From Herbaspirillum sp. Sphag64 (GTDB lineage: Bacteria > Pseudomonadota > Gammaproteobacteria > Burkholderiales > Burkholderiaceae_D), in NCBI RefSeq assembly GCF_014192645.1, contig NZ_JACHYE010000001.1, forward strand, positions 254,350 through 318,349: a DNA stretch of 64,000 bases. The letters are read 5' to 3'. Shown one piece after another: positions 1 through 64,000 of the stretch (position 1 is the first letter of the stretch; each line of letters begins with the position of its first letter). The position numbers were made by a program, and so were the translations under genes. The notes beneath the pieces are model-generated. The model saw nothing but the letters and a program-made list of their open reading frames with translations. It made no database searches and had not been told where the DNA came from.

Positions 1-766
<766 letters not shown>

Positions 767-1216
767 CTATTGATCGGCAGTCACTTCCGCCCAGCAATTA
801 GGCGTTTCGTGGAGCACCAGCTTCTGCAGATGCAAGCCGGTGCCGTAGGCATCCTTGTAGGCAGCATTGAGAATATCGAAGGCGGTACGTGCCAGATTTT
901 CAACAGTCGGAATGCGATCGATAATCACTGTCTTGTGATCCGGCAAGCTGGCCAGGAAGTCACGTACCGGCTTGTCCTTCTCGTACACCAGGAAAGCATG
1001 GTCCCACACGTCAACCAGATGCTGCTTGGCAAGGGTTTTTATATCGGAAAAGTCCATGATCATGCCATTGTCCGAACTACCCTCCACTTCGATCACACGC
1101 CCGACCAAGGTAATTTCCAGTGTATAGCGATGACCGTGCAGATTGCGGCACTGGCTCTTGTGGTCGGGGATGCGGTGACCGGCATCAAATTCGAGTTTAC
1201 GGGTAATTGTCAGCAT
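767..1216 (-). CDS. queD: 6-carboxy-5,6,7,8-tetrahydropterin synthase QueD
   Basis: Second step of preQ0/queuosine synthesis, converting dihydroneopterin triphosphate to 6-carboxytetrahydropterin. The zinc ligands are visible as H14 (DAGH) and H27/H29 (HGH), and the catalytic Cys is C23 in SQCRNLHGH. VWDHAF and the late VLHETP segment are also family hallmarks. The ATG at 1216 gives a 149-residue protein, starting as family members do; a longer in-frame opening to 1264 adds an unlike N-terminus. The stop abuts tadA. queE lies upstream in the same direction. Confidence 0.93.
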   Translation of the reverse strand: MLTITRKLEFDAGHRIPDHKSQCRNLHGHRYTLEITLVGRVIEVEGSSDNGMIMDFSDIKTLAKQHLVDVWDHAFLVYEKDKPVRDFLASLPDHKTVIIDRIPTVENLARTAFDILNAAYKDAYGTGLHLQKLVLHETPNCWAEVTADQ

Positions 1217-1292
1217 GAATGCTCGGGTGTTTAAAAGATGAATTGTCGTTTTGGCAAATGCCAATGGCCGTGCGAAAGAGGCGAAGCCTGAA

Positions 1293-1928
1293 TTACGGTA
1301 TCTGCAGCAGCTTGTGCGTCTGGATACTCAGCTTCCAGCGCGGATTATTTTTGACCTTCTCGATCGCGAGCGCGGTATTGCGGGCAGCGTCAGGACCATC
1401 CATCGGTTGCAGCAGGTAATGCTGAAAATCCAGCTTCTCATAATCGCTCAGTCGCTGGCCCAGTTGCGGGATTACGACTTTGAGCTCGTTACCTTTAAAT
1501 ACCTTCAGTTCAGCGCCCATCTTGGGACTGACACAAATCCAGTCGACCCCGGATGGCACAGGGATCGTGCCGTTGGTCTCGATAGCAATTTCAAATCCGA
1601 CTGCATGCATGCTGGCGATCAGGGCTGCATCCAGTTGCAACAGCGGTTCGCCACCAGTGAATACAACGTACTTGCTGGCGCTGTAGGTTTCTGGCCACAA
1701 ACGATTGATTGCTTCAGCCAAGGCTTCGCTGGTCTTGAACTTACCGCCCCCTTCACCATCGGTGCCAAAGAAATCGGTATCGCAGAACTGGCAAATGGCC
1801 GTGCTACGGTCTTCTTCGCGGCCACTCCAGAGATTACAACCGCTGAAGCGACAAAACACCGCCGGACGGCCGGCATGCGTACCCTCGCCTTGCAAGGTGT
1901 AAAAAATTTCTTTAATGCTATAGGTCAC
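1293..1928 (-). CDS. queE: 7-carboxy-7-deazaguanine synthase QueE
   Basis: Radical-SAM enzyme that makes 7-carboxy-7-deazaguanine from the QueD product. The [4Fe-4S] cluster cysteines are C31, C46 and C49, i.e. a CX14CX2C spacing rather than CX3CX2C; that variant is established for Burkholderia-type QueE. GGEPLLQ and ETNGT motifs for SAM binding follow. I chose the GTG at 1928 (VTYSIKEIFYTLQGEG) because family proteins begin there; an upstream GTG at 1961 adds eleven unlike residues. Neither start has a clear ribosome-binding site. queC is not in the window. Confidence 0.92.
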   Translation of the reverse strand: MTYSIKEIFYTLQGEGTHAGRPAVFCRFSGCNLWSGREEDRSTAICQFCDTDFFGTDGEGGGKFKTSEALAEAINRLWPETYSASKYVVFTGGEPLLQLDAALIASMHAVGFEIAIETNGTIPVPSGVDWICVSPKMGAELKVFKGNELKVVIPQLGQRLSDYEKLDFQHYLLQPMDGPDAARNTALAIEKVKNNPRWKLSIQTHKLLQIP

Positions 1929-2028
1929 GATAAATAGGAGCGCTGATGGAGCGGATGCCACGACAGAGAAGCAATCCGGAGACGAATTATAACGCTTCCA
2001 AGCCCGCCCTTATCAGCGTCAACGAATA

Positions 2029-2451
2029 TCAGTTGGCGCCAAAGAAGATAGCGTAGAGCAGTCGTCCAGGATAAAAAGTGAAGGCACCGGCAATCAGCAA
2101 CCCGCCCATATAACTGTATTGCATCACCAGGCGATGCTTGGGGATATTGCCCACTTTGGCAAAATAAACACCACGGGCCATTTGCAAAAGAACAAAAATG
2201 CTGAGCAGATGTATTGGCGAGTATCCAAATACTCTACTGTCGGGCATCACTTGTCGAATCCAGAAAGAGCTTATACAGATGACAAGCATCAGTATGACCC
2301 ACAGGCGACCGAGCACTTTGTGTGTCCATGTTCCCTTCTTGCCCAAAAGCTGAATCGCCCCCAGCAACAAGGCACCCAAGGCAACAACAAGATGAAGCTT
2401 GACTGGCAGGCTAGCGCTGCGCAAAAGAAAGAGGTTCATTCCGGCGTTCAT
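2029..2451 (-). CDS. DUF2306-type membrane protein
   Basis: A 140-residue integral membrane protein with about four hydrophobic helices. It carries a GTWTHKVLGRLW segment between helices one and two and IPKHRLVMQYSYMGGLLIAGAFTFYPGR near the end; these His/Arg-containing loops match the DUF2306 family of predicted membrane proteins, whose function is unknown. The start is the ATG at 2451; an internal ATG four codons on (2439) is possible. It stands alone between queE and a convergent-free gap of about 200 bases. Confidence 0.65.
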   Translation of the reverse strand: MNAGMNLFLLRSASLPVKLHLVVALGALLLGAIQLLGKKGTWTHKVLGRLWVILMLVICISSFWIRQVMPDSRVFGYSPIHLLSIFVLLQMARGVYFAKVGNIPKHRLVMQYSYMGGLLIAGAFTFYPGRLLYAIFFGAN

Positions 2452-2658
2452 TCATTTTTATTTGTTTAGGGAAAACAAACCCATCTGTATCAATCTTTCC
2501 GGCAATGAAAGTGCGTCGTTGCGGACTTGATGCTCTGCAGGGTATGGTCCCATCTTCCGCCATGAAATTCAAGGACGATATATGTCCGCCCAGAAAGCGC
2601 AGGGTCAACAGTCGTTGCTTGGACAGTTCCCCGGGTTAGCGGGGAACGCCGTCGTTGT

Positions 2659-3336
2659 TCAGCGCCGTTGGCGGTGCGCTGCCATATTGATCGCGCTGCC
2701 GTCCAGCACGCTCTGCGGCCAGCCCTCACGCGCCAGCTGCAGCATCGCCAGGCCCACGTTGGCAGTCGTGGTCATCGAGCCTGGCCATAGGCGCTGAAGA
2801 CCTCGTAAAAGCGGCCCAAGCAGTTTGTAGAACAGCCGATAGCTGCGCGTCTTGGACTGGATGCCATCAAGCGGAAGAATGATGCCCGGCCGCAACATGT
2901 AAGCAGCCTTGAACGGCAGACGCAGCAGGGCGTTTTCGGTCTCGCCCTTGATCCGGGCCCACATGCTGCGACCTCTTTCGCTGCTGTCGGTGCCAGCACC
3001 CGACACGTAGACAAAGGTCATGCCAGGGTTCCAGCGCAACAGCCTCAACGCCACCGATACCGTGAGCGCATAGGTCAAATGGCGGTACTGGTCTGCAGTC
3101 ATCCCAGCCGACGAGACCCCCAGGCAAAAAAAGCAGGCGTCGATGCCCGTGAGCTCTGCCTGATACTGATTGAGGTCCAACATATCCGAAGTCACCAGCT
3201 GCACCAGCTTCGGATGCACCACATCAAGCGCAGAGCGCCCCACGATGAGCACCTTTTGAAGGTTTGCATCCTGCAGACATTCGCGAAGAACGCCCTGGCC
3301 CACCATACCGCTGGCTCCAAAAATGGCGATGTTCAT
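2659..3336 (-). CDS. NAD(P)-binding atypical SDR / epimerase-like protein
   Basis: A 225-residue Rossmann-fold protein with the nucleotide-binding glycine motif GASGMVGQG at residues 8-16. FCLGVSSAGM, FVYVSGAGTDSSERG and the YMLRPGIILP segment resemble atypical short-chain dehydrogenases of the nucleoside-diphosphate-sugar epimerase type. The classic YxxxK pair is not obvious, so it may be a non-canonical member and the substrate is unknown. It is divergent from a LysR regulator at 3570, suggesting that regulator controls it. Confidence 0.7.
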   Translation of the reverse strand: MNIAIFGASGMVGQGVLRECLQDANLQKVLIVGRSALDVVHPKLVQLVTSDMLDLNQYQAELTGIDACFFCLGVSSAGMTADQYRHLTYALTVSVALRLLRWNPGMTFVYVSGAGTDSSERGRSMWARIKGETENALLRLPFKAAYMLRPGIILPLDGIQSKTRSYRLFYKLLGPLLRGLQRLWPGSMTTTANVGLAMLQLAREGWPQSVLDGSAINMAAHRQRR

Positions 3337-3490
3337 GGCCGCTCCGTCAAGGTCTTTGGCTCAAGACAAGCGCTCATGCCCCACCTCCCTATCTCCTGGC
3401 CAAGGTGCGAGTGCTTGAAAACGCCGCATGGTGGGCGCGGCTCGTGGAAGAGCGTGATGCATTGCATGGAAGGTTCCTGAATGATGGAAA

Positions 3491-3504
3491 CATAGCAGTC
3501 TATG
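3491..3504. promoter_or_regulatory. Inverted repeat in divergent SDR/LysR intergenic region
   Basis: CATAG-N4-CTATG lies between the divergent SDR gene (3336) and the lysR gene (3570). It could be part of a LysR operator, although it does not fit the T-N11-A spacing. A second palindrome, TTCATGAA, lies at about 3538-3545. Candidate only. Confidence 0.3.
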
Positions 3505-3569
3505 AATGTTTTATTATTCTGATAAGCCGCATTTTGGTTCATGAAGAATCCTTTAAATCAGGACAATTA

Positions 3570-4472
3570 ATGCATCGAACAGGCATGACCGAATTGGAAG
3601 TGGTGCTGGCGGTAGCACGTCGCAAGAGTTTTCGCGGTGCGGCGCTCGAATTGGGTATGTCTACTACCGCCGTCAGTAGCGCTGTGGCTGGTCTCGAAGC
3701 ACGCTTGAAAGTACGCCTGTTCAACCGCTCGACGCGTAGCGTGGCCCTAACCGACATCGGCCAGCGCTATGTGGAACGCATCGCGCCCGCGCTGGCAGAA
3801 ATCAAGCGTGCCAGCGAAGAAGCTGGTAGTGGCCACGACGTGCCCAGCGGCACGCTACGCATCAATGCACCGCAAGGCGTGGGCACCTTGCTGATGGAGC
3901 CACTCTTACGCCAGTACGCACAGCGCTACCCGGAGATGCGCATCGACGTCGTGAGCGAATCGCGCTTGATCGATATCGTGGCCGAAGGCTTCGATGCCGG
4001 TATCCGTCTGGCCGAATCGGTACCGCAAGACATGATTGCGGTACCGCTCTCGCCCGATATCCGCATGCTCGTAGTCGCCACTCCCGACTATCTGCAACGC
4101 CACGGCACGCCCAGGCAGCCACACGATCTGCTCATGCATCAGAGCATCGGCATGCGCATGACGCATGGCGGCATCTATCAGTGGGAACTGGAGAGAGGCG
4201 GCCAAAAGCTGCAGATGGATCTGCCGACACGCTTCGTGCTCAATGAGATGCCCGCCATCAAACAAGCGATCCTGCATGGACTGGGCATCGGTTTCATCGC
4301 CGAGTGGCTTATTCTGGATGAGCTGAAAACAGGGAACCTCGTGCCCTTACTGCCATCCTGGTGCCCTACGTTTGGTGGTTTGCGGCTGTACTACTCCGGC
4401 CATCGTTTTGTCCCGGCACGGCTGCGCGCCCTGATCAGTCTGGTGCATGAACTGCGCTTGGGAAAAGCCTAG
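3570..4472 (+). CDS. LysR-family transcriptional regulator
   Basis: A 300-residue LysR regulator. The N-terminal winged helix-turn-helix covers about residues 1-65 (ELEVVLAVARRKSFRGAA, TTAVSSAVAGLEARL, LFNRSTRSVALTDIG), followed by a linker helix and a periplasmic-binding-like effector domain to the C-terminus. The ATG at 3570 is preceded by AGGA about 7 bases upstream; a second ATG lies five codons later, and the open frame extends upstream to 3264 without family similarity. It is divergent from the SDR gene, the usual arrangement of a LysR regulator and its target. The effector is unknown. Confidence 0.88.
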   Translation: MHRTGMTELEVVLAVARRKSFRGAALELGMSTTAVSSAVAGLEARLKVRLFNRSTRSVALTDIGQRYVERIAPALAEIKRASEEAGSGHDVPSGTLRINAPQGVGTLLMEPLLRQYAQRYPEMRIDVVSESRLIDIVAEGFDAGIRLAESVPQDMIAVPLSPDIRMLVVATPDYLQRHGTPRQPHDLLMHQSIGMRMTHGGIYQWELERGGQKLQMDLPTRFVLNEMPAIKQAILHGLGIGFIAEWLILDELKTGNLVPLLPSWCPTFGGLRLYYSGHRFVPARLRALISLVHELRLGKA

Positions 4473-4581
4473 CGACGATACGATGCACGTATATCCCCCG
4501 CCGGGACGAGACGTTCGCTGAATAAGGCAAGAATATGAGACCGCTGTAGCTGACCAGTAACGATCAACTAGGACGGATGCT

Positions 4582-5052
4582 TCAATCTGGCTCAATTAGG
4601 CGAAGCAACAGCGGGATAGCCTGAGCAATTGTTTCGCGCTCTTTCCCTGAAAGCTTTGCATGGATGGCCTGCGCTAGCCAAAGTGATCTGGCTTGGCGAT
4701 GCGCTGCGGCAGCGTGCCGCCCGGCATCAGTTAAAGTCATCAACCAACCACGTCCATCAGAGGGGTCTGGCTCACGTGCGACCAATCCAGCAGCCTCCAG
4801 CCGACTCACCACCAGCCGCATCGACTGATGGGTCACGCCGCGGATTTCAGCCAAGGCCGCAGCGCTCATCGGCCCGTTGCGATCCAGTTCCGCCAACGCG
4901 TCGACCTGTGCATCGTGAGGCGTCCCGCTGCGCGTCCGAACCGTTCGAACGAAGCGTCCAACTGCGTCGCGCAACTCCTCGGATAGCGTCGCTGAAAACG
5001 AATCGCCAGATGCATGTGTGGTGGTGGGGCTGAAAGTGAGTGCGGCACTCAT
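4582..5052 (-). CDS. MarR-family transcriptional regulator
   Basis: A 156-residue MarR-type winged-helix repressor. The DNA-binding part runs through MSAAALAEIRGVTHQSMRLVVSRLEAAGLVAREPDPSDGRGW, with the wing ending in the characteristic DGRG(W) turn and LTDAGR. Its ATG overlaps the stop of the upstream SnoaL-like gene (ATGA, 5049-5052), so the two are translationally coupled. The shared promoter contains an inverted repeat (5512-5530) that I take as the likely MarR operator, implying autorepression. The ligand is unknown. Confidence 0.87.
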   Translation of the reverse strand: MSAALTFSPTTTHASGDSFSATLSEELRDAVGRFVRTVRTRSGTPHDAQVDALAELDRNGPMSAAALAEIRGVTHQSMRLVVSRLEAAGLVAREPDPSDGRGWLMTLTDAGRHAAAAHRQARSLWLAQAIHAKLSGKERETIAQAIPLLLRLIEPD

Positions 5053-5462
5053 GAGAATCGCAACTGGGTTAGCACTGCCGCAAGTGTATTGACACCCCAG
5101 TGCTCGGCATAACGGCCATCCCGGATCGTGACGATGTCAATAACGTCGATACTGACCTGCCGTCCAGTAGCAGGAACTCCCAGCAAGGTGCCGGTATGCA
5201 CACCATGCACTGTTTTGCGCGTGGTCACTTTATCGCCGTCGCTGAGTTGCTCGTGGATCTGCACTTTCAGCCCTGAGAGCGCCGGTCGCAGCACGTGCTC
5301 AAACGTGTTCCACAGACCCGCACCATCGTTCGGTGCGCCGACTGGCGCGGACCAATTAACAAAGTCCGAGGCGACGAGTGCATCGAATGATGCACGATTA
5401 CCTTGCTCGATCACTTCATGGTTGAAGCGCTTTACGACCTGTTTGGGCGAGAATTTGTCCAT
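5049..5462 (-). CDS. SnoaL-like ester cyclase family protein
   Basis: A 137-residue protein of the NTF2-like/SnoaL fold: an N-terminal helix pair (VVKRFNHEVIEQGNRASFDALVASDFVNW), a middle helix (WNTFEHVLRPAL) and beta strands with DGDKVTTRKTVHGVHTGTLLGVPATGRQV and YAEHWGVN. Family members often accompany regulators as small detoxifying or cyclase-like enzymes; activity here is unknown. The ATG at 5462 has GGAG 8 bases upstream and is preferred over the longer frame to 5522, which runs into the promoter. It is the first gene of an operon with marR. Confidence 0.8.
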   Translation of the reverse strand: MDKFSPKQVVKRFNHEVIEQGNRASFDALVASDFVNWSAPVGAPNDGAGLWNTFEHVLRPALSGLKVQIHEQLSDGDKVTTRKTVHGVHTGTLLGVPATGRQVSIDVIDIVTIRDGRYAEHWGVNTLAAVLTQLRFS

Positions 5463-5507
5463 TTTTTCTCCGATCGGGCGGGCAACATAAGTCCACCAAC
5501 ATCGCAG

Positions 5508-5536
5508 ATTATATACAACCAAGCTGTATAAATAAA
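5508..5536 (-). promoter_or_regulatory. Promoter and candidate MarR operator of the snoaL-marR operon
   Basis: On the minus strand a perfect TATAAT (5508-5513) lies 17 bases from a weak -35, TTTATT (5531-5536). Between and overlapping them is a perfect inverted repeat, TATACA-N7-TGTATA (5512-5530). Its placement would block RNA polymerase, as expected of a MarR autorepressor. The leader to the first ATG would be about 40 bases. Confidence 0.65.
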
Positions 5537-5730
5537 GTGAGATATCCGTTTTCCGCTTTGATCTTCACAGACCAGTAGTGCCTTCAAAAGCGGTAACGAT
5601 TGATTAGCTTGACTTCCATCTCATTTGGAAGTGCGTTGCCTCGTAGTCTTCAAGGAATAATCATGAACAATCTGCACGACATCGGACTTGGAAAATTGAA
5701 TTTCCCAACCGGATTTATTTTCATTTTTAC

Positions 5731-6645
5731 TCAATGCAACGCCAGCGAGATATGCTCGACGAACGCCTTTACCTTGGCTGAATGTTTCCGCTCAGGGGGA
5801 CTCACCAGATGAATCGGTGATAACGGTGAGTCCCAGTCAGGCATGAGCCGCACCACTTCTCCATTTGCTAATTCGGGTTCGAATAACCAGGTAGGCGCAT
5901 AGCCAATACCCATTGCGCCAATAACCGCCGAACGTATCACCTCACTACTGTTTGTTTGAATACCTCCGTGAACCCGCACACTCTTAGTCACTCCCATTGT
6001 TTCCGATGCACCAGCACCGGCTGTGAAAGTCCATAGATTGCTATTGGCAAGTCCCGTGTAGACAATACACTGGTGCGCTGGTAAGTCTTCCGGATCGCGC
6101 GGCGCACGCACGTCGGCGGGGAGGTTTCGCAGATAGTCCCGATGGGCCAGCAGCATGCGCTGCGATACACCAACACGCCGCGCAATAAGCCCACTATCGG
6201 GCAAATCACCAATCCGAACCGACACATCAATACCCTGTTCCACCAAGTCGATGAAGCCGTCATGTAGACGCAGGTCAACCTTGACGTCGGGGTGCGCTTG
6301 CATGAACGACTTCACCAGCGGCATCAACTTCAAGCGCCCAAAACCGACCGAGGCGGCAACTCTGATCCATCCCCGTAATTGCCTCTCGCCTGTGATCAAA
6401 TCAGACTCGGCTTCAGCAATTTCGGCGACCAACCTTCGCGCCTGCTCGAAATAGCGCGCGCCCTCCTCGGTCAATGCCAGCGAGCGCGTCGTCCGAATCA
6501 GCAGCTTTGCCCCCAACTGTCGCTCCAGAGCAGCCACTTGCTTGCTGACGGCGCTCTGGGTGGTCTGCGACTCATCTGCCACAGCAGAAAAGCTGCCTGA
6601 CTCGACCACCCTCACAAATGTACGCATTGCAGAAAGCTTGTCCAT
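5731..6645 (-). CDS. LysR-family transcriptional regulator
   Basis: A 304-residue LysR protein with a clear N-terminal helix-turn-helix (MRTFVRVVESGSFSAVA, TTQSAVSKQVAALERQLG, LLIRTTRSLALTEEG) and an effector-binding domain from about residue 90. It resembles the CrgA/DsdC-like group often found beside oxidoreductases. The gene is divergent from the SDR gene starting at 6757, with 111 bases between, so it probably regulates the SDR and AhpD-like genes. The inducer is not predictable. Confidence 0.9.
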   Translation of the reverse strand: MDKLSAMRTFVRVVESGSFSAVADESQTTQSAVSKQVAALERQLGAKLLIRTTRSLALTEEGARYFEQARRLVAEIAEAESDLITGERQLRGWIRVAASVGFGRLKLMPLVKSFMQAHPDVKVDLRLHDGFIDLVEQGIDVSVRIGDLPDSGLIARRVGVSQRMLLAHRDYLRNLPADVRAPRDPEDLPAHQCIVYTGLANSNLWTFTAGAGASETMGVTKSVRVHGGIQTNSSEVIRSAVIGAMGIGYAPTWLFEPELANGEVVRLMPDWDSPLSPIHLVSPPERKHSAKVKAFVEHISLALH

Positions 6646-6676
6646 GGCTGCTCAATATATTCCATTAACGACTAAG

Positions 6677-6693
6677 TGATATCGCCAAAATCA
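6677..6693. promoter_or_regulatory. Inverted repeat between divergent lysR and SDR genes
   Basis: TGAT-N9-ATCA sits in the 111-base divergent intergenic region. The spacing is not the classical T-N11-A of LysR boxes, so it is a weak candidate operator. Confidence 0.3.
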
Positions 6694-6756
6694 GTCTATA
6701 CGAACATCAAGGAATAAGTCAAAGTGAAGGCCTCGATACATCAACCAGGAGCAGAC

Positions 6757-7506
6757 ATGAATCCATCAAACGTTCTCATCACCGGTGCTTTAACCGGAAT
6801 CGGCCGTGCAACCGCGTTCGCCTTTGCGCGAACTGGTGCCAACGTGGTCGTTAGCGGGCGCCGCGAAGAGGCCGGCACCGCATTGGCATCCGAACTTCGC
6901 GCATTGGGAGGCAAGGCTGAGTTCATCAAAGCCGACGTCACCGATGAAGCAGAGGTCCGTGCACTTGTCGAACAAACAGTCAGTTTGTTCGGCAAGCTTG
7001 ACATTGCCGTTAATAACGCTGGCACGGAAGGCACACTAGGCCCGATTACCGAACAAAGCACAGATAACTTCCATGCCACGTTCTCGACCAACGTGCTAGG
7101 CACCCTGCTGTCGCTCAAACACGAGATGCGTGCGATGCAAGCGCAGGGACACGGTTCCATCATCAACCTCTCATCCATTGCCGGGCAAGTCGGGTTCGCC
7201 GGGGCATCGGTCTACGTTGCTAGCAAATTCGCAGTCGAAGGATTGACCAAGAGCGCAGCGCTGGAAGGCGCTCAGTTCGGGGTACGTGTTAATGCCATCG
7301 CACCAGGTCCGGTGGCAACCAACATGCTGGACCGCTTTATTGGAAACGACGAAAGCGCCAAAGCAGGTTTTCTGGGAGGTATTCCTGCCAAACGCGCTGC
7401 CACGGTCGATGAAATTGCTAAAACCATCGTCTTCGTCGCGTCTACCAAAGCCGCTTACCTTACCGGCCAGTCGATTACGGTCGACGGTGGATACACAGCC
7501 CAATAA
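6757..7506 (+). CDS. Classical short-chain dehydrogenase/reductase
   Basis: A 249-residue classical SDR oxidoreductase. It has the cofactor motif GALTGIG at residues 10-16, NNAG at about 86-89, and the catalytic S140, Y153 and K157 (SVYVASK). The C-terminal VDGGYTAQ is typical. An Arg pair after beta-2 (SGRR) suggests NADP(H). The ATG at 6757 is preceded by AGGAG with 5-base spacing; a GTG at 6724 is a longer alternative without such support. It is followed 66 bases on by the AhpD-like gene and preceded by a divergent lysR. Substrate unknown. Confidence 0.9.
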   Translation: MNPSNVLITGALTGIGRATAFAFARTGANVVVSGRREEAGTALASELRALGGKAEFIKADVTDEAEVRALVEQTVSLFGKLDIAVNNAGTEGTLGPITEQSTDNFHATFSTNVLGTLLSLKHEMRAMQAQGHGSIINLSSIAGQVGFAGASVYVASKFAVEGLTKSAALEGAQFGVRVNAIAPGPVATNMLDRFIGNDESAKAGFLGGIPAKRAATVDEIAKTIVFVASTKAAYLTGQSITVDGGYTAQ

Positions 7507-7572
7507 AACAGCGCAATAGCCCAGCCCCATCAACCTGCGTTTTACTTTTTAGACTCCCCCCTGGAGATCACA

Positions 7573-8109
7573 ATGAGCACCATCAACGTTCCTACCCGCG
7601 AAGAAGTCAGCATCAACAATCAGGCCATTTTTGACAACCTCAAAAAAGGGCTTGGAATGGTTCCCAACCTCTACGCGACCTTTGCCCACTCTGACACCGC
7701 ACTGGCAACTTACCTGGCATTACAAAACGCCAAGAGCAGCATCTCAGGCAAAGCACGCGAGGTCGTCAATCTGGTTGTCAGTCAGGTCAATGAGTGCGAG
7801 TACTGCCTGGCGGCACACACCATGCTCGGGAAGATGAACGGCTTCAGCGAAGAGCAAATCCTCGATATCCGCCGCGGACAAGCCAGCTTTGACGTCAAGC
7901 TCGACGCCCTCGCCCGCTTGACCAAAGGCATCACGCAAAGCCGCGGCCATGTCGATCCAGTATTGGTCGAAGCATTCTTTGCTGCCGGCTGGACCAAAGA
8001 GAATCTGGTGGATGCCATCGTCGTCATCGGGGACAAGACCGTGAGCAACTACTTGCATTCAACCACCAGGATTCCAGTGGATTTTCCTGCTGCGCCAAAG
8101 CTGGATTAA
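7573..8109 (+). CDS. Carboxymuconolactone decarboxylase/AhpD-like peroxidase family protein
   Basis: A 178-residue protein of the AhpD-like/CMD fold. The redox motif CEYCLAAH gives C75-xx-C78-xxx-H82, the arrangement used by alkylhydroperoxidase D to reduce peroxides. The rest is helical, with VVIGDKTVSNYLHSTT near the C-terminus. GGAG about 8 bases upstream of the ATG supports the start. It lies downstream of the SDR and may be in its operon; such pairs are common in LysR-controlled stress or xenobiotic cassettes, but the specific substrate cannot be told. Confidence 0.85.
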   Translation: MSTINVPTREEVSINNQAIFDNLKKGLGMVPNLYATFAHSDTALATYLALQNAKSSISGKAREVVNLVVSQVNECEYCLAAHTMLGKMNGFSEEQILDIRRGQASFDVKLDALARLTKGITQSRGHVDPVLVEAFFAAGWTKENLVDAIVVIGDKTVSNYLHSTTRIPVDFPAAPKLD

Positions 8110-8189
8110 TTTGGAAGCCGGCTAAGCTTGCCACGACGGATGCAACTCTTCGGCATCGGCAGTCCATTTTGCTGTCGATGCCGAACCAC

Positions 8190-8217
8190 AACAAAAAGCC
8201 CGCGATAATGCGGGCTT
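8190..8217 (-). terminator. Rho-independent terminator after guaA
   Basis: AAGCCCGC (8196-8203) pairs with GCGGGCTT (8210-8217) around a 6-base loop. On the minus strand the stem is followed by a T-rich run, placed 48 bases after the guaA stop. It may also serve the convergent AhpD-like gene. Confidence 0.85.
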
Positions 8218-8264
8218 CAAGGTGATTGGATGCTTTCAGTTATCTGGCATTGCCGGACCCAAAA

Positions 8265-9845
8265 TCATTCCCACTCAATCGTCGCTGGCGGCTTGCCCGA
8301 GATGTCATACACCACCCGATTGATGCCTCGCACTTCATTGATGATGCGGTTGGAGACGCGGCCAAGTAATTCATGTGGCAGATGCGCCCAATGTGCAGTC
8401 ATGAAGTCCTGCGTTTGTACCGCACGCAAGGCCACTACGTATTCATAAGTGCGTCCATCTCCCATCACACCCACTGATTTGACCGGGAGGAATACCGCAA
8501 ATGCCTGGCTGGTCTTTTCGTACCAGCTCTGGCCATCTGCTTCCTTGGTGTTGCGCAGCTCTTCGATGAAGATCGCATCTGCGCGACGCAGCAAATCAGC
8601 GAACTCTTTTTTGACCTCACCCAGGATACGCACACCCAGACCCGGACCTGGGAATGGATGACGATAAACCATCTCGTGTGGCAGACCCAATGCGACACCC
8701 AATTCACGCACTTCATCCTTGAACAGCTCGCGCAACGGCTCCAGCAATTTCAGATTCAGCGTGTCAGGCAAGCCACCAACGTTGTGGTGGCTCTTGATAG
8801 TGTGAGCACCCTTCTTGCCTTTACCGGCGCTTTCGATCACATCCGGGTAAATCGTGCCTTGCGCCAGCCACTTGGCGCTCTTGAGCTTGCCAGATTCGGC
8901 CTGGAACACTTCGACAAATTCACGACCGATAATCTTACGCTTGGCTTCAGGATCAGTCACGCCGGCCAGATGCCCCATGAACTGGTCGGTGGCATCAACA
9001 TGAATCACCTTGACACCCAGATTCTTGCCAAACATCTCCATCACCATCTTGCCCTCATCCAAACGGAGCAAGCCGTGATCAACGAAAACACAGGTCAGCT
9101 GATCACCAATGGCGCGATGGATCAGGGCGGCAGCAACACTGCTGTCGACCCCACCGGACAAACCGAGAATCACTTCATCGGCGCCTACCTGGGCACGAAT
9201 GGCAGCGACCGCTTCGGCAATATAGTCAGGCATATTCCAGTCCGACTTACAGCCGCAGATATCCAGCACAAAACGACTCAGCAATGCCTTGCCTTGTACG
9301 GTATGGGTGACTTCAGGGTGGAATTGCACGGCATAGAAGCGACGTGCTTCGTCGGCCATACCGGCAATCGGGCAATTGCCGGTTGATGCCATCAGCTTGA
9401 AGCCGGGTGGCATGTCATTGACCTTGTCGCCATGGCTCATCCAGACCTTGAGCATGCCATGACCTTCAGCTGTGGTGAAGTCTGCAATATCCTTTAACAA
9501 GGCGGTGTGGCCATGCGCGCGTACTTCCGCGTAACCGAATTCGCGCAGCTTGCCGTTTTCGACCTTGCCACCCAACTGCGCTGCCATGGTTTGCATACCG
9601 TAGCAAATACCCAGTACCGGGACACCTAGCTCGAACACAGCTTGCGGTGCGCGTGGTGTATCGCCTTCGGTCACGCTATTCGGGCCACCAGACAGAATTA
9701 CGCCAGCGGCGCCGTAGTTACGAATGAATTCGTCACTCACGTCATAGGGATAAACCTCAGAGAACACGCCGGCTTCACGGACGCGACGTGCGATCAGTTG
9801 CGTGACCTGGGAACCGAAATCGATGATCAGAATTTTTGAATGCAT
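8265..9845 (-). CDS. guaA: GMP synthase (glutamine-hydrolysing)
   Basis: Cytosolic enzyme making GMP from XMP with glutamine and ATP. Domains in order: class-I glutamine amidotransferase (nucleophile C81 in GICYGMQ, later HPE), ATP-pyrophosphatase with the P-loop SGGVDSS near residue 230, and the GMP synthetase C-terminal dimerisation domain ending PATIEWE. Length is 526 residues, standard for the family. The ATG at 9845 ([13 protein letters not shown]) is preferred to an in-frame extension to 9863. It follows guaB on the same strand. Confidence 0.97.
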
Positions 9846-9904
9846 GGCTGTGGAGAATGACAAGATTGAAAAATGTTATGCGGCAACGACATTGAGAAAG
9901 AAGT

Positions 9905-9950
9905 CAAAAGGCTGCGGTTAAGGACTGTTTGGTCCTTCCCGCAGCCTTTT
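9905..9950 (-). terminator. Hairpin between guaB and guaA
   Basis: AAAAGGCTGCGG (9906-9917 region) pairs with CCGCAGCCTTTT (9939-9950), and an inner AAGGAC/GTCCTT stem stacks on it. On the minus strand it lies 18 bases after the guaB stop and is followed by TTTT, so it is a terminator or attenuator that may uncouple guaB from guaA. Confidence 0.7.
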
Positions 9951-9968
9951 TTACTCACTCGGTCCCGC

Positions 9969-11461
<1,493 letters not shown>

Positions 11462-11596
11462 CAGAAAAATACGAGAATCTTTCGTTGAGCAGATAAATCC
11501 CTTGATTTTTAGCTAGATTAGTCTATGCGGATGTCGCATCTTTACATCGAAGACGTATTGAACTGGCAAGTGCAACACAACGCGAAAGAAGCTCGA

Positions 11597-11890
11597 TCAA
11601 GCTGACTTCTTCGCTACACGGCGACGGCGGGAGTCTTTGGGATCTGCAATCAAAGGTCGATAGATCTCGATGCGGTCCTGCGAACGAACTTCGGTATCGA
11701 GCGTTTTGAGCTTGCCGTAAATGCCAACTCGACTCACCGTGAGATCAATTGCGGTACACTCGCGCAGCACGCCACTTTGCATGATAGCGTCCTGGATGGT
11801 GCTACCCGCTGCTACCCGCACTGCACGATTGATTTGCAGCGCTGGTGTCGCATAGCAGATTTCGACGTCGATCAAGACCGGCTCAGCCAT
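11597..11890 (-). CDS. rnfH: RnfH-family ubiquitin-like protein (RatB)
   Basis: A 97-residue member of the RnfH family (beta-grasp, ubiquitin-like). The segment LIDVEICYATPALQINRAVRVAAGSTIQDAIMQSG and the following GIYGKLKTLDTEVRSQDRIEIYRPLIADPKDSRRRR fit the family well. Function is not firmly known; in many proteobacteria it forms the ratAB pair. The ATG at 11890 overlaps the end of ratA by 8 bases, indicating translational coupling. A longer reading to 11938 has no family support. Confidence 0.88.
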   Translation of the reverse strand: MAEPVLIDVEICYATPALQINRAVRVAAGSTIQDAIMQSGVLRECTAIDLTVSRVGIYGKLKTLDTEVRSQDRIEIYRPLIADPKDSRRRRVAKKSA

Positions 11891-12314
11891 AGACAATCTC
11901 GGCACGCTTGCAGAAGGAATCGACAAAACTGTTGGCAATCATGCTGAATACGGGCCCGATAACCGACTCCAGAATACGACTGGAAAACTCGTATTGCATG
12001 TCAAATTCAATCTTGCAGGCATCTTCGCGCAGCACCTTGAAGTTCCAGCGCGCCTCAAAATGCTTGAATGGGCCTTCCACCAGCCGCATTACCATACTGC
12101 TGGGCGGTGTATTGGTGTTTTCGGTGGTGAATGACTGCTTGAGGCCATGGTAATTGATCTTGATCTTGGCCTTGAGCTTGTTATCTTCTCGTTCGGCAAC
12201 TTCAACGCCGCCACACCATGGGAGGAATTCGGGGTAGTCTTCTACGCCATCAACGAGCTTGAACATTTGCTCGGCGCTGTAATTGATCAGGACTGTTTTA
12301 TGTACGACTGCCAT
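11883..12314 (-). CDS. ratA: RatA-type ribosome-association toxin / START-like protein
   Basis: A 143-residue START/polyketide-cyclase-fold protein opening MAVVHKTVLINYSAEQMFKLVDGVEDYPEFLPWCGG, the signature of the RatA/YfjG and Coq10-like family. In E. coli RatA binds 50S subunits and blocks subunit association when overproduced; Coq10 homologues bind quinones, so a ubiquinone role is possible. It precedes rnfH with an 8-base overlap and is divergent from smpB, the usual proteobacterial arrangement. Confidence 0.9.
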   Translation of the reverse strand: MAVVHKTVLINYSAEQMFKLVDGVEDYPEFLPWCGGVEVAEREDNKLKAKIKINYHGLKQSFTTENTNTPPSSMVMRLVEGPFKHFEARWNFKVLREDACKIEFDMQYEFSSRILESVIGPVFSMIANSFVDSFCKRAEIVYG

Positions 12315-12382
12315 GAAAGGTGGTCCATTTGATAAAATCGCAAAGTTGAAATTTTAACCGAGACCACGGATTTTCCGACTAG

Positions 12383-12832
12383 ATGAGTATTGTAGATAAC
12401 AAAAAGGCCTTTTTCGATTACTTCATCGAAGAACGCTACGAAGCAGGTATCGTCCTGCAAGGTTGGGAAGTCAAGGCAATCCGGGCCGGCAAAGCGCAGA
12501 TCAAGGAAGCCTACGTGATCATTCGCAATGGCGAGATTTTCCTGTTCGGTGCGCACATCAGTGCCTTGACCAGTACGTCGACCCACGTTCACCCTGAAAC
12601 CACACGCACACGTAAACTGCTGCTCAATGCTGCAGAGATTGCCAAGTTGATCGGCAAGGTGGAACGCTCTGGTTATACCCTGATGCCACTGAACCTGCAC
12701 TATAGCCGCGGCCGTGTGAAATGCGAGATCGGCCTGGCCAAGGGCAAGAAACAGCACGATAAGCGTGAAACAGAAAAAAACCGCGACAGCCAGCGCCAAA
12801 TTCAGGCGGCCATGAAGCAACATCGACGGTAA
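12383..12832 (+). CDS. smpB: SsrA-binding protein SmpB
   Basis: Binds tmRNA and delivers it to stalled ribosomes for trans-translation. The 149-residue sequence has the OB-fold core ([33 protein letters not shown]), the GxxLxxxHI strand ([10 protein letters not shown]), and the basic C-terminal tail ([19 protein letters not shown]) that enters the decoding centre. The tmRNA gene itself was not seen nearby. Divergent from ratA with 68 bases between. Confidence 0.97.
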
Positions 12833-12843
12833 TAGTGACGATG

Positions 12844-12864
12844 CTGACAGCAGGCTGCTGTCAG
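12844..12864 (+). terminator. Hairpin downstream of smpB
   Basis: CTGACAGCA (12844-12852) pairs perfectly with TGCTGTCAG (12856-12864) around a 3-base loop, 11 bases after the smpB stop. There is no T-run, so it may be an mRNA-end stabiliser rather than a strong terminator. Confidence 0.45.
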
Positions 12865-13343
12865 TGGACAACGCCTTCCTCATTCGAACGGACTTCGACA
12901 AGCATCCGCCGGGTCAAGCATTTCCCTGAGCAGGGTGCGTGCTTGGCAATATCCGTGGCTGCAAGGTAATGCACGCCACTTACATGTATGCGCACAACGC
13001 AAAAACGTACCCTGAACCTGTTACCTCTAGCCTGCAATTGTCAAGAAAAAAGCATGACAAAACCGCGATGCTTTGTGTCAAGGATCGTAAATCTAGGTTA
13101 GCAGATTTGCACTCACGCAAAAAAACGTGCGATGCCCAGCCGATGTGCTAGCAAGCGCAAAAAATAAGCTTGCTCAATAGAAATTTTTCAACGAAATCAG
13201 TGATTTACATCTGTAAAAAGCAAAGTAAAATGATGTAAGGATGGTGCCACGAAAGGTTACCAATATAACAAGCCCACGACGAATGCGAATATGATTGCGG
13301 CATATTAAGAGCAATTGCACTTTACGAAGGCGAATAAACGACG
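12865..13343. other. Long non-coding gap before the Cpx-like operon
   Basis: About 480 bases, more A/T-rich than the flanking genes, with no ORF of convincing composition. It contains weak inverted repeats: AAAGCAT/ATGCTTT (13049-13074), AAATCT/AGATTT near 13090 and AGCAAGC/GCTTGCT (13150-13174). Two direct GTAAA elements lie at 13213-13229. It may hold an unrecognised small RNA or an extended regulatory region. Confidence 0.4.
13213..13229 (+). promoter_or_regulatory. Candidate CpxR-type box upstream of response regulator
   Basis: Two direct repeats GTAAA (13213-13217 and 13225-13229) separated by 7 bases, about 115 bases upstream of the response regulator. The enterobacterial CpxR consensus is GTAAA-N5-GTAAA, so the spacing is off by two; autoregulation is only a possibility. 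Confidence 0.3.
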
Positions 13344-14033
13344 ATGTCCAAAGTATTGCTGATAGACGACGACATTGAACTCGTTGACATGCTCAGGGAG
13401 TATCTTGAGCAAGAAAAATTTGAAGTCCGCGTTGCCTATGACGGCGAAGCGGGTGTGACTGAAGCACTGAGCAACCACTATTCCATTGTTGTGCTTGATG
13501 TCATGATGCCGCGTCTGAATGGACTTGAAACCCTGCGACGCATTCGTGCCAAAAGCAATTTACCGGTCCTCATGCTCACCGCCAAAGGCGATGATACCGA
13601 TCGCATCATCGGCCTGGAACTCGGCGCCGATGACTATGTGCCCAAACCCTGCACGCCACGCGAACTGACCGCCCGTCTACGCGCAATTCTGCGTAGAACC
13701 GTCAATGACAACGCTGAGCACGCCCCCTACTCACCACTTGCTGTTGGTGCCTTGGCAATGTGGCCCGAGCAGCGCCGCGCAACCTGGTCCGGCAAACCAC
13801 TGGAACTGACCAGCAGCGAATTCAACCTGCTCGAAGTGCTGGCCCGCAACGCTGGCAAGCCCGTCAGCAAGCAACATTTGTCCGAGCAAGGGCTGGGCCG
13901 CCCGCTGGCGCGCTTTGATCGCAACATCGACGTCCATCTCAGCAGCATCCGCCAAAAGATCGCTCAACTCGGCAGCGACAAATCCTGTATTCAAACGGTC
14001 TACCGACTTGGCTATCAATTCATCAAGGAGTGA
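13344..14033 (+). CDS. cpxR: CpxR-like response regulator (OmpR family)
   Basis: A 229-residue OmpR-type regulator. The receiver domain has the acidic pocket D8-D10, phospho-acceptor D52 (VLDVMMP), T79 and K101 (YVPKP). A winged-helix DNA-binding domain follows from about 130. The stretch HLSEQGLGRPLARFDRNIDVHLSSIRQKI is close to the CpxR pattern rather than OmpR or PhoB. The kinase gene starts 3 bases after the stop, so they form an operon. CpxR senses envelope stress in enterobacteria; that role here is inference. Confidence 0.88.
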   Translation: MSKVLLIDDDIELVDMLREYLEQEKFEVRVAYDGEAGVTEALSNHYSIVVLDVMMPRLNGLETLRRIRAKSNLPVLMLTAKGDDTDRIIGLELGADDYVPKPCTPRELTARLRAILRRTVNDNAEHAPYSPLAVGALAMWPEQRRATWSGKPLELTSSEFNLLEVLARNAGKPVSKQHLSEQGLGRPLARFDRNIDVHLSSIRQKIAQLGSDKSCIQTVYRLGYQFIKE

Positions 14034-14036
14034 TGG

Positions 14037-15416
14037 TTGGGGCGCCTGTTCTGGAAATTTTTTTTCTTCATTCTGGTGGCCCAGATAACCGCTGCTGTGG
14101 CGGTGGGCATCATCTTTTCACTGGAACGCCGAGAGCGCATCCACAATACGACAGAACTTGATCTGAGCCCTTCTGCCGCCCTCTTTGTCAGGGCTTCTGC
14201 GGAAAGCATCAAGGTTGCTGGTACCGATGCGCTCAGCGAAATAATTCGCGGTGGTAGTCGTCGCCGTATTTATGCGGTTGATGACAGCTCTCACGACATC
14301 CTTGGACGCGACGTACCTCCGCGGCTGATTCAAAAAGCAAAAACTGCCCTACAAGATGAAACAACGCAGCGCTCCGTTGATCAAATTACGGCTCCGGATG
14401 GACAACGTTATCTGGTTTTTCTGAGCGCTCCGCGCAAAGATGAGCAGCTTCTTGCATTCGGCGAGCCGGGAAACTCAGGCTTTTTTTTCCCGGTCATTCC
14501 GGTGTTGACTGGAACGATCGCCAGTCTGTTTTTTGCAATGTTACTTGCCTGGTATTTTTCACAACCGATTCGCAAGCTGAAACTGGCGTTCGCCAGTGCT
14601 GCATCAGGCAACCTGAATGCCCGACTGGCGGTGCAAATGGGAAAGCGCAACGACGAGCTTGCCGATCTGGGCAGAGATTTCGATCTGATGACCGAACAAC
14701 TGCAGACCTTGGTAGAAAGTCAACGCCGCCTGCTGCATGACGTCTCGCATGAATTGCGCTCACCGATTGCTCGCATGCAGGCCGCCATTGGTCTGGTGCG
14801 GGTACAACCGGATAAACTTCCGGCCACTATTGAGCGCATTGAGCGCGAAGGTGTGCGCATGGACAAACTGGTCGGAGACCTACTCTACCTGTCGCGCCTT
14901 GAAGCTGGCTTTACCGGCACCATGGATGAACATATCCGGATGGAAGATCTCTTGCAGGAGATTATCAATGATGCCCAATTCGAGGCGCAGAATTGCGCAC
15001 GTTACCTCGAAAGCGACATTCACAATGATGCCATGATACAAGGGCGCGCGGAACTGCTCCACAGTGCCATCGAGAATGTCGTCAGGAATGCTATTAAGCA
15101 AACGCCCAGCGAAACGACTGTCACGATCATTGCCAGAGTTGAAAGCGATCATCAACGCCTTTTGATCACCGTATCGGACCGCGGTCCAGGTGTACCCGAA
15201 CACGAACTCCTGGCAATATTCGATCCTTTCTTCCGCAGCAGCCGTACACAACAAACGAGTAACGGTTATGGCCTTGGCCTGACGATTGCGCGTCGAATCA
15301 TTGAAGCGCATGGCGGCACCATCACGGCCAGCAATCGTGCTGATCAGGGCTTGTGTGTTTCCATCGCCCTTCCCTGCAGCACATCTGGCAACATCAGCTC
15401 GCTGAGTGCGGCATGA
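14037..15416 (+). CDS. cpxA: CpxA-like sensor histidine kinase
   Basis: A 459-residue membrane kinase. Order: TM1 at about 7-28, a short periplasmic domain (29-150), TM2 at about 150-174, HAMP (175-228), HisKA with phospho-acceptor H238 (DVSHELRSPIARM), and HATPase with N box (ENVVRNAIKQTP), G1 (DRGPGVPEHE), F box (FDPFFR) and G2 (GYGLGLTIA). The start is a TTG three bases after the response-regulator stop; an overlapping ATG is in another frame. No other in-frame ATG gives the N-terminal TM helix. Confidence 0.88.
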   Translation: MGRLFWKFFFFILVAQITAAVAVGIIFSLERRERIHNTTELDLSPSAALFVRASAESIKVAGTDALSEIIRGGSRRRIYAVDDSSHDILGRDVPPRLIQKAKTALQDETTQRSVDQITAPDGQRYLVFLSAPRKDEQLLAFGEPGNSGFFFPVIPVLTGTIASLFFAMLLAWYFSQPIRKLKLAFASAASGNLNARLAVQMGKRNDELADLGRDFDLMTEQLQTLVESQRRLLHDVSHELRSPIARMQAAIGLVRVQPDKLPATIERIEREGVRMDKLVGDLLYLSRLEAGFTGTMDEHIRMEDLLQEIINDAQFEAQNCARYLESDIHNDAMIQGRAELLHSAIENVVRNAIKQTPSETTVTIIARVESDHQRLLITVSDRGPGVPEHELLAIFDPFFRSSRTQQTSNGYGLGLTIARRIIEAHGGTITASNRADQGLCVSIALPCSTSGNISSLSAA

Positions 15417-15423
15417 TTTCAAA

Positions 15424-15458
15424 TCAAAACGCCTGAACCAGGCAATCTGATTCAGGCG
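15424..15458 (-). terminator. Terminator after the SPFH gene
   Basis: CGCCTGAA (15430-15437) pairs with TTCAGGCG (15451-15458); on the minus strand it is followed by TTTTGATTT. It lies 32 bases after the SPFH gene stop and just past the convergent kinase gene. Confidence 0.65.
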
Positions 15459-15489
15459 CTTCGGCAGTAAACAATCAACAATCAACGCA

Positions 15490-16404
15490 TCACTTCCCCT
15501 GCGATTTCACGACCTGCATTGCGCTGGCGATCAGGGAACTCATATCACCAAGATTGGCAGGAACGATCACGGAATTATTGGTCTTGGCCAATTGTGCGAA
15601 AGCCGCAACGTATTGCTCGGCAACCTTCAGGTTGACCGCATCAGAACCACCCGGCGCCTGAATCGCCGATGCCGTCTTGCGAATTGCTTCGGCACTTGCT
15701 TCGGCAATCGCCAGAATCGCTGCTGCCTGCCCTTCTGCGCGGTTGATCGAGGCCTGCTTTTCACCTTCTGATTTAGCGATAGAGGCTTCACGTTCACCAG
15801 TAGCAATGTTGATCTGCTCCTGCTTGCGGCCCTCGGATGCTGCAATCAGCGCCCGTTTCTCACGCTCGGCAGTAATTTGTGCCTGCATGGCATGCAAAAT
15901 TTCCTTGGGTGGCGTCAGGTCCTTGATCTCATAACGCAAGACTTTGACCCCCCAATTCTCGGCTGATTCATCAATGGCACTGACAATGGTGGTGTTGATG
16001 TGATCACGTTCCTCGAAGGTCTTGTCCAGCTCCATTTTGCCGATTACGGAGCGCAAAGTGGTTTGAGCAAGCTGGGTAATCGCGGCGATGTAATTGGACG
16101 AACCGTAGGAGGCGCGCTTGGGATCGGTAATCTGAAAATACAGGATGCCGTCCACCTGCAATTGCGTGTTGTCTCTGGTGATGCAGACCTGAGGTGGAAC
16201 GTCCAGCGGGATTTCCTTGAGTACATGTTTATAGGCAATACGATCAATAAACGGCACCACAATATTGAGCCCCGGCCCAAGGGTGGCATGATATTTCCCA
16301 AGCCGTTCGACGACCCAGGCGTGCTGCTGCGGGACCACTTTGACGGTATTGACGACAAAAATGATCGCAACAAAAAAGATAACAATGGCAACACTACCAA
16401 ACAT
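15490..16404 (-). CDS. SPFH/Band-7 membrane protein (QmcA/stomatin-like)
   Basis: A 304-residue protein with one N-terminal membrane helix (SVAIVIFFVAIIFVVNTV) and a Band-7/SPFH domain (WVVERLGKYHATLGPGLNIVVPFID, YFQITDPKRASYG). A long Ala/Glu/Lys-rich coiled coil follows (about 175-260), then a hydrophobic C-terminal segment. It matches QmcA/YbbK-type paraslipins, which organise membrane microdomains. AGGAGG upstream of the ATG at 16404 fixes the start; the longer frame to 16512 runs into nfeD. The nfeD gene precedes it by 11 bases, the classic SPFH/NfeD pair. Confidence 0.9.
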   Translation of the reverse strand: MFGSVAIVIFFVAIIFVVNTVKVVPQQHAWVVERLGKYHATLGPGLNIVVPFIDRIAYKHVLKEIPLDVPPQVCITRDNTQLQVDGILYFQITDPKRASYGSSNYIAAITQLAQTTLRSVIGKMELDKTFEERDHINTTIVSAIDESAENWGVKVLRYEIKDLTPPKEILHAMQAQITAEREKRALIAASEGRKQEQINIATGEREASIAKSEGEKQASINRAEGQAAAILAIAEASAEAIRKTASAIQAPGGSDAVNLKVAEQYVAAFAQLAKTNNSVIVPANLGDMSSLIASAMQVVKSQGK

Positions 16405-16415
16405 ATAAATCCTCC

Positions 16416-16850
16416 TTAAGAATGAGAAACGATCAGGCGGCTGCCCCGGACTTCTCGAATAATGAAATTTCCTGGCTGGACCGGGCTGCCGGCTGCCAGT
16501 TCGACATCCCACTCCGCGCCACGATAACGCGCACGAGCAACATGTAACTGATCGCTCTGATGCCAGTGCGCAATGTGAATTGTTTGGCCAATGTCGGCAT
16601 TGATATCCGGATTAGATGTCGGCTCCAGACGATTACGCTGACCGAACCGACTACGCCGCAACAAAATGACGGCAACGATGCCAAGTAGTGCTGCGACCAA
16701 CAACTGCCATTCAAGCGTCCCCCCGAATAAAGCGACGACACCACCTGCAACAAGGCCAATGGCAATCATCAGTAAATAAAACGTACCAGAAAATATTTCC
16801 ACGGCAACGGCAAGCCCTGCCAATTCAAACCAGATTGCCCAAGCAGTCAT
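16416..16850 (-). CDS. NfeD-family membrane protein (short form)
   Basis: A 144-residue protein with two to three membrane helices in the first 65 residues, a basic loop (RRSRFGQRNRLEP), and a C-terminal OB-fold/NfeD beta-barrel (DIGQTIHIAHW, VELAAGSPVQPGNFIIREVRGSRLIV). Short NfeD proteins of this type partner SPFH paraslipins, probably as their anchor or regulator. It is the first gene of an operon with the SPFH gene. Confidence 0.88.
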   Translation of the reverse strand: MTAWAIWFELAGLAVAVEIFSGTFYLLMIAIGLVAGGVVALFGGTLEWQLLVAALLGIVAVILLRRSRFGQRNRLEPTSNPDINADIGQTIHIAHWHQSDQLHVARARYRGAEWDVELAAGSPVQPGNFIIREVRGSRLIVSHS

Positions 16851-16951
16851 TGTATTCCCCTCGTTGTCTCAGATAGATCACGGCATTGGTCGAGAGTTTC
16901 TTACTTAACCAATAACAGATGAGGAGTCTGGCACAATTCGTTGCCAGAAAC

Positions 16952-16981
16952 AAAAAGCGCGGACTTTGGTCCGCGCTTTTT
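16952..16981 (-). terminator. Strong bidirectional terminator after ppsA
   Basis: AAAAAGCGCGGAC (16952-16964) pairs perfectly with GTCCGCGCTTTTT (16969-16981) around a 4-base loop. It lies 41 bases after the ppsA stop, with T-runs on both strands. Confidence 0.92.
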
Positions 16982-17022
16982 GAGTTGCCACAAGCACACA
17001 GGCTTGTATTGGCATGAGAGCC

Positions 17023-19449
17023 TTATTTCGATCCAGCCAGCTTCTGCCAGGTATCGATCACCGAATCGGGATTCAGCGAAATCGACTCGATACCTTCTTT
17101 CATCAGCCATTCGGCAAAATCAGGATGGTCCGATGGACCCTGACCGCAGATACCGACATATTTACCCTTGGCACGGCAGGTAGCAATCACCTTCGACAGC
17201 AACGCCTGAACCGCAGGATCACGCTCATCAAAGTCAGCGGCCAGCAACTCCATACCTGAATCACGGTCCAGCCCCAGTGTCAGCTGGGTAAGGTCATTGG
17301 AGCCGATCGAGAAGCCATCAAAATGCTCCAGGAATTGCTCGGCCAAAATGGCATTGGACGGCACTTCGCACATCATGATGACGCGCAGACCGTTCTCACC
17401 GCGCTTCAATCCATTCTTGCCCAACAGGCCAATGACCTTCTCGGCCTGACCAAGGGTACGCACGAACGGCACCATGATTTCAACGTTGGTCAAGCCCATG
17501 TCGTTACGGACACGTTTCATGGCAAGACATTCCATTTCGAAGGCTTCCGCGAAATCTGCTGCAAGATAACGCGCCGCACCACGGAAGCCCAGCATTGGGT
17601 TTTCTTCGTCTGGCTCATAGCGGGAACCGCCGATCAGCTTCTTGTACTCGTTAGACTTGAAGTCGGACAAACGCACAATGACTGGCTTGGGCCAGAACGC
17701 AGCAGCAATCGTGGCAATCCCTTCGGCCAGTTTGTCGACATAGAACGCCTTTGGCGAAGCATGTCCACGTGCCACCGATTCAACTGCCTTCTTCAGATCG
17801 GCATCAATGTTCGGGTACTCCAGAATTGCCTTTGGATGCACACCGATATTGTTATTGATGATGAATTCCAGGCGTGCAAGGCCAACGCCACCGTTCGGAA
17901 TCGACTGGAAGTCAAAAGCCAGTTGCGGATTGCCGACGTTCATCATGATCTTCAAGGGCAGTGCAGGTAACTCGCCGCGTGCTACTTCAGTGACTTCCGT
18001 TTCCAGCAATCCGTCATAGATTTTGCCTTCATCGCCTTCAGCGCAGGAAACCGTGACCAGATTGCCATCCTTGAGGATATCCGTCGCATCACCGCAGCCC
18101 ACCACAGCAGGCACGCCCAGTTCACGGGCGATAATCGCGGCGTGACAGGTACGGCCGCCACGATTGGTGACGATAGCGGCGGCACGCTTCATGACCGGTT
18201 CCCAGTTTGGATCGGTCATGTCGGCCACCAGCACGTCGCCTGGTTGCACACGTTCCATTTCGGAGGCATCACGAATCACGCGTACCGGACCGGCACCGAT
18301 TTTCTGACCGATGGCACGACCAGTTGCCAGCACGCTGCTCGAACCCTTGAGCTTGAAACGCTGCTGCGCATCAGTCGCCTTTTGCTGCGATTTCACGGTT
18401 TCCGGACGGGCTTGCAGAATATACAACTTGCCGTCGCGGCCATCTTTGCCCCATTCGATATCCATCGGACGCTGATAGTGCTTCTCGATGATGGTCGCAT
18501 ACTTGGCCAGCTCGACGATTTCAGCATCATTGAGCGAATAACGGTTACGCAATTCCACTGGCACATCAACAGTCTTGACCGAGCGACCAGCCTTGGCTTC
18601 ACCGGTGAACTCCATCTTGATCAGCTTGGAGCCGATGTTGCGACGGATGATCGGCAACTTGCCTTGCTCCAGCATTGGCTTGTGGACGTAAAACTCGTCA
18701 GGATTGACCGCACCCTGCACCACTGTTTCACCCAGACCGTAGCTGGAAGTGATGAAAACAACATCCTTGAACCCCGATTCGGTATCGATGGTAAACATCA
18801 CGCCAGCAGCACCGACGTCGGAGCGAACCATGCGCTGAACACCAGCCGACAAGGCAACTTCAGCATGCGTGAAGCCCTTGTGAACGCGATAGGAAATGGC
18901 GCGGTCGTTGTACAGGGAAGCAAACACGTGCTTCATGGCTTCGAGCACATTGTCGAGACCAACTACGTTCAGGAAGGTCTCTTGCTGACCAGCAAAGGAA
19001 GCATCAGGCAAGTCCTCTGCAGTCGCCGAAGAACGCACTGCAAACGAGACTTCGGCAGTAGAGTCAGCGACCAGTTTTTCGTAGAAGGATTTGATTTCCT
19101 GTTCCAGACGTGGCTGGAATGGGGTATCGATGATCCATTGACGAATCTCGGCACCGGCTTGCGCCAGCGCACGGACATCCTCAATATCCAGCGTTGCCAG
19201 ACGATCAGCAATGCGCTGCGCCAGCGTGACGCCACCGTCTGCACTGTGTTCCAGGAAATCACGAAATGCCTGCGCCGTAGTCGCAAAACCACCAGGCACA
19301 CGCACACCAGCACCGGCCAACTGGCTGATCATCTCACCCAGTGACGCATTTTTGCCGCCTACGGACTCGACATCCGTCATTCGAAGATGTTCAAAGGAGA
19401 CTACGTATGCGGCCCCCTGGGCAGAGCCCATGTTTACTACGTTGGACAT
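17023..19449 (-). CDS. ppsA: Phosphoenolpyruvate synthase
   Basis: Converts pyruvate, ATP and water to PEP, AMP and phosphate for gluconeogenesis. The 808-residue protein has an N-terminal ATP-binding domain ([13 protein letters not shown]), the phospho-His swivelling domain with H436 ([21 protein letters not shown]), and a C-terminal PEP/pyruvate TIM barrel with [10 protein letters not shown] and catalytic C768 ([13 protein letters not shown]). AGAGGT lies upstream of the ATG. It is divergent from ppsR, which encodes its regulatory kinase/phosphorylase. Confidence 0.97.
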
Positions 19450-19789
19450 GACAACCTCTAGTTTGATGATAAGAAATCTTCACGCAGTCACCATTCGTCA
19501 TTTGTTCTTGGTGTTTATGAGACGAAGGCGAGATAATTGAGGCAGGGTGCCATACAGTAGGCACTGGCAGAAGCGGGGCAAGGATCTGACTGAGCATGCC
19601 GTGGAATTGGCGCACAGCAAATACACAGCTGCTCGCCAGAGCAAACAGGGAAATGCTTTCGGTGAACGTGCGCAGCATGGTCAGGATCATTTAAGCCAAC
19701 TTCTCAATCTGTTGCATCGCATTTTACAGCCTGGCCGAGATTTTTTTCATCCGCCGCAGCTTTTTTTAATGTTTATTTTAAACAACATC
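19450..19789. other. Divergent ppsA/ppsR intergenic region
   Basis: About 340 bases without a convincing gene. It contains a small hairpin GTGCC/GGCAC (19547-19564) and a T-rich tract before ppsR. It must hold the promoters for both genes, but I could not identify confident -35/-10 pairs. Confidence 0.5.
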
Positions 19790-20644
19790 ATGCCCGATCA
19801 AGTACTGACTTCCTGCCCTCCTCCACTGCCAGCCGGCAACCGTACCGTTTTCTTCGTTTCTGACGGTACGGGGATTACCGCTGAAACGCTTGGACATTCT
19901 GTGCTGAGTCAGTTTGAATTGCGCTTCAAGCAGGTCCGCCTGCCGTTTGTCGATACGCTCGACAAGGCCTATGATGCGACGCGACGGATCAATGAAGTGG
20001 CTGAGACTGATGGCAAGGCACCGATTGTCTTCTCAACCTTGGTCAAGGCGGATCTTTCCGCCGTGATTCGGCAAGCCAAGGCCAAACACATCGACTTGTT
20101 CCAGACCTTTGTCGAACCACTGGAACAAGAGCTGGGCGTGAAGTCGACGCACACCATCGGTCGCAGTCACAATACTGCCGATTCGGAGGAGTATCGCAAC
20201 CGGATTGAGGCAATCAATTTCTCACTGGCGCATGACGACGGTCAGTCCAACAAGAACCTGTCAGCTGCGGATGTGATTCTGGTCGGCGTATCGCGTTCCG
20301 GCAAGACACCAACCAGCCTCTATCTGGCAATGCAATATGGCATCAAGGCTGCTAACTATCCGCTGATCCCGGATGACTTCGACCGTGAAAAGCTGCCGAG
20401 CGGCCTGATCAGTTTCAAGAAAAAGATCTTCGGTCTGACGATCGCCGCTGAACGTCTGTCTGAAGTGCGCAATGAACGTCGACCAGGTAGCAAGTACGCA
20501 TCACTGGAAAATTGCCGTTATGAAATCAACGAAGCGGAGAAGATGATGCGACGCGAGGGCATTCGCTGGATGTCATCGACCGCCAAATCGATTGAAGAAA
20601 TCGCCGCGACCATCCTGCAGGAAATCAAGCCTGAGATGCGATAA
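19790..20644 (+). CDS. ppsR: PEP synthase regulatory kinase/pyrophosphorylase (DUF299)
   Basis: Bifunctional regulator that inactivates PpsA by ADP-dependent phosphorylation of a Thr near the catalytic His and reactivates it by phosphate-dependent dephosphorylation. [17 protein letters not shown] opens the family domain, and the P-loop-like [15 protein letters not shown] lies near residue 155. The ATG at 19790 gives 284 residues; an ATG seven codons upstream (19769) is possible, and neither has a clear ribosome-binding site. The frame stays open to 19547 without similarity. The 3' end overlaps the convergent DUF6314 gene by 20 bases. Confidence 0.95.
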
Positions 20645-21125
20645 CCGCTCCTACTTTGGAAAAATGGGTCAGCACCACGTAGTCCTTGTGCGGCCCATCG
20701 ATGCGGGTATGCAGATCGAAGTGTTCGTCATCAACCAGCTGATAACTGCCATTGTAGTGATCAGCAACGCAAATATGGGTGTTCACCGGCAGCAATGCGT
20801 GACGCCGCGAATCGAACCGATAGTGTTGATACGACTCCCCTGCCTGCGGGCCATCTGCAAAGACCACATGGAGCGCGTGCGGTGCCTCCAGCAGATAATC
20901 GAAGCGCTTTGAAAAGCTGATCACACGGGCATCTGCGGCCAGAAGCAATTTACCTGTTTCATGATAGTGCAAGTGGTCTGCGCTGGCCTGCTCATCGAAG
21001 TGGGCGATTCCCTCTGCGGAGCCGATCAGTACACCGTCGCTGGTATGCATTGTCCGATTAAACTGCCAAGCTCCCAGAAAATAGGCATGTAAATCAATGC
21101 CGTCTGACGCGAGAACATTGCTCAA
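20625..21125 (-). CDS. DUF6314-family protein
   Basis: A protein of about 166 residues with [13 protein letters not shown] near the start, [35 protein letters not shown] and [35 protein letters not shown]. This beta-barrel-like pattern (lipocalin/calycin style, many His) matches DUF6314, of unknown function. I suggest the TTG at 21125, which has GGAG 9 bases upstream; the frame runs further upstream into the rlmB-like gene, but those residues look like an overlap artefact. Probably in an operon with the methyltransferase. Confidence 0.65.
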
Positions 21126-21150
21126 GATGACGTACTCCGCAATGCCGCCC

Positions 21151-21939
21151 TCAGCGCGATTGCTGCTGGCGCACTTGCTCAAAAAAACAGACAGCAGCTG
21201 CAGCCGCGACGTTGAGCGATTCCATGGCGCCAAGATGCGGAATCACCACCTGAGCACTGGCAGTATTGAGCAATGCCTCACCGACTCCCTGCCCTTCGTG
21301 ACCAAAGAGCCATGCCACTCCAGCATGTAAATCCGCCTCATAAATTGTCTGTTGTGCATGAGAGCTGGTCGCAAGAACCGGGACGCTACTGTGTTCACAT
21401 AAGGCTGGCAAATCCGCATTTTCATAGATCTGGAGCAGAAAATGCGCTCCCATGCCCGCGCGTAAAACTTTCGGTGACCATGCTGCTACTGTACCCGGAG
21501 AACAGAATATCTGATGGATTCCCGCCGCTGCTGCACTGCGCAGAATAGAACCAAGGTTGCCCGGATCCTGCAAGCCATCGAGCAGGACCGCAGCAGCAGT
21601 CAATTGACGAGGCACCGCTGGTTGCGGCGTAGCGATCACCAGCAACAAGCCGATACCGTTTTCAACCTGGCTCAGCGCTTGATACAAGGCGTCCGGCAGC
21701 ACGACACACTGGCTCCCGGCGACCTCACATTGCGCCACTAATGGAGCGACCTCGGCATGATATTGCGCACTGTCGGCAACAACGCATACTTCGGCATGTC
21801 CACCTTGCTGTAGAAATGCCTGTGCCAGATGCACACCATCAAGCAAACTGCGTCCAGCCTTGCGTCGTGACTGCGCACTACCTGCAAGTTGCTTAAGCTC
21901 CTTGTAGAGTGAATTATCGCGAGAAGAAATGACTTTCAT
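21151..21939 (-). CDS. TrmH/SpoU-family RNA 2'-O-methyltransferase
   Basis: A 262-residue SPOUT methyltransferase. The N-terminal substrate-binding domain (SSRDNSLYKELKQLAGSAQSRRKAGRSLLDGVHLA) is followed by the knotted domain with motif 1 LLDGLQDPGNLGSILRSAAAAG, motif 2 WLFGHEGQGV and motif 3 VVIPHLGAMESLNVAAAAAV, all needed for SAM binding and ribose methylation. It is probably an rRNA methyltransferase; the exact site is unknown. It follows rnhB by 11 bases. Confidence 0.9.
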   Translation of the reverse strand: MKVISSRDNSLYKELKQLAGSAQSRRKAGRSLLDGVHLAQAFLQQGGHAEVCVVADSAQYHAEVAPLVAQCEVAGSQCVVLPDALYQALSQVENGIGLLLVIATPQPAVPRQLTAAAVLLDGLQDPGNLGSILRSAAAAGIHQIFCSPGTVAAWSPKVLRAGMGAHFLLQIYENADLPALCEHSSVPVLATSSHAQQTIYEADLHAGVAWLFGHEGQGVGEALLNTASAQVVIPHLGAMESLNVAAAAAVCFFEQVRQQQSR

Positions 21940-21950
21940 TGATCTCTCCG

Positions 21951-22571
21951 TTACGACGTCAGCAAGGCACGTACCGGCGAATACGACTTGCGATGTACCG
22001 GCGAAACACCGTGTGTGCGCAAGCGCTCCAGATGCAGTGCCGTAGGGTAACCTTTGTGCTGATCGAAAGCATATTGTGGGTACTGGGCATGCAGCACATG
22101 CAAAGCAGCATCACGCGCAGTCTTGGCGAGGATCGAGGCTGCCGATATTGCTGGAACCTTGTCATCCCCCTTGACGATGGCCTCGGACCTGACCGCCATC
22201 ACCGGACAACGATTACCATCAATCAGGGCCAGTGTCGGTAAGGTCGTCAGCGCCTCTACCGCACGTCGCATCGCCAGCATGCTGGCCTGCAGAATATTAA
22301 GCTGATCAATTTCCTGCTCCGAACATTGTGCAATTGCCCATGCCAATGCATGCGCCTTGATTTCCAGTGCAAGGGCATCCCGACTGGCCTCACTGAGTTT
22401 CTTGGAGTCACGCAGCCCCACAATCGGATGCGCCGGATCAAGAATAACGGCTGCCGCAAACACGGGACCGGCCAGCGGCCCACGGCCTGCCTCGTCTACA
22501 CCACAGATGACTTCACCCGCATAGTCTTGCGCTGCGAACAGGGATAAATTGGTATCGATTTTGCGTGCCAT
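21951..22571 (-). CDS. rnhB: Ribonuclease HII
   Basis: Removes ribonucleotides from DNA and RNA primers from RNA-DNA hybrids. The 206-residue protein has the catalytic [13 protein letters not shown] (D26, E27), a central LIDGN Asp and the [20 protein letters not shown] helix with the fourth carboxylate. [26 protein letters not shown] is the usual C-terminus. It is placed directly after lpxB, the common proteobacterial order. Confidence 0.96.
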
Positions 22572-22589
22572 AAAATCTGTCTTCGCCTT

Positions 22590-23798
22590 TCAGGCATGCC
22601 GATTCTGTTGTCGCTGCAACAGATTGTAGACCGCTTCTGCACTGGCATTGGCGGTATCCCGCAAGAGCGCGTAATGCATATCGGTAAACCGCTGACGTAA
22701 ATTGGCTTGATAGGTGACATCGTCGAGCTGACGCCACAAGGCGTCTGCCAGTGCTTGCGGCGTAGCGGCGTCTTGCAGCAGCTCCGGCACCACAAATTCG
22801 CGTGCCAGAATATTCGGTAAGCCAACCCATGGTTGATAGTTCATGTGACGCATGATGGCGTAGGAAGCCCGCATCATCTTGTAGGCAATCACCATCGGCT
22901 TCTTGTACAAGGCAACTTCCAGCGATGCTGTCCCTGATGCTACCAGCACCGCATCGGCCGCCTCCATGACGGTGTGCGACTGGCCGCTGACAATCTGAAT
23001 CCCAAGGTCGCCACTACCGGTCTGCTCCACTAATTGCTCGAAATAAGCACGCTGCCGCTCGCCTGCCATCGGAGCCACGAACTGTAAACCCGGCTCGCGC
23101 TTTGCCAACAAGCGTGCTGCGCCCAAGAAGCTGGCAGTGTTGTACTTGAGTTCAGACATGCGACTACCCGGCAGAATGGCGACAACTCGCCGTTGCTGCT
23201 GCAATCCAAGTCGCATGCGCGCCGCAACCTGATCAGGCACCATCGGAATAACCTCGGCCAGTGGATGACCAACATAAGTAACCGGCACGCCGGCCTTGCG
23301 GTAAATTTCCTCTTCAAAGGGAAAGATCACCAGCATATGCGACACCGCACGCGCGATCTTCTTGATACGACCGCCGCGCCAGGCCCAGATTTGAGGGCCA
23401 ATGAAATGTATGGTGGGGATGCCCGCCTCGCGTAATTGCAATTCGAGGCCGAGATTGAAGCCCGGATAATCGACACCGATAAAAGCAGCCGGTCTTTGCG
23501 CCAGCAACTGGTCACGCAAGGAATTTTGGATACCCTTGATTTCACGGTACCGCGGAATGACTTCGAACAAGCCGCGCACAGTCAGCTTATCCATCGGCCA
23601 GTCGCTGACAAAGCCATGTTCAGCCATCAGCGGTCCGCCTATCCCGTGCAGGCGAGCCTGTGGCAGTCGCGGCTGCAAGCCCGACAACAATCGGCTTGCA
23701 AGCAGATCGCCGGAGCTTTCCCCGGCAACCATCGCGATGCTCAAGCCGCTATCAACACCGCCAGCGGCATTGCCCGTGGAATCAGCGAATGATGCCAC
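22590..23798 (-). CDS. lpxB: Lipid-A-disaccharide synthase
   Basis: GT19 glycosyltransferase joining UDP-2,3-diacylglucosamine and lipid X to form the lipid A disaccharide at the inner membrane. Hallmarks: [18 protein letters not shown], the [18 protein letters not shown] segment, [22 protein letters not shown] and the donor-binding [25 protein letters not shown] at 23798 overlaps the lpxA end by 17 bases and gives 402 residues; an ATG at 23732 right before VAGE is a shorter alternative, so the start is uncertain. Confidence 0.95.
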
Positions 23799-24570
23799 GA
23801 CTCGACGTATTGATGAATTCTCGCATCAGACGAATATATTCCGCCGAATCTGGGGTCTTTTCCTCCAGCGCCAGCAAGCTTTGCTTGGCCTCTTCCAGTG
23901 GCAGATCAGAGCGATAGACTACTTTGTAGGCCCGTTTGATCGCTGCAATCTGCTCTGGCGTGAAGCCGCGACGCTTGAGGCCTTCACTGTTGATGCCGGC
24001 AGGTACCGCACGATTACCGGCGGCTGTAACGAAAGGTGGTACGTCCTGGCTCACTGCGGCAGTGAATGCCGTCATCGCATGTGCACCGATATGACAGAAC
24101 TGATGCACCGATGTAAAACCACCAAGGAACACCCAATCACCCAGATGCACGTGTCCTGCCAGGGTCGCGTTATTGGCCAAAATAATATGATTACCAAGCT
24201 GACAATCATGGGCCACGTGAACATACGCCATGATCCAGTTGTCGCTCCCAATCCGCGTCACTCCGCCATCCTGGGTGGTGCCCAGATTGAAGGTAACGAA
24301 TTCACGAATGGTATTGCGATCCCCTATCTCAAGCCGGGTCGGCTCTCCGGCATACTTCTTGTCCTGCGGAGCGGCTCCGAGAGAGGCAAACTGGAAGATC
24401 TGATTATCGCAACCAATGCTGGTATGCCCTTCAATGACCACGTGCGGGCCAATCTTGGTCCCTGAACCGATTCGGACATGCGGCCCGATCACGGAATAGG
24501 CACCAACCTCGACCGATGCATCAAGCTGTGCACCAGCCTCAACGATTGCGGTAGGATGAATAAGCGCCAT
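23782..24570 (-). CDS. lpxA: UDP-N-acetylglucosamine acyltransferase
   Basis: First enzyme of lipid A synthesis, transferring R-3-hydroxyacyl from ACP to UDP-GlcNAc. The 262-residue protein is a left-handed beta-helix made of hexapeptide repeats (e.g. VSVIG-type turns: [45 protein letters not shown]), with the catalytic His in the VAHDCQLG turn and a C-terminal helical cap. It lies between fabZ (12 bases) and lpxB (overlap), as in E. coli. Confidence 0.97.
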
Positions 24571-24582
24571 GATCAGATCCGC

Positions 24583-25047
24583 TTAACCAGCTTGGCTGGC
24601 GTCGTTGGCATTACGCATGGTGCACATCAGATCACCTTCAACAGCAACCTGACCATCGACCGTTGCAACTGCCTTGTACTTCCAGATACCACGCGCACGA
24701 CGCGTGATTTCAACGTGCATCTTGAGTTGATCGCCAGGTTCCACGGGGCGCTTGAAGCGTGCGTTATCGATACCCACAAAGTAGACCACCGTGTTCGCAT
24801 CGGGCTTGCGACCTTCTGTCAGGAACGACAGCAGCGCAGCGGTCTGCGCCAGCGCCTCAATCATTAATACACCAGGCATGACCGGCTTGTGCGGAAAGTG
24901 ACCATTGAAGAATTCTTCGTTCACGGTCACATTCTTGATGGCAGTGATATCTTTGCCGCTTTCCCAGCTCAACACACGATCAACCAATAACAGCGGATAA
25001 CGGTGAGGGAGATATTCTTTGATTTGATTGATGTCAAGACTAGTCAT
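24583..25047 (-). CDS. fabZ: 3-hydroxyacyl-ACP dehydratase FabZ
   Basis: Dehydrates 3-hydroxyacyl-ACP in fatty acid elongation and competes with LpxA for hydroxymyristoyl-ACP. The hot-dog fold catalytic pair is H50 ([13 protein letters not shown]) and E64 ([10 protein letters not shown]). [13 protein letters not shown] opens the domain. It has 154 residues, typical length. Its start overlaps the end of lpxD by 8 bases, so it is translated with the lipid A genes. Confidence 0.97.
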
Positions 25048-26104
25048 TGTTCTGCTCTGTATTCTGCTGTGTCAGCGATTTGATAGTTTTTTCCAAGCTA
25101 CGGATTTTCTCACGCATTGTGCTCAGATTGCGCACTAACGCCGCGGATTTTTCCCAATCTCCGTGCTTGGCAACCGGATAGAAACCCGTATATTGCCCAG
25201 GCTCAAGAATCGACCGCAATGCCAGCGTACCAGCTGATACATGGACACGGTCGACGATGGTGATATGACCATGGATCATCGCCGCGCCACCGATAGAGCA
25301 ATACTTGCCAATATGCGCGCTACCAGCAATACCAGCACACGCGGCGATCGCGGTATGAGCGCCGATATGACAGTTGTGCGCAATCTGAATCTGATTATCC
25401 AGCTTGACACCATCCTCTAAAACGGTGTCCGCCAACGCACCACGGTCAATCGTCGTATTGGCACCAATTTCGACATCATGACCGATGAGGACCCGCCCAA
25501 CTTGTGGAATCTTGATCCATTCACCGCCTTCGTTAGCAAATCCAAAGCCGTCAGCACCAATTACCACACCCGAGTGCACAATGCCTCTTTCGCCGATCTC
25601 ACAACCAGCATGAAATGTGACACGCGCGTAAAAATGCGTATCGGCACCGATACGTGCCAGCCGACCGATATAGCTTCCGGCATCAATCACGGCTCGCTCC
25701 CCAATAACCGCACCAGCCTCAATGACAACATGAGGGCCAATCACGGCGCTTGCTGCAACCTCTGCACTGGGATCAACACAAGCACTGGCATGAATTCCAG
25801 CGCTAGGTGGCTGCGCAGCCAGCGCAACAAATAACTGCGCCGCCCGTGCAAAATAAGCGTAGGGATTCTTGGTAACAATACGGGCGCCCTGATAGCCGGT
25901 CAAAGCCAGATCATCTGCCTCGGAAAGAATCAACGCAGCAGCTTGGGTTGACTCTGCCTGCTGACGAAACCTGGTGTTGGAGAGGAATGTGACGTGCGAC
26001 GCTGTGGCAGCATCGAGCGGTGCAATACCAGTGACACTGATTTGTGCATCGCCTTTTAGCTGGCCTCCCAAGCGTTCGACCAACTGTTCCAGCCGAATAC
26101 TCAT
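25040..26104 (-). CDS. lpxD: UDP-3-O-(3-hydroxyacyl)glucosamine N-acyltransferase
   Basis: Third lipid A step, adding the second hydroxyacyl chain. The 354-residue protein has an N-terminal uridine-binding domain ([23 protein letters not shown]), a long left-handed beta-helix of hexapeptide repeats with catalytic His in [12 protein letters not shown], and a C-terminal helical extension ([21 protein letters not shown]). Start ATG at 26104. It is upstream of fabZ and downstream of skp. Confidence 0.97.
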
Positions 26105-26222
26105 ACTGGCCTTCTAGATGTTGACGCTATCTGAATTGGCAACGCGGCTGGTGACCAGTAAGGCCAACGAGCCGCGCGTCCTCAATAGCATGATGATGGG
26201 ACTATAACGCAATGATGACCAA

Positions 26223-26747
26223 TTACTTGGCCAGTTCCTTGAGCACCTTGTCGGTGATGTCAATGCGCTTGCTTGCATAGACGGCCTCCTGGAACACGAT
26301 ATCGTATTTCTCAGCATCGGCAATCTTGCGGATCACACCGTTAGTGCGCTCCAGCACAACAGCGAGCTCTTCATTGCGGCGCTGGTTCAGATCTTCACGG
26401 AACTCACGTTGCTTACGCTGAAATTCCTTATCCAGATCAGACAGGTCGCGTTGACGTTTTGCACGATCGGCATCGGACAGGACTGGCGCATCCTTGTCGA
26501 GCTTTTCAGATTGTGCTTTCAGACGTGCGCCCATGTCGGCCAGATCTTTCTCACGCTTGGAGAACTCCTGTTCCAGCTTGGCTTGCGCAGCCTTGGCAGG
26601 CGCCGCCTCGCGGAAGATTCGTTCGGTGCTGACAAAAGCAATTTTTGACGACTCTTGTGCATGAACGTTTGCAAATGCCAGCAAACCAACCGCCAAAGTA
26701 GCGGCTTGGATAGACAACAATGATTTAGTAATAAACTTCAAGATCAT
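26223..26747 (-). CDS. skp: Periplasmic chaperone Skp/OmpH
   Basis: Trimeric holdase that carries unfolded outer-membrane proteins to the BAM complex. A signal peptide (MILKFITKSLLSIQAATLAVGLLAFANVHA) precedes KIAFVSTERIFREAAPAKAAQAKLEQEF, a long basic/acidic coiled coil (about 60-140) and a return strand DIVFQEAVYASKRIDITDKVLKEL. The ATG at 26747 gives a clean signal peptide but its GGAG is very close (1-2 bases); a GTG at 26777 is the alternative. It follows bamA by about 50 bases. Confidence 0.92.
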   Translation of the reverse strand: MILKFITKSLLSIQAATLAVGLLAFANVHAQESSKIAFVSTERIFREAAPAKAAQAKLEQEFSKREKDLADMGARLKAQSEKLDKDAPVLSDADRAKRQRDLSDLDKEFQRKQREFREDLNQRRNEELAVVLERTNGVIRKIADAEKYDIVFQEAVYASKRIDITDKVLKELAK

Positions 26748-26795
26748 TCTCCGTAATACAGATTTCAAATATGACACTAGCTGACGGTTCTCCCA

Positions 26796-29171
26796 TCAGA
26801 ATCCTGTTCCCAGCTGGAATTGCAAAGGTTGCGATTTGTCGCCAGGTTTTGAATTGAGCGGATGACCGTAGCTGAATTTGAGCGGGCCGATTGGTGACAG
26901 CCAGCTGATACCAATACCGGTCGAATAACGCATTTGTCCAACCTGAATTGGCGATCCATCAGCATAGACCTGACCACCGTCAAGGAAAATGAACCAGCGC
27001 ATCGTGCGATCCTGCCCAGCGCCAGAGAACGGGAATTGTAATTCAGCGCTGCCAATAAGGCGTGATGCACCACCCATGGAGTCACCATATTGGTCCTTCA
27101 GGTTACCCAAAGACGAATCTTCATAACCACGCACGCTACCAATACCACCCGCATAGAAATTCTTGAAGATTGGGTAAGGTTTGCCATCCATGCCGTGACC
27201 GTAATCAATCTCGCCATTAAGCGCCAACGTCGAGGTATTTCCCCAGAATGGTTGGAAATATTGATTCTGATAGGTCGTACGGAAGTAACGCAAAGTACCA
27301 ATCGTCGACACTTCCAGATTGGCACGCTGGTAGCGCCCTTTGGTCGGAATCAACGCACTATCACGGCTATCGCGCTGCCACGCAGCTGTCAATGGGAAGC
27401 TTGTTGTAGTTGCAGAACCCACACCGCACGTACCGGTTGTCGCAGTCACATCGCAACCTGACTGACTGTTAGAGCCAAAGTCATTGACATAGGTACGGTA
27501 CAGACTTGGACTTGACAGGTCTGTCTGAACATTGGTGTTTTCAATACCAACACCAAAGAAAACACGATCCAGTTCCGAAAATGGCACACCAAACTTCACG
27601 TCACCGCCGATGGTACGAACACGGTAGTCACCAGTGGCATAAACCGAATTAGTGACGGTACGCAGATAGATGTCGTAGGTCCGGCTGACACCATCGTCGG
27701 TGAAGTAGGGATTGGTTTCCGATACAGCGATAGTCCGATAGGTCGCCGCAGTATTGATACTGACACCAATCGTGTTACCGCTACCGAAAGCGTTCTCCTG
27801 CGAGATCGAGCCAGTCAGCGCCAATTTTTCACTCTGCGAGAAGCCGGCACCAACCGTGATGTTACCGGTCGGCTTTTCTTCAACCTTCATATTGACATCA
27901 ATCTGATCGGTCGAACCCGGCACTTCTGGCGTTTCAACGGTCACTTCCTTGAAATAACCGAGACGGTCAACACGGTCGCGCGACAGCTTGATCCGCTCGC
28001 CGTCATACCAGGAATCCTCGAATTGACGGAATTCACGACGGATGACTTCATCACGCGTCTTGGTATTACCAGAAATATTAATACGACGGACATAAACCCG
28101 TTTACCTGGGTCCACCAAAATAGTGAACGCTACTTCCTTCTTTTCTCGATCTACGTTGGGATTAGCATTGACATTGGCAAATGCATAGCCAAAGTTACCC
28201 AGACGTTCACTGATTTTTTTGGTACTGGCGGTCAGCTTGGCACCGGAGTAAATATCGCCCGGCTTCAATTGCACCAAGCCAGCCAGATCCGCATCCATAC
28301 CAAACATTTCACCATCAAGCTTGATGTCGGAGACGGTGTATTTCTCACCTTCCTTGATATTGATGGTGATGTAAATATCCTTCTTGTCCGGTGTAATCGA
28401 CACCTGAGTCGATTCCACCTGCATTTCCAGGTACCCACGGTCCAGATAGTACGAACGCAGTGTCTCGATATCGGCCGCGAGTTTTTCCTTCGAGTATTGA
28501 TCCGCCTTGCTGTACCAGGTAAACCAGCCAGGTGTCGTCAGCTTGATCTGCTCCAGCAAATCCTTATCCGAAAATGTCTTGTTTCCGACAAAATTGATCT
28601 GCTTGATACGAGAAACTTCTCCCTCATCCACGCCGAAAGTGATCGCCACACGATTACGCTCGACCGGCGTAATCGTTGTCGTCACTTTGGCACCGTACAA
28701 GCCACGGGACAGATACTGCTTCTTGAGCTCCTGCTCGGCACGATCAACCAGCGATTTATCAAAAATACGCGACTCGGATACGCCAATTTGCTTGAGCGCC
28801 TTGTTCAACTGATCCTTGTCGAACTCCTTGATACCAGTAAAGTCGACACTGGCGATGGCAGGCCGTTCTTCCACCTGCACCACCAGAACATCGCCCTCGG
28901 CTTCAATCCGGACATCCTTGAAAAAGCCGGTGGCATACAAGGCCTTGATTGCCGCAGCAGCTTTGTCGTCTGTGAAGGTATCGCCGACGCGGACTGGCAA
29001 GTAGCTGAATACCGTGCCGGCTTCAGTACGCTGAATGCCTTCCACCCGAATATCCTTGACGACAAACGGGTCAGCGGCGAACGCCTGTCCCGAGCAAAAC
29101 GCAATCGCAGCGGCGGCAACCAGACGACGGGAGAACGTCGGTGCGGAGGGATAAGCGGAATGTAATTTCAT
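26796..29171 (-). CDS. bamA: Outer-membrane assembly factor BamA
   Basis: Essential Omp85 protein that inserts beta-barrels into the outer membrane. The 791-residue precursor has a signal peptide ending SGQAFA, five POTRA domains (residues about 35-420, e.g. FVVKDIRVEGIQRTEAGTVF and VRRINISGNTKTRDEVIRREF), and a 16-strand barrel with the conserved GGIGSVRGYEDSSLG (VRGY/F lock motif) and the C-terminal QFQLGTGF ending in Phe, the BAM recognition signal. Located between rseP and skp, the conserved order. Confidence 0.97.
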   Translation of the reverse strand: MKLHSAYPSAPTFSRRLVAAAAIAFCSGQAFAADPFVVKDIRVEGIQRTEAGTVFSYLPVRVGDTFTDDKAAAAIKALYATGFFKDVRIEAEGDVLVVQVEERPAIASVDFTGIKEFDKDQLNKALKQIGVSESRIFDKSLVDRAEQELKKQYLSRGLYGAKVTTTITPVERNRVAITFGVDEGEVSRIKQINFVGNKTFSDKDLLEQIKLTTPGWFTWYSKADQYSKEKLAADIETLRSYYLDRGYLEMQVESTQVSITPDKKDIYITINIKEGEKYTVSDIKLDGEMFGMDADLAGLVQLKPGDIYSGAKLTASTKKISERLGNFGYAFANVNANPNVDREKKEVAFTILVDPGKRVYVRRINISGNTKTRDEVIRREFRQFEDSWYDGERIKLSRDRVDRLGYFKEVTVETPEVPGSTDQIDVNMKVEEKPTGNITVGAGFSQSEKLALTGSISQENAFGSGNTIGVSINTAATYRTIAVSETNPYFTDDGVSRTYDIYLRTVTNSVYATGDYRVRTIGGDVKFGVPFSELDRVFFGVGIENTNVQTDLSSPSLYRTYVNDFGSNSQSGCDVTATTGTCGVGSATTTSFPLTAAWQRDSRDSALIPTKGRYQRANLEVSTIGTLRYFRTTYQNQYFQPFWGNTSTLALNGEIDYGHGMDGKPYPIFKNFYAGGIGSVRGYEDSSLGNLKDQYGDSMGGASRLIGSAELQFPFSGAGQDRTMRWFIFLDGGQVYADGSPIQVGQMRYSTGIGISWLSPIGPLKFSYGHPLNSKPGDKSQPLQFQLGTGF

Positions 29172-29239
29172 TAGCTATCGTTTATTAACTATGTTTCTGG
29201 ACGAGTATTCGGTGAAGAATCATCGAGCACATTTAAAAG

Positions 29240-29270
29240 CCAAAAGCCATCCTGACGTGCTGGACGGCTT
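29240..29270 (-). terminator. Attenuator-like hairpin between rseP and bamA
   Basis: AAGCCATCC (29244-29252) pairs with GGACGGCTT (29262-29270) with one A-C mismatch; on the minus strand the stem is followed by a T-rich stretch. Placed 11 bases after the rseP stop and before bamA, it could reduce readthrough. Confidence 0.5.
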
Positions 29271-29281
29271 CTGACGAATTC

Positions 29282-30646
29282 TTAAAACATCAGACGGACA
29301 ATATCGTTGAACGCAGCGACAAGCATCAACGTCATCAAAATACCCAGACCGGCACGCTGGGCAATTTGCCCAAAACGCTCCGAAACAGGCTTGCCAGTCA
29401 AAATCTCCAGCGAATAATACAGCAAATGACCGCCATCTAAAACCGGGATTGGTAACAGGTTCATCACACCGAGACTGATACTAATAAAGGCGATGAAGCT
29501 CAGATAGCTGACCAGACCAATCTTGGCGCTCTGTCCGGCATAATCCGCGATGGTAATCGGACCGGTGATATTTTTCCATGAAACCTGACCAACAATCATT
29601 TTGCCGATCATTTTTAGTGTCATCAGTGAAGTATCAAGCGTTTTCTTCGCTCCTTTGACGAGCGCGGTAAGAGGAGCGTCGCTGACGGTGATCATTTCTG
29701 GCGCCAGCGCTACCTCCACCTTAATACGTCCGATCATCTGCGCATTGTCCTGCACTGCTTCCGGCACGACAAGAACGCTAAAATCCTGCGCTCCGCGCAT
29801 ACCGTGCAGGCGCAACTCCTTGCCGGGAGAGGCGCGCACCAGCGTCACCAAGGCAAGTCCATCCCTGACCGCAACACCATTTACATCCAGAATCAAATCG
29901 TCTTGCAACAACCCGGCGCGCTCAGCGGGCCCAACCATGACCTTGCCAATACGTGCGGGTGGACGTGCCAACGATAGGCCAAGCGTGCCAAGAAAGTCCC
30001 CCTCCAGATCCTGGCTTGATAGTTGATCCAGCGAGAGATTGACAGTATCCAAGATGCTGCCACCAGCCCGCTGCAGATCAGGACTGCGGACATCTAGTTG
30101 GACTGGCGTTCTTTCCAGCACATGGGACATCAGTTTCCAGCGCACATCCGACCAGCTTTGTACCGGCTCGCCGTTGATTGCTGTAATGGTCTCGCCACCA
30201 CGCAATCCCGCCTCGTAGGCAGCAGTGTGTGGGACGACATCTCGCAGTTTAGGAATTGGTTCGGCAATACCGTGCATAAACAGCCCGGCAAACACCAGGA
30301 TAGCCAGTATAAAATTGGCCAGCGGCCCCGCAGCAACAATGGCAATCCGGCGCCACACAGACTGTCTCGTGAATTCACGCTTCAGATCACCCGATGTGAG
30401 CTCGCTGACATCTTGCTCACGCGCATCCAGCATCTTGACATAGCCACCCAGAGGCAAAATCGAGAGTGCCCATTCCGTTTGATCTGGGCCAAAGCGACGT
30501 GAATAAATCACTCGTCCCAATCCGACAGAAAAACGCAATACCTTGACACCACACAAACGTGCTACCCAGTAATGACCCAGCTCGTGCACCACCACCAGTG
30601 AGCCGAGTGCGACCACGAAAGCCAGGAGGGTATGAAGGAAACTCAT
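29282..30646 (-). CDS. rseP: RIP metalloprotease RseP
   Basis: Site-2 intramembrane zinc protease that cleaves RseA to release sigma-E. The catalytic HELGH lies at H21-E22-H25 in the first membrane helix; two PDZ domains occupy the periplasmic middle (about 120-290), and the LDG motif ([12 protein letters not shown]) in a late helix supplies the third ligand. The ATG at 30646 overlaps the dxr stop (ATGA), indicating coupling; a TTG three codons upstream is unlikely. 454 residues. Confidence 0.95.
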
Positions 30647-31812
30647 GACAGACAAGCTAGTGCCGTGGACCGGGCCAGTTGATCCTGATCGATCAAACTC
30701 TCAATATCGGCCACTGGGCCGTGTGGCAATTTATCCATGACACGAGCAATGACTTGATCAATCATGCGAAATCCGATTTCTTGATTGAGGAACGCTTGAA
30801 CGGCAACTTCATTGGCTGCATTAAGGATAGCAGCAGCGCTGCCGCCGGTTTGCAGTGCATCATACGCCAATTTGAGGCAAGGAAAACGCTCGAAGTCTGG
30901 GCGCTCAAAAAATAACTGACCAACCTGTGCCAGGTCCAGCTGCGCCACCCCGGAGTCAATACGTTGAGGATAAGCCAACGCGTTGGCAATCGGGGTCCGC
31001 ATATCAGGATTACCCAGCTGCGCCAGCACAGACCCATCCACATAGGAGACCATGGAGTGAATGACACTTTGCGGATGAATCATGACTTCAATCTTGTCCG
31101 CGGGCGCACCAAATAACCAATGCGCCTCAATGACCTCCAGCCCTTTGTTCATCATGGTGGCTGAATCTACCGAAATTTTACGCCCCATCACCCACTTGGG
31201 ATGCGCCACAGCTTCTTCAGGCGTGACCTTGTCGAGCGTTTCGACCGGACGCTTAAGAAAAGGACCGCCAGAGGCCGTCAGCAATATCTTCGAGATTCCA
31301 GCCCGCGCAAGGGATCGGTCGAACTGGGCGGGCAAACATTGGAATATAGCGTTGTGCTCGCTATCGATTGGCAGCAAAGTGGCACCATGCTCGGCCACTG
31401 CATCAATGAGCAGTTGGCCTGACATCACCAGTGCCTCCTTGTTCGCAAGCAGAATCTTTTTGCCTGCACGCGCAGCAGCGATCGTCGAGGCCAGACCTGC
31501 AGCACCAACAATTGCCGCCATGACCATATCGCATTGGCTGCTGGCGGCGACATCACACAATGCCTGTGGCCCGTACAACACCTCTGTGCGTAGTTGCAGC
31601 GCCTTGAGCTTGCGCTGCAAGACGATAGCCCCCTGCTCGCTGCCAATCACTGCCAGTTGCGGCTGAAAAAGCGCACATTGCTCAGCGAGCACATCGACAT
31701 TGCTATGCGCAGTCAACGCGTAGACACGATAACGATCAGGATGACGACCAAGCACATCCAGCGTTGACACCCCAATCGAACCGGTGGAACCAAGAACGGT
31801 AATTGCCTGCAT
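30643..31812 (-). CDS. dxr: 1-deoxy-D-xylulose-5-phosphate reductoisomerase
   Basis: Second step of the MEP isoprenoid pathway, giving MEP with NADPH and a divalent metal. The NADPH motif [14 protein letters not shown] opens the 389-residue protein; [24 protein letters not shown] (metal ligands D, E) and [15 protein letters not shown] are conserved active-site segments. The ATG at 31812 ([12 protein letters not shown]) is preferred over an extension to 31836. Lies between cdsA (7 bases) and rseP (4-base overlap). Confidence 0.97.
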
Positions 31813-31819
31813 GAAATTC

Positions 31820-32635
31820 CTACAACCAGAGATCAATCAATGCCGCCAGAGGCAACACAGGAATGAGCGCATCAATTCGGTCAAGCACACCGCCGTGCCC
31901 CGGCAATAGAGCACTACTATCCTTGAAGCCCGCACGACGCTTGAGCATGGACTCGAACAAATCGCCAACCACACTGGCCGCAACCAGCAGCGTCATTATC
32001 AGTAGAAACCCTGGCCAGCCAAAGCGATCTAGCAAGCGTCCAGGAAAGGTATCCATACCGGCAGACATAGCTGTAATCGCAGCAATCACGAGCACAGCCA
32101 ACCAGCCCCCCACAGCACCTTCCCAGGATTTACCTGGGGAAATCGAAGGTGCCAGTTTGTGCCGCCCGAAACCTTTTCCAGAAAAATAGGCACCAATATC
32201 AGCAACCCAGACAATTGCCATAACTGATAACAGATACAAAGGAGAATGCTGGAACAATGAAACAATCGCAATGAAACAACCCAGTAAAGCCAGCGTGTAA
32301 GTGAGGCTTATCAAGCGATTACCAGCGCTCTCGATCGGCGGCAAACCCAGCCGCAGCGCTGGCACAAACCTGACCACCCACAAAGCAACGCAGAGGCCAA
32401 ACAAGCCGCGCACACTTGGCAAACCACTGACAAAGACAATCAATGCATAAGCAAGACTACAGACACCCGCCCACAAAATTGCCCGCGGCACAGCGAAGAG
32501 ACGCAAGCATTCCCAAACACCAGCGGCAAAAAAAACCAGAGTGACTGAAGCAAATGCAAAATAATTATTCAGAGACAAGACAGGCAACAAAATTGCCAAA
32601 AGAACCAACGCCGTGATGACACGCGTTTTAAGCAT
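31820..32635 (-). CDS. cdsA: Phosphatidate cytidylyltransferase
   Basis: Makes CDP-diacylglycerol from phosphatidic acid and CTP, feeding all phospholipid synthesis. A 271-residue polytopic membrane protein (about eight helices) with the CdsA signature near the C-terminus: [14 protein letters not shown] and [29 protein letters not shown]. Its ATG overlaps the uppS stop by one base (TGATG). Confidence 0.96.
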
Positions 32636-33393
32636 CAGGAAGCCTTTTTTTGCTCTATCAATTGCTCACTGGTCCGTCCAAAGCGCCGCTCACGCTGACG
32701 ATACGATTCAATCGCCTTGTCTAGCTCGGCACCATCAAAATCGGGCCAGTAAGTTTCGGTGAAATACAACTCACTGTAGGCAAGTTGCCACAGTAAAAAA
32801 TTGGAAATGCGCTCTTCGCCACCCGTGCGAATGAACAGATCGGGTTCGGGCGCGTAGGCCATGGCCAAATGCGAAGAAAGTTGCTCTTCAGAAAAATTGC
32901 TTACACCAGGATGCTCTTGCAGCATCTTGCCAACTGCCTGCATGATATCCCAGCGACCACCGTAGTTAGCACAGATGGTCAGCGTCAGACCGGTGTTCCT
33001 TGCGGTCCTCGCCTCGGATGCAGCCACCATCTCCTGCAACTTGCCATCAAATCGACTCAGGTCGCCAACGACACGCAAGCGAATGTTATTAGCGTGCATC
33101 TTGCCGACTTCGCGTTCGAGTGCTGTCATGAAGAGACGCATCAGTAAAGAAACTTCATCAGCCGGACGACGCCAGTTTTCAGAACTGAAGGCGAACAAGG
33201 TGAGGTACTCAATACCACGTACCGTGCAAGCCTCAACGATATCGCGAACCGCTTCGACGCCTTTGACGTGACCAGCCACTCGCGGCATGAACCGTTTGGT
33301 TGCCCACCGCCCATTGCCATCCATAATGATGGCAACGTGACGCGGCACCATCGAGACTTGAGGCACAGACTGAGTTGAGCTTTTGTGTTTCAT
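32635..33393 (-). CDS. uppS: Undecaprenyl diphosphate synthase (cis)
   Basis: Elongates FPP with isopentenyl units to C55-PP, the carrier of peptidoglycan and O-antigen sugars. The 252-residue cis-prenyltransferase has [12 protein letters not shown] (catalytic D25), [28 protein letters not shown] and the late [23 protein letters not shown] motifs. The ATG at 33393 is used; the frame to 33483 is an unlike extension. Part of the frr-uppS-cdsA-dxr run. Confidence 0.97.
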
Positions 33394-33494
33394 ACTGTGT
33401 GAAAATCCTGGAAAAATACTGACGCCAACCTGTGTGAGTCGGTTGCAACACGCGCCATGATCGCATAAAGCGCGCCTGAGCAACGACGACGCAA

Positions 33495-34055
33495 CTACAC
33501 GGTCAACACTTCCTTTTCCTTTTCGACAACAAGCCTATCGACTTCAGTGACGAATTTATCGGTCAGCTTTTGAATCTCGTCCTGTCCACGACGCTCTTCA
33601 TCCTCGGAGGCAATCTTGTCCTTGACCAGTTTCTTGAGCGCCTCATTGGCATCGCGGCGAATATTACGGATGGCGATTTTGCAATCTTCAGCTTCACCCT
33701 TAACCAGCTTGACCATTTCCTTGCGCCGCTCTTCTGTCAGCGGCGGTGTCGGCACACGAATCAACTCGCCCTGCGTTGCAGGATTGAGCCCGAGATCGGC
33801 TTCACGAATAGCTTTCTCAATTACAGCCAGCATCTTCTTTTCATAAGGCTGCACGCCGATGGTACGGGCATCGATCAGGGTCAGATTGGCAACTTGCGAC
33901 AGTTGCGTTGGCGAACCGTAATAATCGACCTGTACATGATCGAGAATACCGGTATGCGCGCGTCCGGTACGCACCTTTGCCAAATCTGCGCGCAAAGTCT
34001 CGATCGACTTGCTCATCTTCTGCTCTGTGTTCTTCTTGACGTCAGCAATTGTCAT
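33495..34055 (-). CDS. frr: Ribosome recycling factor
   Basis: Splits post-termination ribosomes with EF-G. The 186-residue protein consists of a three-helix coiled-coil domain and a small beta domain; [35 protein letters not shown] and [32 protein letters not shown] are conserved segments. It is placed between pyrH and uppS as in most proteobacteria. Confidence 0.97.
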
Positions 34056-34097
34056 GCTGCTCTCCTATCTAAAACTGATTGACCACTACTCTGAATT

Positions 34098-34814
34098 TCA
34101 AACATGCACCAAGGTTCCCTCATCCTCACCCAAAATAACACGCTTGAGCGCACCAGGTTTGACGATGGAAAATACCTTGATAGGCAGCTTCTGATCACGA
34201 CACAACGCGAACGCCGTCGCATCCATCACCTGCAGATGCTTGGAGATGGCCTCATCAAAACTGATGGTGCTATAACGGGTTGCAGCAGGGTCTTTCTTGG
34301 GATCTGCGGTGTAGACACCATCGACCTTGGTCGCCTTGAGCACGATCTCGGCTCCGATCTCCGAACCGCGCAATGCTGCGGCGGTATCTGTCGTAAAAAA
34401 TGGATTACCGGTACCGGCTGCAAATACGACAACCTTCCCCTCCTCCAGATACTGCAAAGCCTTGGGGCGGACATAAGGCTCAACAACCTGCTCAATACCA
34501 ATGGCTGACATCACACGTGCCGTCAACCCTGCCTGACGCATCGCATCAGCCAGCGCCAGCGAATTCATCACGGTTGCCAACATACCCATGTAGTCGGCAG
34601 TAGCGCGATCCATGCCTTGGGCTCCAGGCGCTACGCCACGAAAAATATTACCGCCACCGATCACGATGGCCAGTTCAACTCCCAACTGGGAAATCTCGGC
34701 CACATCTGCGACCATGCGCTCGATGGTGGCGCGATTGATGCCATAGGCATCATCACCCATGAGGGCCTCGCCGGAGAGTTTGAGGAGTACGCGCTTATAG
34801 GCTGGTGTCGTCAT
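34098..34814 (-). CDS. pyrH: UMP kinase
   Basis: Hexameric amino-acid-kinase-family enzyme making UDP from UMP. The 238-residue sequence opens [22 protein letters not shown] and contains the [11 protein letters not shown] phosphate-binding loop, [20 protein letters not shown] and the [13 protein letters not shown] segment. Together with tsf, rpsB and frr it forms the conserved translation/nucleotide operon on the minus strand. Confidence 0.97.
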
Positions 34815-35067
34815 GTGCTTGGCTCCGTATGCTTTCCGATTAACTAAATCTGTGCTTCTTACTCATTTATTGCTGATTTTATTGCTGGATGTGCTTCTGA
34901 TTACACCAACTACCCATACGCCTAAGGCAGCAGCGGCGCCATTTTAAGCTACCACCATCAACCGCTGTCGTAGTACTTACATTTTGAAATACCCAACAAT
35001 GAAAGATCACCATCAGATACTGCTACGATCCAGATGCATATCCCCACCATGACAATCAGCGAGGATT

Positions 35068-35090
35068 AAAAAAACGGGCCTCTCGGCCCG
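35068..35090 (-). terminator. Terminator after tsf
   Basis: CGGGCC (35075-35080) pairs with GGCCCG (35085-35090) around TCTC, followed on the minus strand by a run of seven T. It lies 13 bases after the tsf stop, so pyrH probably has its own promoter in the 250-base gap that follows. Confidence 0.88.
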
Positions 35091-35102
35091 CTTCCTTGTT
35101 TC

Positions 35103-35987
35103 TTACTGCGCTTGCTTTGCCGCAGCAACTTGCGCCGCCACTTCCGCAGCGAAGTCATCTTGCTTCTTCTCAATGCCTTCACCAACCACAAACATGGTGA
35201 ACGCCTTGACTACTGTATTAGCAGCCTTAAGCATCTGTTCCACAGTTTGCTTGTCGTTTTTCACGAAAGACTGATTGAACAACGAAACTTCCTTCAGGTA
35301 CTTCTGCACCGAACCATCGACCATCTTGGCAACGATATCTGCAGGCTTACCGGATTCAGCCGCCTTCAATGCAGCAACCGAACGCTCTTTTTCGATCAGA
35401 TCGGCAGGCACCTGATCCGACGACAAAGCAACAGGCTTCATCGCGGCGATATGCATTGCAACGTCCTTACCAACTTGTTCGTCAGCACCGTCGAACTCAA
35501 CAACGACACCAATACGGGTACCGTGGAGGTAAGACACCAGCTTGCCGGTAGTTTCAAAACGCACGAAACGGCGGATCGACATGTTTTCACCGATACGACC
35601 AACCAGTTCTGTACGCTTTTCTTCAACAGTCTTACCATCCAGTGGCAGTGCTGCCAATGCAGCCAGATCTGCAGGATTCTTTTCTGCGACCAGCTTGGCA
35701 ACTTCGTTGGCCAGAGCGATGAATTCATCATTCTTGGTTACGAAGTCAGTTTCACAGTTAACTTCTACCAGTGCACCAATGCCGCCGGCGATATAAGTTG
35801 CCACCACGCCTTCAGCAGTGATGCGCGAAGAAGCCTTGGAAGCCTTGCTACCCAGCTTGACGCGCAGAATTTCTTCTGCCTTGACCAGATCGCCATCCGC
35901 TTCAGTCAAAGCCTTCTTGCATTCCATCATCGGCGCATCAGTCTTTGCGCGCAGTTCGCCTACCAGTGCTGCGGTAATTGCCGCCAT
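35103..35987 (-). CDS. tsf: Elongation factor Ts
   Basis: Nucleotide-exchange factor for EF-Tu. The 294-residue protein opens with the UBA-like N-terminal domain ([37 protein letters not shown]) containing the family signature and the TDFV residues in [14 protein letters not shown], then the core and coiled-coil domains ([13 protein letters not shown]). Downstream of rpsB, as in E. coli. Confidence 0.97.
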
Positions 35988-36061
35988 ATGTTTCTCCTAG
36001 CTAAAGGGATACGCCATCCGGCCCAGAGGCCCCGACAACGCATCGAAATTCGATCAATTTA

Positions 36062-36110
36062 CTCAAAAAAAAGGGGCGAACTGCGCCAAACTCTCGCTGT
36101 TACCCCTTTT
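36062..36110 (-). terminator. Hairpin between rpsB and tsf
   Basis: AAAAGGGG (36069-36076) pairs with CCCCTTTT (36103-36110); an inner GGCG/CGCC stem lies at 36075-36087. On the minus strand it is followed by eight T. It can attenuate transcription from rpsB into tsf, which are expressed at different levels. Confidence 0.65.
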
Positions 36111-36154
36111 CATTACTATCGACAGAATCATCTGCCGACGGCTTCGCGGGCTAG

Positions 36155-36901
36155 TTAAGCCTGCTCGCTGACCTCGACGAATTCGTCGCCGCCCTTAATG
36201 GCTTCAACGACTTCGTTGACTGCATTGGCACGACCTTCCAGGATCGCATCAGCAACACCGCGCGCATACAGAGCAATTGCTTTGGCCGAGTCATCGTTAC
36301 CTGGAATAACGTAAGTCACGCCTTCTGGTGAGTGGTTGGTATCAACCACACCAATGACTGGGATACCCAGCTTGGCTGCTTCTGTGATCGCGCCCTTGTG
36401 GTAGCCAACGTCGATCACAAAGATCGCGTCAGGAATGCCACCCATATCCTTAATACCGCCGATAGCCTTTTGCAGCTTTTCTTGCTCGCGGGAGAACAGC
36501 AGCGCTTCTTTCTTGCTCAGCTTTTCGTTGGAACCGTCAGCAATAGCCGCTTCCATATCCTTCAGACGCTTGATCGATGTCTTGATGGTCTTGAAGTTGG
36601 TCAGCATGCCGCCCAACCAGCGTTGATCAACGTAAGGAACACCAGCACGTTGCGCTTCTGCAGCGACGATTTCACGTGCTTGACGCTTGGTACCGACAAA
36701 CAGGATGGTGCCGCGGTTAGAGGACAGTTGGCGCACATACTTCAGCGCTTCCTGATACATACCCAGGGTTTTTTCCAGATTGACGATATGAATCTTGTTG
36801 CGATGACCGAAGATAAACGGAGCCATCTTTGGGTTCCAGAAGCGGGTTTGGTGACCAAAGTGGACACCTGCCTCCAGCATTTCGCGCATTGTTACGGACA
36901 T
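36155..36901 (-). CDS. rpsB: 30S ribosomal protein S2
   Basis: A 248-residue S2 protein with the family segments [70 protein letters not shown] and [24 protein letters not shown]. The ATG at 36901 follows GGAGAAAA-type spacing; an in-frame reading through to 36988 is leader sequence. It heads the rpsB-tsf unit and is divergent from map. Confidence 0.98.
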
Positions 36902-37089
36902 AATTTTCTCCAGGGTTAGGTCTGGAACCCATTCGGTCATCCAAGCAATTTGCCTGAACACCCTTTGGCGAATGGATTCGCGTTTCACTAATAATTAATT
37001 AAACTTCAACATTTCCAAACATCAACAACAGTACGAGATAACAGCACTGCTACCAATATTTCAACCCGATCAAATCAAGTTAGCCGTGC

Positions 37090-37118
37090 ATTGTACCTGA
37101 TCCGAAGAATCCATTCAA
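37090..37118 (-). promoter_or_regulatory. rpsB: rpsB promoter
   Basis: On the minus strand a -35 TTGAAT (37113-37118) and -10 TACAAT (37090-37095) are 17 bases apart. The transcript would start near 37083, giving a leader of about 180 bases before the rpsB ATG, long enough for S2 feedback control. Confidence 0.75.
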
Positions 37119-37164
37119 GCACCGAAAGCATTGTTTTTATTGACTTTTAGCCCCTCACGGCAGA

Positions 37165-37203
37165 GCAGGGCGCCCGACAGAACCGCCCTGCCTCGTCTAT
37201 AAT
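37165..37203 (+). promoter_or_regulatory. map: map promoter with palindrome over the -35
   Basis: A perfect TATAAT (37198-37203) with a weak CCGACA -35 (37174-37179, 18-base spacer). The -35 lies in the loop of a perfect inverted repeat GCAGGGCG (37165-37172) / CGCCCTGC (37184-37191), which could be an operator. Confidence 0.6.
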
Positions 37204-37241
37204 CGTTACTTAATCATTACTTAGCGAACAAAGATAATTTT

Positions 37242-38075
37242 ATGAGTTCCATCTCGATTAAAACCGCAGAAGATATCGAAGGCATGCGCGTTGCCGGCAA
37301 ATTAGCGGCAGAAGTACTTGACTACATCGCCCCCTTTGTCAAGGCAGGAACAACCACTGGCGAACTTGATCGCCTGTGCCACGAGTACATGGTAAACGTA
37401 CAGGGCACCATTCCTGCCCCGCTCAATTATTGCCCACCCGGCTACACGCCTTATCCAAAGGCTATTTGCACGTCACTCAACGACATCATCTGCCATGGCA
37501 TCCCGGGCGATAAAGTCATGAAAAATGGCGACGTACTCAACATTGACATCACCGTCATCAAAAATGGTTATCACGGTGACACCAGCCGCATGTTCTACAT
37601 CGGTGAACCATCGATTCTGGCGCGTCGCCTGACCGAGATCACTTACGAATGCATGTGGCTGGGCATCTCCAAAATCAAACCCGGCGCACATCTTGGCGAC
37701 ATTGGCCACGTCATTCAGCAACATGCCGAAAAAGCTGGCTACAGCGTGGTACGTGAGTTCTGCGGCCACGGCATCGGCACCGTGTTCCATGAAGAGCCGC
37801 AAGTACTGCATTATGGCCGTCCAGGCACATTGGAAAAGCTGGAAGCGGGCATGATTTTCACGGTTGAACCAATGATCAATGCTGGTCGTCGTGAAATTCG
37901 CGAAATGGGTGATGGCTGGACCATCAAGACCAAGGATCGAAGCCTGTCGGCACAATGGGAACACACCGTTCTGGTGACAGAATCCGGCTTTGAAGTACTC
38001 ACCGTGTCGCCGGGCATGCCAGCACCACCTGCATTCATCGCTGCTGCATCCCAAGCTGCAACCACCCCGGCCTAA
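37242..38075 (+). CDS. map: Methionine aminopeptidase, type I
   Basis: Removes the N-terminal Met from nascent proteins, acting after peptide deformylase. The 277-residue pita-bread-fold enzyme has the five metal ligands in DVLNIDITVIKNGYHGDTSRM (two Asp), GHGIGTVFHEEP (His), IFTVEPMIN (Glu) and QWEHTVLVT (Glu). Divergent from rpsB, and followed by glnD, the same order as E. coli. Confidence 0.97.
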   Translation: MSSISIKTAEDIEGMRVAGKLAAEVLDYIAPFVKAGTTTGELDRLCHEYMVNVQGTIPAPLNYCPPGYTPYPKAICTSLNDIICHGIPGDKVMKNGDVLNIDITVIKNGYHGDTSRMFYIGEPSILARRLTEITYECMWLGISKIKPGAHLGDIGHVIQQHAEKAGYSVVREFCGHGIGTVFHEEPQVLHYGRPGTLEKLEAGMIFTVEPMINAGRREIREMGDGWTIKTKDRSLSAQWEHTVLVTESGFEVLTVSPGMPAPPAFIAAASQAATTPA

Positions 38076-38109
38076 TCGATCACCCGATTCCCTGAATGCC
38101 TTCGCGCCT

Positions 38110-40662
38110 ATGCCTAGCCTTGCCATTACGCTAAAAAAACAAATCAAAGCTTCTCATCAGGAGGCAATCAGTTCCTTTCAGCAAGATGGCAAGCCGGAAG
38201 CGCTGCTTACCCAGTTGCGCCGAAATGTCGATGCGGCACTGACGCAAGCCTGGGAGCAACAAGGGATGCCGCCTGGGATAGGGTTGATCGCCGTCGGTGG
38301 CTACGGGCGTGGAGAATTATTCCCACACTCGGACGTAGACGTACTGATTCTGCTCGACAACACACCAGATGCAGCGCTGCAGGAAAAGCTGGAAGCGCTG
38401 GTACAACTGTTCTGGGACATGGGTCTGGAAATCGGTCACAGCATTCGCACCATCGACGAATGCCTTGCAGAATCAGCCGCCGACATCACAGTACAAACCA
38501 GCTTGCTGGAAGCACGTCTGGTGACGGGCAACAAGCAACTATTCCAATTGTTGCAGGCAAAATTCCAGTCTGCGATGGACCCGCGCGCCTTCTTTCAGGC
38601 GAAGCTGCTTGAGCTGCGCCAGCGCCATGTCAAATACGAAGATACCCCTTACAGCCTGGAACCGAACTGCAAGGAAAGTCCCGGCGGACTGCGTGATCTG
38701 CAAGTCATACTTTGGGTTGCCAAGGCAGCAGGCCTCGGCGAATCCTGGAGCAAACTAGCCCAACACGGCTTGATTACCTCCACCGAAGCACGCCAACTGA
38801 CGCAGAAGGAGCGTGCTTTCAAGGATATTCGGATTCGACTGCATATTTTGAGTAACCGCCGCGAAGATCGACTAGTGTTCGATATCCAGACCGTTGTCGC
38901 CGAGAGTTTTGGTTTCAAGAGCAACGACACACGACGCGCCAGTGAATATCTGATGCAGCGTTACTACTGGGCTGCCAAAGCGGTTACACAACTCAACACG
39001 ATTCTGTTGCAGAACATTGAGGCCCAGTTATTTCCGCAGGAGCTGGTTCCACAAAAGATCAATGATCGCTTCAATGAACTGAACGGCTTTCTCGACATCG
39101 CCCACGACCTGGTATTCGAAGAAACCCCCTCTGCAATGCTGGAAGTCTTCCTGATCCTGGCGCAGCGCCCGGAGCTCAAGGATATGTCGGCGCGCACCCG
39201 GCGCGCTTTATGGCATGCACGCTTCAAGATCGATAATGCCTTCCGGCGCGATCCCGCCAATCACGCACTGTTCGTACAGATTCTGCAAAGCAAACGCGGC
39301 ATCACGCACGCCTTGCGCAGCATGAACCAAACTAGCGTGCTAGGGCGCTACCTGCCAAATTTCCGACGGATTGTCGGACAGATGCAGCATGATTTATTTC
39401 ATGTCTACACGGTCGATCAGCATATCCTCATGGTGGTACGCAATGTGCGACGCTTTACCATGAGCGAGCATGCCCATGAATACCCGTTTTGCAGCCAGCT
39501 CATGGCCAACTTTGCCCAGCCATGGATTCTCTATGTCGCGGCGCTATTCCATGACATCGCCAAAGGCCGCGGCGGTGACCACTCCAAACTCGGCATGACC
39601 GACGCACGGGCGTTCTGCGAGCAGCACGGTCTATCGGAAGAAAATACCGAACTGGCAGTGTTCCTGGTAGAGCATCATCTGACCATGTCACAGGTCGCAC
39701 AAAAGCAGGACCTTTCAGATCCGGATGTGATTTTGCAGTTTGCCCGCACCGTCAAGGACGAACGCCATCTGACTGCGCTGTATCTGCTGACAGTAGCCGA
39801 TATCCGCGGCACCAGCCCGAAAGTCTGGAACGCCTGGAAAGGCAAGCTACTGGAAGACCTCTATCGCATGACTTTGCGTGTGCTGGGTGGAGAGGCACCA
39901 TCACCAGACCGCGAGCTCAAGAACACCCAGGAAGAAGTTCTCAAGACTCTACGCCTGTACGGCTTACCCAACGATGCGCACGAACAGTTCTGGCGGCAAC
40001 TCGATGTATCCTACTTCTTGCGACTGGATGCCTCCGACATCGCCTGGCAGACACGCTCGTTCTACGACAAGATTGCCAGTACTGTCCCAGTTGTGAAGTG
40101 CCGTCTGGCACCGATTGGCGAAGGCGTTCAGGTGGCTGTCTACACGCCTGACCGGCCTGATTTGTTCGCCCGTATCTGCAGCTATTTTGATGAAAAGAAT
40201 TTCAGCATTCTTGATGCCAAAATTCATACCACCAAGACCAATTACGCACTTGATGTCTTTCTGATTAGCGCTCCCGTTTTTGCAAAAAATTATCGTGACA
40301 TCATCAATCTGATTGAACACGAACTCGCACAAGTATTACAGTCTGACAGCCCTCTGCCGGCCCCCGTCAGAAGTCGCTTGTCACGACTATCGCGAACCTT
40401 CCCTATCAATCCGTCTGTCGACCTGCGCCCCGATGAACGCGGTCAGTATTACCTGCTATCGGTCTCCGCCAATGATCGCAATGGGCTGCTCTACACGATC
40501 TCGAACATCCTCGCGCAATACAAGATCAACCTGCATACCGCCAAAGTCATGACACTTGGCGAACGGGTAGAAGACGTTTTCCTGGTTGATGGAGCGGCAT
40601 TGAATCATCCACGCAATCAAATCATGCTGGAAACCGATTTGCTCAAGGCGTTACGGATCTGA
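38110..40662 (+). CDS. glnD: PII uridylyltransferase/uridylyl-removing enzyme GlnD
   Basis: Sensor of glutamine that uridylylates and deuridylylates PII proteins (GlnB/GlnK) to control nitrogen assimilation. The 850-residue protein has a nucleotidyltransferase domain with VGGYGRGELFPHSDVDVLIL, a GlnD-type linker domain, an HD domain with HDIAKGRGGDHS near residue 480, and two C-terminal ACT domains (VAVYTPDRPDLFARICSYF and LLSVSANDRNGLLYTISNIL). The ATG at 38110 follows map by 34 bases; the frame reads further into map without meaning. Confidence 0.97.
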   Translation: MPSLAITLKKQIKASHQEAISSFQQDGKPEALLTQLRRNVDAALTQAWEQQGMPPGIGLIAVGGYGRGELFPHSDVDVLILLDNTPDAALQEKLEALVQLFWDMGLEIGHSIRTIDECLAESAADITVQTSLLEARLVTGNKQLFQLLQAKFQSAMDPRAFFQAKLLELRQRHVKYEDTPYSLEPNCKESPGGLRDLQVILWVAKAAGLGESWSKLAQHGLITSTEARQLTQKERAFKDIRIRLHILSNRREDRLVFDIQTVVAESFGFKSNDTRRASEYLMQRYYWAAKAVTQLNTILLQNIEAQLFPQELVPQKINDRFNELNGFLDIAHDLVFEETPSAMLEVFLILAQRPELKDMSARTRRALWHARFKIDNAFRRDPANHALFVQILQSKRGITHALRSMNQTSVLGRYLPNFRRIVGQMQHDLFHVYTVDQHILMVVRNVRRFTMSEHAHEYPFCSQLMANFAQPWILYVAALFHDIAKGRGGDHSKLGMTDARAFCEQHGLSEENTELAVFLVEHHLTMSQVAQKQDLSDPDVILQFARTVKDERHLTALYLLTVADIRGTSPKVWNAWKGKLLEDLYRMTLRVLGGEAPSPDRELKNTQEEVLKTLRLYGLPNDAHEQFWRQLDVSYFLRLDASDIAWQTRSFYDKIASTVPVVKCRLAPIGEGVQVAVYTPDRPDLFARICSYFDEKNFSILDAKIHTTKTNYALDVFLISAPVFAKNYRDIINLIEHELAQVLQSDSPLPAPVRSRLSRLSRTFPINPSVDLRPDERGQYYLLSVSANDRNGLLYTISNILAQYKINLHTAKVMTLGERVEDVFLVDGAALNHPRNQIMLETDLLKALRI

Positions 40663-40764
40663 CAGGCAAACCAACGACTGCGCCGAGCGACTTACCGAAC
40701 ACTGATGGACAGTGCAGTTTCATGCATTGTCCGATTGCTTAACCTGATTTTGATTTTAATTACC

Positions 40765-41511
40765 ATGACTGAACCAGTACGCCTATCCAAACGCATGTCA
40801 GAACTCGGCTTATGCTCGCGCCGGGAAGCCGACGAATGGATAGAAAAAGGCTGGGTACGCGTCGACGGCAAAGTCGTCTCCGTACTCGGCACCAAGGTGC
40901 TTCCAGATCAACGCATCAGCGTAGAACGTCAAGCCGCTGCCGAACAATCAAAACGCGTTACCATCCTGATCAACAAGCCCGTTGGCTACGTTAGCGGCCA
41001 AGCAGAAGATGGCTACAAGCCCGCAGTCGCGCTGGTCGAAGCCGCCACCCGCTGGAAAGACGACCGGGTAGACACCCAGTTTCATCCAACGCAATTACGT
41101 AGCCTGGTTCCAGCTGGACGACTCGATATTGACTCGGTCGGTTTGCTGGTGCTGACGCAAGATGGCCGCATCGCCAAACAACTGATCGGCGAAGACTCCA
41201 GTGTCGACAAGGAGTATCTGGTACGAGTCCAATACAGCAAACCAGGCCGGTTGCCCGAGAGTGATCTCAGACGTCTGAACTTTGGCCTGTCACTCGATGG
41301 CAAGGCACTCAAACCTGCCAAAGTTGTATGGCAAAACGAGGATCAGCTCAGCTTCACCTTGCGTGAAGGGAAAAAGCGACAGATTCGACGCATGTGTGAA
41401 TTGGTGGGATTAAAGGTCGTCGGACTCAAACGAGTCCGGATCGGCGGCGTCAAGCTGGGAGATTTACCTCCTGGACAATGGCGCTATCTGCGCCCGGATG
41501 AACAGTTTTAA
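40765..41511 (+). CDS. rluF: RluF-like 23S rRNA pseudouridine synthase (RsuA family)
   Basis: A 248-residue RsuA/RluB/E/F-family enzyme: an S4-like RNA-binding domain (VRLSKRMSELGLCSRREADEWIEKGWVRVDG) then the catalytic domain with D121 in LVPAGRLDIDSVGLLVLTQDG, and KEYLVRVQ, EGKKRQIRRMCELVGLKVVGLKRVRIG. The GYVSGQAEDGYKP and LRSLVPAG features resemble RluF (U2604) more than RsuA. The ATG at 40765 (MTEPVRLSKRM) is used. Substrate site is inferred. Confidence 0.85.
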   Translation: MTEPVRLSKRMSELGLCSRREADEWIEKGWVRVDGKVVSVLGTKVLPDQRISVERQAAAEQSKRVTILINKPVGYVSGQAEDGYKPAVALVEAATRWKDDRVDTQFHPTQLRSLVPAGRLDIDSVGLLVLTQDGRIAKQLIGEDSSVDKEYLVRVQYSKPGRLPESDLRRLNFGLSLDGKALKPAKVVWQNEDQLSFTLREGKKRQIRRMCELVGLKVVGLKRVRIGGVKLGDLPPGQWRYLRPDEQF

Positions 41512-41641
41512 GCAACGTACGTCAGGATTGATTTCAATGGCCTGACCGTTGCCAGCACGTTGCATGGGTATATTGATGTCAGATCTCGCCCTGACATCAG
41601 CCAATGCCAAAAGCGACTTGTTCAAGATACTCGCCAGAAGC

Positions 41642-41669
41642 AAAAAACCGCCAGAGCAGGCGGTTTTTT
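41642..41669 (+). terminator. Bidirectional terminator between rluF-like gene and DUF1854 gene
   Basis: AAAAAACCGCC (41642-41652) pairs perfectly with GGCGGTTTTTT (41659-41669) around a 6-base loop; T-runs on both strands serve the two convergent genes. Confidence 0.92.
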
Positions 41670-41705
41670 AGTTCCACTCAAACAGAGGAGTAACACAACG
41701 ATCGA

Positions 41706-42194
41706 TTACAAAAAGCGATCCAAAATCTTCCGGCTATGCTTGTCCAGCGACTTGATATCCCGAATGATGAACTGAATTCCATGACTATCGGCGATCAGCA
41801 AAGCTGTCCCGGGCAGGCGACGAATATCTTCCTCCCCTTTGAGCGTAAACGATGTCTCTCCGCGGTTGGTATCCACCTCCCAGACGGTAGGCGTGGCAAA
41901 ACTGGACACCCGCCGGATACGGTTGATTTCCGGCATGAACTCGCGATTAGCCAACTCCCGCTCGATCACAGTACGAACTGTTGGCGAAACATCTGACCAT
42001 TGCTCGATCCACGCCAATTCAACTCCATCGGCACTCACCAACGCAATTCCCTCATCGGGCGCACCAATCGGGAAGGCACGCACTGGAATTGCGCCCTCAT
42101 GCACAACACCATCTTCGCCGATAAACACCAGACGACCAAAGTCGTTATACCGTAATTCAAAATACTGCATCACTGCTGTGCCCTCATCGGCCAT
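41706..42194 (-). CDS. DUF1854 protein associated with cyanophycin locus
   Basis: A 162-residue DUF1854 protein: YFELRYNDFGRLVFIGEDGVVHEGAIPVRAFPIGAPDEGIALVSADGVELAWIE, then NREFMPEINRIRRVSSFATPTVWEVDTNRGETSFTLKGEEDIRRLPGTALLIADSHGIQFIIRD. All-beta, soluble, function unknown. The family is known to travel with cyanophycin synthetases and the adjacent ABC transporter. The ATG at 42194 has GGAG 7 bases upstream, set inside the 3' end of the ABC gene; a GTG at 42200 overlaps the ABC stop. Coupled expression with the transporter is likely. Confidence 0.85.
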   Translation of the reverse strand: MADEGTAVMQYFELRYNDFGRLVFIGEDGVVHEGAIPVRAFPIGAPDEGIALVSADGVELAWIEQWSDVSPTVRTVIERELANREFMPEINRIRRVSSFATPTVWEVDTNRGETSFTLKGEEDIRRLPGTALLIADSHGIQFIIRDIKSLDKHSRKILDRFL

Positions 42195-42196
42195 GA

Positions 42197-44464
42197 TCAC
42201 TCTCCGTCCTCGTCGCTACCCTGCACTTCACCATCCGGGTTGCGTGCCTGCGCTTGATATAGACGGTAATACGCACCCTCTCGGGCCATCAATTCCTCAT
42301 GCGGTCCAACTTCCACAATCTGCCCGCGATCCAGCACCACCAATCGGTCCGCCTTGCGCAAGGTCGACAAACGGTGAGCAATCGCAATCGTGGTACGTCC
42401 CTTGACCAGATTATCGAGCGCCTTCTGAATTTCCTTTTCGGTGGTCGTATCGACCGAAGATGTTGCCTCATCCATAATCAGGAAGCGCGGATCGATCAAC
42501 AACGCGCGAGCAATTGATATACGCTGACGCTCGCCACCAGACAATGCCTGCCCGCGCTCACCGACAAGCGAGTCGTAGCCATGTGGCAGGCGCAAGATAA
42601 ACTCATGGGCATGCGCTGCACGCGCCGCCGCAATGATCTCGGCCCGGGTTGCCTCTGGTTTGCCGTAGGCGATGTTTTCTGCAATCGTGCCAAAGAACAG
42701 GAACGGCTCCTGCAGCACCAGACCGATATTGCGACGATAGTCAGCAATCGGCAAAGAGCGAATGTCTACACCGTCGATTCGAATACTACCTTCCGATACA
42801 TCGTAGAAACGGCAAATCAGATTGACCAGCGTGCTCTTGCCCGAACCACTATGTCCGACCAGACCAATCATCTCGCCCGGTGCAATCGACAGATCGACGC
42901 CACGCATCACCGAGCGGTTGCCGTAGCGGAAGCCGATATTGCGCAGCTCAATGGCCCCCTCAACACGCGCAAGATGTATCGGATTAGCAGGTTCAGGAAC
43001 GCTGGAGACGTGATCCAGAATATCGAAGATACGTTTGGCACCAGCCGCCGCCTTCTGGGTCACCGAGACAATACGGCTCATCGAATCCAGACGCGTGTAA
43101 AAACGACTGATATACGCCAGAAAAGCAGTCAGCACACCAACCGTAATCTGATTGTGCGACACCTGCCAGATTCCAAACACCCACACCACCAGCAAGCCCA
43201 CCTCAGTGAGCATGGTCACCGTCGGGGTAAACAATGACCAGATCTTGTTGACCCGGTCATTGACCTGCAAATTATGCTTGTTCGCCTCGCGGAAGCGCGC
43301 AGCCTCGCGTTTTTCCTGGGCAAATGCCTTGACCACACGAATACCAGGAATCGTATCCGCCAGTACATTGGTCACCTCAGACCAGATACGATCGATTTTC
43401 TCGAAGCCATGCCGCAGACGATCACGCACCGCATGAATCATCCAGGCAATGAAGGGCAATGGCAGCAACGTCACCAGTGCCAGCCAGGGATTGATTGAGA
43501 TCAGAATCGCCGCCGTCATGATGATCATCAGTACATCGATGATGAAATCAAGCAAATGCAGCGACAGGAACACACAGATGCGGTCCGACTCCGAACCGAT
43601 CCGCGCCATCAGATCACCCGTTCGCTTGCCACCAAAATACTCCTGTGACAACCGCAGCAAATGCTCATAAGTGGTCGTGCGCAAGTCAGCCCCAATACGC
43701 TCACTGACGAGCGCCAGAATAAAAGTCCGGCCCCAGCCCAGTACCCAGGCCAGCATCGCCGAACCCAGCAGCCCACTCAAATAGATACCCGCCAGATGAC
43801 TGTTGAGTGGCGCACCGTTCTGAAATGGGATCAACACATTGTCCATCAGTGGCATCGTCATGTAAGGCGGCACCAGCGTGGCTGCCGTCGATGCCAGCGT
43901 CAGCAGGAAGCCCAGCAACAACGATCCCTTGTAGGGACGCGCAAACCTTGTGAGCCGGAACAAGGCCCAGCTCGAGGAAGGTGCCTCCTTGGTCTCAGGG
44001 CAGATAGCACAGCCCTCCTGCCCGGCTGGAATCGGCGCCTGACATTGTGGGCACACCTGCTGTTCGACTTGCTGCACGGCCTGCCCCAACACCCGGGCAT
44101 CACGCTGCTGCTCGAAATGCGTGATCAACCGCAGCGCCTGCGGGTTCTGTGCCAGCGTATACCGCCATAAGGCCAGCCGCGCCTTGTCATCAAGCAACTC
44201 CAGGCTACCCACACCAGCGTGATCATGATGTTTCAACAACAAACCAGCACGTAACTCCCATGCCGACCAGCTACCCTGGCTACACGCCAGCAAACGCTTC
44301 TGTGTGACCACAACCACACTGCGCGCAAATTGCAGCGACTGGTCGAGATCGAGCTCAATCCAGCTAATCACGGTTTCATTGGCGACCAGTTGCAGTTGCA
44401 CCTGCTCCTGCCAGAGGGCAGGCAAATTAGTTGTACTCGAGGAAATGGGAAATTCTCTATTCAT
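42197..44464 (-). CDS. ABC exporter with N-terminal PH-like region and zinc ribbon (cyanophycin-associated)
   Basis: A 755-residue half-transporter. Residues about 20-120 are a soluble region with VVVVTQKRLLA, W/ELR and LALWRYT elements that resembles a bacterial PH-like domain (inference). A zinc ribbon follows (C138, C141, C152, C155: CxxC-x10-CxxC). Then a six-helix type-IV exporter membrane domain (about 180-470) and an ABC ATPase with Walker A K543 (GHSGSGKST), signature LSGGERQRISIARALL, Walker B FLIMDEAT and a switch His. It is in an operon with the DUF1854 gene and divergent from the cphA pair. Substrate unknown. Confidence 0.88.
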   Translation of the reverse strand: MNREFPISSSTTNLPALWQEQVQLQLVANETVISWIELDLDQSLQFARSVVVVTQKRLLACSQGSWSAWELRAGLLLKHHDHAGVGSLELLDDKARLALWRYTLAQNPQALRLITHFEQQRDARVLGQAVQQVEQQVCPQCQAPIPAGQEGCAICPETKEAPSSSWALFRLTRFARPYKGSLLLGFLLTLASTAATLVPPYMTMPLMDNVLIPFQNGAPLNSHLAGIYLSGLLGSAMLAWVLGWGRTFILALVSERIGADLRTTTYEHLLRLSQEYFGGKRTGDLMARIGSESDRICVFLSLHLLDFIIDVLMIIMTAAILISINPWLALVTLLPLPFIAWMIHAVRDRLRHGFEKIDRIWSEVTNVLADTIPGIRVVKAFAQEKREAARFREANKHNLQVNDRVNKIWSLFTPTVTMLTEVGLLVVWVFGIWQVSHNQITVGVLTAFLAYISRFYTRLDSMSRIVSVTQKAAAGAKRIFDILDHVSSVPEPANPIHLARVEGAIELRNIGFRYGNRSVMRGVDLSIAPGEMIGLVGHSGSGKSTLVNLICRFYDVSEGSIRIDGVDIRSLPIADYRRNIGLVLQEPFLFFGTIAENIAYGKPEATRAEIIAAARAAHAHEFILRLPHGYDSLVGERGQALSGGERQRISIARALLIDPRFLIMDEATSSVDTTTEKEIQKALDNLVKGRTTIAIAHRLSTLRKADRLVVLDRGQIVEVGPHEELMAREGAYYRLYQAQARNPDGEVQGSDEDGE

Positions 44465-44911
44465 CTGAACGGCATGTATGTCCGATGCGGACAGTGAAGG
44501 ATGGTTGTATTGCTATTTTTTGCCCGCAAGCGATGCCATGGCTATTATATCGTATGGATTTGAATGAACTCTCAGACAACTTACTAGACGATATCTCAAC
44601 ATTAAATCGCGATTTCCTATGTCAATGTCCGATATAGTCATCAAGAAATTCTGACGAAATGCTGAATTTTTTACATGCAGCAGAGTAAACAGTCTGCGAC
44701 AATATTGGCAACGTTCGTAAAACTATGAGGGCTTGGGACCGCTACGAAGAATAGATCGACTGCAAAAAATTAGAAAATACGACAGAATTTCGCTCAAAAC
44801 CGTTGATACGGCGTGGATTTTAGTGATGCCACGTAAACCAATCAACGCCTGATGCGTTACTCATGCTTGGAACGAAAGAACGGATAACAGCCAGCGGCTA
44901 CTTGCTTACTC
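44465..44911. other. Divergent regulatory region of the cyanophycin locus
   Basis: About 450 A/T-rich bases without a credible gene between the ABC exporter and cphA'. It contains a perfect inverted repeat TGTCCG-N3-CGGACA (44479-44493) next to the exporter start and a small AACGC/GCGTT hairpin near 44847-44862. No confident -35/-10 pair was found; both operons must start here. Confidence 0.5.
44479..44493. promoter_or_regulatory. Perfect inverted repeat upstream of exporter gene
   Basis: TGTCCG-ATG-CGGACA lies 15 bases upstream of the exporter ATG, a position where it could be an operator or an mRNA hairpin masking the (otherwise weak) ribosome-binding site. Confidence 0.4.
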
Positions 44912-47110
44912 ATGAAAAATATAGAATTTCTCCGTATCCTGCCTTTGCACGGCCCGAACATCTGGACCTACCGGCCTGCTCTGGAAGTCTGGATCGACAT
45001 CGGGGAACTGGAAGACTTTCCTTCCAACGTGATTCCTGGCTTTAATGAGCGCCTCACCAGCTGGCTGCCCTCTCTGGTTGAACATCGCTGCAGCTACGGC
45101 GAGCGCGGCGGATTCTTGCAACGTTTGCAAGAAGGTACCTGGCCTGGCCATATTATGGAACACGTCACCCTTGAGCTGCAAAACCTGGCTGGATTGCCAG
45201 GCGGGTTCGGCAAGGCGCGCGAAACCTCAGTACGCGGCGTCTACAAGGTGGTTGTGCGTGCCCGCCATGAGCAAGTCACCCGCGCCGCTTTACACGCTGG
45301 TCGTGATTTGGTCATGGCCGCCATTGAAGATCGCCCGTTTGATGTCGACGCCGTGGTCAGCAAATTGCGCGACATGGTCGACTCCCTATGTCTCGGCCCC
45401 AGCACCGCTTGCATCGTTGATGCCGCCGACGAACGCCGCATTCCCTCGATTCGATTGTCCGAAGGCAATCTGGTCCAATTGGGCCATGGCATCAAGCAAC
45501 GGCGCATCTGGACTGCCGAAACCGACCGCACCAGCGCGATCGCAGAAAGCATTTCACGCGACAAGGATCTCACCAAGACCTTGCTGGAATCCTGCGGCGT
45601 GCCAATCCCCGAAGGCCGCGTCGTCGATAGTCCGACCGATGCTTGGGAGGCCGCTGAAGATATCGGCCTGCCAGTGGTCGTCAAACCGTCCGATGCCAAT
45701 CACGGTCGGGGTGTCTTTATCGACCTCAGCACCCGCGCCGAAGTAGAAACCGCTTATGCCGCAGCCCTCGAAGAAGGCAGTAGCGTGCTGGTAGAACGTT
45801 TCATTCGCGGCAACGAACATCGCCTGCTGATCGTCGGTGGCAAACTGGCCGCCTGCGCCCGCGGCGAACCAATCTTCATCGTTGGTGACGGCAAATCCAC
45901 CATATCTCAGCTCATTGATGTTCTCAACACCGATCCCCGTCGTGGCGATCTGGAAGAACATCTGTTGAACCCGATCATTTTGGAGCGTGATCCAGCGGCG
46001 CGTCTGGAGCTGGATCGTCAGGGCCTGACCGAAGCATCCGTCCCCGCCAGTGGCAAGAAAATCCTGCTGCTGCGCAATGGCAATGTCGCCATTGACGTTA
46101 CCGATCAAGTCCATCCGAGCGTCGCCGCCGTTGCCGCACTGGCCGCGCGCGTCGTTGGACTAGACATCGCCGGTGTCGATCTGGTGGCGGAAGACATTTC
46201 CAAGCCACTCGAGCAACAACGCGGCGCCATTGTCGAAGTCAATGCCGGCCCCGGTCTGCTGATGCATCTCAAACCCTCCGAAGGCAAACCCCGTCCGGTC
46301 GGTGAAGCGATTGTGAATCACCTGTTCCAGCCGGAAGACACCGGTCGTATCCCGATTGTCGGCATCACCGGCACGCACGGCAAAACGACTATCGCCAGAC
46401 TGGTCGCGCGCATCATCCATCTCAGCGGCAAGCATGTCGGTCTCGCTTGTGGCGATGGCTTGTATTTTGGACAACGGCAAGTGGAAAAAGGCAATCGTGC
46501 CAACTGGGCAGCCGCCCGTCGCGTGCTGCTCAACCGCGCCGTAGAAGCTGCGGTGTTTGAGAACGGCAGCGTCTCCATTCTCTCCGAAGGGCTCGCCTAC
46601 GACCGTTGCCAGGTCGGTGTGGTCGCCAATATTGACCCAGCAGATCGGCTCCCGGAGTATTACATCGACGATGCCGAGCAAATGGCCACCAAGGTCAAGC
46701 GCACCCAGGTGGATGTCGTCCTGCCAGACGGCGTCGCTGTCCTCAACGCCGACGATCCGCTAGTTGCCGACATGGCCAGCCTGTGCGACGGTGAAGTCAT
46801 TTTCTTCTCCAATGATGCCAGCGCGCCAGTCATGGCAGCGCACCTCAAGGATGGCAAGCGCGGCGTGTTTGTCCGTGACGGCAAGGTCATTCAGGCCACC
46901 GGCAACAGCGAAGTGCGCGTCAGCGATGTCGCCGCGATCCCGCTGACCGGCGGTGGTGCCGTAGCATTCCAGATCGACAATGTGCTGGCTGCCGTTGCCG
47001 CAGCTTGGGCACTCGGCATTACCGCCGATCTGATCCGTGCCGGGATTGAATTGTTTGGTACCGAGCAGGCAGAAGAGCAAGACAAAAAGCGCAAGGCACA
47101 GACCCCCTGA
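44912..47110 (+). CDS. cphA': Cyanophycin synthetase-like protein CphA' (truncated Mur domain)
   Basis: A 732-residue CphA paralogue. N domain with an HxxEH motif (H80, E83, H84 in GHIMEHVTLELQ), an ATP-grasp domain (K258 in VVVKPSDANHGRGV; EVNAGPGL at 442-448), and a Mur-ligase-like domain with P-loop GITGTHGKTT (484-493). The Mur domain is degenerate: the motif that reads ETARGGVLREG in the neighbour reads ENGSVSILSEG here (550-560), and the protein stops about residue 720 before the C-terminal lobe, ending in a charged tail. It is probably a helper or primer-generating enzyme. No Shine-Dalgarno is obvious at the ATG. Confidence 0.88.
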   Translation: MKNIEFLRILPLHGPNIWTYRPALEVWIDIGELEDFPSNVIPGFNERLTSWLPSLVEHRCSYGERGGFLQRLQEGTWPGHIMEHVTLELQNLAGLPGGFGKARETSVRGVYKVVVRARHEQVTRAALHAGRDLVMAAIEDRPFDVDAVVSKLRDMVDSLCLGPSTACIVDAADERRIPSIRLSEGNLVQLGHGIKQRRIWTAETDRTSAIAESISRDKDLTKTLLESCGVPIPEGRVVDSPTDAWEAAEDIGLPVVVKPSDANHGRGVFIDLSTRAEVETAYAAALEEGSSVLVERFIRGNEHRLLIVGGKLAACARGEPIFIVGDGKSTISQLIDVLNTDPRRGDLEEHLLNPIILERDPAARLELDRQGLTEASVPASGKKILLLRNGNVAIDVTDQVHPSVAAVAALAARVVGLDIAGVDLVAEDISKPLEQQRGAIVEVNAGPGLLMHLKPSEGKPRPVGEAIVNHLFQPEDTGRIPIVGITGTHGKTTIARLVARIIHLSGKHVGLACGDGLYFGQRQVEKGNRANWAAARRVLLNRAVEAAVFENGSVSILSEGLAYDRCQVGVVANIDPADRLPEYYIDDAEQMATKVKRTQVDVVLPDGVAVLNADDPLVADMASLCDGEVIFFSNDASAPVMAAHLKDGKRGVFVRDGKVIQATGNSEVRVSDVAAIPLTGGGAVAFQIDNVLAAVAAAWALGITADLIRAGIELFGTEQAEEQDKKRKAQTP

Positions 47111-47189
47111 GCACATGCACAGGCCCATTTGCTAACCAAATTTGATCACCGGCCAGCTTGGCACCGGACCTAATCAGGAAGAATTGTTG

Positions 47190-49760
47190 ATGGACGTATC
47201 TCGTATTCGCGTACTGCGCGGCCCCAATCTGTGGAGCAGACACACCGCCATTGAGGCCATCGTCTCCTGCACCGAGACAGAATGCGCTATTGAAGGACTC
47301 CCAGGGTTTGAGGTCCGTCTGCGTGCGCGCTTCCCGCACATCGGCTCGCTGCATCCCGCCGGCGCCGCCAAGGCCATCTCCATGGCCCATGCACTGGAAG
47401 CCGCGGCACTCGCCCTACAGTCGCAGGCTGGCTGCCCGGTGACCTTTAGCCGCACCGTACCTACCATCGAAACCGGTGTCTATCAGGTCATCGTCGAATA
47501 CAGCGAAGAAAGCGTCGGCCGCCTCGCCTTCGAACTGGCACAACAACTGTGTCTGGCTGCGGTGGAAGACACGCCATTTGACCTGGCCGATGCCTTGAAG
47601 CGTCTGCGCGACGAAGACGAAGACATCCGTCTCGGACCCAGCACCGGCTCAATCGTTACCGCCGCGCTCAAACGCGGCATTCCGTTCCGCCGCCTGACGC
47701 AAGGCAGCATGGTGCAGTTTGGCTGGGGTAGCCGTCAAAAGCGCATTCAAGCCGCTGAAACCAGCGCCACCAGTGCCATTGCCGAATCCATTGCACAAGA
47801 CAAAGAACTGACCAAGATGCTGCTGCACGCCGCCGGCGTGCCCGTGCCAATTGGCCGTGTGGTGGAAACGGCAGAAGACGCCTGGGCCGCCGCGCAGGAA
47901 ATCGCGGCACCGGTCGTCATCAAGCCGCGTGATGGTAATCAAGGCAAGGGTGTGGCCGTCAATATCAGCACCAAAGAGCAAATTACTGCCGCCTTCAATG
48001 CTGCAGTCCGTATCAGTGACGAAATCATCGTCGAGCGTTACCTGCCCGGCCACGACTATCGCCTTCTGGTGATCGGTAAGAATCTGGTTGCCGCTGCCCG
48101 CCGCGATCCGCCACAAGTCATCGGCGACGGCGTGCACACCATTCGCCAACTGGTCGACAAGGTCAATAGCGACCCCCTGCGTGGCGATGGCCATGCGACT
48201 TCGCTGACCAAGATCCGCTTCGACGATATCGCGCTGGCCACGCTGTCCAAGCAAAATTTCGATGCCGAATCGATCCCGCCGCAAGGCGCGCGCGTGGTCT
48301 TGCGTAACAACGCCAACCTGAGCACTGGCGGCACCGCCACTGACGTGACCGATGATGTCCACCCAGAGCTGGCCGCCCGTGCCGTAGCAGCAGCGCAGAT
48401 GGTCGGACTCGATATCTGTGGTGTCGACATCGTCTGCAACAGCGTACACAAGCCGCTTGAAGAGCAAGAAGGCGGCATCGTCGAAGTCAATGCAGCACCT
48501 GGTCTACGCATGCACCTGTCCCCTTCGTACGGCAAGGGTCGTGCTGTCGGTGAAGCCATTATCAACACCATGTTCGAAGATGGTGATGATGGTCGTATCC
48601 CGGTGGTCGCGGTGGCAGGCACTAACGGTAAAACCACCACTGTGCGCCTGATTACGCATCTGCTGGCGCAACAAGGATTACGCGTCGGTATGACCAATAC
48701 TGACGGCGTTTATATCGACAAACAGCGTATCGATACCGGTGACTGCAGCGGCCCACGGAGCGCCCGCAATGTGCTGTTCCATCCAGACGTCGATGCTGCC
48801 GTACTGGAGACCGCGCGTGGTGGCGTGCTGCGCGAAGGCCTCGGCTTTGACCGCTGCAATGTTGCCGTCGTCACCAATATCGGCATGGGCGATCATCTGG
48901 GTCTGAGCTACATCAGCACCGTGGAAGATCTGGCAGTGGTCAAACGCGTGATTGTAGAAAACGTCGCCCCCACCGGCTACGCCGTCCTCAACGCGGCTGA
49001 CCCGATGGTCTCGAACATGGCGCAAAGCTGCCCCGGTGAAGTAATCTTCTTTGCACTGGATCCACTGCACCCGATCATGGCCACCCATCGCGCCCAAGGC
49101 CGCCGTGTGGTCTACCGTGATGGCAACGACATCGTCGCTGCCCAAGGCGCGCAGGAAGTGCGTCTGGCGCTCAAGGATATTCCCCTGACCCGCAATGGCG
49201 GCATTGGCTTCCAGGTGGAAAACACCATGGCCTCAGTGGCCGCCGTATGGGCATTGAATCAGGATTGGGATGTGGTGCGCGCCGGTTTGCGCAGCTTCAT
49301 CAGCGATGTCGGTACTGCACCGGGTCGCTTCAACCTGTTTGACTATCGCGGCGCGACCCTGATCGCAGACTATGGCCACAATCCGGATGCAATCAATGCT
49401 CTAGTGAAGGCCGTGGAGAGTATTCCAGCCAAGCGGCGCTCGGTGGTCATCAGCGGCGCTGGCGACCGCCGTGATATCGACATCCGTCAACAAACGGAAA
49501 TCCTCGGCGATGCCTTTGATCAGGTCATTCTGTATCAGGATCAATGCCAGCGTGGCCGTGCCGATGGCGAGGTATTGGGGTTATTGCGCGCCGGCCTGGA
49601 AAATGCCAGCCGGACCAAGGAAACCAAGGAAATCTATGGTGAGTTTCTGGCCATCGATACCGCTTTGGCGTCCTTGGCAGAAGGCGATCTGTGTCTGATT
49701 CTGATTGATCAGGTAGAAGAGGCGCTGGCACATATTGCCAAGCGGGTCGCGGAAGGCTGA
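47190..49760 (+). CDS. cphA: Cyanophycin synthetase CphA
   Basis: An 856-residue enzyme polymerising multi-L-arginyl-poly-L-aspartate, a nitrogen/carbon storage polymer. N domain (1-160), ATP-grasp domain adding Asp (VVIKPRDGNQGKGV, EVNAAPGL), and complete Mur-ligase-like domain adding Arg: P-loop GTNGKTT (477-483), ETARGGVLREG (540-550) and C-terminal lobe PGRFNLFDY...DYGHNPDA (711-734). The N-domain HxxEH is lost (HALEA, 67-71). The ATG at 47190 has AGGAAG upstream. Follows cphA' by 79 bases; no cyanophycinase gene is in the window. Confidence 0.95.
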   Translation: MDVSRIRVLRGPNLWSRHTAIEAIVSCTETECAIEGLPGFEVRLRARFPHIGSLHPAGAAKAISMAHALEAAALALQSQAGCPVTFSRTVPTIETGVYQVIVEYSEESVGRLAFELAQQLCLAAVEDTPFDLADALKRLRDEDEDIRLGPSTGSIVTAALKRGIPFRRLTQGSMVQFGWGSRQKRIQAAETSATSAIAESIAQDKELTKMLLHAAGVPVPIGRVVETAEDAWAAAQEIAAPVVIKPRDGNQGKGVAVNISTKEQITAAFNAAVRISDEIIVERYLPGHDYRLLVIGKNLVAAARRDPPQVIGDGVHTIRQLVDKVNSDPLRGDGHATSLTKIRFDDIALATLSKQNFDAESIPPQGARVVLRNNANLSTGGTATDVTDDVHPELAARAVAAAQMVGLDICGVDIVCNSVHKPLEEQEGGIVEVNAAPGLRMHLSPSYGKGRAVGEAIINTMFEDGDDGRIPVVAVAGTNGKTTTVRLITHLLAQQGLRVGMTNTDGVYIDKQRIDTGDCSGPRSARNVLFHPDVDAAVLETARGGVLREGLGFDRCNVAVVTNIGMGDHLGLSYISTVEDLAVVKRVIVENVAPTGYAVLNAADPMVSNMAQSCPGEVIFFALDPLHPIMATHRAQGRRVVYRDGNDIVAAQGAQEVRLALKDIPLTRNGGIGFQVENTMASVAAVWALNQDWDVVRAGLRSFISDVGTAPGRFNLFDYRGATLIADYGHNPDAINALVKAVESIPAKRRSVVISGAGDRRDIDIRQQTEILGDAFDQVILYQDQCQRGRADGEVLGLLRAGLENASRTKETKEIYGEFLAIDTALASLAEGDLCLILIDQVEEALAHIAKRVAEG

Positions 49761-49782
49761 AGTGAGCTTCACGGCAGGAAGA

Positions 49783-49819
49783 GCGCGTATGAGGTTGCGG
49801 CTTCATCCGCGCTTTTTTG
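49783..49819 (+). terminator. Terminator after cphA
   Basis: AGCGCG (49783-49788) pairs with CGCGCT (49809-49814), with further pairing (ATGA/TCAT) inside, followed by six T. It lies about 23 bases after the cphA stop. Confidence 0.8.
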
Positions 49820-49837
49820 TTTCATGCGGGATGCGCG

Positions 49838-50050
49838 TTATCTGATTGCTGCTTTGTTAAGGCTGGGCTGATACTTTCTTGTCCCTGAGAAAAAGGGGAT
49901 CGAGTTTGACAGCTCGGAGTACACAAGGCGGATCAACGCCTCCCTGGCGTTTTTTTTCGTCTGGACTTTGTCGCACCTTCTCTGGGCGGCGGTGTCAGGG
50001 AGGCTTAGGCCTGCCGGGTTCCTTGTGTACCGGTCTGTCAACCTTGACAT
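49838..50050 (-). CDS. Candidate small ORF reading through the inverted-repeat element
   Basis: A 70-residue frame beginning MSRLTDRYTRNPAGLSL at the ATG at 50050 and reading through DTAAQRRCDKVQTKKNAREALIRLVYSELSNSIPF. It spans both arms of the 49906-50041 inverted repeat. Composition is protein-like and rich in Arg, but there is no Shine-Dalgarno and no recognised family; my impression of similar short ORFs in other proteobacteria is unverified. It could be a repeat-encoded false ORF. The frame is open upstream to 50362, antisense to the next gene, which is surely artefact. Confidence 0.3.
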   Translation of the reverse strand: MSRLTDRYTRNPAGLSLPDTAAQRRCDKVQTKKNAREALIRLVYSELSNSIPFFSGTRKYQPSLNKAAIR

Positions 50051-50100
50051 TTGCCGCCCACCCCGTTTGACAGCAGGGGGCGTCTCAACTTTACACAAGG
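49906..50100. repeat. Triple TTGACAG/ACACAAGG module with inverted arms
   Basis: TTGACAG occurs at 49906-49912 (+), 50035-50041 (-) and 50067-50073 (+); ACACAAGG at 49921-49928 (+), 50021-50028 (-) and 50093-50100 (+). The first two modules face each other; inside them GCCTCCCTG (49938-49946) pairs with CAGGGAGGC (49996-50004) and GTACACAAGG with CCTTGTGTAC. The third copy ends with AAGGA, the ribosome-binding site of the next gene. Also GGCGGC (49985-49990) / GCCGCC (50053-50058) and a CCCC/GGGG hairpin (50061-50080). Possibly a mobile repeat or structured leader. Confidence 0.7.
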
Positions 50101-50107
50101 AATCGCT

Positions 50108-50434
50108 ATGCCCAGCATCAACACGCCTGACCACAACACCCCTCCCCCAAGCCATCAAGACTTCCACTGGATTCACGGTAGCGGCAAAGATGAACGTTTT
50201 GCCGGCTTCATCGAGCTCGCCCGTGATGTCGCCTGCGGCGTGCACACCTGCCTGCAACTCATTCATGGCAGCAATCTGGTACGTGAAATGAATCTGGATG
50301 CAGAAGTCGAAGAGGCAAACTCTCCTGCAATTGGCGTGAGCGACACCGGCAGTCTGCTGCATCTCTCATTGGCAGCCACCGCGCTGTTGCAATATGTCGC
50401 CGATGACCATATTGCGCAACTCAATGCACTTTGA
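50108..50434 (+). CDS. Small orphan protein with structured leader
   Basis: A 108-residue protein I do not recognise. After a Pro/His-rich start (NTPDHNTPPPSHQDF) it has two predicted helices: ERFAGFIELARDVACGVHTCLQLIHGSNLV and SLLHLSLAATALLQYVADDHIAQL, separated by an acidic linker. No signal peptide or membrane helix. The ATG at 50108 has AAGGAA 6 bases upstream, which is part of the repeated ACACAAGG module. Architecture recalls small DUF3077-like helical proteins of Pseudomonas, but that is only an impression. Low-similarity accessory gene, perhaps acquired. Confidence 0.6.
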   Translation: MPSINTPDHNTPPPSHQDFHWIHGSGKDERFAGFIELARDVACGVHTCLQLIHGSNLVREMNLDAEVEEANSPAIGVSDTGSLLHLSLAATALLQYVADDHIAQLNAL

Positions 50435-50539
50435 AAGACAGACTGAGGTATGACAAGTAGCGTATGAAGCTGCAGAACCGGAATGGCAAATAGTTATCAA
50501 TTATGCAATTAACGCCATTCACGGACTATTCCCTTCATC

Positions 50540-50905
50540 ATGCGCCTAACGATCAACACCAAACGTATAAAATTTGATACAATTCGAGCCGACAAGGAAA
50601 TTCGCTGGATTGGTTCTTCTTACGAGGATCTACTGATATTTCCTACCGATCCAAGACGCGATGCAGGTTTTCAGCTCGGAAAAATCCAGGCAGGTCTGGC
50701 ACCCGACGACTGGAAACCGTTTGATGATGTCGGCACAGGCACCAGAGAAATTCGCCTCAGGGATGCAACGGGTATTTTCCGCGTGATGGTGGTGGCGAAA
50801 TTTGAGGAAGCAATCTATGTCCTGCATTGCTTCCAGAAGAAAATGCAAGCCACAGCCAAGCCAAGCCAGACAAGGAAATCGCCGCCGCCCGCTATCGGGC
50901 ATTGA
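50540..50905 (+). CDS. RelE/ParE-like (Gp49/HigB-type) toxin, C-terminus frameshifted
   Basis: Toxin of a type II toxin-antitoxin pair, family Gp49-like/HigB. Core motifs EIRWIGSSYEDLLIFPTDPRRDAGFQLGKIQAGLAPDDWKPFDDVGTGTREIRLRD and FRVMVVAKFEEAIYVLHCFQKKMQ are intact. The usual end (KP-DKEIAAARYRALIQKRS) is present in the DNA in another frame: a tandem duplication of AAGCC at 50858-50867 shifts the frame, giving SQTRKSPPPAIGH and a stop at 50905. Without it the gene would end at 50940, overlapping the antitoxin start. The first 17 residues are also atypical. Possibly inactive or altered. Confidence 0.75.
   Translation: MRLTINTKRIKFDTIRADKEIRWIGSSYEDLLIFPTDPRRDAGFQLGKIQAGLAPDDWKPFDDVGTGTREIRLRDATGIFRVMVVAKFEEAIYVLHCFQKKMQATAKPSQTRKSPPPAIGH
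50565..50583 (+). promoter_or_regulatory. Candidate toxin-antitoxin operator/-10 inside toxin 5' end
   Basis: GTAT-N8-ATAC (50565-50568, 50577-50580) overlaps a TACAAT -10-like hexamer (50578-50583). It lies inside the annotated toxin ORF, before the conserved IRWIGSS segment, hinting that the true toxin start was downstream (no ATG, GTG or TTG remains there in frame). Confidence 0.35.
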
Positions 50906-50926
50906 TCCAGAAACGGAGCGTCTCAA

Positions 50927-51268
50927 ATGAATCAAATTGATACCAAAGTACGGCATGTCACCAAAGCGGGGGCCAACCTGTTTGCAGAACTTGGTTTTGC
51001 ACCGGACGAGGCACAGACTTATCATCAGCAATCCCAGGAGCAAATCAGGAATACACTGGAACTCAAGGAGCAGCTCATGACGGCACTGGCCTCCTGGATC
51101 AAGGAAAAACACCTCAAGCAAGAGGAAGCAGCATTGATCCTGCAAGTTTCCCGGCCGCGCGTCTCCGACGTGGTGAACAAAAAAACCAGCAAATTCACCA
51201 TCGACGCCTTAGTTGACATGCTTGCGCGTGTTGGCAAGCCGGTCAAACTGACCGTCGGCGGAAGCTGA
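50927..51268 (+). CDS. XRE-family antitoxin (HigA-like)
   Basis: A 113-residue antitoxin with an extended helical N-terminus (AGANLFAELGFAPDEAQTYHQQSQEQIRNTLELKEQLMTAL) and a C-terminal helix-turn-helix of XRE type (KHLKQEEAALILQVSRPRVSDVVNKKTSKFTIDALVDMLARVG). It follows the toxin by 21 bases, and in the unshifted reading would overlap it by 14 bases. It likely autorepresses the pair. GGAGCG is 6-10 bases upstream of the ATG. Convergent with def. Confidence 0.85.
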   Translation: MNQIDTKVRHVTKAGANLFAELGFAPDEAQTYHQQSQEQIRNTLELKEQLMTALASWIKEKHLKQEEAALILQVSRPRVSDVVNKKTSKFTIDALVDMLARVGKPVKLTVGGS

Positions 51269-51276
51269 AGGACGCC

Positions 51277-51813
51277 TCAGTCGTCGTCCTTGGGATCAAG
51301 TTCTGGAAACAGAATGTCAGTGAACCCGAAGCGCGTAAAATCCTTGATCCGCATCGGGTACAACATACCAATCAAATGATCACATTCATGCTGCACCACA
51401 CGTGCATGAAAACCATCGACGGTGCGATCAATCAGATTGCCTGACTGATCAAACCCGGTGTAACGCAACTTGCTCCAGCGCGGTACCACACCGCGCAATC
51501 CCGGCACTGACAGGCACCCTTCCCAGCCCTCTTCGGTCTCATCGCTCAAGGGCGTCAAGGTCGGGTTGATGAGCACGGTTTCAGGGACTTCCGGTGCATC
51601 CGGATAGCGCGTGTTCTTCTTGAAACCAAAAATCACCAGTTGCAGATTGACGCCAATCTGGGGTGCCGCCAAGCCGGCACCATTGACTGCCCACATGGTA
51701 TCGAACATGTCAGCAATCAGTGCCTCCAGCTCAGGGGTACCGAATTGCTGCACCGGCTCAGCCTGACGCAGCAGACGGGGATCACCCATTTTAAGAATTT
51801 CTCGAATTGCCAT
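51277..51813 (-). CDS. def: Peptide deformylase
   Basis: Removes the formyl group from N-terminal Met, using Fe2+. The 178-residue protein has the three motifs [10 protein letters not shown] (about 46-54), EGCLS (C100) and QHECDH (H142, E143, H146). The C-terminus is acidic (ELDPKDDD). It is not next to fmt as in many bacteria but between a toxin-antitoxin pair (8 bases, convergent) and galU, so it may be a second deformylase; this cannot be decided here. Confidence 0.96.
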
Positions 51814-51852
51814 CTGCCACTCCTGCCAGTGTTATCGACCCGTCGCCAAACC

Positions 51853-52740
51853 TCAGGACTTCAGTTCCAGTTGTTTCAGATACTCAGTAAATGCAGGACC
51901 AGTTTCTGCATGCTTCATACCCATGGCAACCGTGGCCTTGAGATAACCGAGCTTGGAACCGCAGTCATAGCGTTGCCCTTGATAACGATAAGCCAGTACC
52001 GACTCGGCATTCATCAAAGCGGCAATCCCATCGGTCAACTGAATCTCGCCACCGGCGCCTTTGCCGAGGTTTTCCAGATAATCGAAAATACGGTTGTTGA
52101 GCACATAGCGGCCAACCACCGCCAGTGTCGATGGTGCCTGATCCGGAGCTGGCTTCTCGACGATGCCGTTGACCCGCTCCAGGTTCTCCTGATACGAGGT
52201 TGCACTGACAATACCGTATTGCTTGGTCTCGCTGCGCGGCACGTCCTGCACCGCTAGCAGACTTAAGCGTTCGCGCTCATAGACTTCGGTCATCTGAGCC
52301 ATGACCGGCTTTTGCCCGGCGGCGACATCCATGAAATCGTCGGCCAGCAAGACCGCAAACGGCTCGTCACCCACCACAGGGCGGGCGCATAACACAGCAT
52401 GCCCCAGACCCAATGGGGCCGATTGACGAATGAAGATGCAGGTCACGTTCTTGGGAATCACGTTGCGCACGATGTCGAGCAATTGCTGCTTGCCGGCCGC
52501 TTCCAGTTCAGCTTCCAGCTCATAGGCCTTATCGAAGTGGTCTTCAATGGCACGCTTGTTGCGGCCGGTGATGAACACCATCTCGGTGATCCCGGCAGCG
52601 ACTGCCTCTTCCACCGCGTAATGAATCAGAGGCTTGTCGACGATCGGCAGCATTTCTTTGGGCTGAGCCTTGGTGGCCGGCAAGAAGCGGCTTCCCAAAC
52701 CTGCCACAGGAAATACCGCTTTTCTGATTTTTCTACTCAT
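51853..52740 (-). CDS. galU: UTP-glucose-1-phosphate uridylyltransferase
   Basis: Makes UDP-glucose from UTP and glucose-1-phosphate for LPS, capsule and galactose pathways. The 295-residue enzyme has the pyrophosphorylase motif [82 protein letters not shown] and [17 protein letters not shown]-type spacing before ATG. Same strand as def (39 bases) and ligA (68 bases upstream). Confidence 0.97.
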
Positions 52741-52808
52741 GACTACTCCAAGAGAACATCAATAATTTTATTCAACGCTGTGGCATCATAGCTTGTGCGG
52801 GTACCGAT

Positions 52809-54920
<2,112 letters not shown>

Positions 54921-56276
54921 TTAACCGAACAGGCGTATGGCACGCTTGGAACCGGCGACCACCTGGGACGACTCCATGGCGCTATAAAACGCATTGACCT
55001 GCTCTGCAATATCACTCAGAGCGGCATCCGAGAGCAGATGATCGCTATCGTCAACGACAGTACCGCCAAGACGCATTGCCAGGGACCGGGCGCAGGCAAC
55101 CATGGCGTTATAGCCTTCACGGGCCTGACTGACACGCGGTACATCGAGCAACAAGGTCAGGCGATCAGTGGTCTCGGCCGAGCCGGTAACATTGGTCGAC
55201 ATCGAAAATAGCACTTCGCCCTCGCCGTCCTGCATTACCAGATGACCATCGGTCCGGCGATCAAACCCTTGCCGTGTAAGTGCCACCAGCAAGGTAGTGA
55301 CATTCCATGGCGCGCCATTGGAGCGTACATTGATACCCAATTGAACGTCATGATCGACGATAAATTGATGCAGCGATTTAGCGGTCTTGATGACATTCAT
55401 CATGTCCGGCACTTCTGGCTCACCACCGATGGAGTCCGTAAATTCGCGCAAACGCATGATCAGCTCGGAATAATCGAGCTCATTGATGGCGCTGTTACGG
55501 TTGGCCAGCTGCACGCCAACCAGCATTGCATTGTAAGAATGACCCGGGGTTACCGACTCCCATTTGCTGGTCGTTGTGCGGGCAATGAAATTGACTGTCT
55601 TGTTACCGACATAGCGCAGATTTTGGATGCCTGGCAGGATTTTTTCGGCACGCACCGGCGCCTCCAGCGCGATGGGAATGAGGCAGTCGATCAACTCATC
55701 GATCGGCAATTCGGCTGGCGCTGGTGCGGAAGCGGCAGACTGGCTGGCTGCCAGGATGGCTGGATCGTCCAGGGTGGCGGCAACATGGCTCAGATCGGTA
55801 TCGAGGTCTTCCCCGCCGAGCGGCTCGGTGGGATAGTCAGCATGACTATCGGCCGGTGTTTCCAGTGAGATAAAGGGTTCATCAGGCTGTGCAAACTGCG
55901 CCGCCGCCTCACTGAAACTGGATGGCGTGCGAGAGGATGACTGGTTTTGGGGGCGTTGTCTGGATGGCGCTGGTTGCGCGGCCTGGCGTGCTGGTTGCGG
56001 TGGAGCTTGTCGCAGCTCAGGTACTTGCTCAAGCTCGGGTTCACGGCGATCGTCGGCGTAGCGCGACTGGGGATGACTGTCATCTCGCTGCTCTGACGTA
56101 TCCGACAACTCGGGTTCAGAAGCATCGTCACCGTACATCAATACATCGTCATGATCTGTCGAAAAAGCACGTTCTAGCGATTTGCGCGTCTTGTGCTCCT
56201 GCCATTTGTTATACGAGATAACGCCGACAAGGATGACGCCGCCGATAATAATCAGGCTGGTTTGGAGGTCTGTCAT
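54921..56276 (-). CDS. zipA: Cell division protein ZipA-like
   Basis: A 451-residue bitopic membrane protein tethering FtsZ. One N-terminal membrane helix (TSLIIIGGVILVGVISY), a long Pro/Gln/Ser-rich flexible linker (about 60-200), and a C-terminal ZipA FtsZ-binding domain (NFIARTTTSKWESVTPGHSYNAMLVGVQLANRNSAINELDYSELIMRLREF ... LTLLLDVPRVSQAREGYNAMVACARSLAMRLGG). Between smc and ligA, a common betaproteobacterial order. The stop of a short upstream ORF overlaps its ATG. Confidence 0.9.
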   Translation of the reverse strand: MTDLQTSLIIIGGVILVGVISYNKWQEHKTRKSLERAFSTDHDDVLMYGDDASEPELSDTSEQRDDSHPQSRYADDRREPELEQVPELRQAPPQPARQAAQPAPSRQRPQNQSSSRTPSSFSEAAAQFAQPDEPFISLETPADSHADYPTEPLGGEDLDTDLSHVAATLDDPAILAASQSAASAPAPAELPIDELIDCLIPIALEAPVRAEKILPGIQNLRYVGNKTVNFIARTTTSKWESVTPGHSYNAMLVGVQLANRNSAINELDYSELIMRLREFTDSIGGEPEVPDMMNVIKTAKSLHQFIVDHDVQLGINVRSNGAPWNVTTLLVALTRQGFDRRTDGHLVMQDGEGEVLFSMSTNVTGSAETTDRLTLLLDVPRVSQAREGYNAMVACARSLAMRLGGTVVDDSDHLLSDAALSDIAEQVNAFYSAMESSQVVAGSKRAIRLFG

Positions 56277-56497
56277 GCCAAATATACCTTGGAATTTTTC
56301 TTGATAGAGATGCGCGCCGCAGCGCCGCTGGCAGTCTCCGTTACGCGATTCGCCGAACCGCCCGGATCAGTATGTTCAAACATGTTCGGCTCAATAAAAC
56401 TGGTCATAAAGGTCTTCGTGGATTCTTCAAACTCGCCAACAATGCTGGCACCATCTTGTGCAGTAAAGGCATCATCGCTGTACAACCACCGCCTCAA
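56273..56497 (-). CDS. Doubtful 74-residue ORF overlapping zipA start
   Basis: Frame of 74 residues (TTG start, RWLYSDDAFTAQDGASIVGEF ... KKNSKVYLA) whose TGA overlaps the zipA ATG (ATGA). No family is recognised and there is no Shine-Dalgarno at the TTG; an internal ATG at residue 31 is another start. The preceding promoter would transcribe it. It is either a short coupling leader or non-coding zipA leader sequence; it also accounts for most of the 306-base gap between smc and zipA. Confidence 0.25.
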   Translation of the reverse strand: MRRWLYSDDAFTAQDGASIVGEFEESTKTFMTSFIEPNMFEHTDPGGSANRVTETASGAAARISIKKNSKVYLA

Positions 56498-56520
56498 AAC
56501 GCTTGTATGACAAGCTGTTT

Positions 56521-56549
56521 AGGGTAGTGTCCCGCCTTGGGCTTGTCAA
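56521..56549 (-). promoter_or_regulatory. zipA: zipA promoter
   Basis: On the minus strand a perfect -35 TTGACA (56544-56549) and a -10 TACCCT (56521-56526) with exactly 17 bases between, downstream of smc. This would let zipA be transcribed independently of smc; a GCTTGT/ACAAGC hairpin (56501-56515) lies at the start of the transcript. Confidence 0.65.
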
Positions 56550-56582
56550 GCTGCCCATACTCTGGGGCGGCATATGCTCGAT

Positions 56583-59500
56583 TTAAGCGGCCTGCACATC
56601 GGCACTGAAGGTCGCAGCCGCCTCCATATCTACCGCCACAATCCGGGAAACGCCCTGCTCCTGCATGGTCACACCAATCAACTGGTTCGCCATTTCCATC
56701 GCGATCTTGTTATGGGAAATAAACAGGAACTGGGTATTGGATGACATCCGTTTCACCATATTGCAGAAACGCTCAGTATTGGCATCGTCCAGTGGCGCAT
56801 CAACCTCATCGAGCAGGCAGAATGGCGCCGGATTGAGCTGGAACATGGAAAACACCAGCGCGGTCGCCGTGAGCGCCTTTTCACCACCCGAAAGCAGGTG
56901 AATAGTGGCATTTTTCTTGCCGGGCGGCTGCGCCATCACCTGTACGCCAGAGTCAAGAATCTCGTCGCCAGTCATGATCAGCTTGGCCTGACCGCCACCG
57001 AACAGGATCGGGAACAGCTCGGCAAAATGCCCGTTGACCTTGTCAAAGGTATCTTGCAGCAAGCCACGGGTTTCGATATCGATCTTGTGGATGGCGTCTT
57101 CGAGCGTCGTGATGGCTTCGTTCAGATCGGCATGCTGGGCATCGAGGAAGTTCTTGCGCTCGGACGCGCTGGCCAGTTCGTCCAGCGCTGCCAGATTGAC
57201 CGCACCCAACGCCGCAATCGCATTGGTCAGACGGGTCACTTCTCCTTGCAGATAAGAAGGCCGCATATCCGGTGTCAATTTTTGCGACAGCGCTGCTTCA
57301 TCGGCCTGTGTATTGGCCAGCGCTTCCGTGAATTGCTCCTGATTCAGCCGTGCGGCCTGCTCCTTGAGCTGCAATTCGGTAATACGGTCACGCTGCGGCT
57401 GCAGGCTGCGCTCGGACTGCAAGCGGGTTTCCTCATGATGGCGCAGTTGTTGCGACAGCTGATCGAGCTCATGACGGGCATCGGCCAGAGCACGTTCCTG
57501 CTCGCTACGCTTATCCAGCAGCGACTGCAAACCGGCCTGTGCAGCTTGATCGTCCAGATTTTCCAGCTCCAGATTGCCTTGTTGCATGCTGGCAAACAAT
57601 TGCGCGGATTGTTCTAGCGCGGTAGCGATGCTGCGCTTGAGCTCGTCGATCTTGTTGCGTTGCGATTTTTCGGCAAATTCTGCTTCCTGCGCAGCGCGCT
57701 CAAGATCACGCAAGCGGGTGCGCGCATCGTTGAGCTGTTGTTCCTTGCCCAGATAGGTCGTTTGGCCTTGTTCGTGGGCTTCCTGCAATTCAGCCAGCTC
57801 GATATCGAGCTGTTCAAACTTGGCTTCAGATTCAGCCTTGATCTGTTGTTGCTCAACTTCCTGCACTTCAATTTCGGCCAGATCGGCGACGATCTGCGTG
57901 CTGCGCTGATTGAAGCGCTCCTGCACCTCAGACAACTTCATGACCTCAATCTGCAGCGTATGCACGCCTTGCGTCAGGCTGGCGACACGCTGGCGCAATT
58001 CCTGCAGGCGTTGGGTAGCGCCAGTGACCGCGGCCTCGGCACGTACCGCACGCGACTTGGCTTCCTCGGCCAGCATATGTTGCGCACGCTGCTGTTTGGT
58101 GATGTTTTCCATCTCCTGCTGGCGTGCCAGCATGCCATCCTGCTCCGAGTCAGAGGCATAAAAACGGACACTGGTCTGGCTGATAACATGCCCTTGCCGG
58201 GTCACAAAGCAGGCGCCGGCTGGCAACTTGCTGCGCTCGGCAAATGCGCTGGCCGTATCGTCAGCGATATAAATCTGGTGCAACCAATCCTGCATCAAAG
58301 CACGCAGGCCGGGATCGTTGAGTTGCAACAGTGTGATGAATGGCTTGAGTCCATGCTCGGCCGGCGCAACCGGTGCAGCCACCTGATTGGGCGCAAACAA
58401 AGCCAGCTTTGCTGGTGGCGCATCGCTGAAGAAGGCCTTGGCCCAGTCTAGATTGGAAACTTCCAGTGCCGACATGCGTTCGCGCAGCACCGATTCCAGG
58501 GCAGTTTCCCAACCCTGATCGATATGCAGCTTCTGCCACAGGCGCGGCAGATTGGCCAATTCGTGCTTTTCCAGCCAGGGTTGGACCTTGCCCTGACTTT
58601 GTACGCTTTCCTGCAGCTGCTTGAGCGCGGACAAGCGTGCTTCCAGCTGCGCCAGATTGTTGCTTTCAGTGGCTGCCAAACCCTGCGCGGTGCGACGCTC
58701 TTCTTCGACCCGGGGCAACTGCTCCTGCGCTTCCTCCAGCACCATGGACGCTTCTTCCAGCGCAGCCTGCTTTTCTTCCAGTTGCAGCTTGAGGTTGTTC
58801 AGGTGGGCATCGTCGGGCAATGCCAGACCGCTCTTTTCCTGCAACAGACGGTCGCGTCTGACCGCCAGACTGGAGAGGATATTGGAAGCATTACGTTGAT
58901 GCGCTGACTCCAGCTCGATCTGTTGCTGAATCTGCATGATCTTGCCGCGTGACTCAGTCGTCTTCAGCTGGGATTCACGCCACGCCTGCTCCAGCACGGG
59001 CAACTTGTCATTGGCATCCTGCACAGCCTGCTGTGCCTGTTCGACACGCATACCCTGCTCTTCCAGCGCAATTTCGGCCTCGGCCAGCTCGTCCTGGTGT
59101 TGCGTACCCTGACGCTGCCACTGGTCGCGCTGCGCAGTCAGCGAATTAAGCTGAGATTGCAGGCGGCTGCGCGATTCGATCACGAACTTGATTTGTGCTT
59201 CCAGACTGCCAATCTCGGCATTGGTCTGATACAGATGACCTTGCGCCGTATGCAAGCGATCACCGGCACCGTAATGAGCCTGCCGCATATGCTCCAGCTC
59301 GGTTTCGACGTGTCGCAGTTTGGCGGTTTGCTCTTCCAGGTCGATCTGTGCTCTTTCAATTTCACGGAAGAATTTTTCCTGCTCTGCCCTGGCTTCGTTC
59401 TTACGCAGCAGCCAGAGCAATTTTTGCTTCTCTTCCTGATCGCCTTGCAGCTCGTGGAACTTCTTGGCAACTGCCGCCTGAGACTCCAGCTTTTCAAGAT

Positions 59501-60110
59501 TGCTGCTGAGTTCGCGCAGGATGTCATCGAGCCGGGTCAGGTTTTCGCGCGTGTCGTGCAGACGGTTTTCGGTTTCACGACGGCGCTCTTTGTACTTGGA
59601 GACACCAGCAGCTTCTTCGAGGAAGATACGCAACTCTTCGGGACGTGCTTCAATAATCCGCGAAATCATGCCTTGGCCGATGATCGCGTAGGCACGCGGA
59701 CCGAGACCGGTGCCGAGGAAGATGTCTTGAATATCGCGGCGACGTACCGATTGATTGTTGATGTAATAGGTTGACGTACCGTCACGGGTGAGCGTGCGCT
59801 TGACAGCGATTTCGGCGTACTGGCTCCACTGTCCTGCGGCCTTGCCGCTGTTGTTGTCAAAAATCAGCTCGACAGAGGCGCGCCCAGCCGGTTTGCGGTT
59901 GGTCGAACCGTTAAAAATGACGTCCTGCATCGATTCGCCACGCAGCTCGGATGCCTTGGATTCACCCAGCACCCAACGCACAGCGTCGATGATATTGGAC
60001 TTGCCGCAGCCGTTCGGACCGACCACACCAACCAACTGCCCCGGCACCTGAAAATTCATCGGATCGACAAAAGACTTGAATCCAGACAATTTAATCGAAT
60101 TTAAGCGCAC
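56583..60110 (-). CDS. smc: Chromosome segregation protein SMC
   Basis: Condensin ATPase of 1175 residues. N-terminal Walker A VVGPNGCGKSNIIDAVRWVLGE, long coiled coil (about 170-500 and 680-1010), hinge (about 520-650), and C-terminal signature LLSGGEKALTATALVFSMF with Walker B PFCLLDEVDAPLDDAN. RLNSIKLSGFKSFVDP is the usual opening. I use the GTG at 60110; the frame continues to 60188 without similarity. Upstream is a chemoreceptor gene in the same direction. Confidence 0.97.
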   Translation of the reverse strand: MRLNSIKLSGFKSFVDPMNFQVPGQLVGVVGPNGCGKSNIIDAVRWVLGESKASELRGESMQDVIFNGSTNRKPAGRASVELIFDNNSGKAAGQWSQYAEIAVKRTLTRDGTSTYYINNQSVRRRDIQDIFLGTGLGPRAYAIIGQGMISRIIEARPEELRIFLEEAAGVSKYKERRRETENRLHDTRENLTRLDDILRELSSNLEKLESQAAVAKKFHELQGDQEEKQKLLWLLRKNEARAEQEKFFREIERAQIDLEEQTAKLRHVETELEHMRQAHYGAGDRLHTAQGHLYQTNAEIGSLEAQIKFVIESRSRLQSQLNSLTAQRDQWQRQGTQHQDELAEAEIALEEQGMRVEQAQQAVQDANDKLPVLEQAWRESQLKTTESRGKIMQIQQQIELESAHQRNASNILSSLAVRRDRLLQEKSGLALPDDAHLNNLKLQLEEKQAALEEASMVLEEAQEQLPRVEEERRTAQGLAATESNNLAQLEARLSALKQLQESVQSQGKVQPWLEKHELANLPRLWQKLHIDQGWETALESVLRERMSALEVSNLDWAKAFFSDAPPAKLALFAPNQVAAPVAPAEHGLKPFITLLQLNDPGLRALMQDWLHQIYIADDTASAFAERSKLPAGACFVTRQGHVISQTSVRFYASDSEQDGMLARQQEMENITKQQRAQHMLAEEAKSRAVRAEAAVTGATQRLQELRQRVASLTQGVHTLQIEVMKLSEVQERFNQRSTQIVADLAEIEVQEVEQQQIKAESEAKFEQLDIELAELQEAHEQGQTTYLGKEQQLNDARTRLRDLERAAQEAEFAEKSQRNKIDELKRSIATALEQSAQLFASMQQGNLELENLDDQAAQAGLQSLLDKRSEQERALADARHELDQLSQQLRHHEETRLQSERSLQPQRDRITELQLKEQAARLNQEQFTEALANTQADEAALSQKLTPDMRPSYLQGEVTRLTNAIAALGAVNLAALDELASASERKNFLDAQHADLNEAITTLEDAIHKIDIETRGLLQDTFDKVNGHFAELFPILFGGGQAKLIMTGDEILDSGVQVMAQPPGKKNATIHLLSGGEKALTATALVFSMFQLNPAPFCLLDEVDAPLDDANTERFCNMVKRMSSNTQFLFISHNKIAMEMANQLIGVTMQEQGVSRIVAVDMEAAATFSADVQAA

Positions 60111-60235
60111 GTTATCTACAGTTTCACAGAGTTTGACGGAAGCAGGCGAATTTACCCGCAATAGCCCGGTATCATAACATTCCAGCACGAAAAACCACCA
60201 AAATCAGCCCTGTCGATCGCTGTAATGCATTGCAA

Positions 60236-60270
60236 CAAAAATGGCCTGCACAAACGCTTATGCAGGCCAT
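60236..60270 (-). terminator. Terminator after chemoreceptor gene
   Basis: ATGGCCTGCA (60241-60250) pairs perfectly with TGCAGGCCAT (60261-60270) around a 10-base loop; on the minus strand it is followed by TTTTTG. Located about 85 bases after the chemoreceptor stop, before smc. Confidence 0.7.
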
Positions 60271-60356
60271 TGACGCCAGTTTTGCAGCACATGCCAACCA
60301 CATCGACAGGCAGCATCACAGCCTCTGCCAAGGTAGCATCGCCATATTGATCAAGA

Positions 60357-62111
60357 TTAGAATGTTTCCCAATCACCATCGTCACCGGCACGCGGTGCAA
60401 CCTGCTGCCGTGGCGCAGCAATCTGCGGCGCAGTCCTGGCTGGAGCAGGCTTTGAGGCAGGCTTAACCGATGTCGACCCAACTGGGACCACTTTGCGTAC
60501 AACTGAATTTGCAACCACCTTTGAAGTTGGGCGCGCAACGACTGCGGCGGGGGCGGAAGTCGATGTGTTGACTTGAAAGAAGGCAACTGCTTCCTTGAGT
60601 CGTTGCGCCTGTGCTTCCAATGAACCTGCAGCTGCGGCTGCTTGCTCAACCAATGCCGCATTTTGCTGGGTACCACGATCCATTTGCGTGATCGCCTGAT
60701 TGACTTGTCCGATACCACCGCTTTGCTCTTCGGTGGCAGCAGAAATCTCACCCATGATATCGGTGACACGCTGCACCGAGTCGACCACTTCGCCCATTGT
60801 CTGACCGGCGCGCTGCACCAGCTCCGACCCGGTATCGACACGGTTGACCGAATCTTCGATCAGGTCCTTGATTTCCTTGGCTGCTTGCGCGCTACGCTGG
60901 GCCAGCGCCCGCACTTCACTGGCAACCACCGCAAAACCACGCCCTTGCTCACCGGCTCGTGCTGCTTCGACTGCAGCATTCAGAGCAAGAATATTGGTCT
61001 GAAACGCGATTCCGTCAATCACACCAATGATGTCAGAAATCTTGCGTGAGCTTTCCGTGATGCCCTGCATGGTTTCTACCACTTGCCCAACCACATCGCC
61101 GCCACGCCGTGCAATGTCTGAGGCACTGTGCGCCAGTTGACCTGCCTGACGGGCATTGTCCGCATTCTGTTTTACGGTTGATGTGAGTTGCTCCATGCTG
61201 GAGGCTGTTTCCTCCAGTGAAGCAGCTTGTTGCTCGGTGCGCGAGGAAAGATCAAGATTACCGGCCGCAATTTCCTTGGCGCCGGTATCGATCGACTCGG
61301 TTCCACTCCGGATGCCGTCAATGACGGCGGCCAGACGTTCCCGCATACGCCCCATTTCATAGAGCAAACTGCGCTGGTCACCAGCACGCGTTTCTATTTG
61401 CATCGTGAGGTCACCACCAGCAATGCGCGCAGCAACATCCACTGCATAGGCTGGCTCACCTCCGAGACTGCTGGTGATATTGCGAATAATGGCCAGCATC
61501 ATTGCCGAGACGACGATGCCGACCAGCGCCAGAATCGCGCCCAGTCGCATCAGATTTTGATAGAAGTCACTTTGAACATCATTGAGAAACACGCCGGACA
61601 CCAGCAGCCAGTCCCACGGCTGGTAGTAAATGACGTAACTGACTTTTTGCGTGCGGTTACTGTCGTCCGTGCCTGGCAAGCGCCCCATGTACTCCACAAA
61701 GCCATGCTGCTGCGCCTGACCAAGTTTGACCATTTCGACGTAATACGGCTTGCCATCACTATCCTTGCGATCGGCCACATTCTTGCCAACTACACTTTTA
61801 TTGGTCGGGTGCATCAGCACTACGGGTTTGGAATCGAACACGAAGATGTAATTGTCGTTGTCGTAACGCATCGCCGAAATACGCTCGAGCGCGTGCTTTT
61901 TTGCATCTTCCAAAGTGGTGGTGCCAGCGGCGACATCGGCGGCGTAGCTCTTGACGATACCCTCCGCCGTTTCAACGACCCGCTTAAGCCCGGCTTGACG
62001 CTCGTTAATCATGTTCTGGCGAGTGTTCAACGCCGACCAGCTCGCCAGTACCAGCAAGCCGACCCACATGACAAGCAGGGAAAGCAACAGCTTCGATTTT
62101 AGTGTTTTCAT
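60357..62111 (-). CDS. Methyl-accepting chemotaxis protein with single-Cache sensor
   Basis: A 584-residue chemoreceptor. TM1 (about 9-28), a periplasmic Cache_2-type domain (about 35-185, with [13 protein letters not shown] and [16 protein letters not shown]), TM2 (about 190-210), HAMP, then a cytoplasmic coiled coil with the signalling tip ([50 protein letters not shown]). A Pro/Ala-rich linker leads to C-terminal DWETF, a xWxxF pentapeptide that tethers CheR/CheB. The ATG at 62111 has GGAG 8 bases upstream. Ligand unknown, possibly organic acid. Confidence 0.92.
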
Positions 62112-62191
62112 TGTTGCAACTCCGAATTTTGCGAGCAAGATAAAGAATTATTTTTATAAACAACCCGACATATTACCGGAAGGAAATAAGG

Positions 62192-62220
62192 TTGACACCC
62201 CAGAGCTGCCTCAAAATTAT
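62192..62220 (+). promoter_or_regulatory. dapC: Candidate dapC promoter
   Basis: A perfect -35 TTGACA (62192-62197) with a -10 AATTAT (62215-62220, 4 of 6 consensus) at 17-base spacing. The leader to dapC would be about 125 bases. The same interval must also contain the promoter of the divergent chemoreceptor gene. Confidence 0.55.
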
Positions 62221-62350
62221 TGGTTATAGTGCACCCCGCCGTGGTCTCTGTCGAAGTCAGCTCTATGCAAAGGTATAATGTCAGACTCGCGATTGGCAAC
62301 GATCTTAGACAACCTATCGCCCATTCACTTTGCTTTTTACACTCTCCGCC

Positions 62351-63562
62351 GTGAATCCACTACTCGATAAGCTGCACCCCTATCCCTTTGAAAAGCTCAA
62401 GGCGCTTTTCGCTGACGTCACGCCCAACCCTGCCTATCGTCCTATTAGCTTGGGCATTGGCGAACCCAAACATCCGACCCCTGAATTCATCAAACAAGCG
62501 CTCAGCGACAATCTCGGCGGTCTCGCCAGCTATCCCAGCACCATTGGTGCGGAACCACTGCGCGCCGCGATTGCGGGCTGGCTGGAGCGCCGTTATAGCC
62601 TGCCAAAGATCGATCCAGCAACGCAGATTCTGCCAGTCAATGGCTCGCGCGAGGCACTGTTTGCATTGACACAGACGGTCATTGATCCAGCGCAGCACGA
62701 TGCGCTGGTAATTTGCCCGAATCCGTTCTATCAGATTTATGAGGGTGCCGCGTATTTGTCAGGAGCACAGCCTTATTTTGTCAATTCCGATCCGGCACGC
62801 AACTTTGCGCCTGATTACGACAGTGTTTCGCAAGACATCTGGGCCCGCGTCAAACTGCTGTTTGTATGCTCCCCTGGCAATCCAACCGGCGCGGTACTGG
62901 GACTGGAGGAATGGAAAAAGCTGTTTGAACTGTCAGATCGCTACGGCTTCGTCATTGCCTCTGACGAATGCTATTCAGAAATCTATTTCAAGCAGGAAGC
63001 CCCATTAGGTGGACTGGAAGCCGCACATCGGCTGGGCCGCAGCGACTATCCGCGACTGATCGCCTTCTCCAGTCTTTCCAAGCGCTCCAATGTGCCGGGT
63101 ATGCGTTCCGGCTTTGTCGCTGGCGACGCTGCCATTCTGAAAAAATTCCTGCTGTACCGTACCTATCACGGCGGCGCCATGAGCCCGGCGATTCAGCAAG
63201 CGTCAATTGCTGCCTGGAATGATGAAACTCACGTCCAGGAAAACCGCGCCAAATACATCACCAAATTCCGCCAGGTGACCCCACTGCTACAGGAAGTACT
63301 GGATGTAGCACTGCCAGATGCGAGCTTTTATCTATGGGCCAAGGTCGATAAACTGGCAACCATCAGCGACACTGAGTATGCCAAGCGGCTGTATGCCGAA
63401 TATAATGTCACTGTGCTGCCGGGCAGCTATCTGGCACGTGAGGCCAATGGCATGAATCCGGGTCAGCAACGCATCCGCATGGCGCTGGTCGCCGAAGTCG
63501 CAGAATGCCTGGAGGCGGCGCAACGTATCGTCGCCTTTACGCGCTCGTTGGTAGCTACCTGA
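62351..63562 (+). CDS. dapC: Succinyldiaminopimelate transaminase
   Basis: PLP enzyme of the succinylase lysine/DAP pathway, transaminating N-succinyl-2-amino-6-ketopimelate. Class-I aminotransferase fold of 403 residues: [53 protein letters not shown], and Schiff-base K244 ([17 protein letters not shown]). The GTG at 62351 ([16 protein letters not shown]) is used because family members open there; a TTG at 62330 is possible. It is followed by dapD, 65 bases on. Confidence 0.95.
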
Positions 63563-63627
63563 CGGTATCGGTATCGAGCCAGCACACTGTTTTCAATATT
63601 GCATTTCAACTTTACCTAGCAAACAAC

Positions 63628-64000
63628 ATGACGCAATCCATTCAGCAAATTATCGATCAAGCGTGGGAAGACCGCGCCAGCCTGTCGCCCAAGACTGCTC
63701 CGGCCGACATCCGCAATGCCGTCGCCGAAGTCATTGAAGGTCTCAACGCAGGCACTTTGCGCGTGGCTGACCGTCAAAGTGTAGGACAATGGCAGGTCAA
63801 TCAATGGGTCAAGAAGGCGATCCTGTTGTCGTTCCGTCTGGAAGACAACGTCCCGGTTTCGACGGGCATCCCTGGCTACCCGCAGTTCTATGACAAGGTG
63901 CCAACCAAATTTGCCAACTACACAGCCGAAGACTTCGCCAGGGGCGGCTTCCGTGTGGTTCCACCGGCGGTGGCGCGTCATGGCTCGTTCATCGGCAAAA
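63628..64000 (+). CDS. dapD: Tetrahydrodipicolinate N-succinyltransferase, N-terminal part
   Basis: Partial: 124 residues are visible and the gene runs off the right edge. [62 protein letters not shown] and [11 protein letters not shown]...[19 protein letters not shown] match the helical N-terminal domain and entry to the hexapeptide beta-helix of DapD. It catalyses the step before DapC, and the two genes are adjacent as a lysine/DAP operon. Confidence 0.95.

Follow-up and report, generated by a model that had tools for sequence, protein, structure and literature searches.

The window, a 64,000-nt stretch of DNA from a 4.6-Mb genome, carries two co-oriented cyanophycin synthetase genes, cphA' and cphA, separated by 79 nt and flanked by divergent genes for an ABC transporter and a DUF1854 protein (Table 1), both members of families whose NCBIfam names are tied to cyanophycin. 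The start of cphA was placed at the ATG at 47190, the mechanically called open reading frame beginning at an in-frame TTG at 47142. Both products score above the cut-off (877) of the cyanophycin synthetase profile NF010623 (CphA' 1108.7, CphA 1262.3), whereas for TIGR02068 (cut-off 850) CphA lies above (992.7) and CphA' below (798.9). In Pfam, CphA' matches PF18921 and Mur_ligase_M and lacks Mur_ligase_C, which CphA has; the N-domain match is strong in CphA' and only partial in CphA. CphA' thus ends before the Mur C-terminal lobe, as the first-pass annotation of this DNA had stated. An AlphaFold model of CphA' was of moderate quality (pLDDT 74, pTM 0.44, 18 sequences) and served solely to show which parts fold confidently and what the nearest fold is, namely CphA1; identity to the primer-independent SuCphA1 is 42% when the model is aligned by Foldseek. 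The nearest named relatives of this CphA' belong to Herbaspirillum. Searches against solved structures returned no cphA'-cphA pair, and a plasmid search returned 23 records, every one below 60% identity and with one place each.

Table 1. Coordinates in the window of the cphA'-cphA pair, its active-site features and its divergent neighbours (Su, SuCphA1 numbering).
Feature	Coordinates	Strand	Remark
Cyanophycin metabolism-associated DUF1854 protein (NF052234)	41706..42200	-	relative within fetched flank in 174/198 loci
Divergent cyanophycin metabolism-associated ABC transporter (NF052233)	42197..44464	-	relative near pair in 189/198 loci
cphA'	44912..47110	+	732-aa CphA1 paralogue; peptidase motif intact, aspartate pocket incomplete, M core altered, without M lid
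CphA' N-domain zinc-peptidase motif H58. C60 ... H80 x x E83 H84 (Su H57 C59 H79 E82 H83)	45083..45163	+	alignment to SuCphA1
CphA' G-domain P-loop His264 (Su H267), kept	45701..45703	+	H in 193/199 distinct CphA'
CphA' shortened G-omega loop LLRNGNVAI, S396-T-G-G aspartate-binding loop deleted	46064..46090	+	gap at S396 in 199/199 distinct CphA'
CphA' altered Mur motif ENGSVSILSEG (ETARGGVLREG in CphA)	46559..46591	+	Su R561 in 0/200 CphA', ETARGG in 0/200
CphA' R597 and D601 (Su S603, E607), M-domain residues at N-domain peptidase groove	46700..46714	+	invariant in 197/197 distinct CphA'
cphA	47190..49760	+	full-length N-G-M synthetase with degenerate N domain
CphA N-domain remnant HALEA replacing HxxEH; Cys position deleted	47388..47402	+	alignment
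CphA Gln at Su H267, G-domain P-loop	47940..47942	+	Q in 193/198 distinct CphA rows
CphA aspartate pocket (Su R323, N394, S396, R458)	48102..48509	+	RNSR in 200/200 pair CphAs
CphA Mur site (Su K499, R561, D585/H586, K602; lid R731, H748)	48630..49379	+	7/7 scored core sites in 199/200 CphAs

Tandem arrangements of cphA are already known, some of them accompanied by an ABC transporter and lacking cphB. Group 1 cphA clusters from activated sludge hold two cphA copies and an ABC transporter without cphB and, in the section that describes them, are treated as copies, with a composite transposon suggested and the active sites left uncompared; two neighbouring, evenly expressed cphA copies are also described there for Accumulibacter MAGs, which may not be of the cphA'/cphA type (PMC10687191).

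Comparative data were drawn from a search of the order, in which 148 of 399 genomes and 64 of 164 genera gave matches, and a search of the class, in which 20 of 370 genomes did. Both searches scored two candidates per genome and missed third copies; more than two matches were present in 7 of the 16 genomes searched individually. The 120 loci fetched (117 from order-search genomes and three from f82 genomes of the class search) include 118 with both genes, the other two (L102, L170) reaching a contig edge with CphA' only. Together with the window, the best 80 of 406 named loci and L015, a cut second copy of L179, these 118 make up 200 pairs, among which some named contigs may duplicate other genomes. 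In L096, CphA is broken over two frames and was scored by one piece. The set of 197 distinct CphA' leaves out L015 and L179, that of 198 distinct CphA rows includes L218 and both pieces of L096, the trees leave out L096 and L015, and the identity table (116 loci) and N-site alignment leave out L015, L179 and L096; genome G577 is left out of the single-gene motif counts. Residue numbering follows SuCphA1 and TeCphA1. The order cphA' then cphA is found in 199 of 199 pairs, with a median gap of 46 nt to the aligned CphA start and a gap below 200 nt in 196 of the 199.

In 2022, CphA1 was reported to carry a hydrolytic site opposing the two synthetic sites of the same chain (PMC9262961). As described there for SuCphA1, the N domain holds Zn through C59, H79 and H83, with E82 as the base, and an E82Q variant is inactive without primer; the site is slow, cuts chains preferentially into 4-mers and not dipeptides, and binds polymer that also contacts S603 and E607 of the M domain, and the full N motif is given as present in 83% of non-redundant CphA1s (PMC9262961). 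The first-pass annotation had read H80/E83/H84 in CphA' and HALEA in place of HxxEH in CphA, and these readings are correct at their positions; CphA' also has H58 and C60, the latter being the zinc-ligand Cys of Cx19HxxEH, which that annotation had not listed, and in CphA the Cys position is deleted as well. The complete motif (HCHEH at 57, 59, 79, 82 and 83) is found in CphA' alone in 199 of the 200 pairs, the exception being L015, which is cut inside the gene and whose longer copy, L179, has the motif; none of the 200 pair CphAs has it in full. All 197 distinct CphA' carry HCHEH, as do all 75 clusters of CphA' at 80% identity; 73 of these clusters have a scored partner, and in none does the CphA show the motif. 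Nine residues (H57, C59, F67, R70, H79, E82, H83, E87 and Y110) are invariant throughout the 197, all of which therefore show the combination that marks the N-domain endo-cyanophycinase of CphA1, Cx19HxxEH with H57, F67 and R70.

Conversely, a complete arginine-adding M site is present in CphA in 199 of 200 pairs and in CphA' in none. In the window, as previously annotated, CphA' reads FENGSVSILSEG at the position where CphA reads LETARGGVLREG. All seven scored Mur sites (499, 500, 558, 561, 585, 586 and 602) occur in 199 of 200 CphAs, bearing out the earlier description of an intact Mur-ligase domain; the exception is the frame-broken L096, and R561 is found in 197 of the 198 distinct CphA rows. 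Every one of the 200 CphA' retains at most five of the seven sites, R561 in no case and E558 still in 194. The M lid, deletion of which is reported to lower TeCphA1 activity, is absent from 140 CphA', partial in one and present in 59. The reciprocity of HxxEH and the Mur motif that the first-pass annotation had proposed to look for in adjacent pairs is thus seen in 199 of 200, beyond chance.

Conservation differs by domain in the same sense. Among the orthologues of the 116 loci, M-core identity is 0.472 in CphA' and 0.683 in CphA, and that of the G-omega region 0.551 and 0.704; the N domain stands at 0.637 and 0.598. In the M core, 17 of 236 columns reach 95% identity or more in CphA' and 79 of 236 do so in CphA. 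While the M catalytic residues of CphA' have mostly decayed, the polymer-contact positions 603 and 607 are invariant: only seven of the 236 M-core columns are fully so in CphA', among them 603 (Arg) and 607 (Asp), and the probability that both would fall among the seven is 0.0008, a figure that ignores relatedness. Reciprocal conservation of the sites, adjacency of the genes and invariance of the groove residues are features of the pairs as a whole, and the reciprocal split is a family rule across pairs, not one genome's quirk.

The aspartate-adding G site also differs between the partners, in ways that the first-pass annotation had missed. In TeCphA1, the substrate Asp is described as lying beside S396 and held by N394, R323 (beta-carboxylate) and R458 (alpha-carboxylate), with H267 and R309 positioned to stabilise the acyl phosphate and K220, K261, D431 and E450 binding ATP and Mg (PMC9427784). 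In the window, CphA has R323, N394, S396 and R458 and Gln in place of H267; CphA' keeps H267 and N394 and has lost R323, the S396 loop and R458. These three residues are lost in all 200 CphA', with N394 kept in 191, and the ATP-grasp set K220/K261/R309/D431/E450 is complete in 200 of 200 CphAs and 196 of 200 CphA', the exceptions being L165, L168, L179 and its copy L015.

From these comparisons we read the pair, with a probability of roughly three in four, as a subfunctionalised cyanophycin synthetase in which CphA' would be a dedicated endo-cyanophycinase that makes primers and CphA the polymerase. CphA would extend the chain, its G domain adding Asp at the C-terminus and its M domain adding Arg on the side chain, and, with its N-domain peptidase lost, should depend on primers. 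CphA' would no longer build; its N-domain zinc site would cleave the polymer to give short primers, and its inactive M core would be kept to form one side of the peptidase groove and, probably, an assembly surface (in the TeCphA1 tetramer, the M core is reported to contact the N domain and three G cores; PMC9427784). The two proteins probably act in trans, perhaps within one hetero-oligomer. Of the division of labour suggested in the first pass, the part in which CphA' makes primers and CphA polymerises is supported by the reciprocity in 200 pairs, the invariance of the groove and published trans-complementation; the part that made CphA' an Asp ligase is disfavoured, since R323, S396 and R458 are absent from 200 of 200 CphA', and dipeptide ligation by CphA' may still occur, since the ATP-grasp core is conserved in 196 of 200.

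Three known systems frame this reading. SuCphA1 has the same three-domain architecture, with its three sites in one chain; here they are divided, CphA' sharing Cx19HxxEH and CphA the Asp pocket and Mur site. The primer-dependent TmCphA1 of Tatumella, as described, has none of the four N-motif residues, and CphA is predicted to be primer-dependent because its N motif is likewise missing; TmCphA1, however, has been examined by itself and retains H267 (7lgn alignment), whereas CphA stands in tandem with CphA' and has Gln at 267. TmCphA1 reportedly becomes primer-independent when a SuCphA1 with inactive G and M domains, or the SuCphA1 N domain by itself, is supplied in trans (PMC9262961), and by analogy the CphA'-CphA pair resembles a naturally occurring form of this experiment. 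PMC9262961 does not use the terms 'two CphA1', 'copies' or 'tandem', and among the listed titles and abstract openings of the open literature, subscription papers being outside the scope, no report of a reciprocal split was found. The third system is CphA2, the cyanobacterial beta-Asp-Arg polymerase with a single active site. The M domain of CphA2 is reduced, as in most CphA'. CphA2 is, however, described without the N motif that CphA' has, and for this reason CphA' was not classed as a CphA2; identity of CphA2 to the CphA' model in structure alignments is 20-22%.

Retention of the ATP-grasp core, superfluous for a pure peptidase, is one of the points that stand against a simple split, together with motif-less CphAs outside the tandem, the H267Q exchange in CphA and the reported lack of cyanophycin from the Cupriavidus necator genes (below). 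CphA' might also be a live ligase, its ATP-grasp core activating the chain end for attachment of a substrate other than Asp, for instance beta-Asp-Arg dipeptides, as in CphA2, or chain fragments. Besides the intact K220, K261, R309, D431 and E450, this reading has in its favour a constraint on the G core and lid equal to that of CphA (identities 0.704 and 0.715 in the 116 loci; in both proteins, 93 of the 251 columns reach 95% identity or more) and a change at R323, the residue that binds the beta-carboxylate of Asp: Gly stands there in 191 of 199 distinct CphA', with N394 mostly kept. It sits less well with the additional loss of the alpha-carboxylate ligand R458 and of the S396 loop, the aligned spans of two solved CphA2 chains being without net shortening. 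Moreover, the G site of CphA' has decayed in three f82 genomes (E450A and H267L in L168; H267R and a changed loop in L174; several changes in L179) in which HCHEH is kept, in line with the split. We consider a live ligase possible but rather unlikely.

Cyanophycinase distribution bears on another reading, in which CphA' would be mainly the cell's depolymerase, replacing a missing cyanophycinase, with priming secondary. The window genome has no cyanophycinase (TIGR02069) above the cut-off, the only listed match being an 11.5-bit one on contig C12, away from this locus, and it holds one IaaA-type asparaginase. Among the 399 genomes, cyanophycinase exceeds the cut-off in 26. These are all nine with a single gene, 12 of about 138 with a pair and five without a cphA match; the figure of about 138 was reached by subtracting from 148 the nine single-gene genomes and G741, whose gene has decayed, and it counts pairs truncated by a contig end as well as unfetched pair genomes. 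The difference between single-gene and pair genomes is marked (Fisher's test, 4e-9), with the single-gene genomes coming from two genera only, and in the 12 pair genomes the cyanophycinase and the pair are either on different contigs or 179 kb or more apart. Against a depolymerase, the SuCphA1 N domain is reported to be slow and to yield about 4-mers instead of dipeptides; besides the narrow origin of the single-gene genomes, cyanophycinases that escape recognition may exist. This role for CphA' seems to us conceivable, if on the whole improbable. As a primer-making endo-cyanophycinase, CphA' would in any case be a candidate route of turnover in bacteria without a recognised cyanophycinase.

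The neighbouring genes lend themselves to a more speculative reading, which we regard as decidedly doubtful: the tandem might serve a cut-and-rejoin, possibly cut-and-export, pathway instead of storage, in which CphA extends chains, CphA' cleaves them and then religates or caps them, its ATP-grasp site being live and its acceptor pocket reshaped, and the ABC transporter and DUF1854 protein handle short, soluble oligopeptides of the cyanophycin type. If true, this would explain both the usual absence of cyanophycinase and the reported failure to find cyanophycin from the C. necator genes.

CphA' of C. necator H16 reportedly lacks most of the J-loop, and we know of no N-site split reported in work on the cphA/cphA' genes of this strain. 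According to papers citing that work (Adames 2013; Fuser and Steinbuchel 2007), these are two homologues or neighbouring copies. Two reviews report that wild-type R. eutropha (C. necator) H16 contains no detectable cyanophycin and that expression of its cphA genes yielded none (PMC11362209; PMC8560796), so the product of the pairs may differ. The proposed split between a primer-making CphA' and a polymerising CphA offers a direct test for this reported lack of cyanophycin from the two C. necator genes. With the hydrolytic site in a separate gene, in pairs across dozens of genera, the peptidase should be tunable, removable and assayable apart from the synthase.

That CphA' might be a catalytically dead structural or regulatory subunit is suggested by its loss of a complete Mur site and Asp pocket, and by M-core residues ~601-710, which are still predicted to fold confidently in the model. 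The invariance of the nine peptidase-site residues from H57 to Y110 in 197 of 197 CphA', whose dead sites drift, makes this very unlikely.

Finally, a full split, with peptidase and Asp ligation in CphA' and Arg ligation alone in CphA, would suit the distribution of residue 267 (His in 193 of 199 distinct CphA', Gln in 193 of 198 distinct CphA rows) but is scarcely credible, for the complete Asp pocket sits in CphA and not in CphA', Gln267 is found in 85 of 120 complete single-gene relatives (best 120 of 8000), and in L172, L182 and L179 neither partner has His267. H267A is reported to inactivate the G domain of SuCphA1 (PMC9262961), the Ala mutant being described as inactive or weak in both SuCphA1 and TeCphA1. 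A loss of Asp ligation in CphA owing to H267Q was nevertheless rejected, given the pocket intact in 200 of 200 and the frequency of Gln267 in otherwise complete relatives; Gln267 in CphA is better seen as a tolerated state, since Gln is common in complete relatives with planctomycete and magnetococcal names. In two of the f82 loci L168, L174 and L179, the partner CphA has His267 rather than Gln.

That group of planctomycete- or magnetococcal-named relatives also bears on ancestry. Among its best 120 of 8000 proteins, all 120 have the N motif, Asp pocket and Mur site, residue 267 being Gln in 85, His in 34 and Lys in one; an ancestor with all three sites is likely on this account. In trees with 58 pairs sampled, CphA' (support 1.0) and CphA (0.93) are each monophyletic and form one clade with this group (1.0). 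Which of the two is sister to the group varies with the choice of columns: CphA' when all are included (0.89), CphA when the tree is restricted to the G domain (1.0), the G-only tree being weaker (CphA clade 0.78, joint clade 0.59). In one locus of the group, L218, on a contig that stops within the gene, a neighbour is related to the ABC transporter of the pairs.

The first-pass annotation had held that the proposal would fail if CphAs without HxxEH were common in the absence of a CphA' partner. Among the fetched Burkholderiales loci they are not common: the N motif is present in 26 of 27 singles (26 single-gene loci and SuCphA1), and the exceptions are the single L028 and the published TmCphA1, plus nine CphAs outside the tandem in genomes that also hold a cphA'-cphA pair. 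Eight of the nine occur two each in the cyanophycinase loci of G421, G614, G640 and G709, and the ninth, with HSREH, in G730. The second loci of the former four genomes (L337-L340) combine a cyanophycinase with two CphAs that have Gln267 and intact G and M sites.

Several further arrangements were observed. In G741, a one-contig genome of 1.7 Mb, CphA is in pieces, several with stops (G741:C1:36925-38376; L303, L305-L307), and there is one weaker match to the CphA' query. L343 holds two overlapping CphA-like open frames of 816 and 836 aa (3756-8676, + strand) with ATP-grasp residues intact and Mur site and Asp pocket altered, possibly a different ligase pair. In L344-L347, a separate stop-to-stop open reading frame of 579-720 aa with a complete Mur-type site and no N or G sites adjoins a single cphA1.
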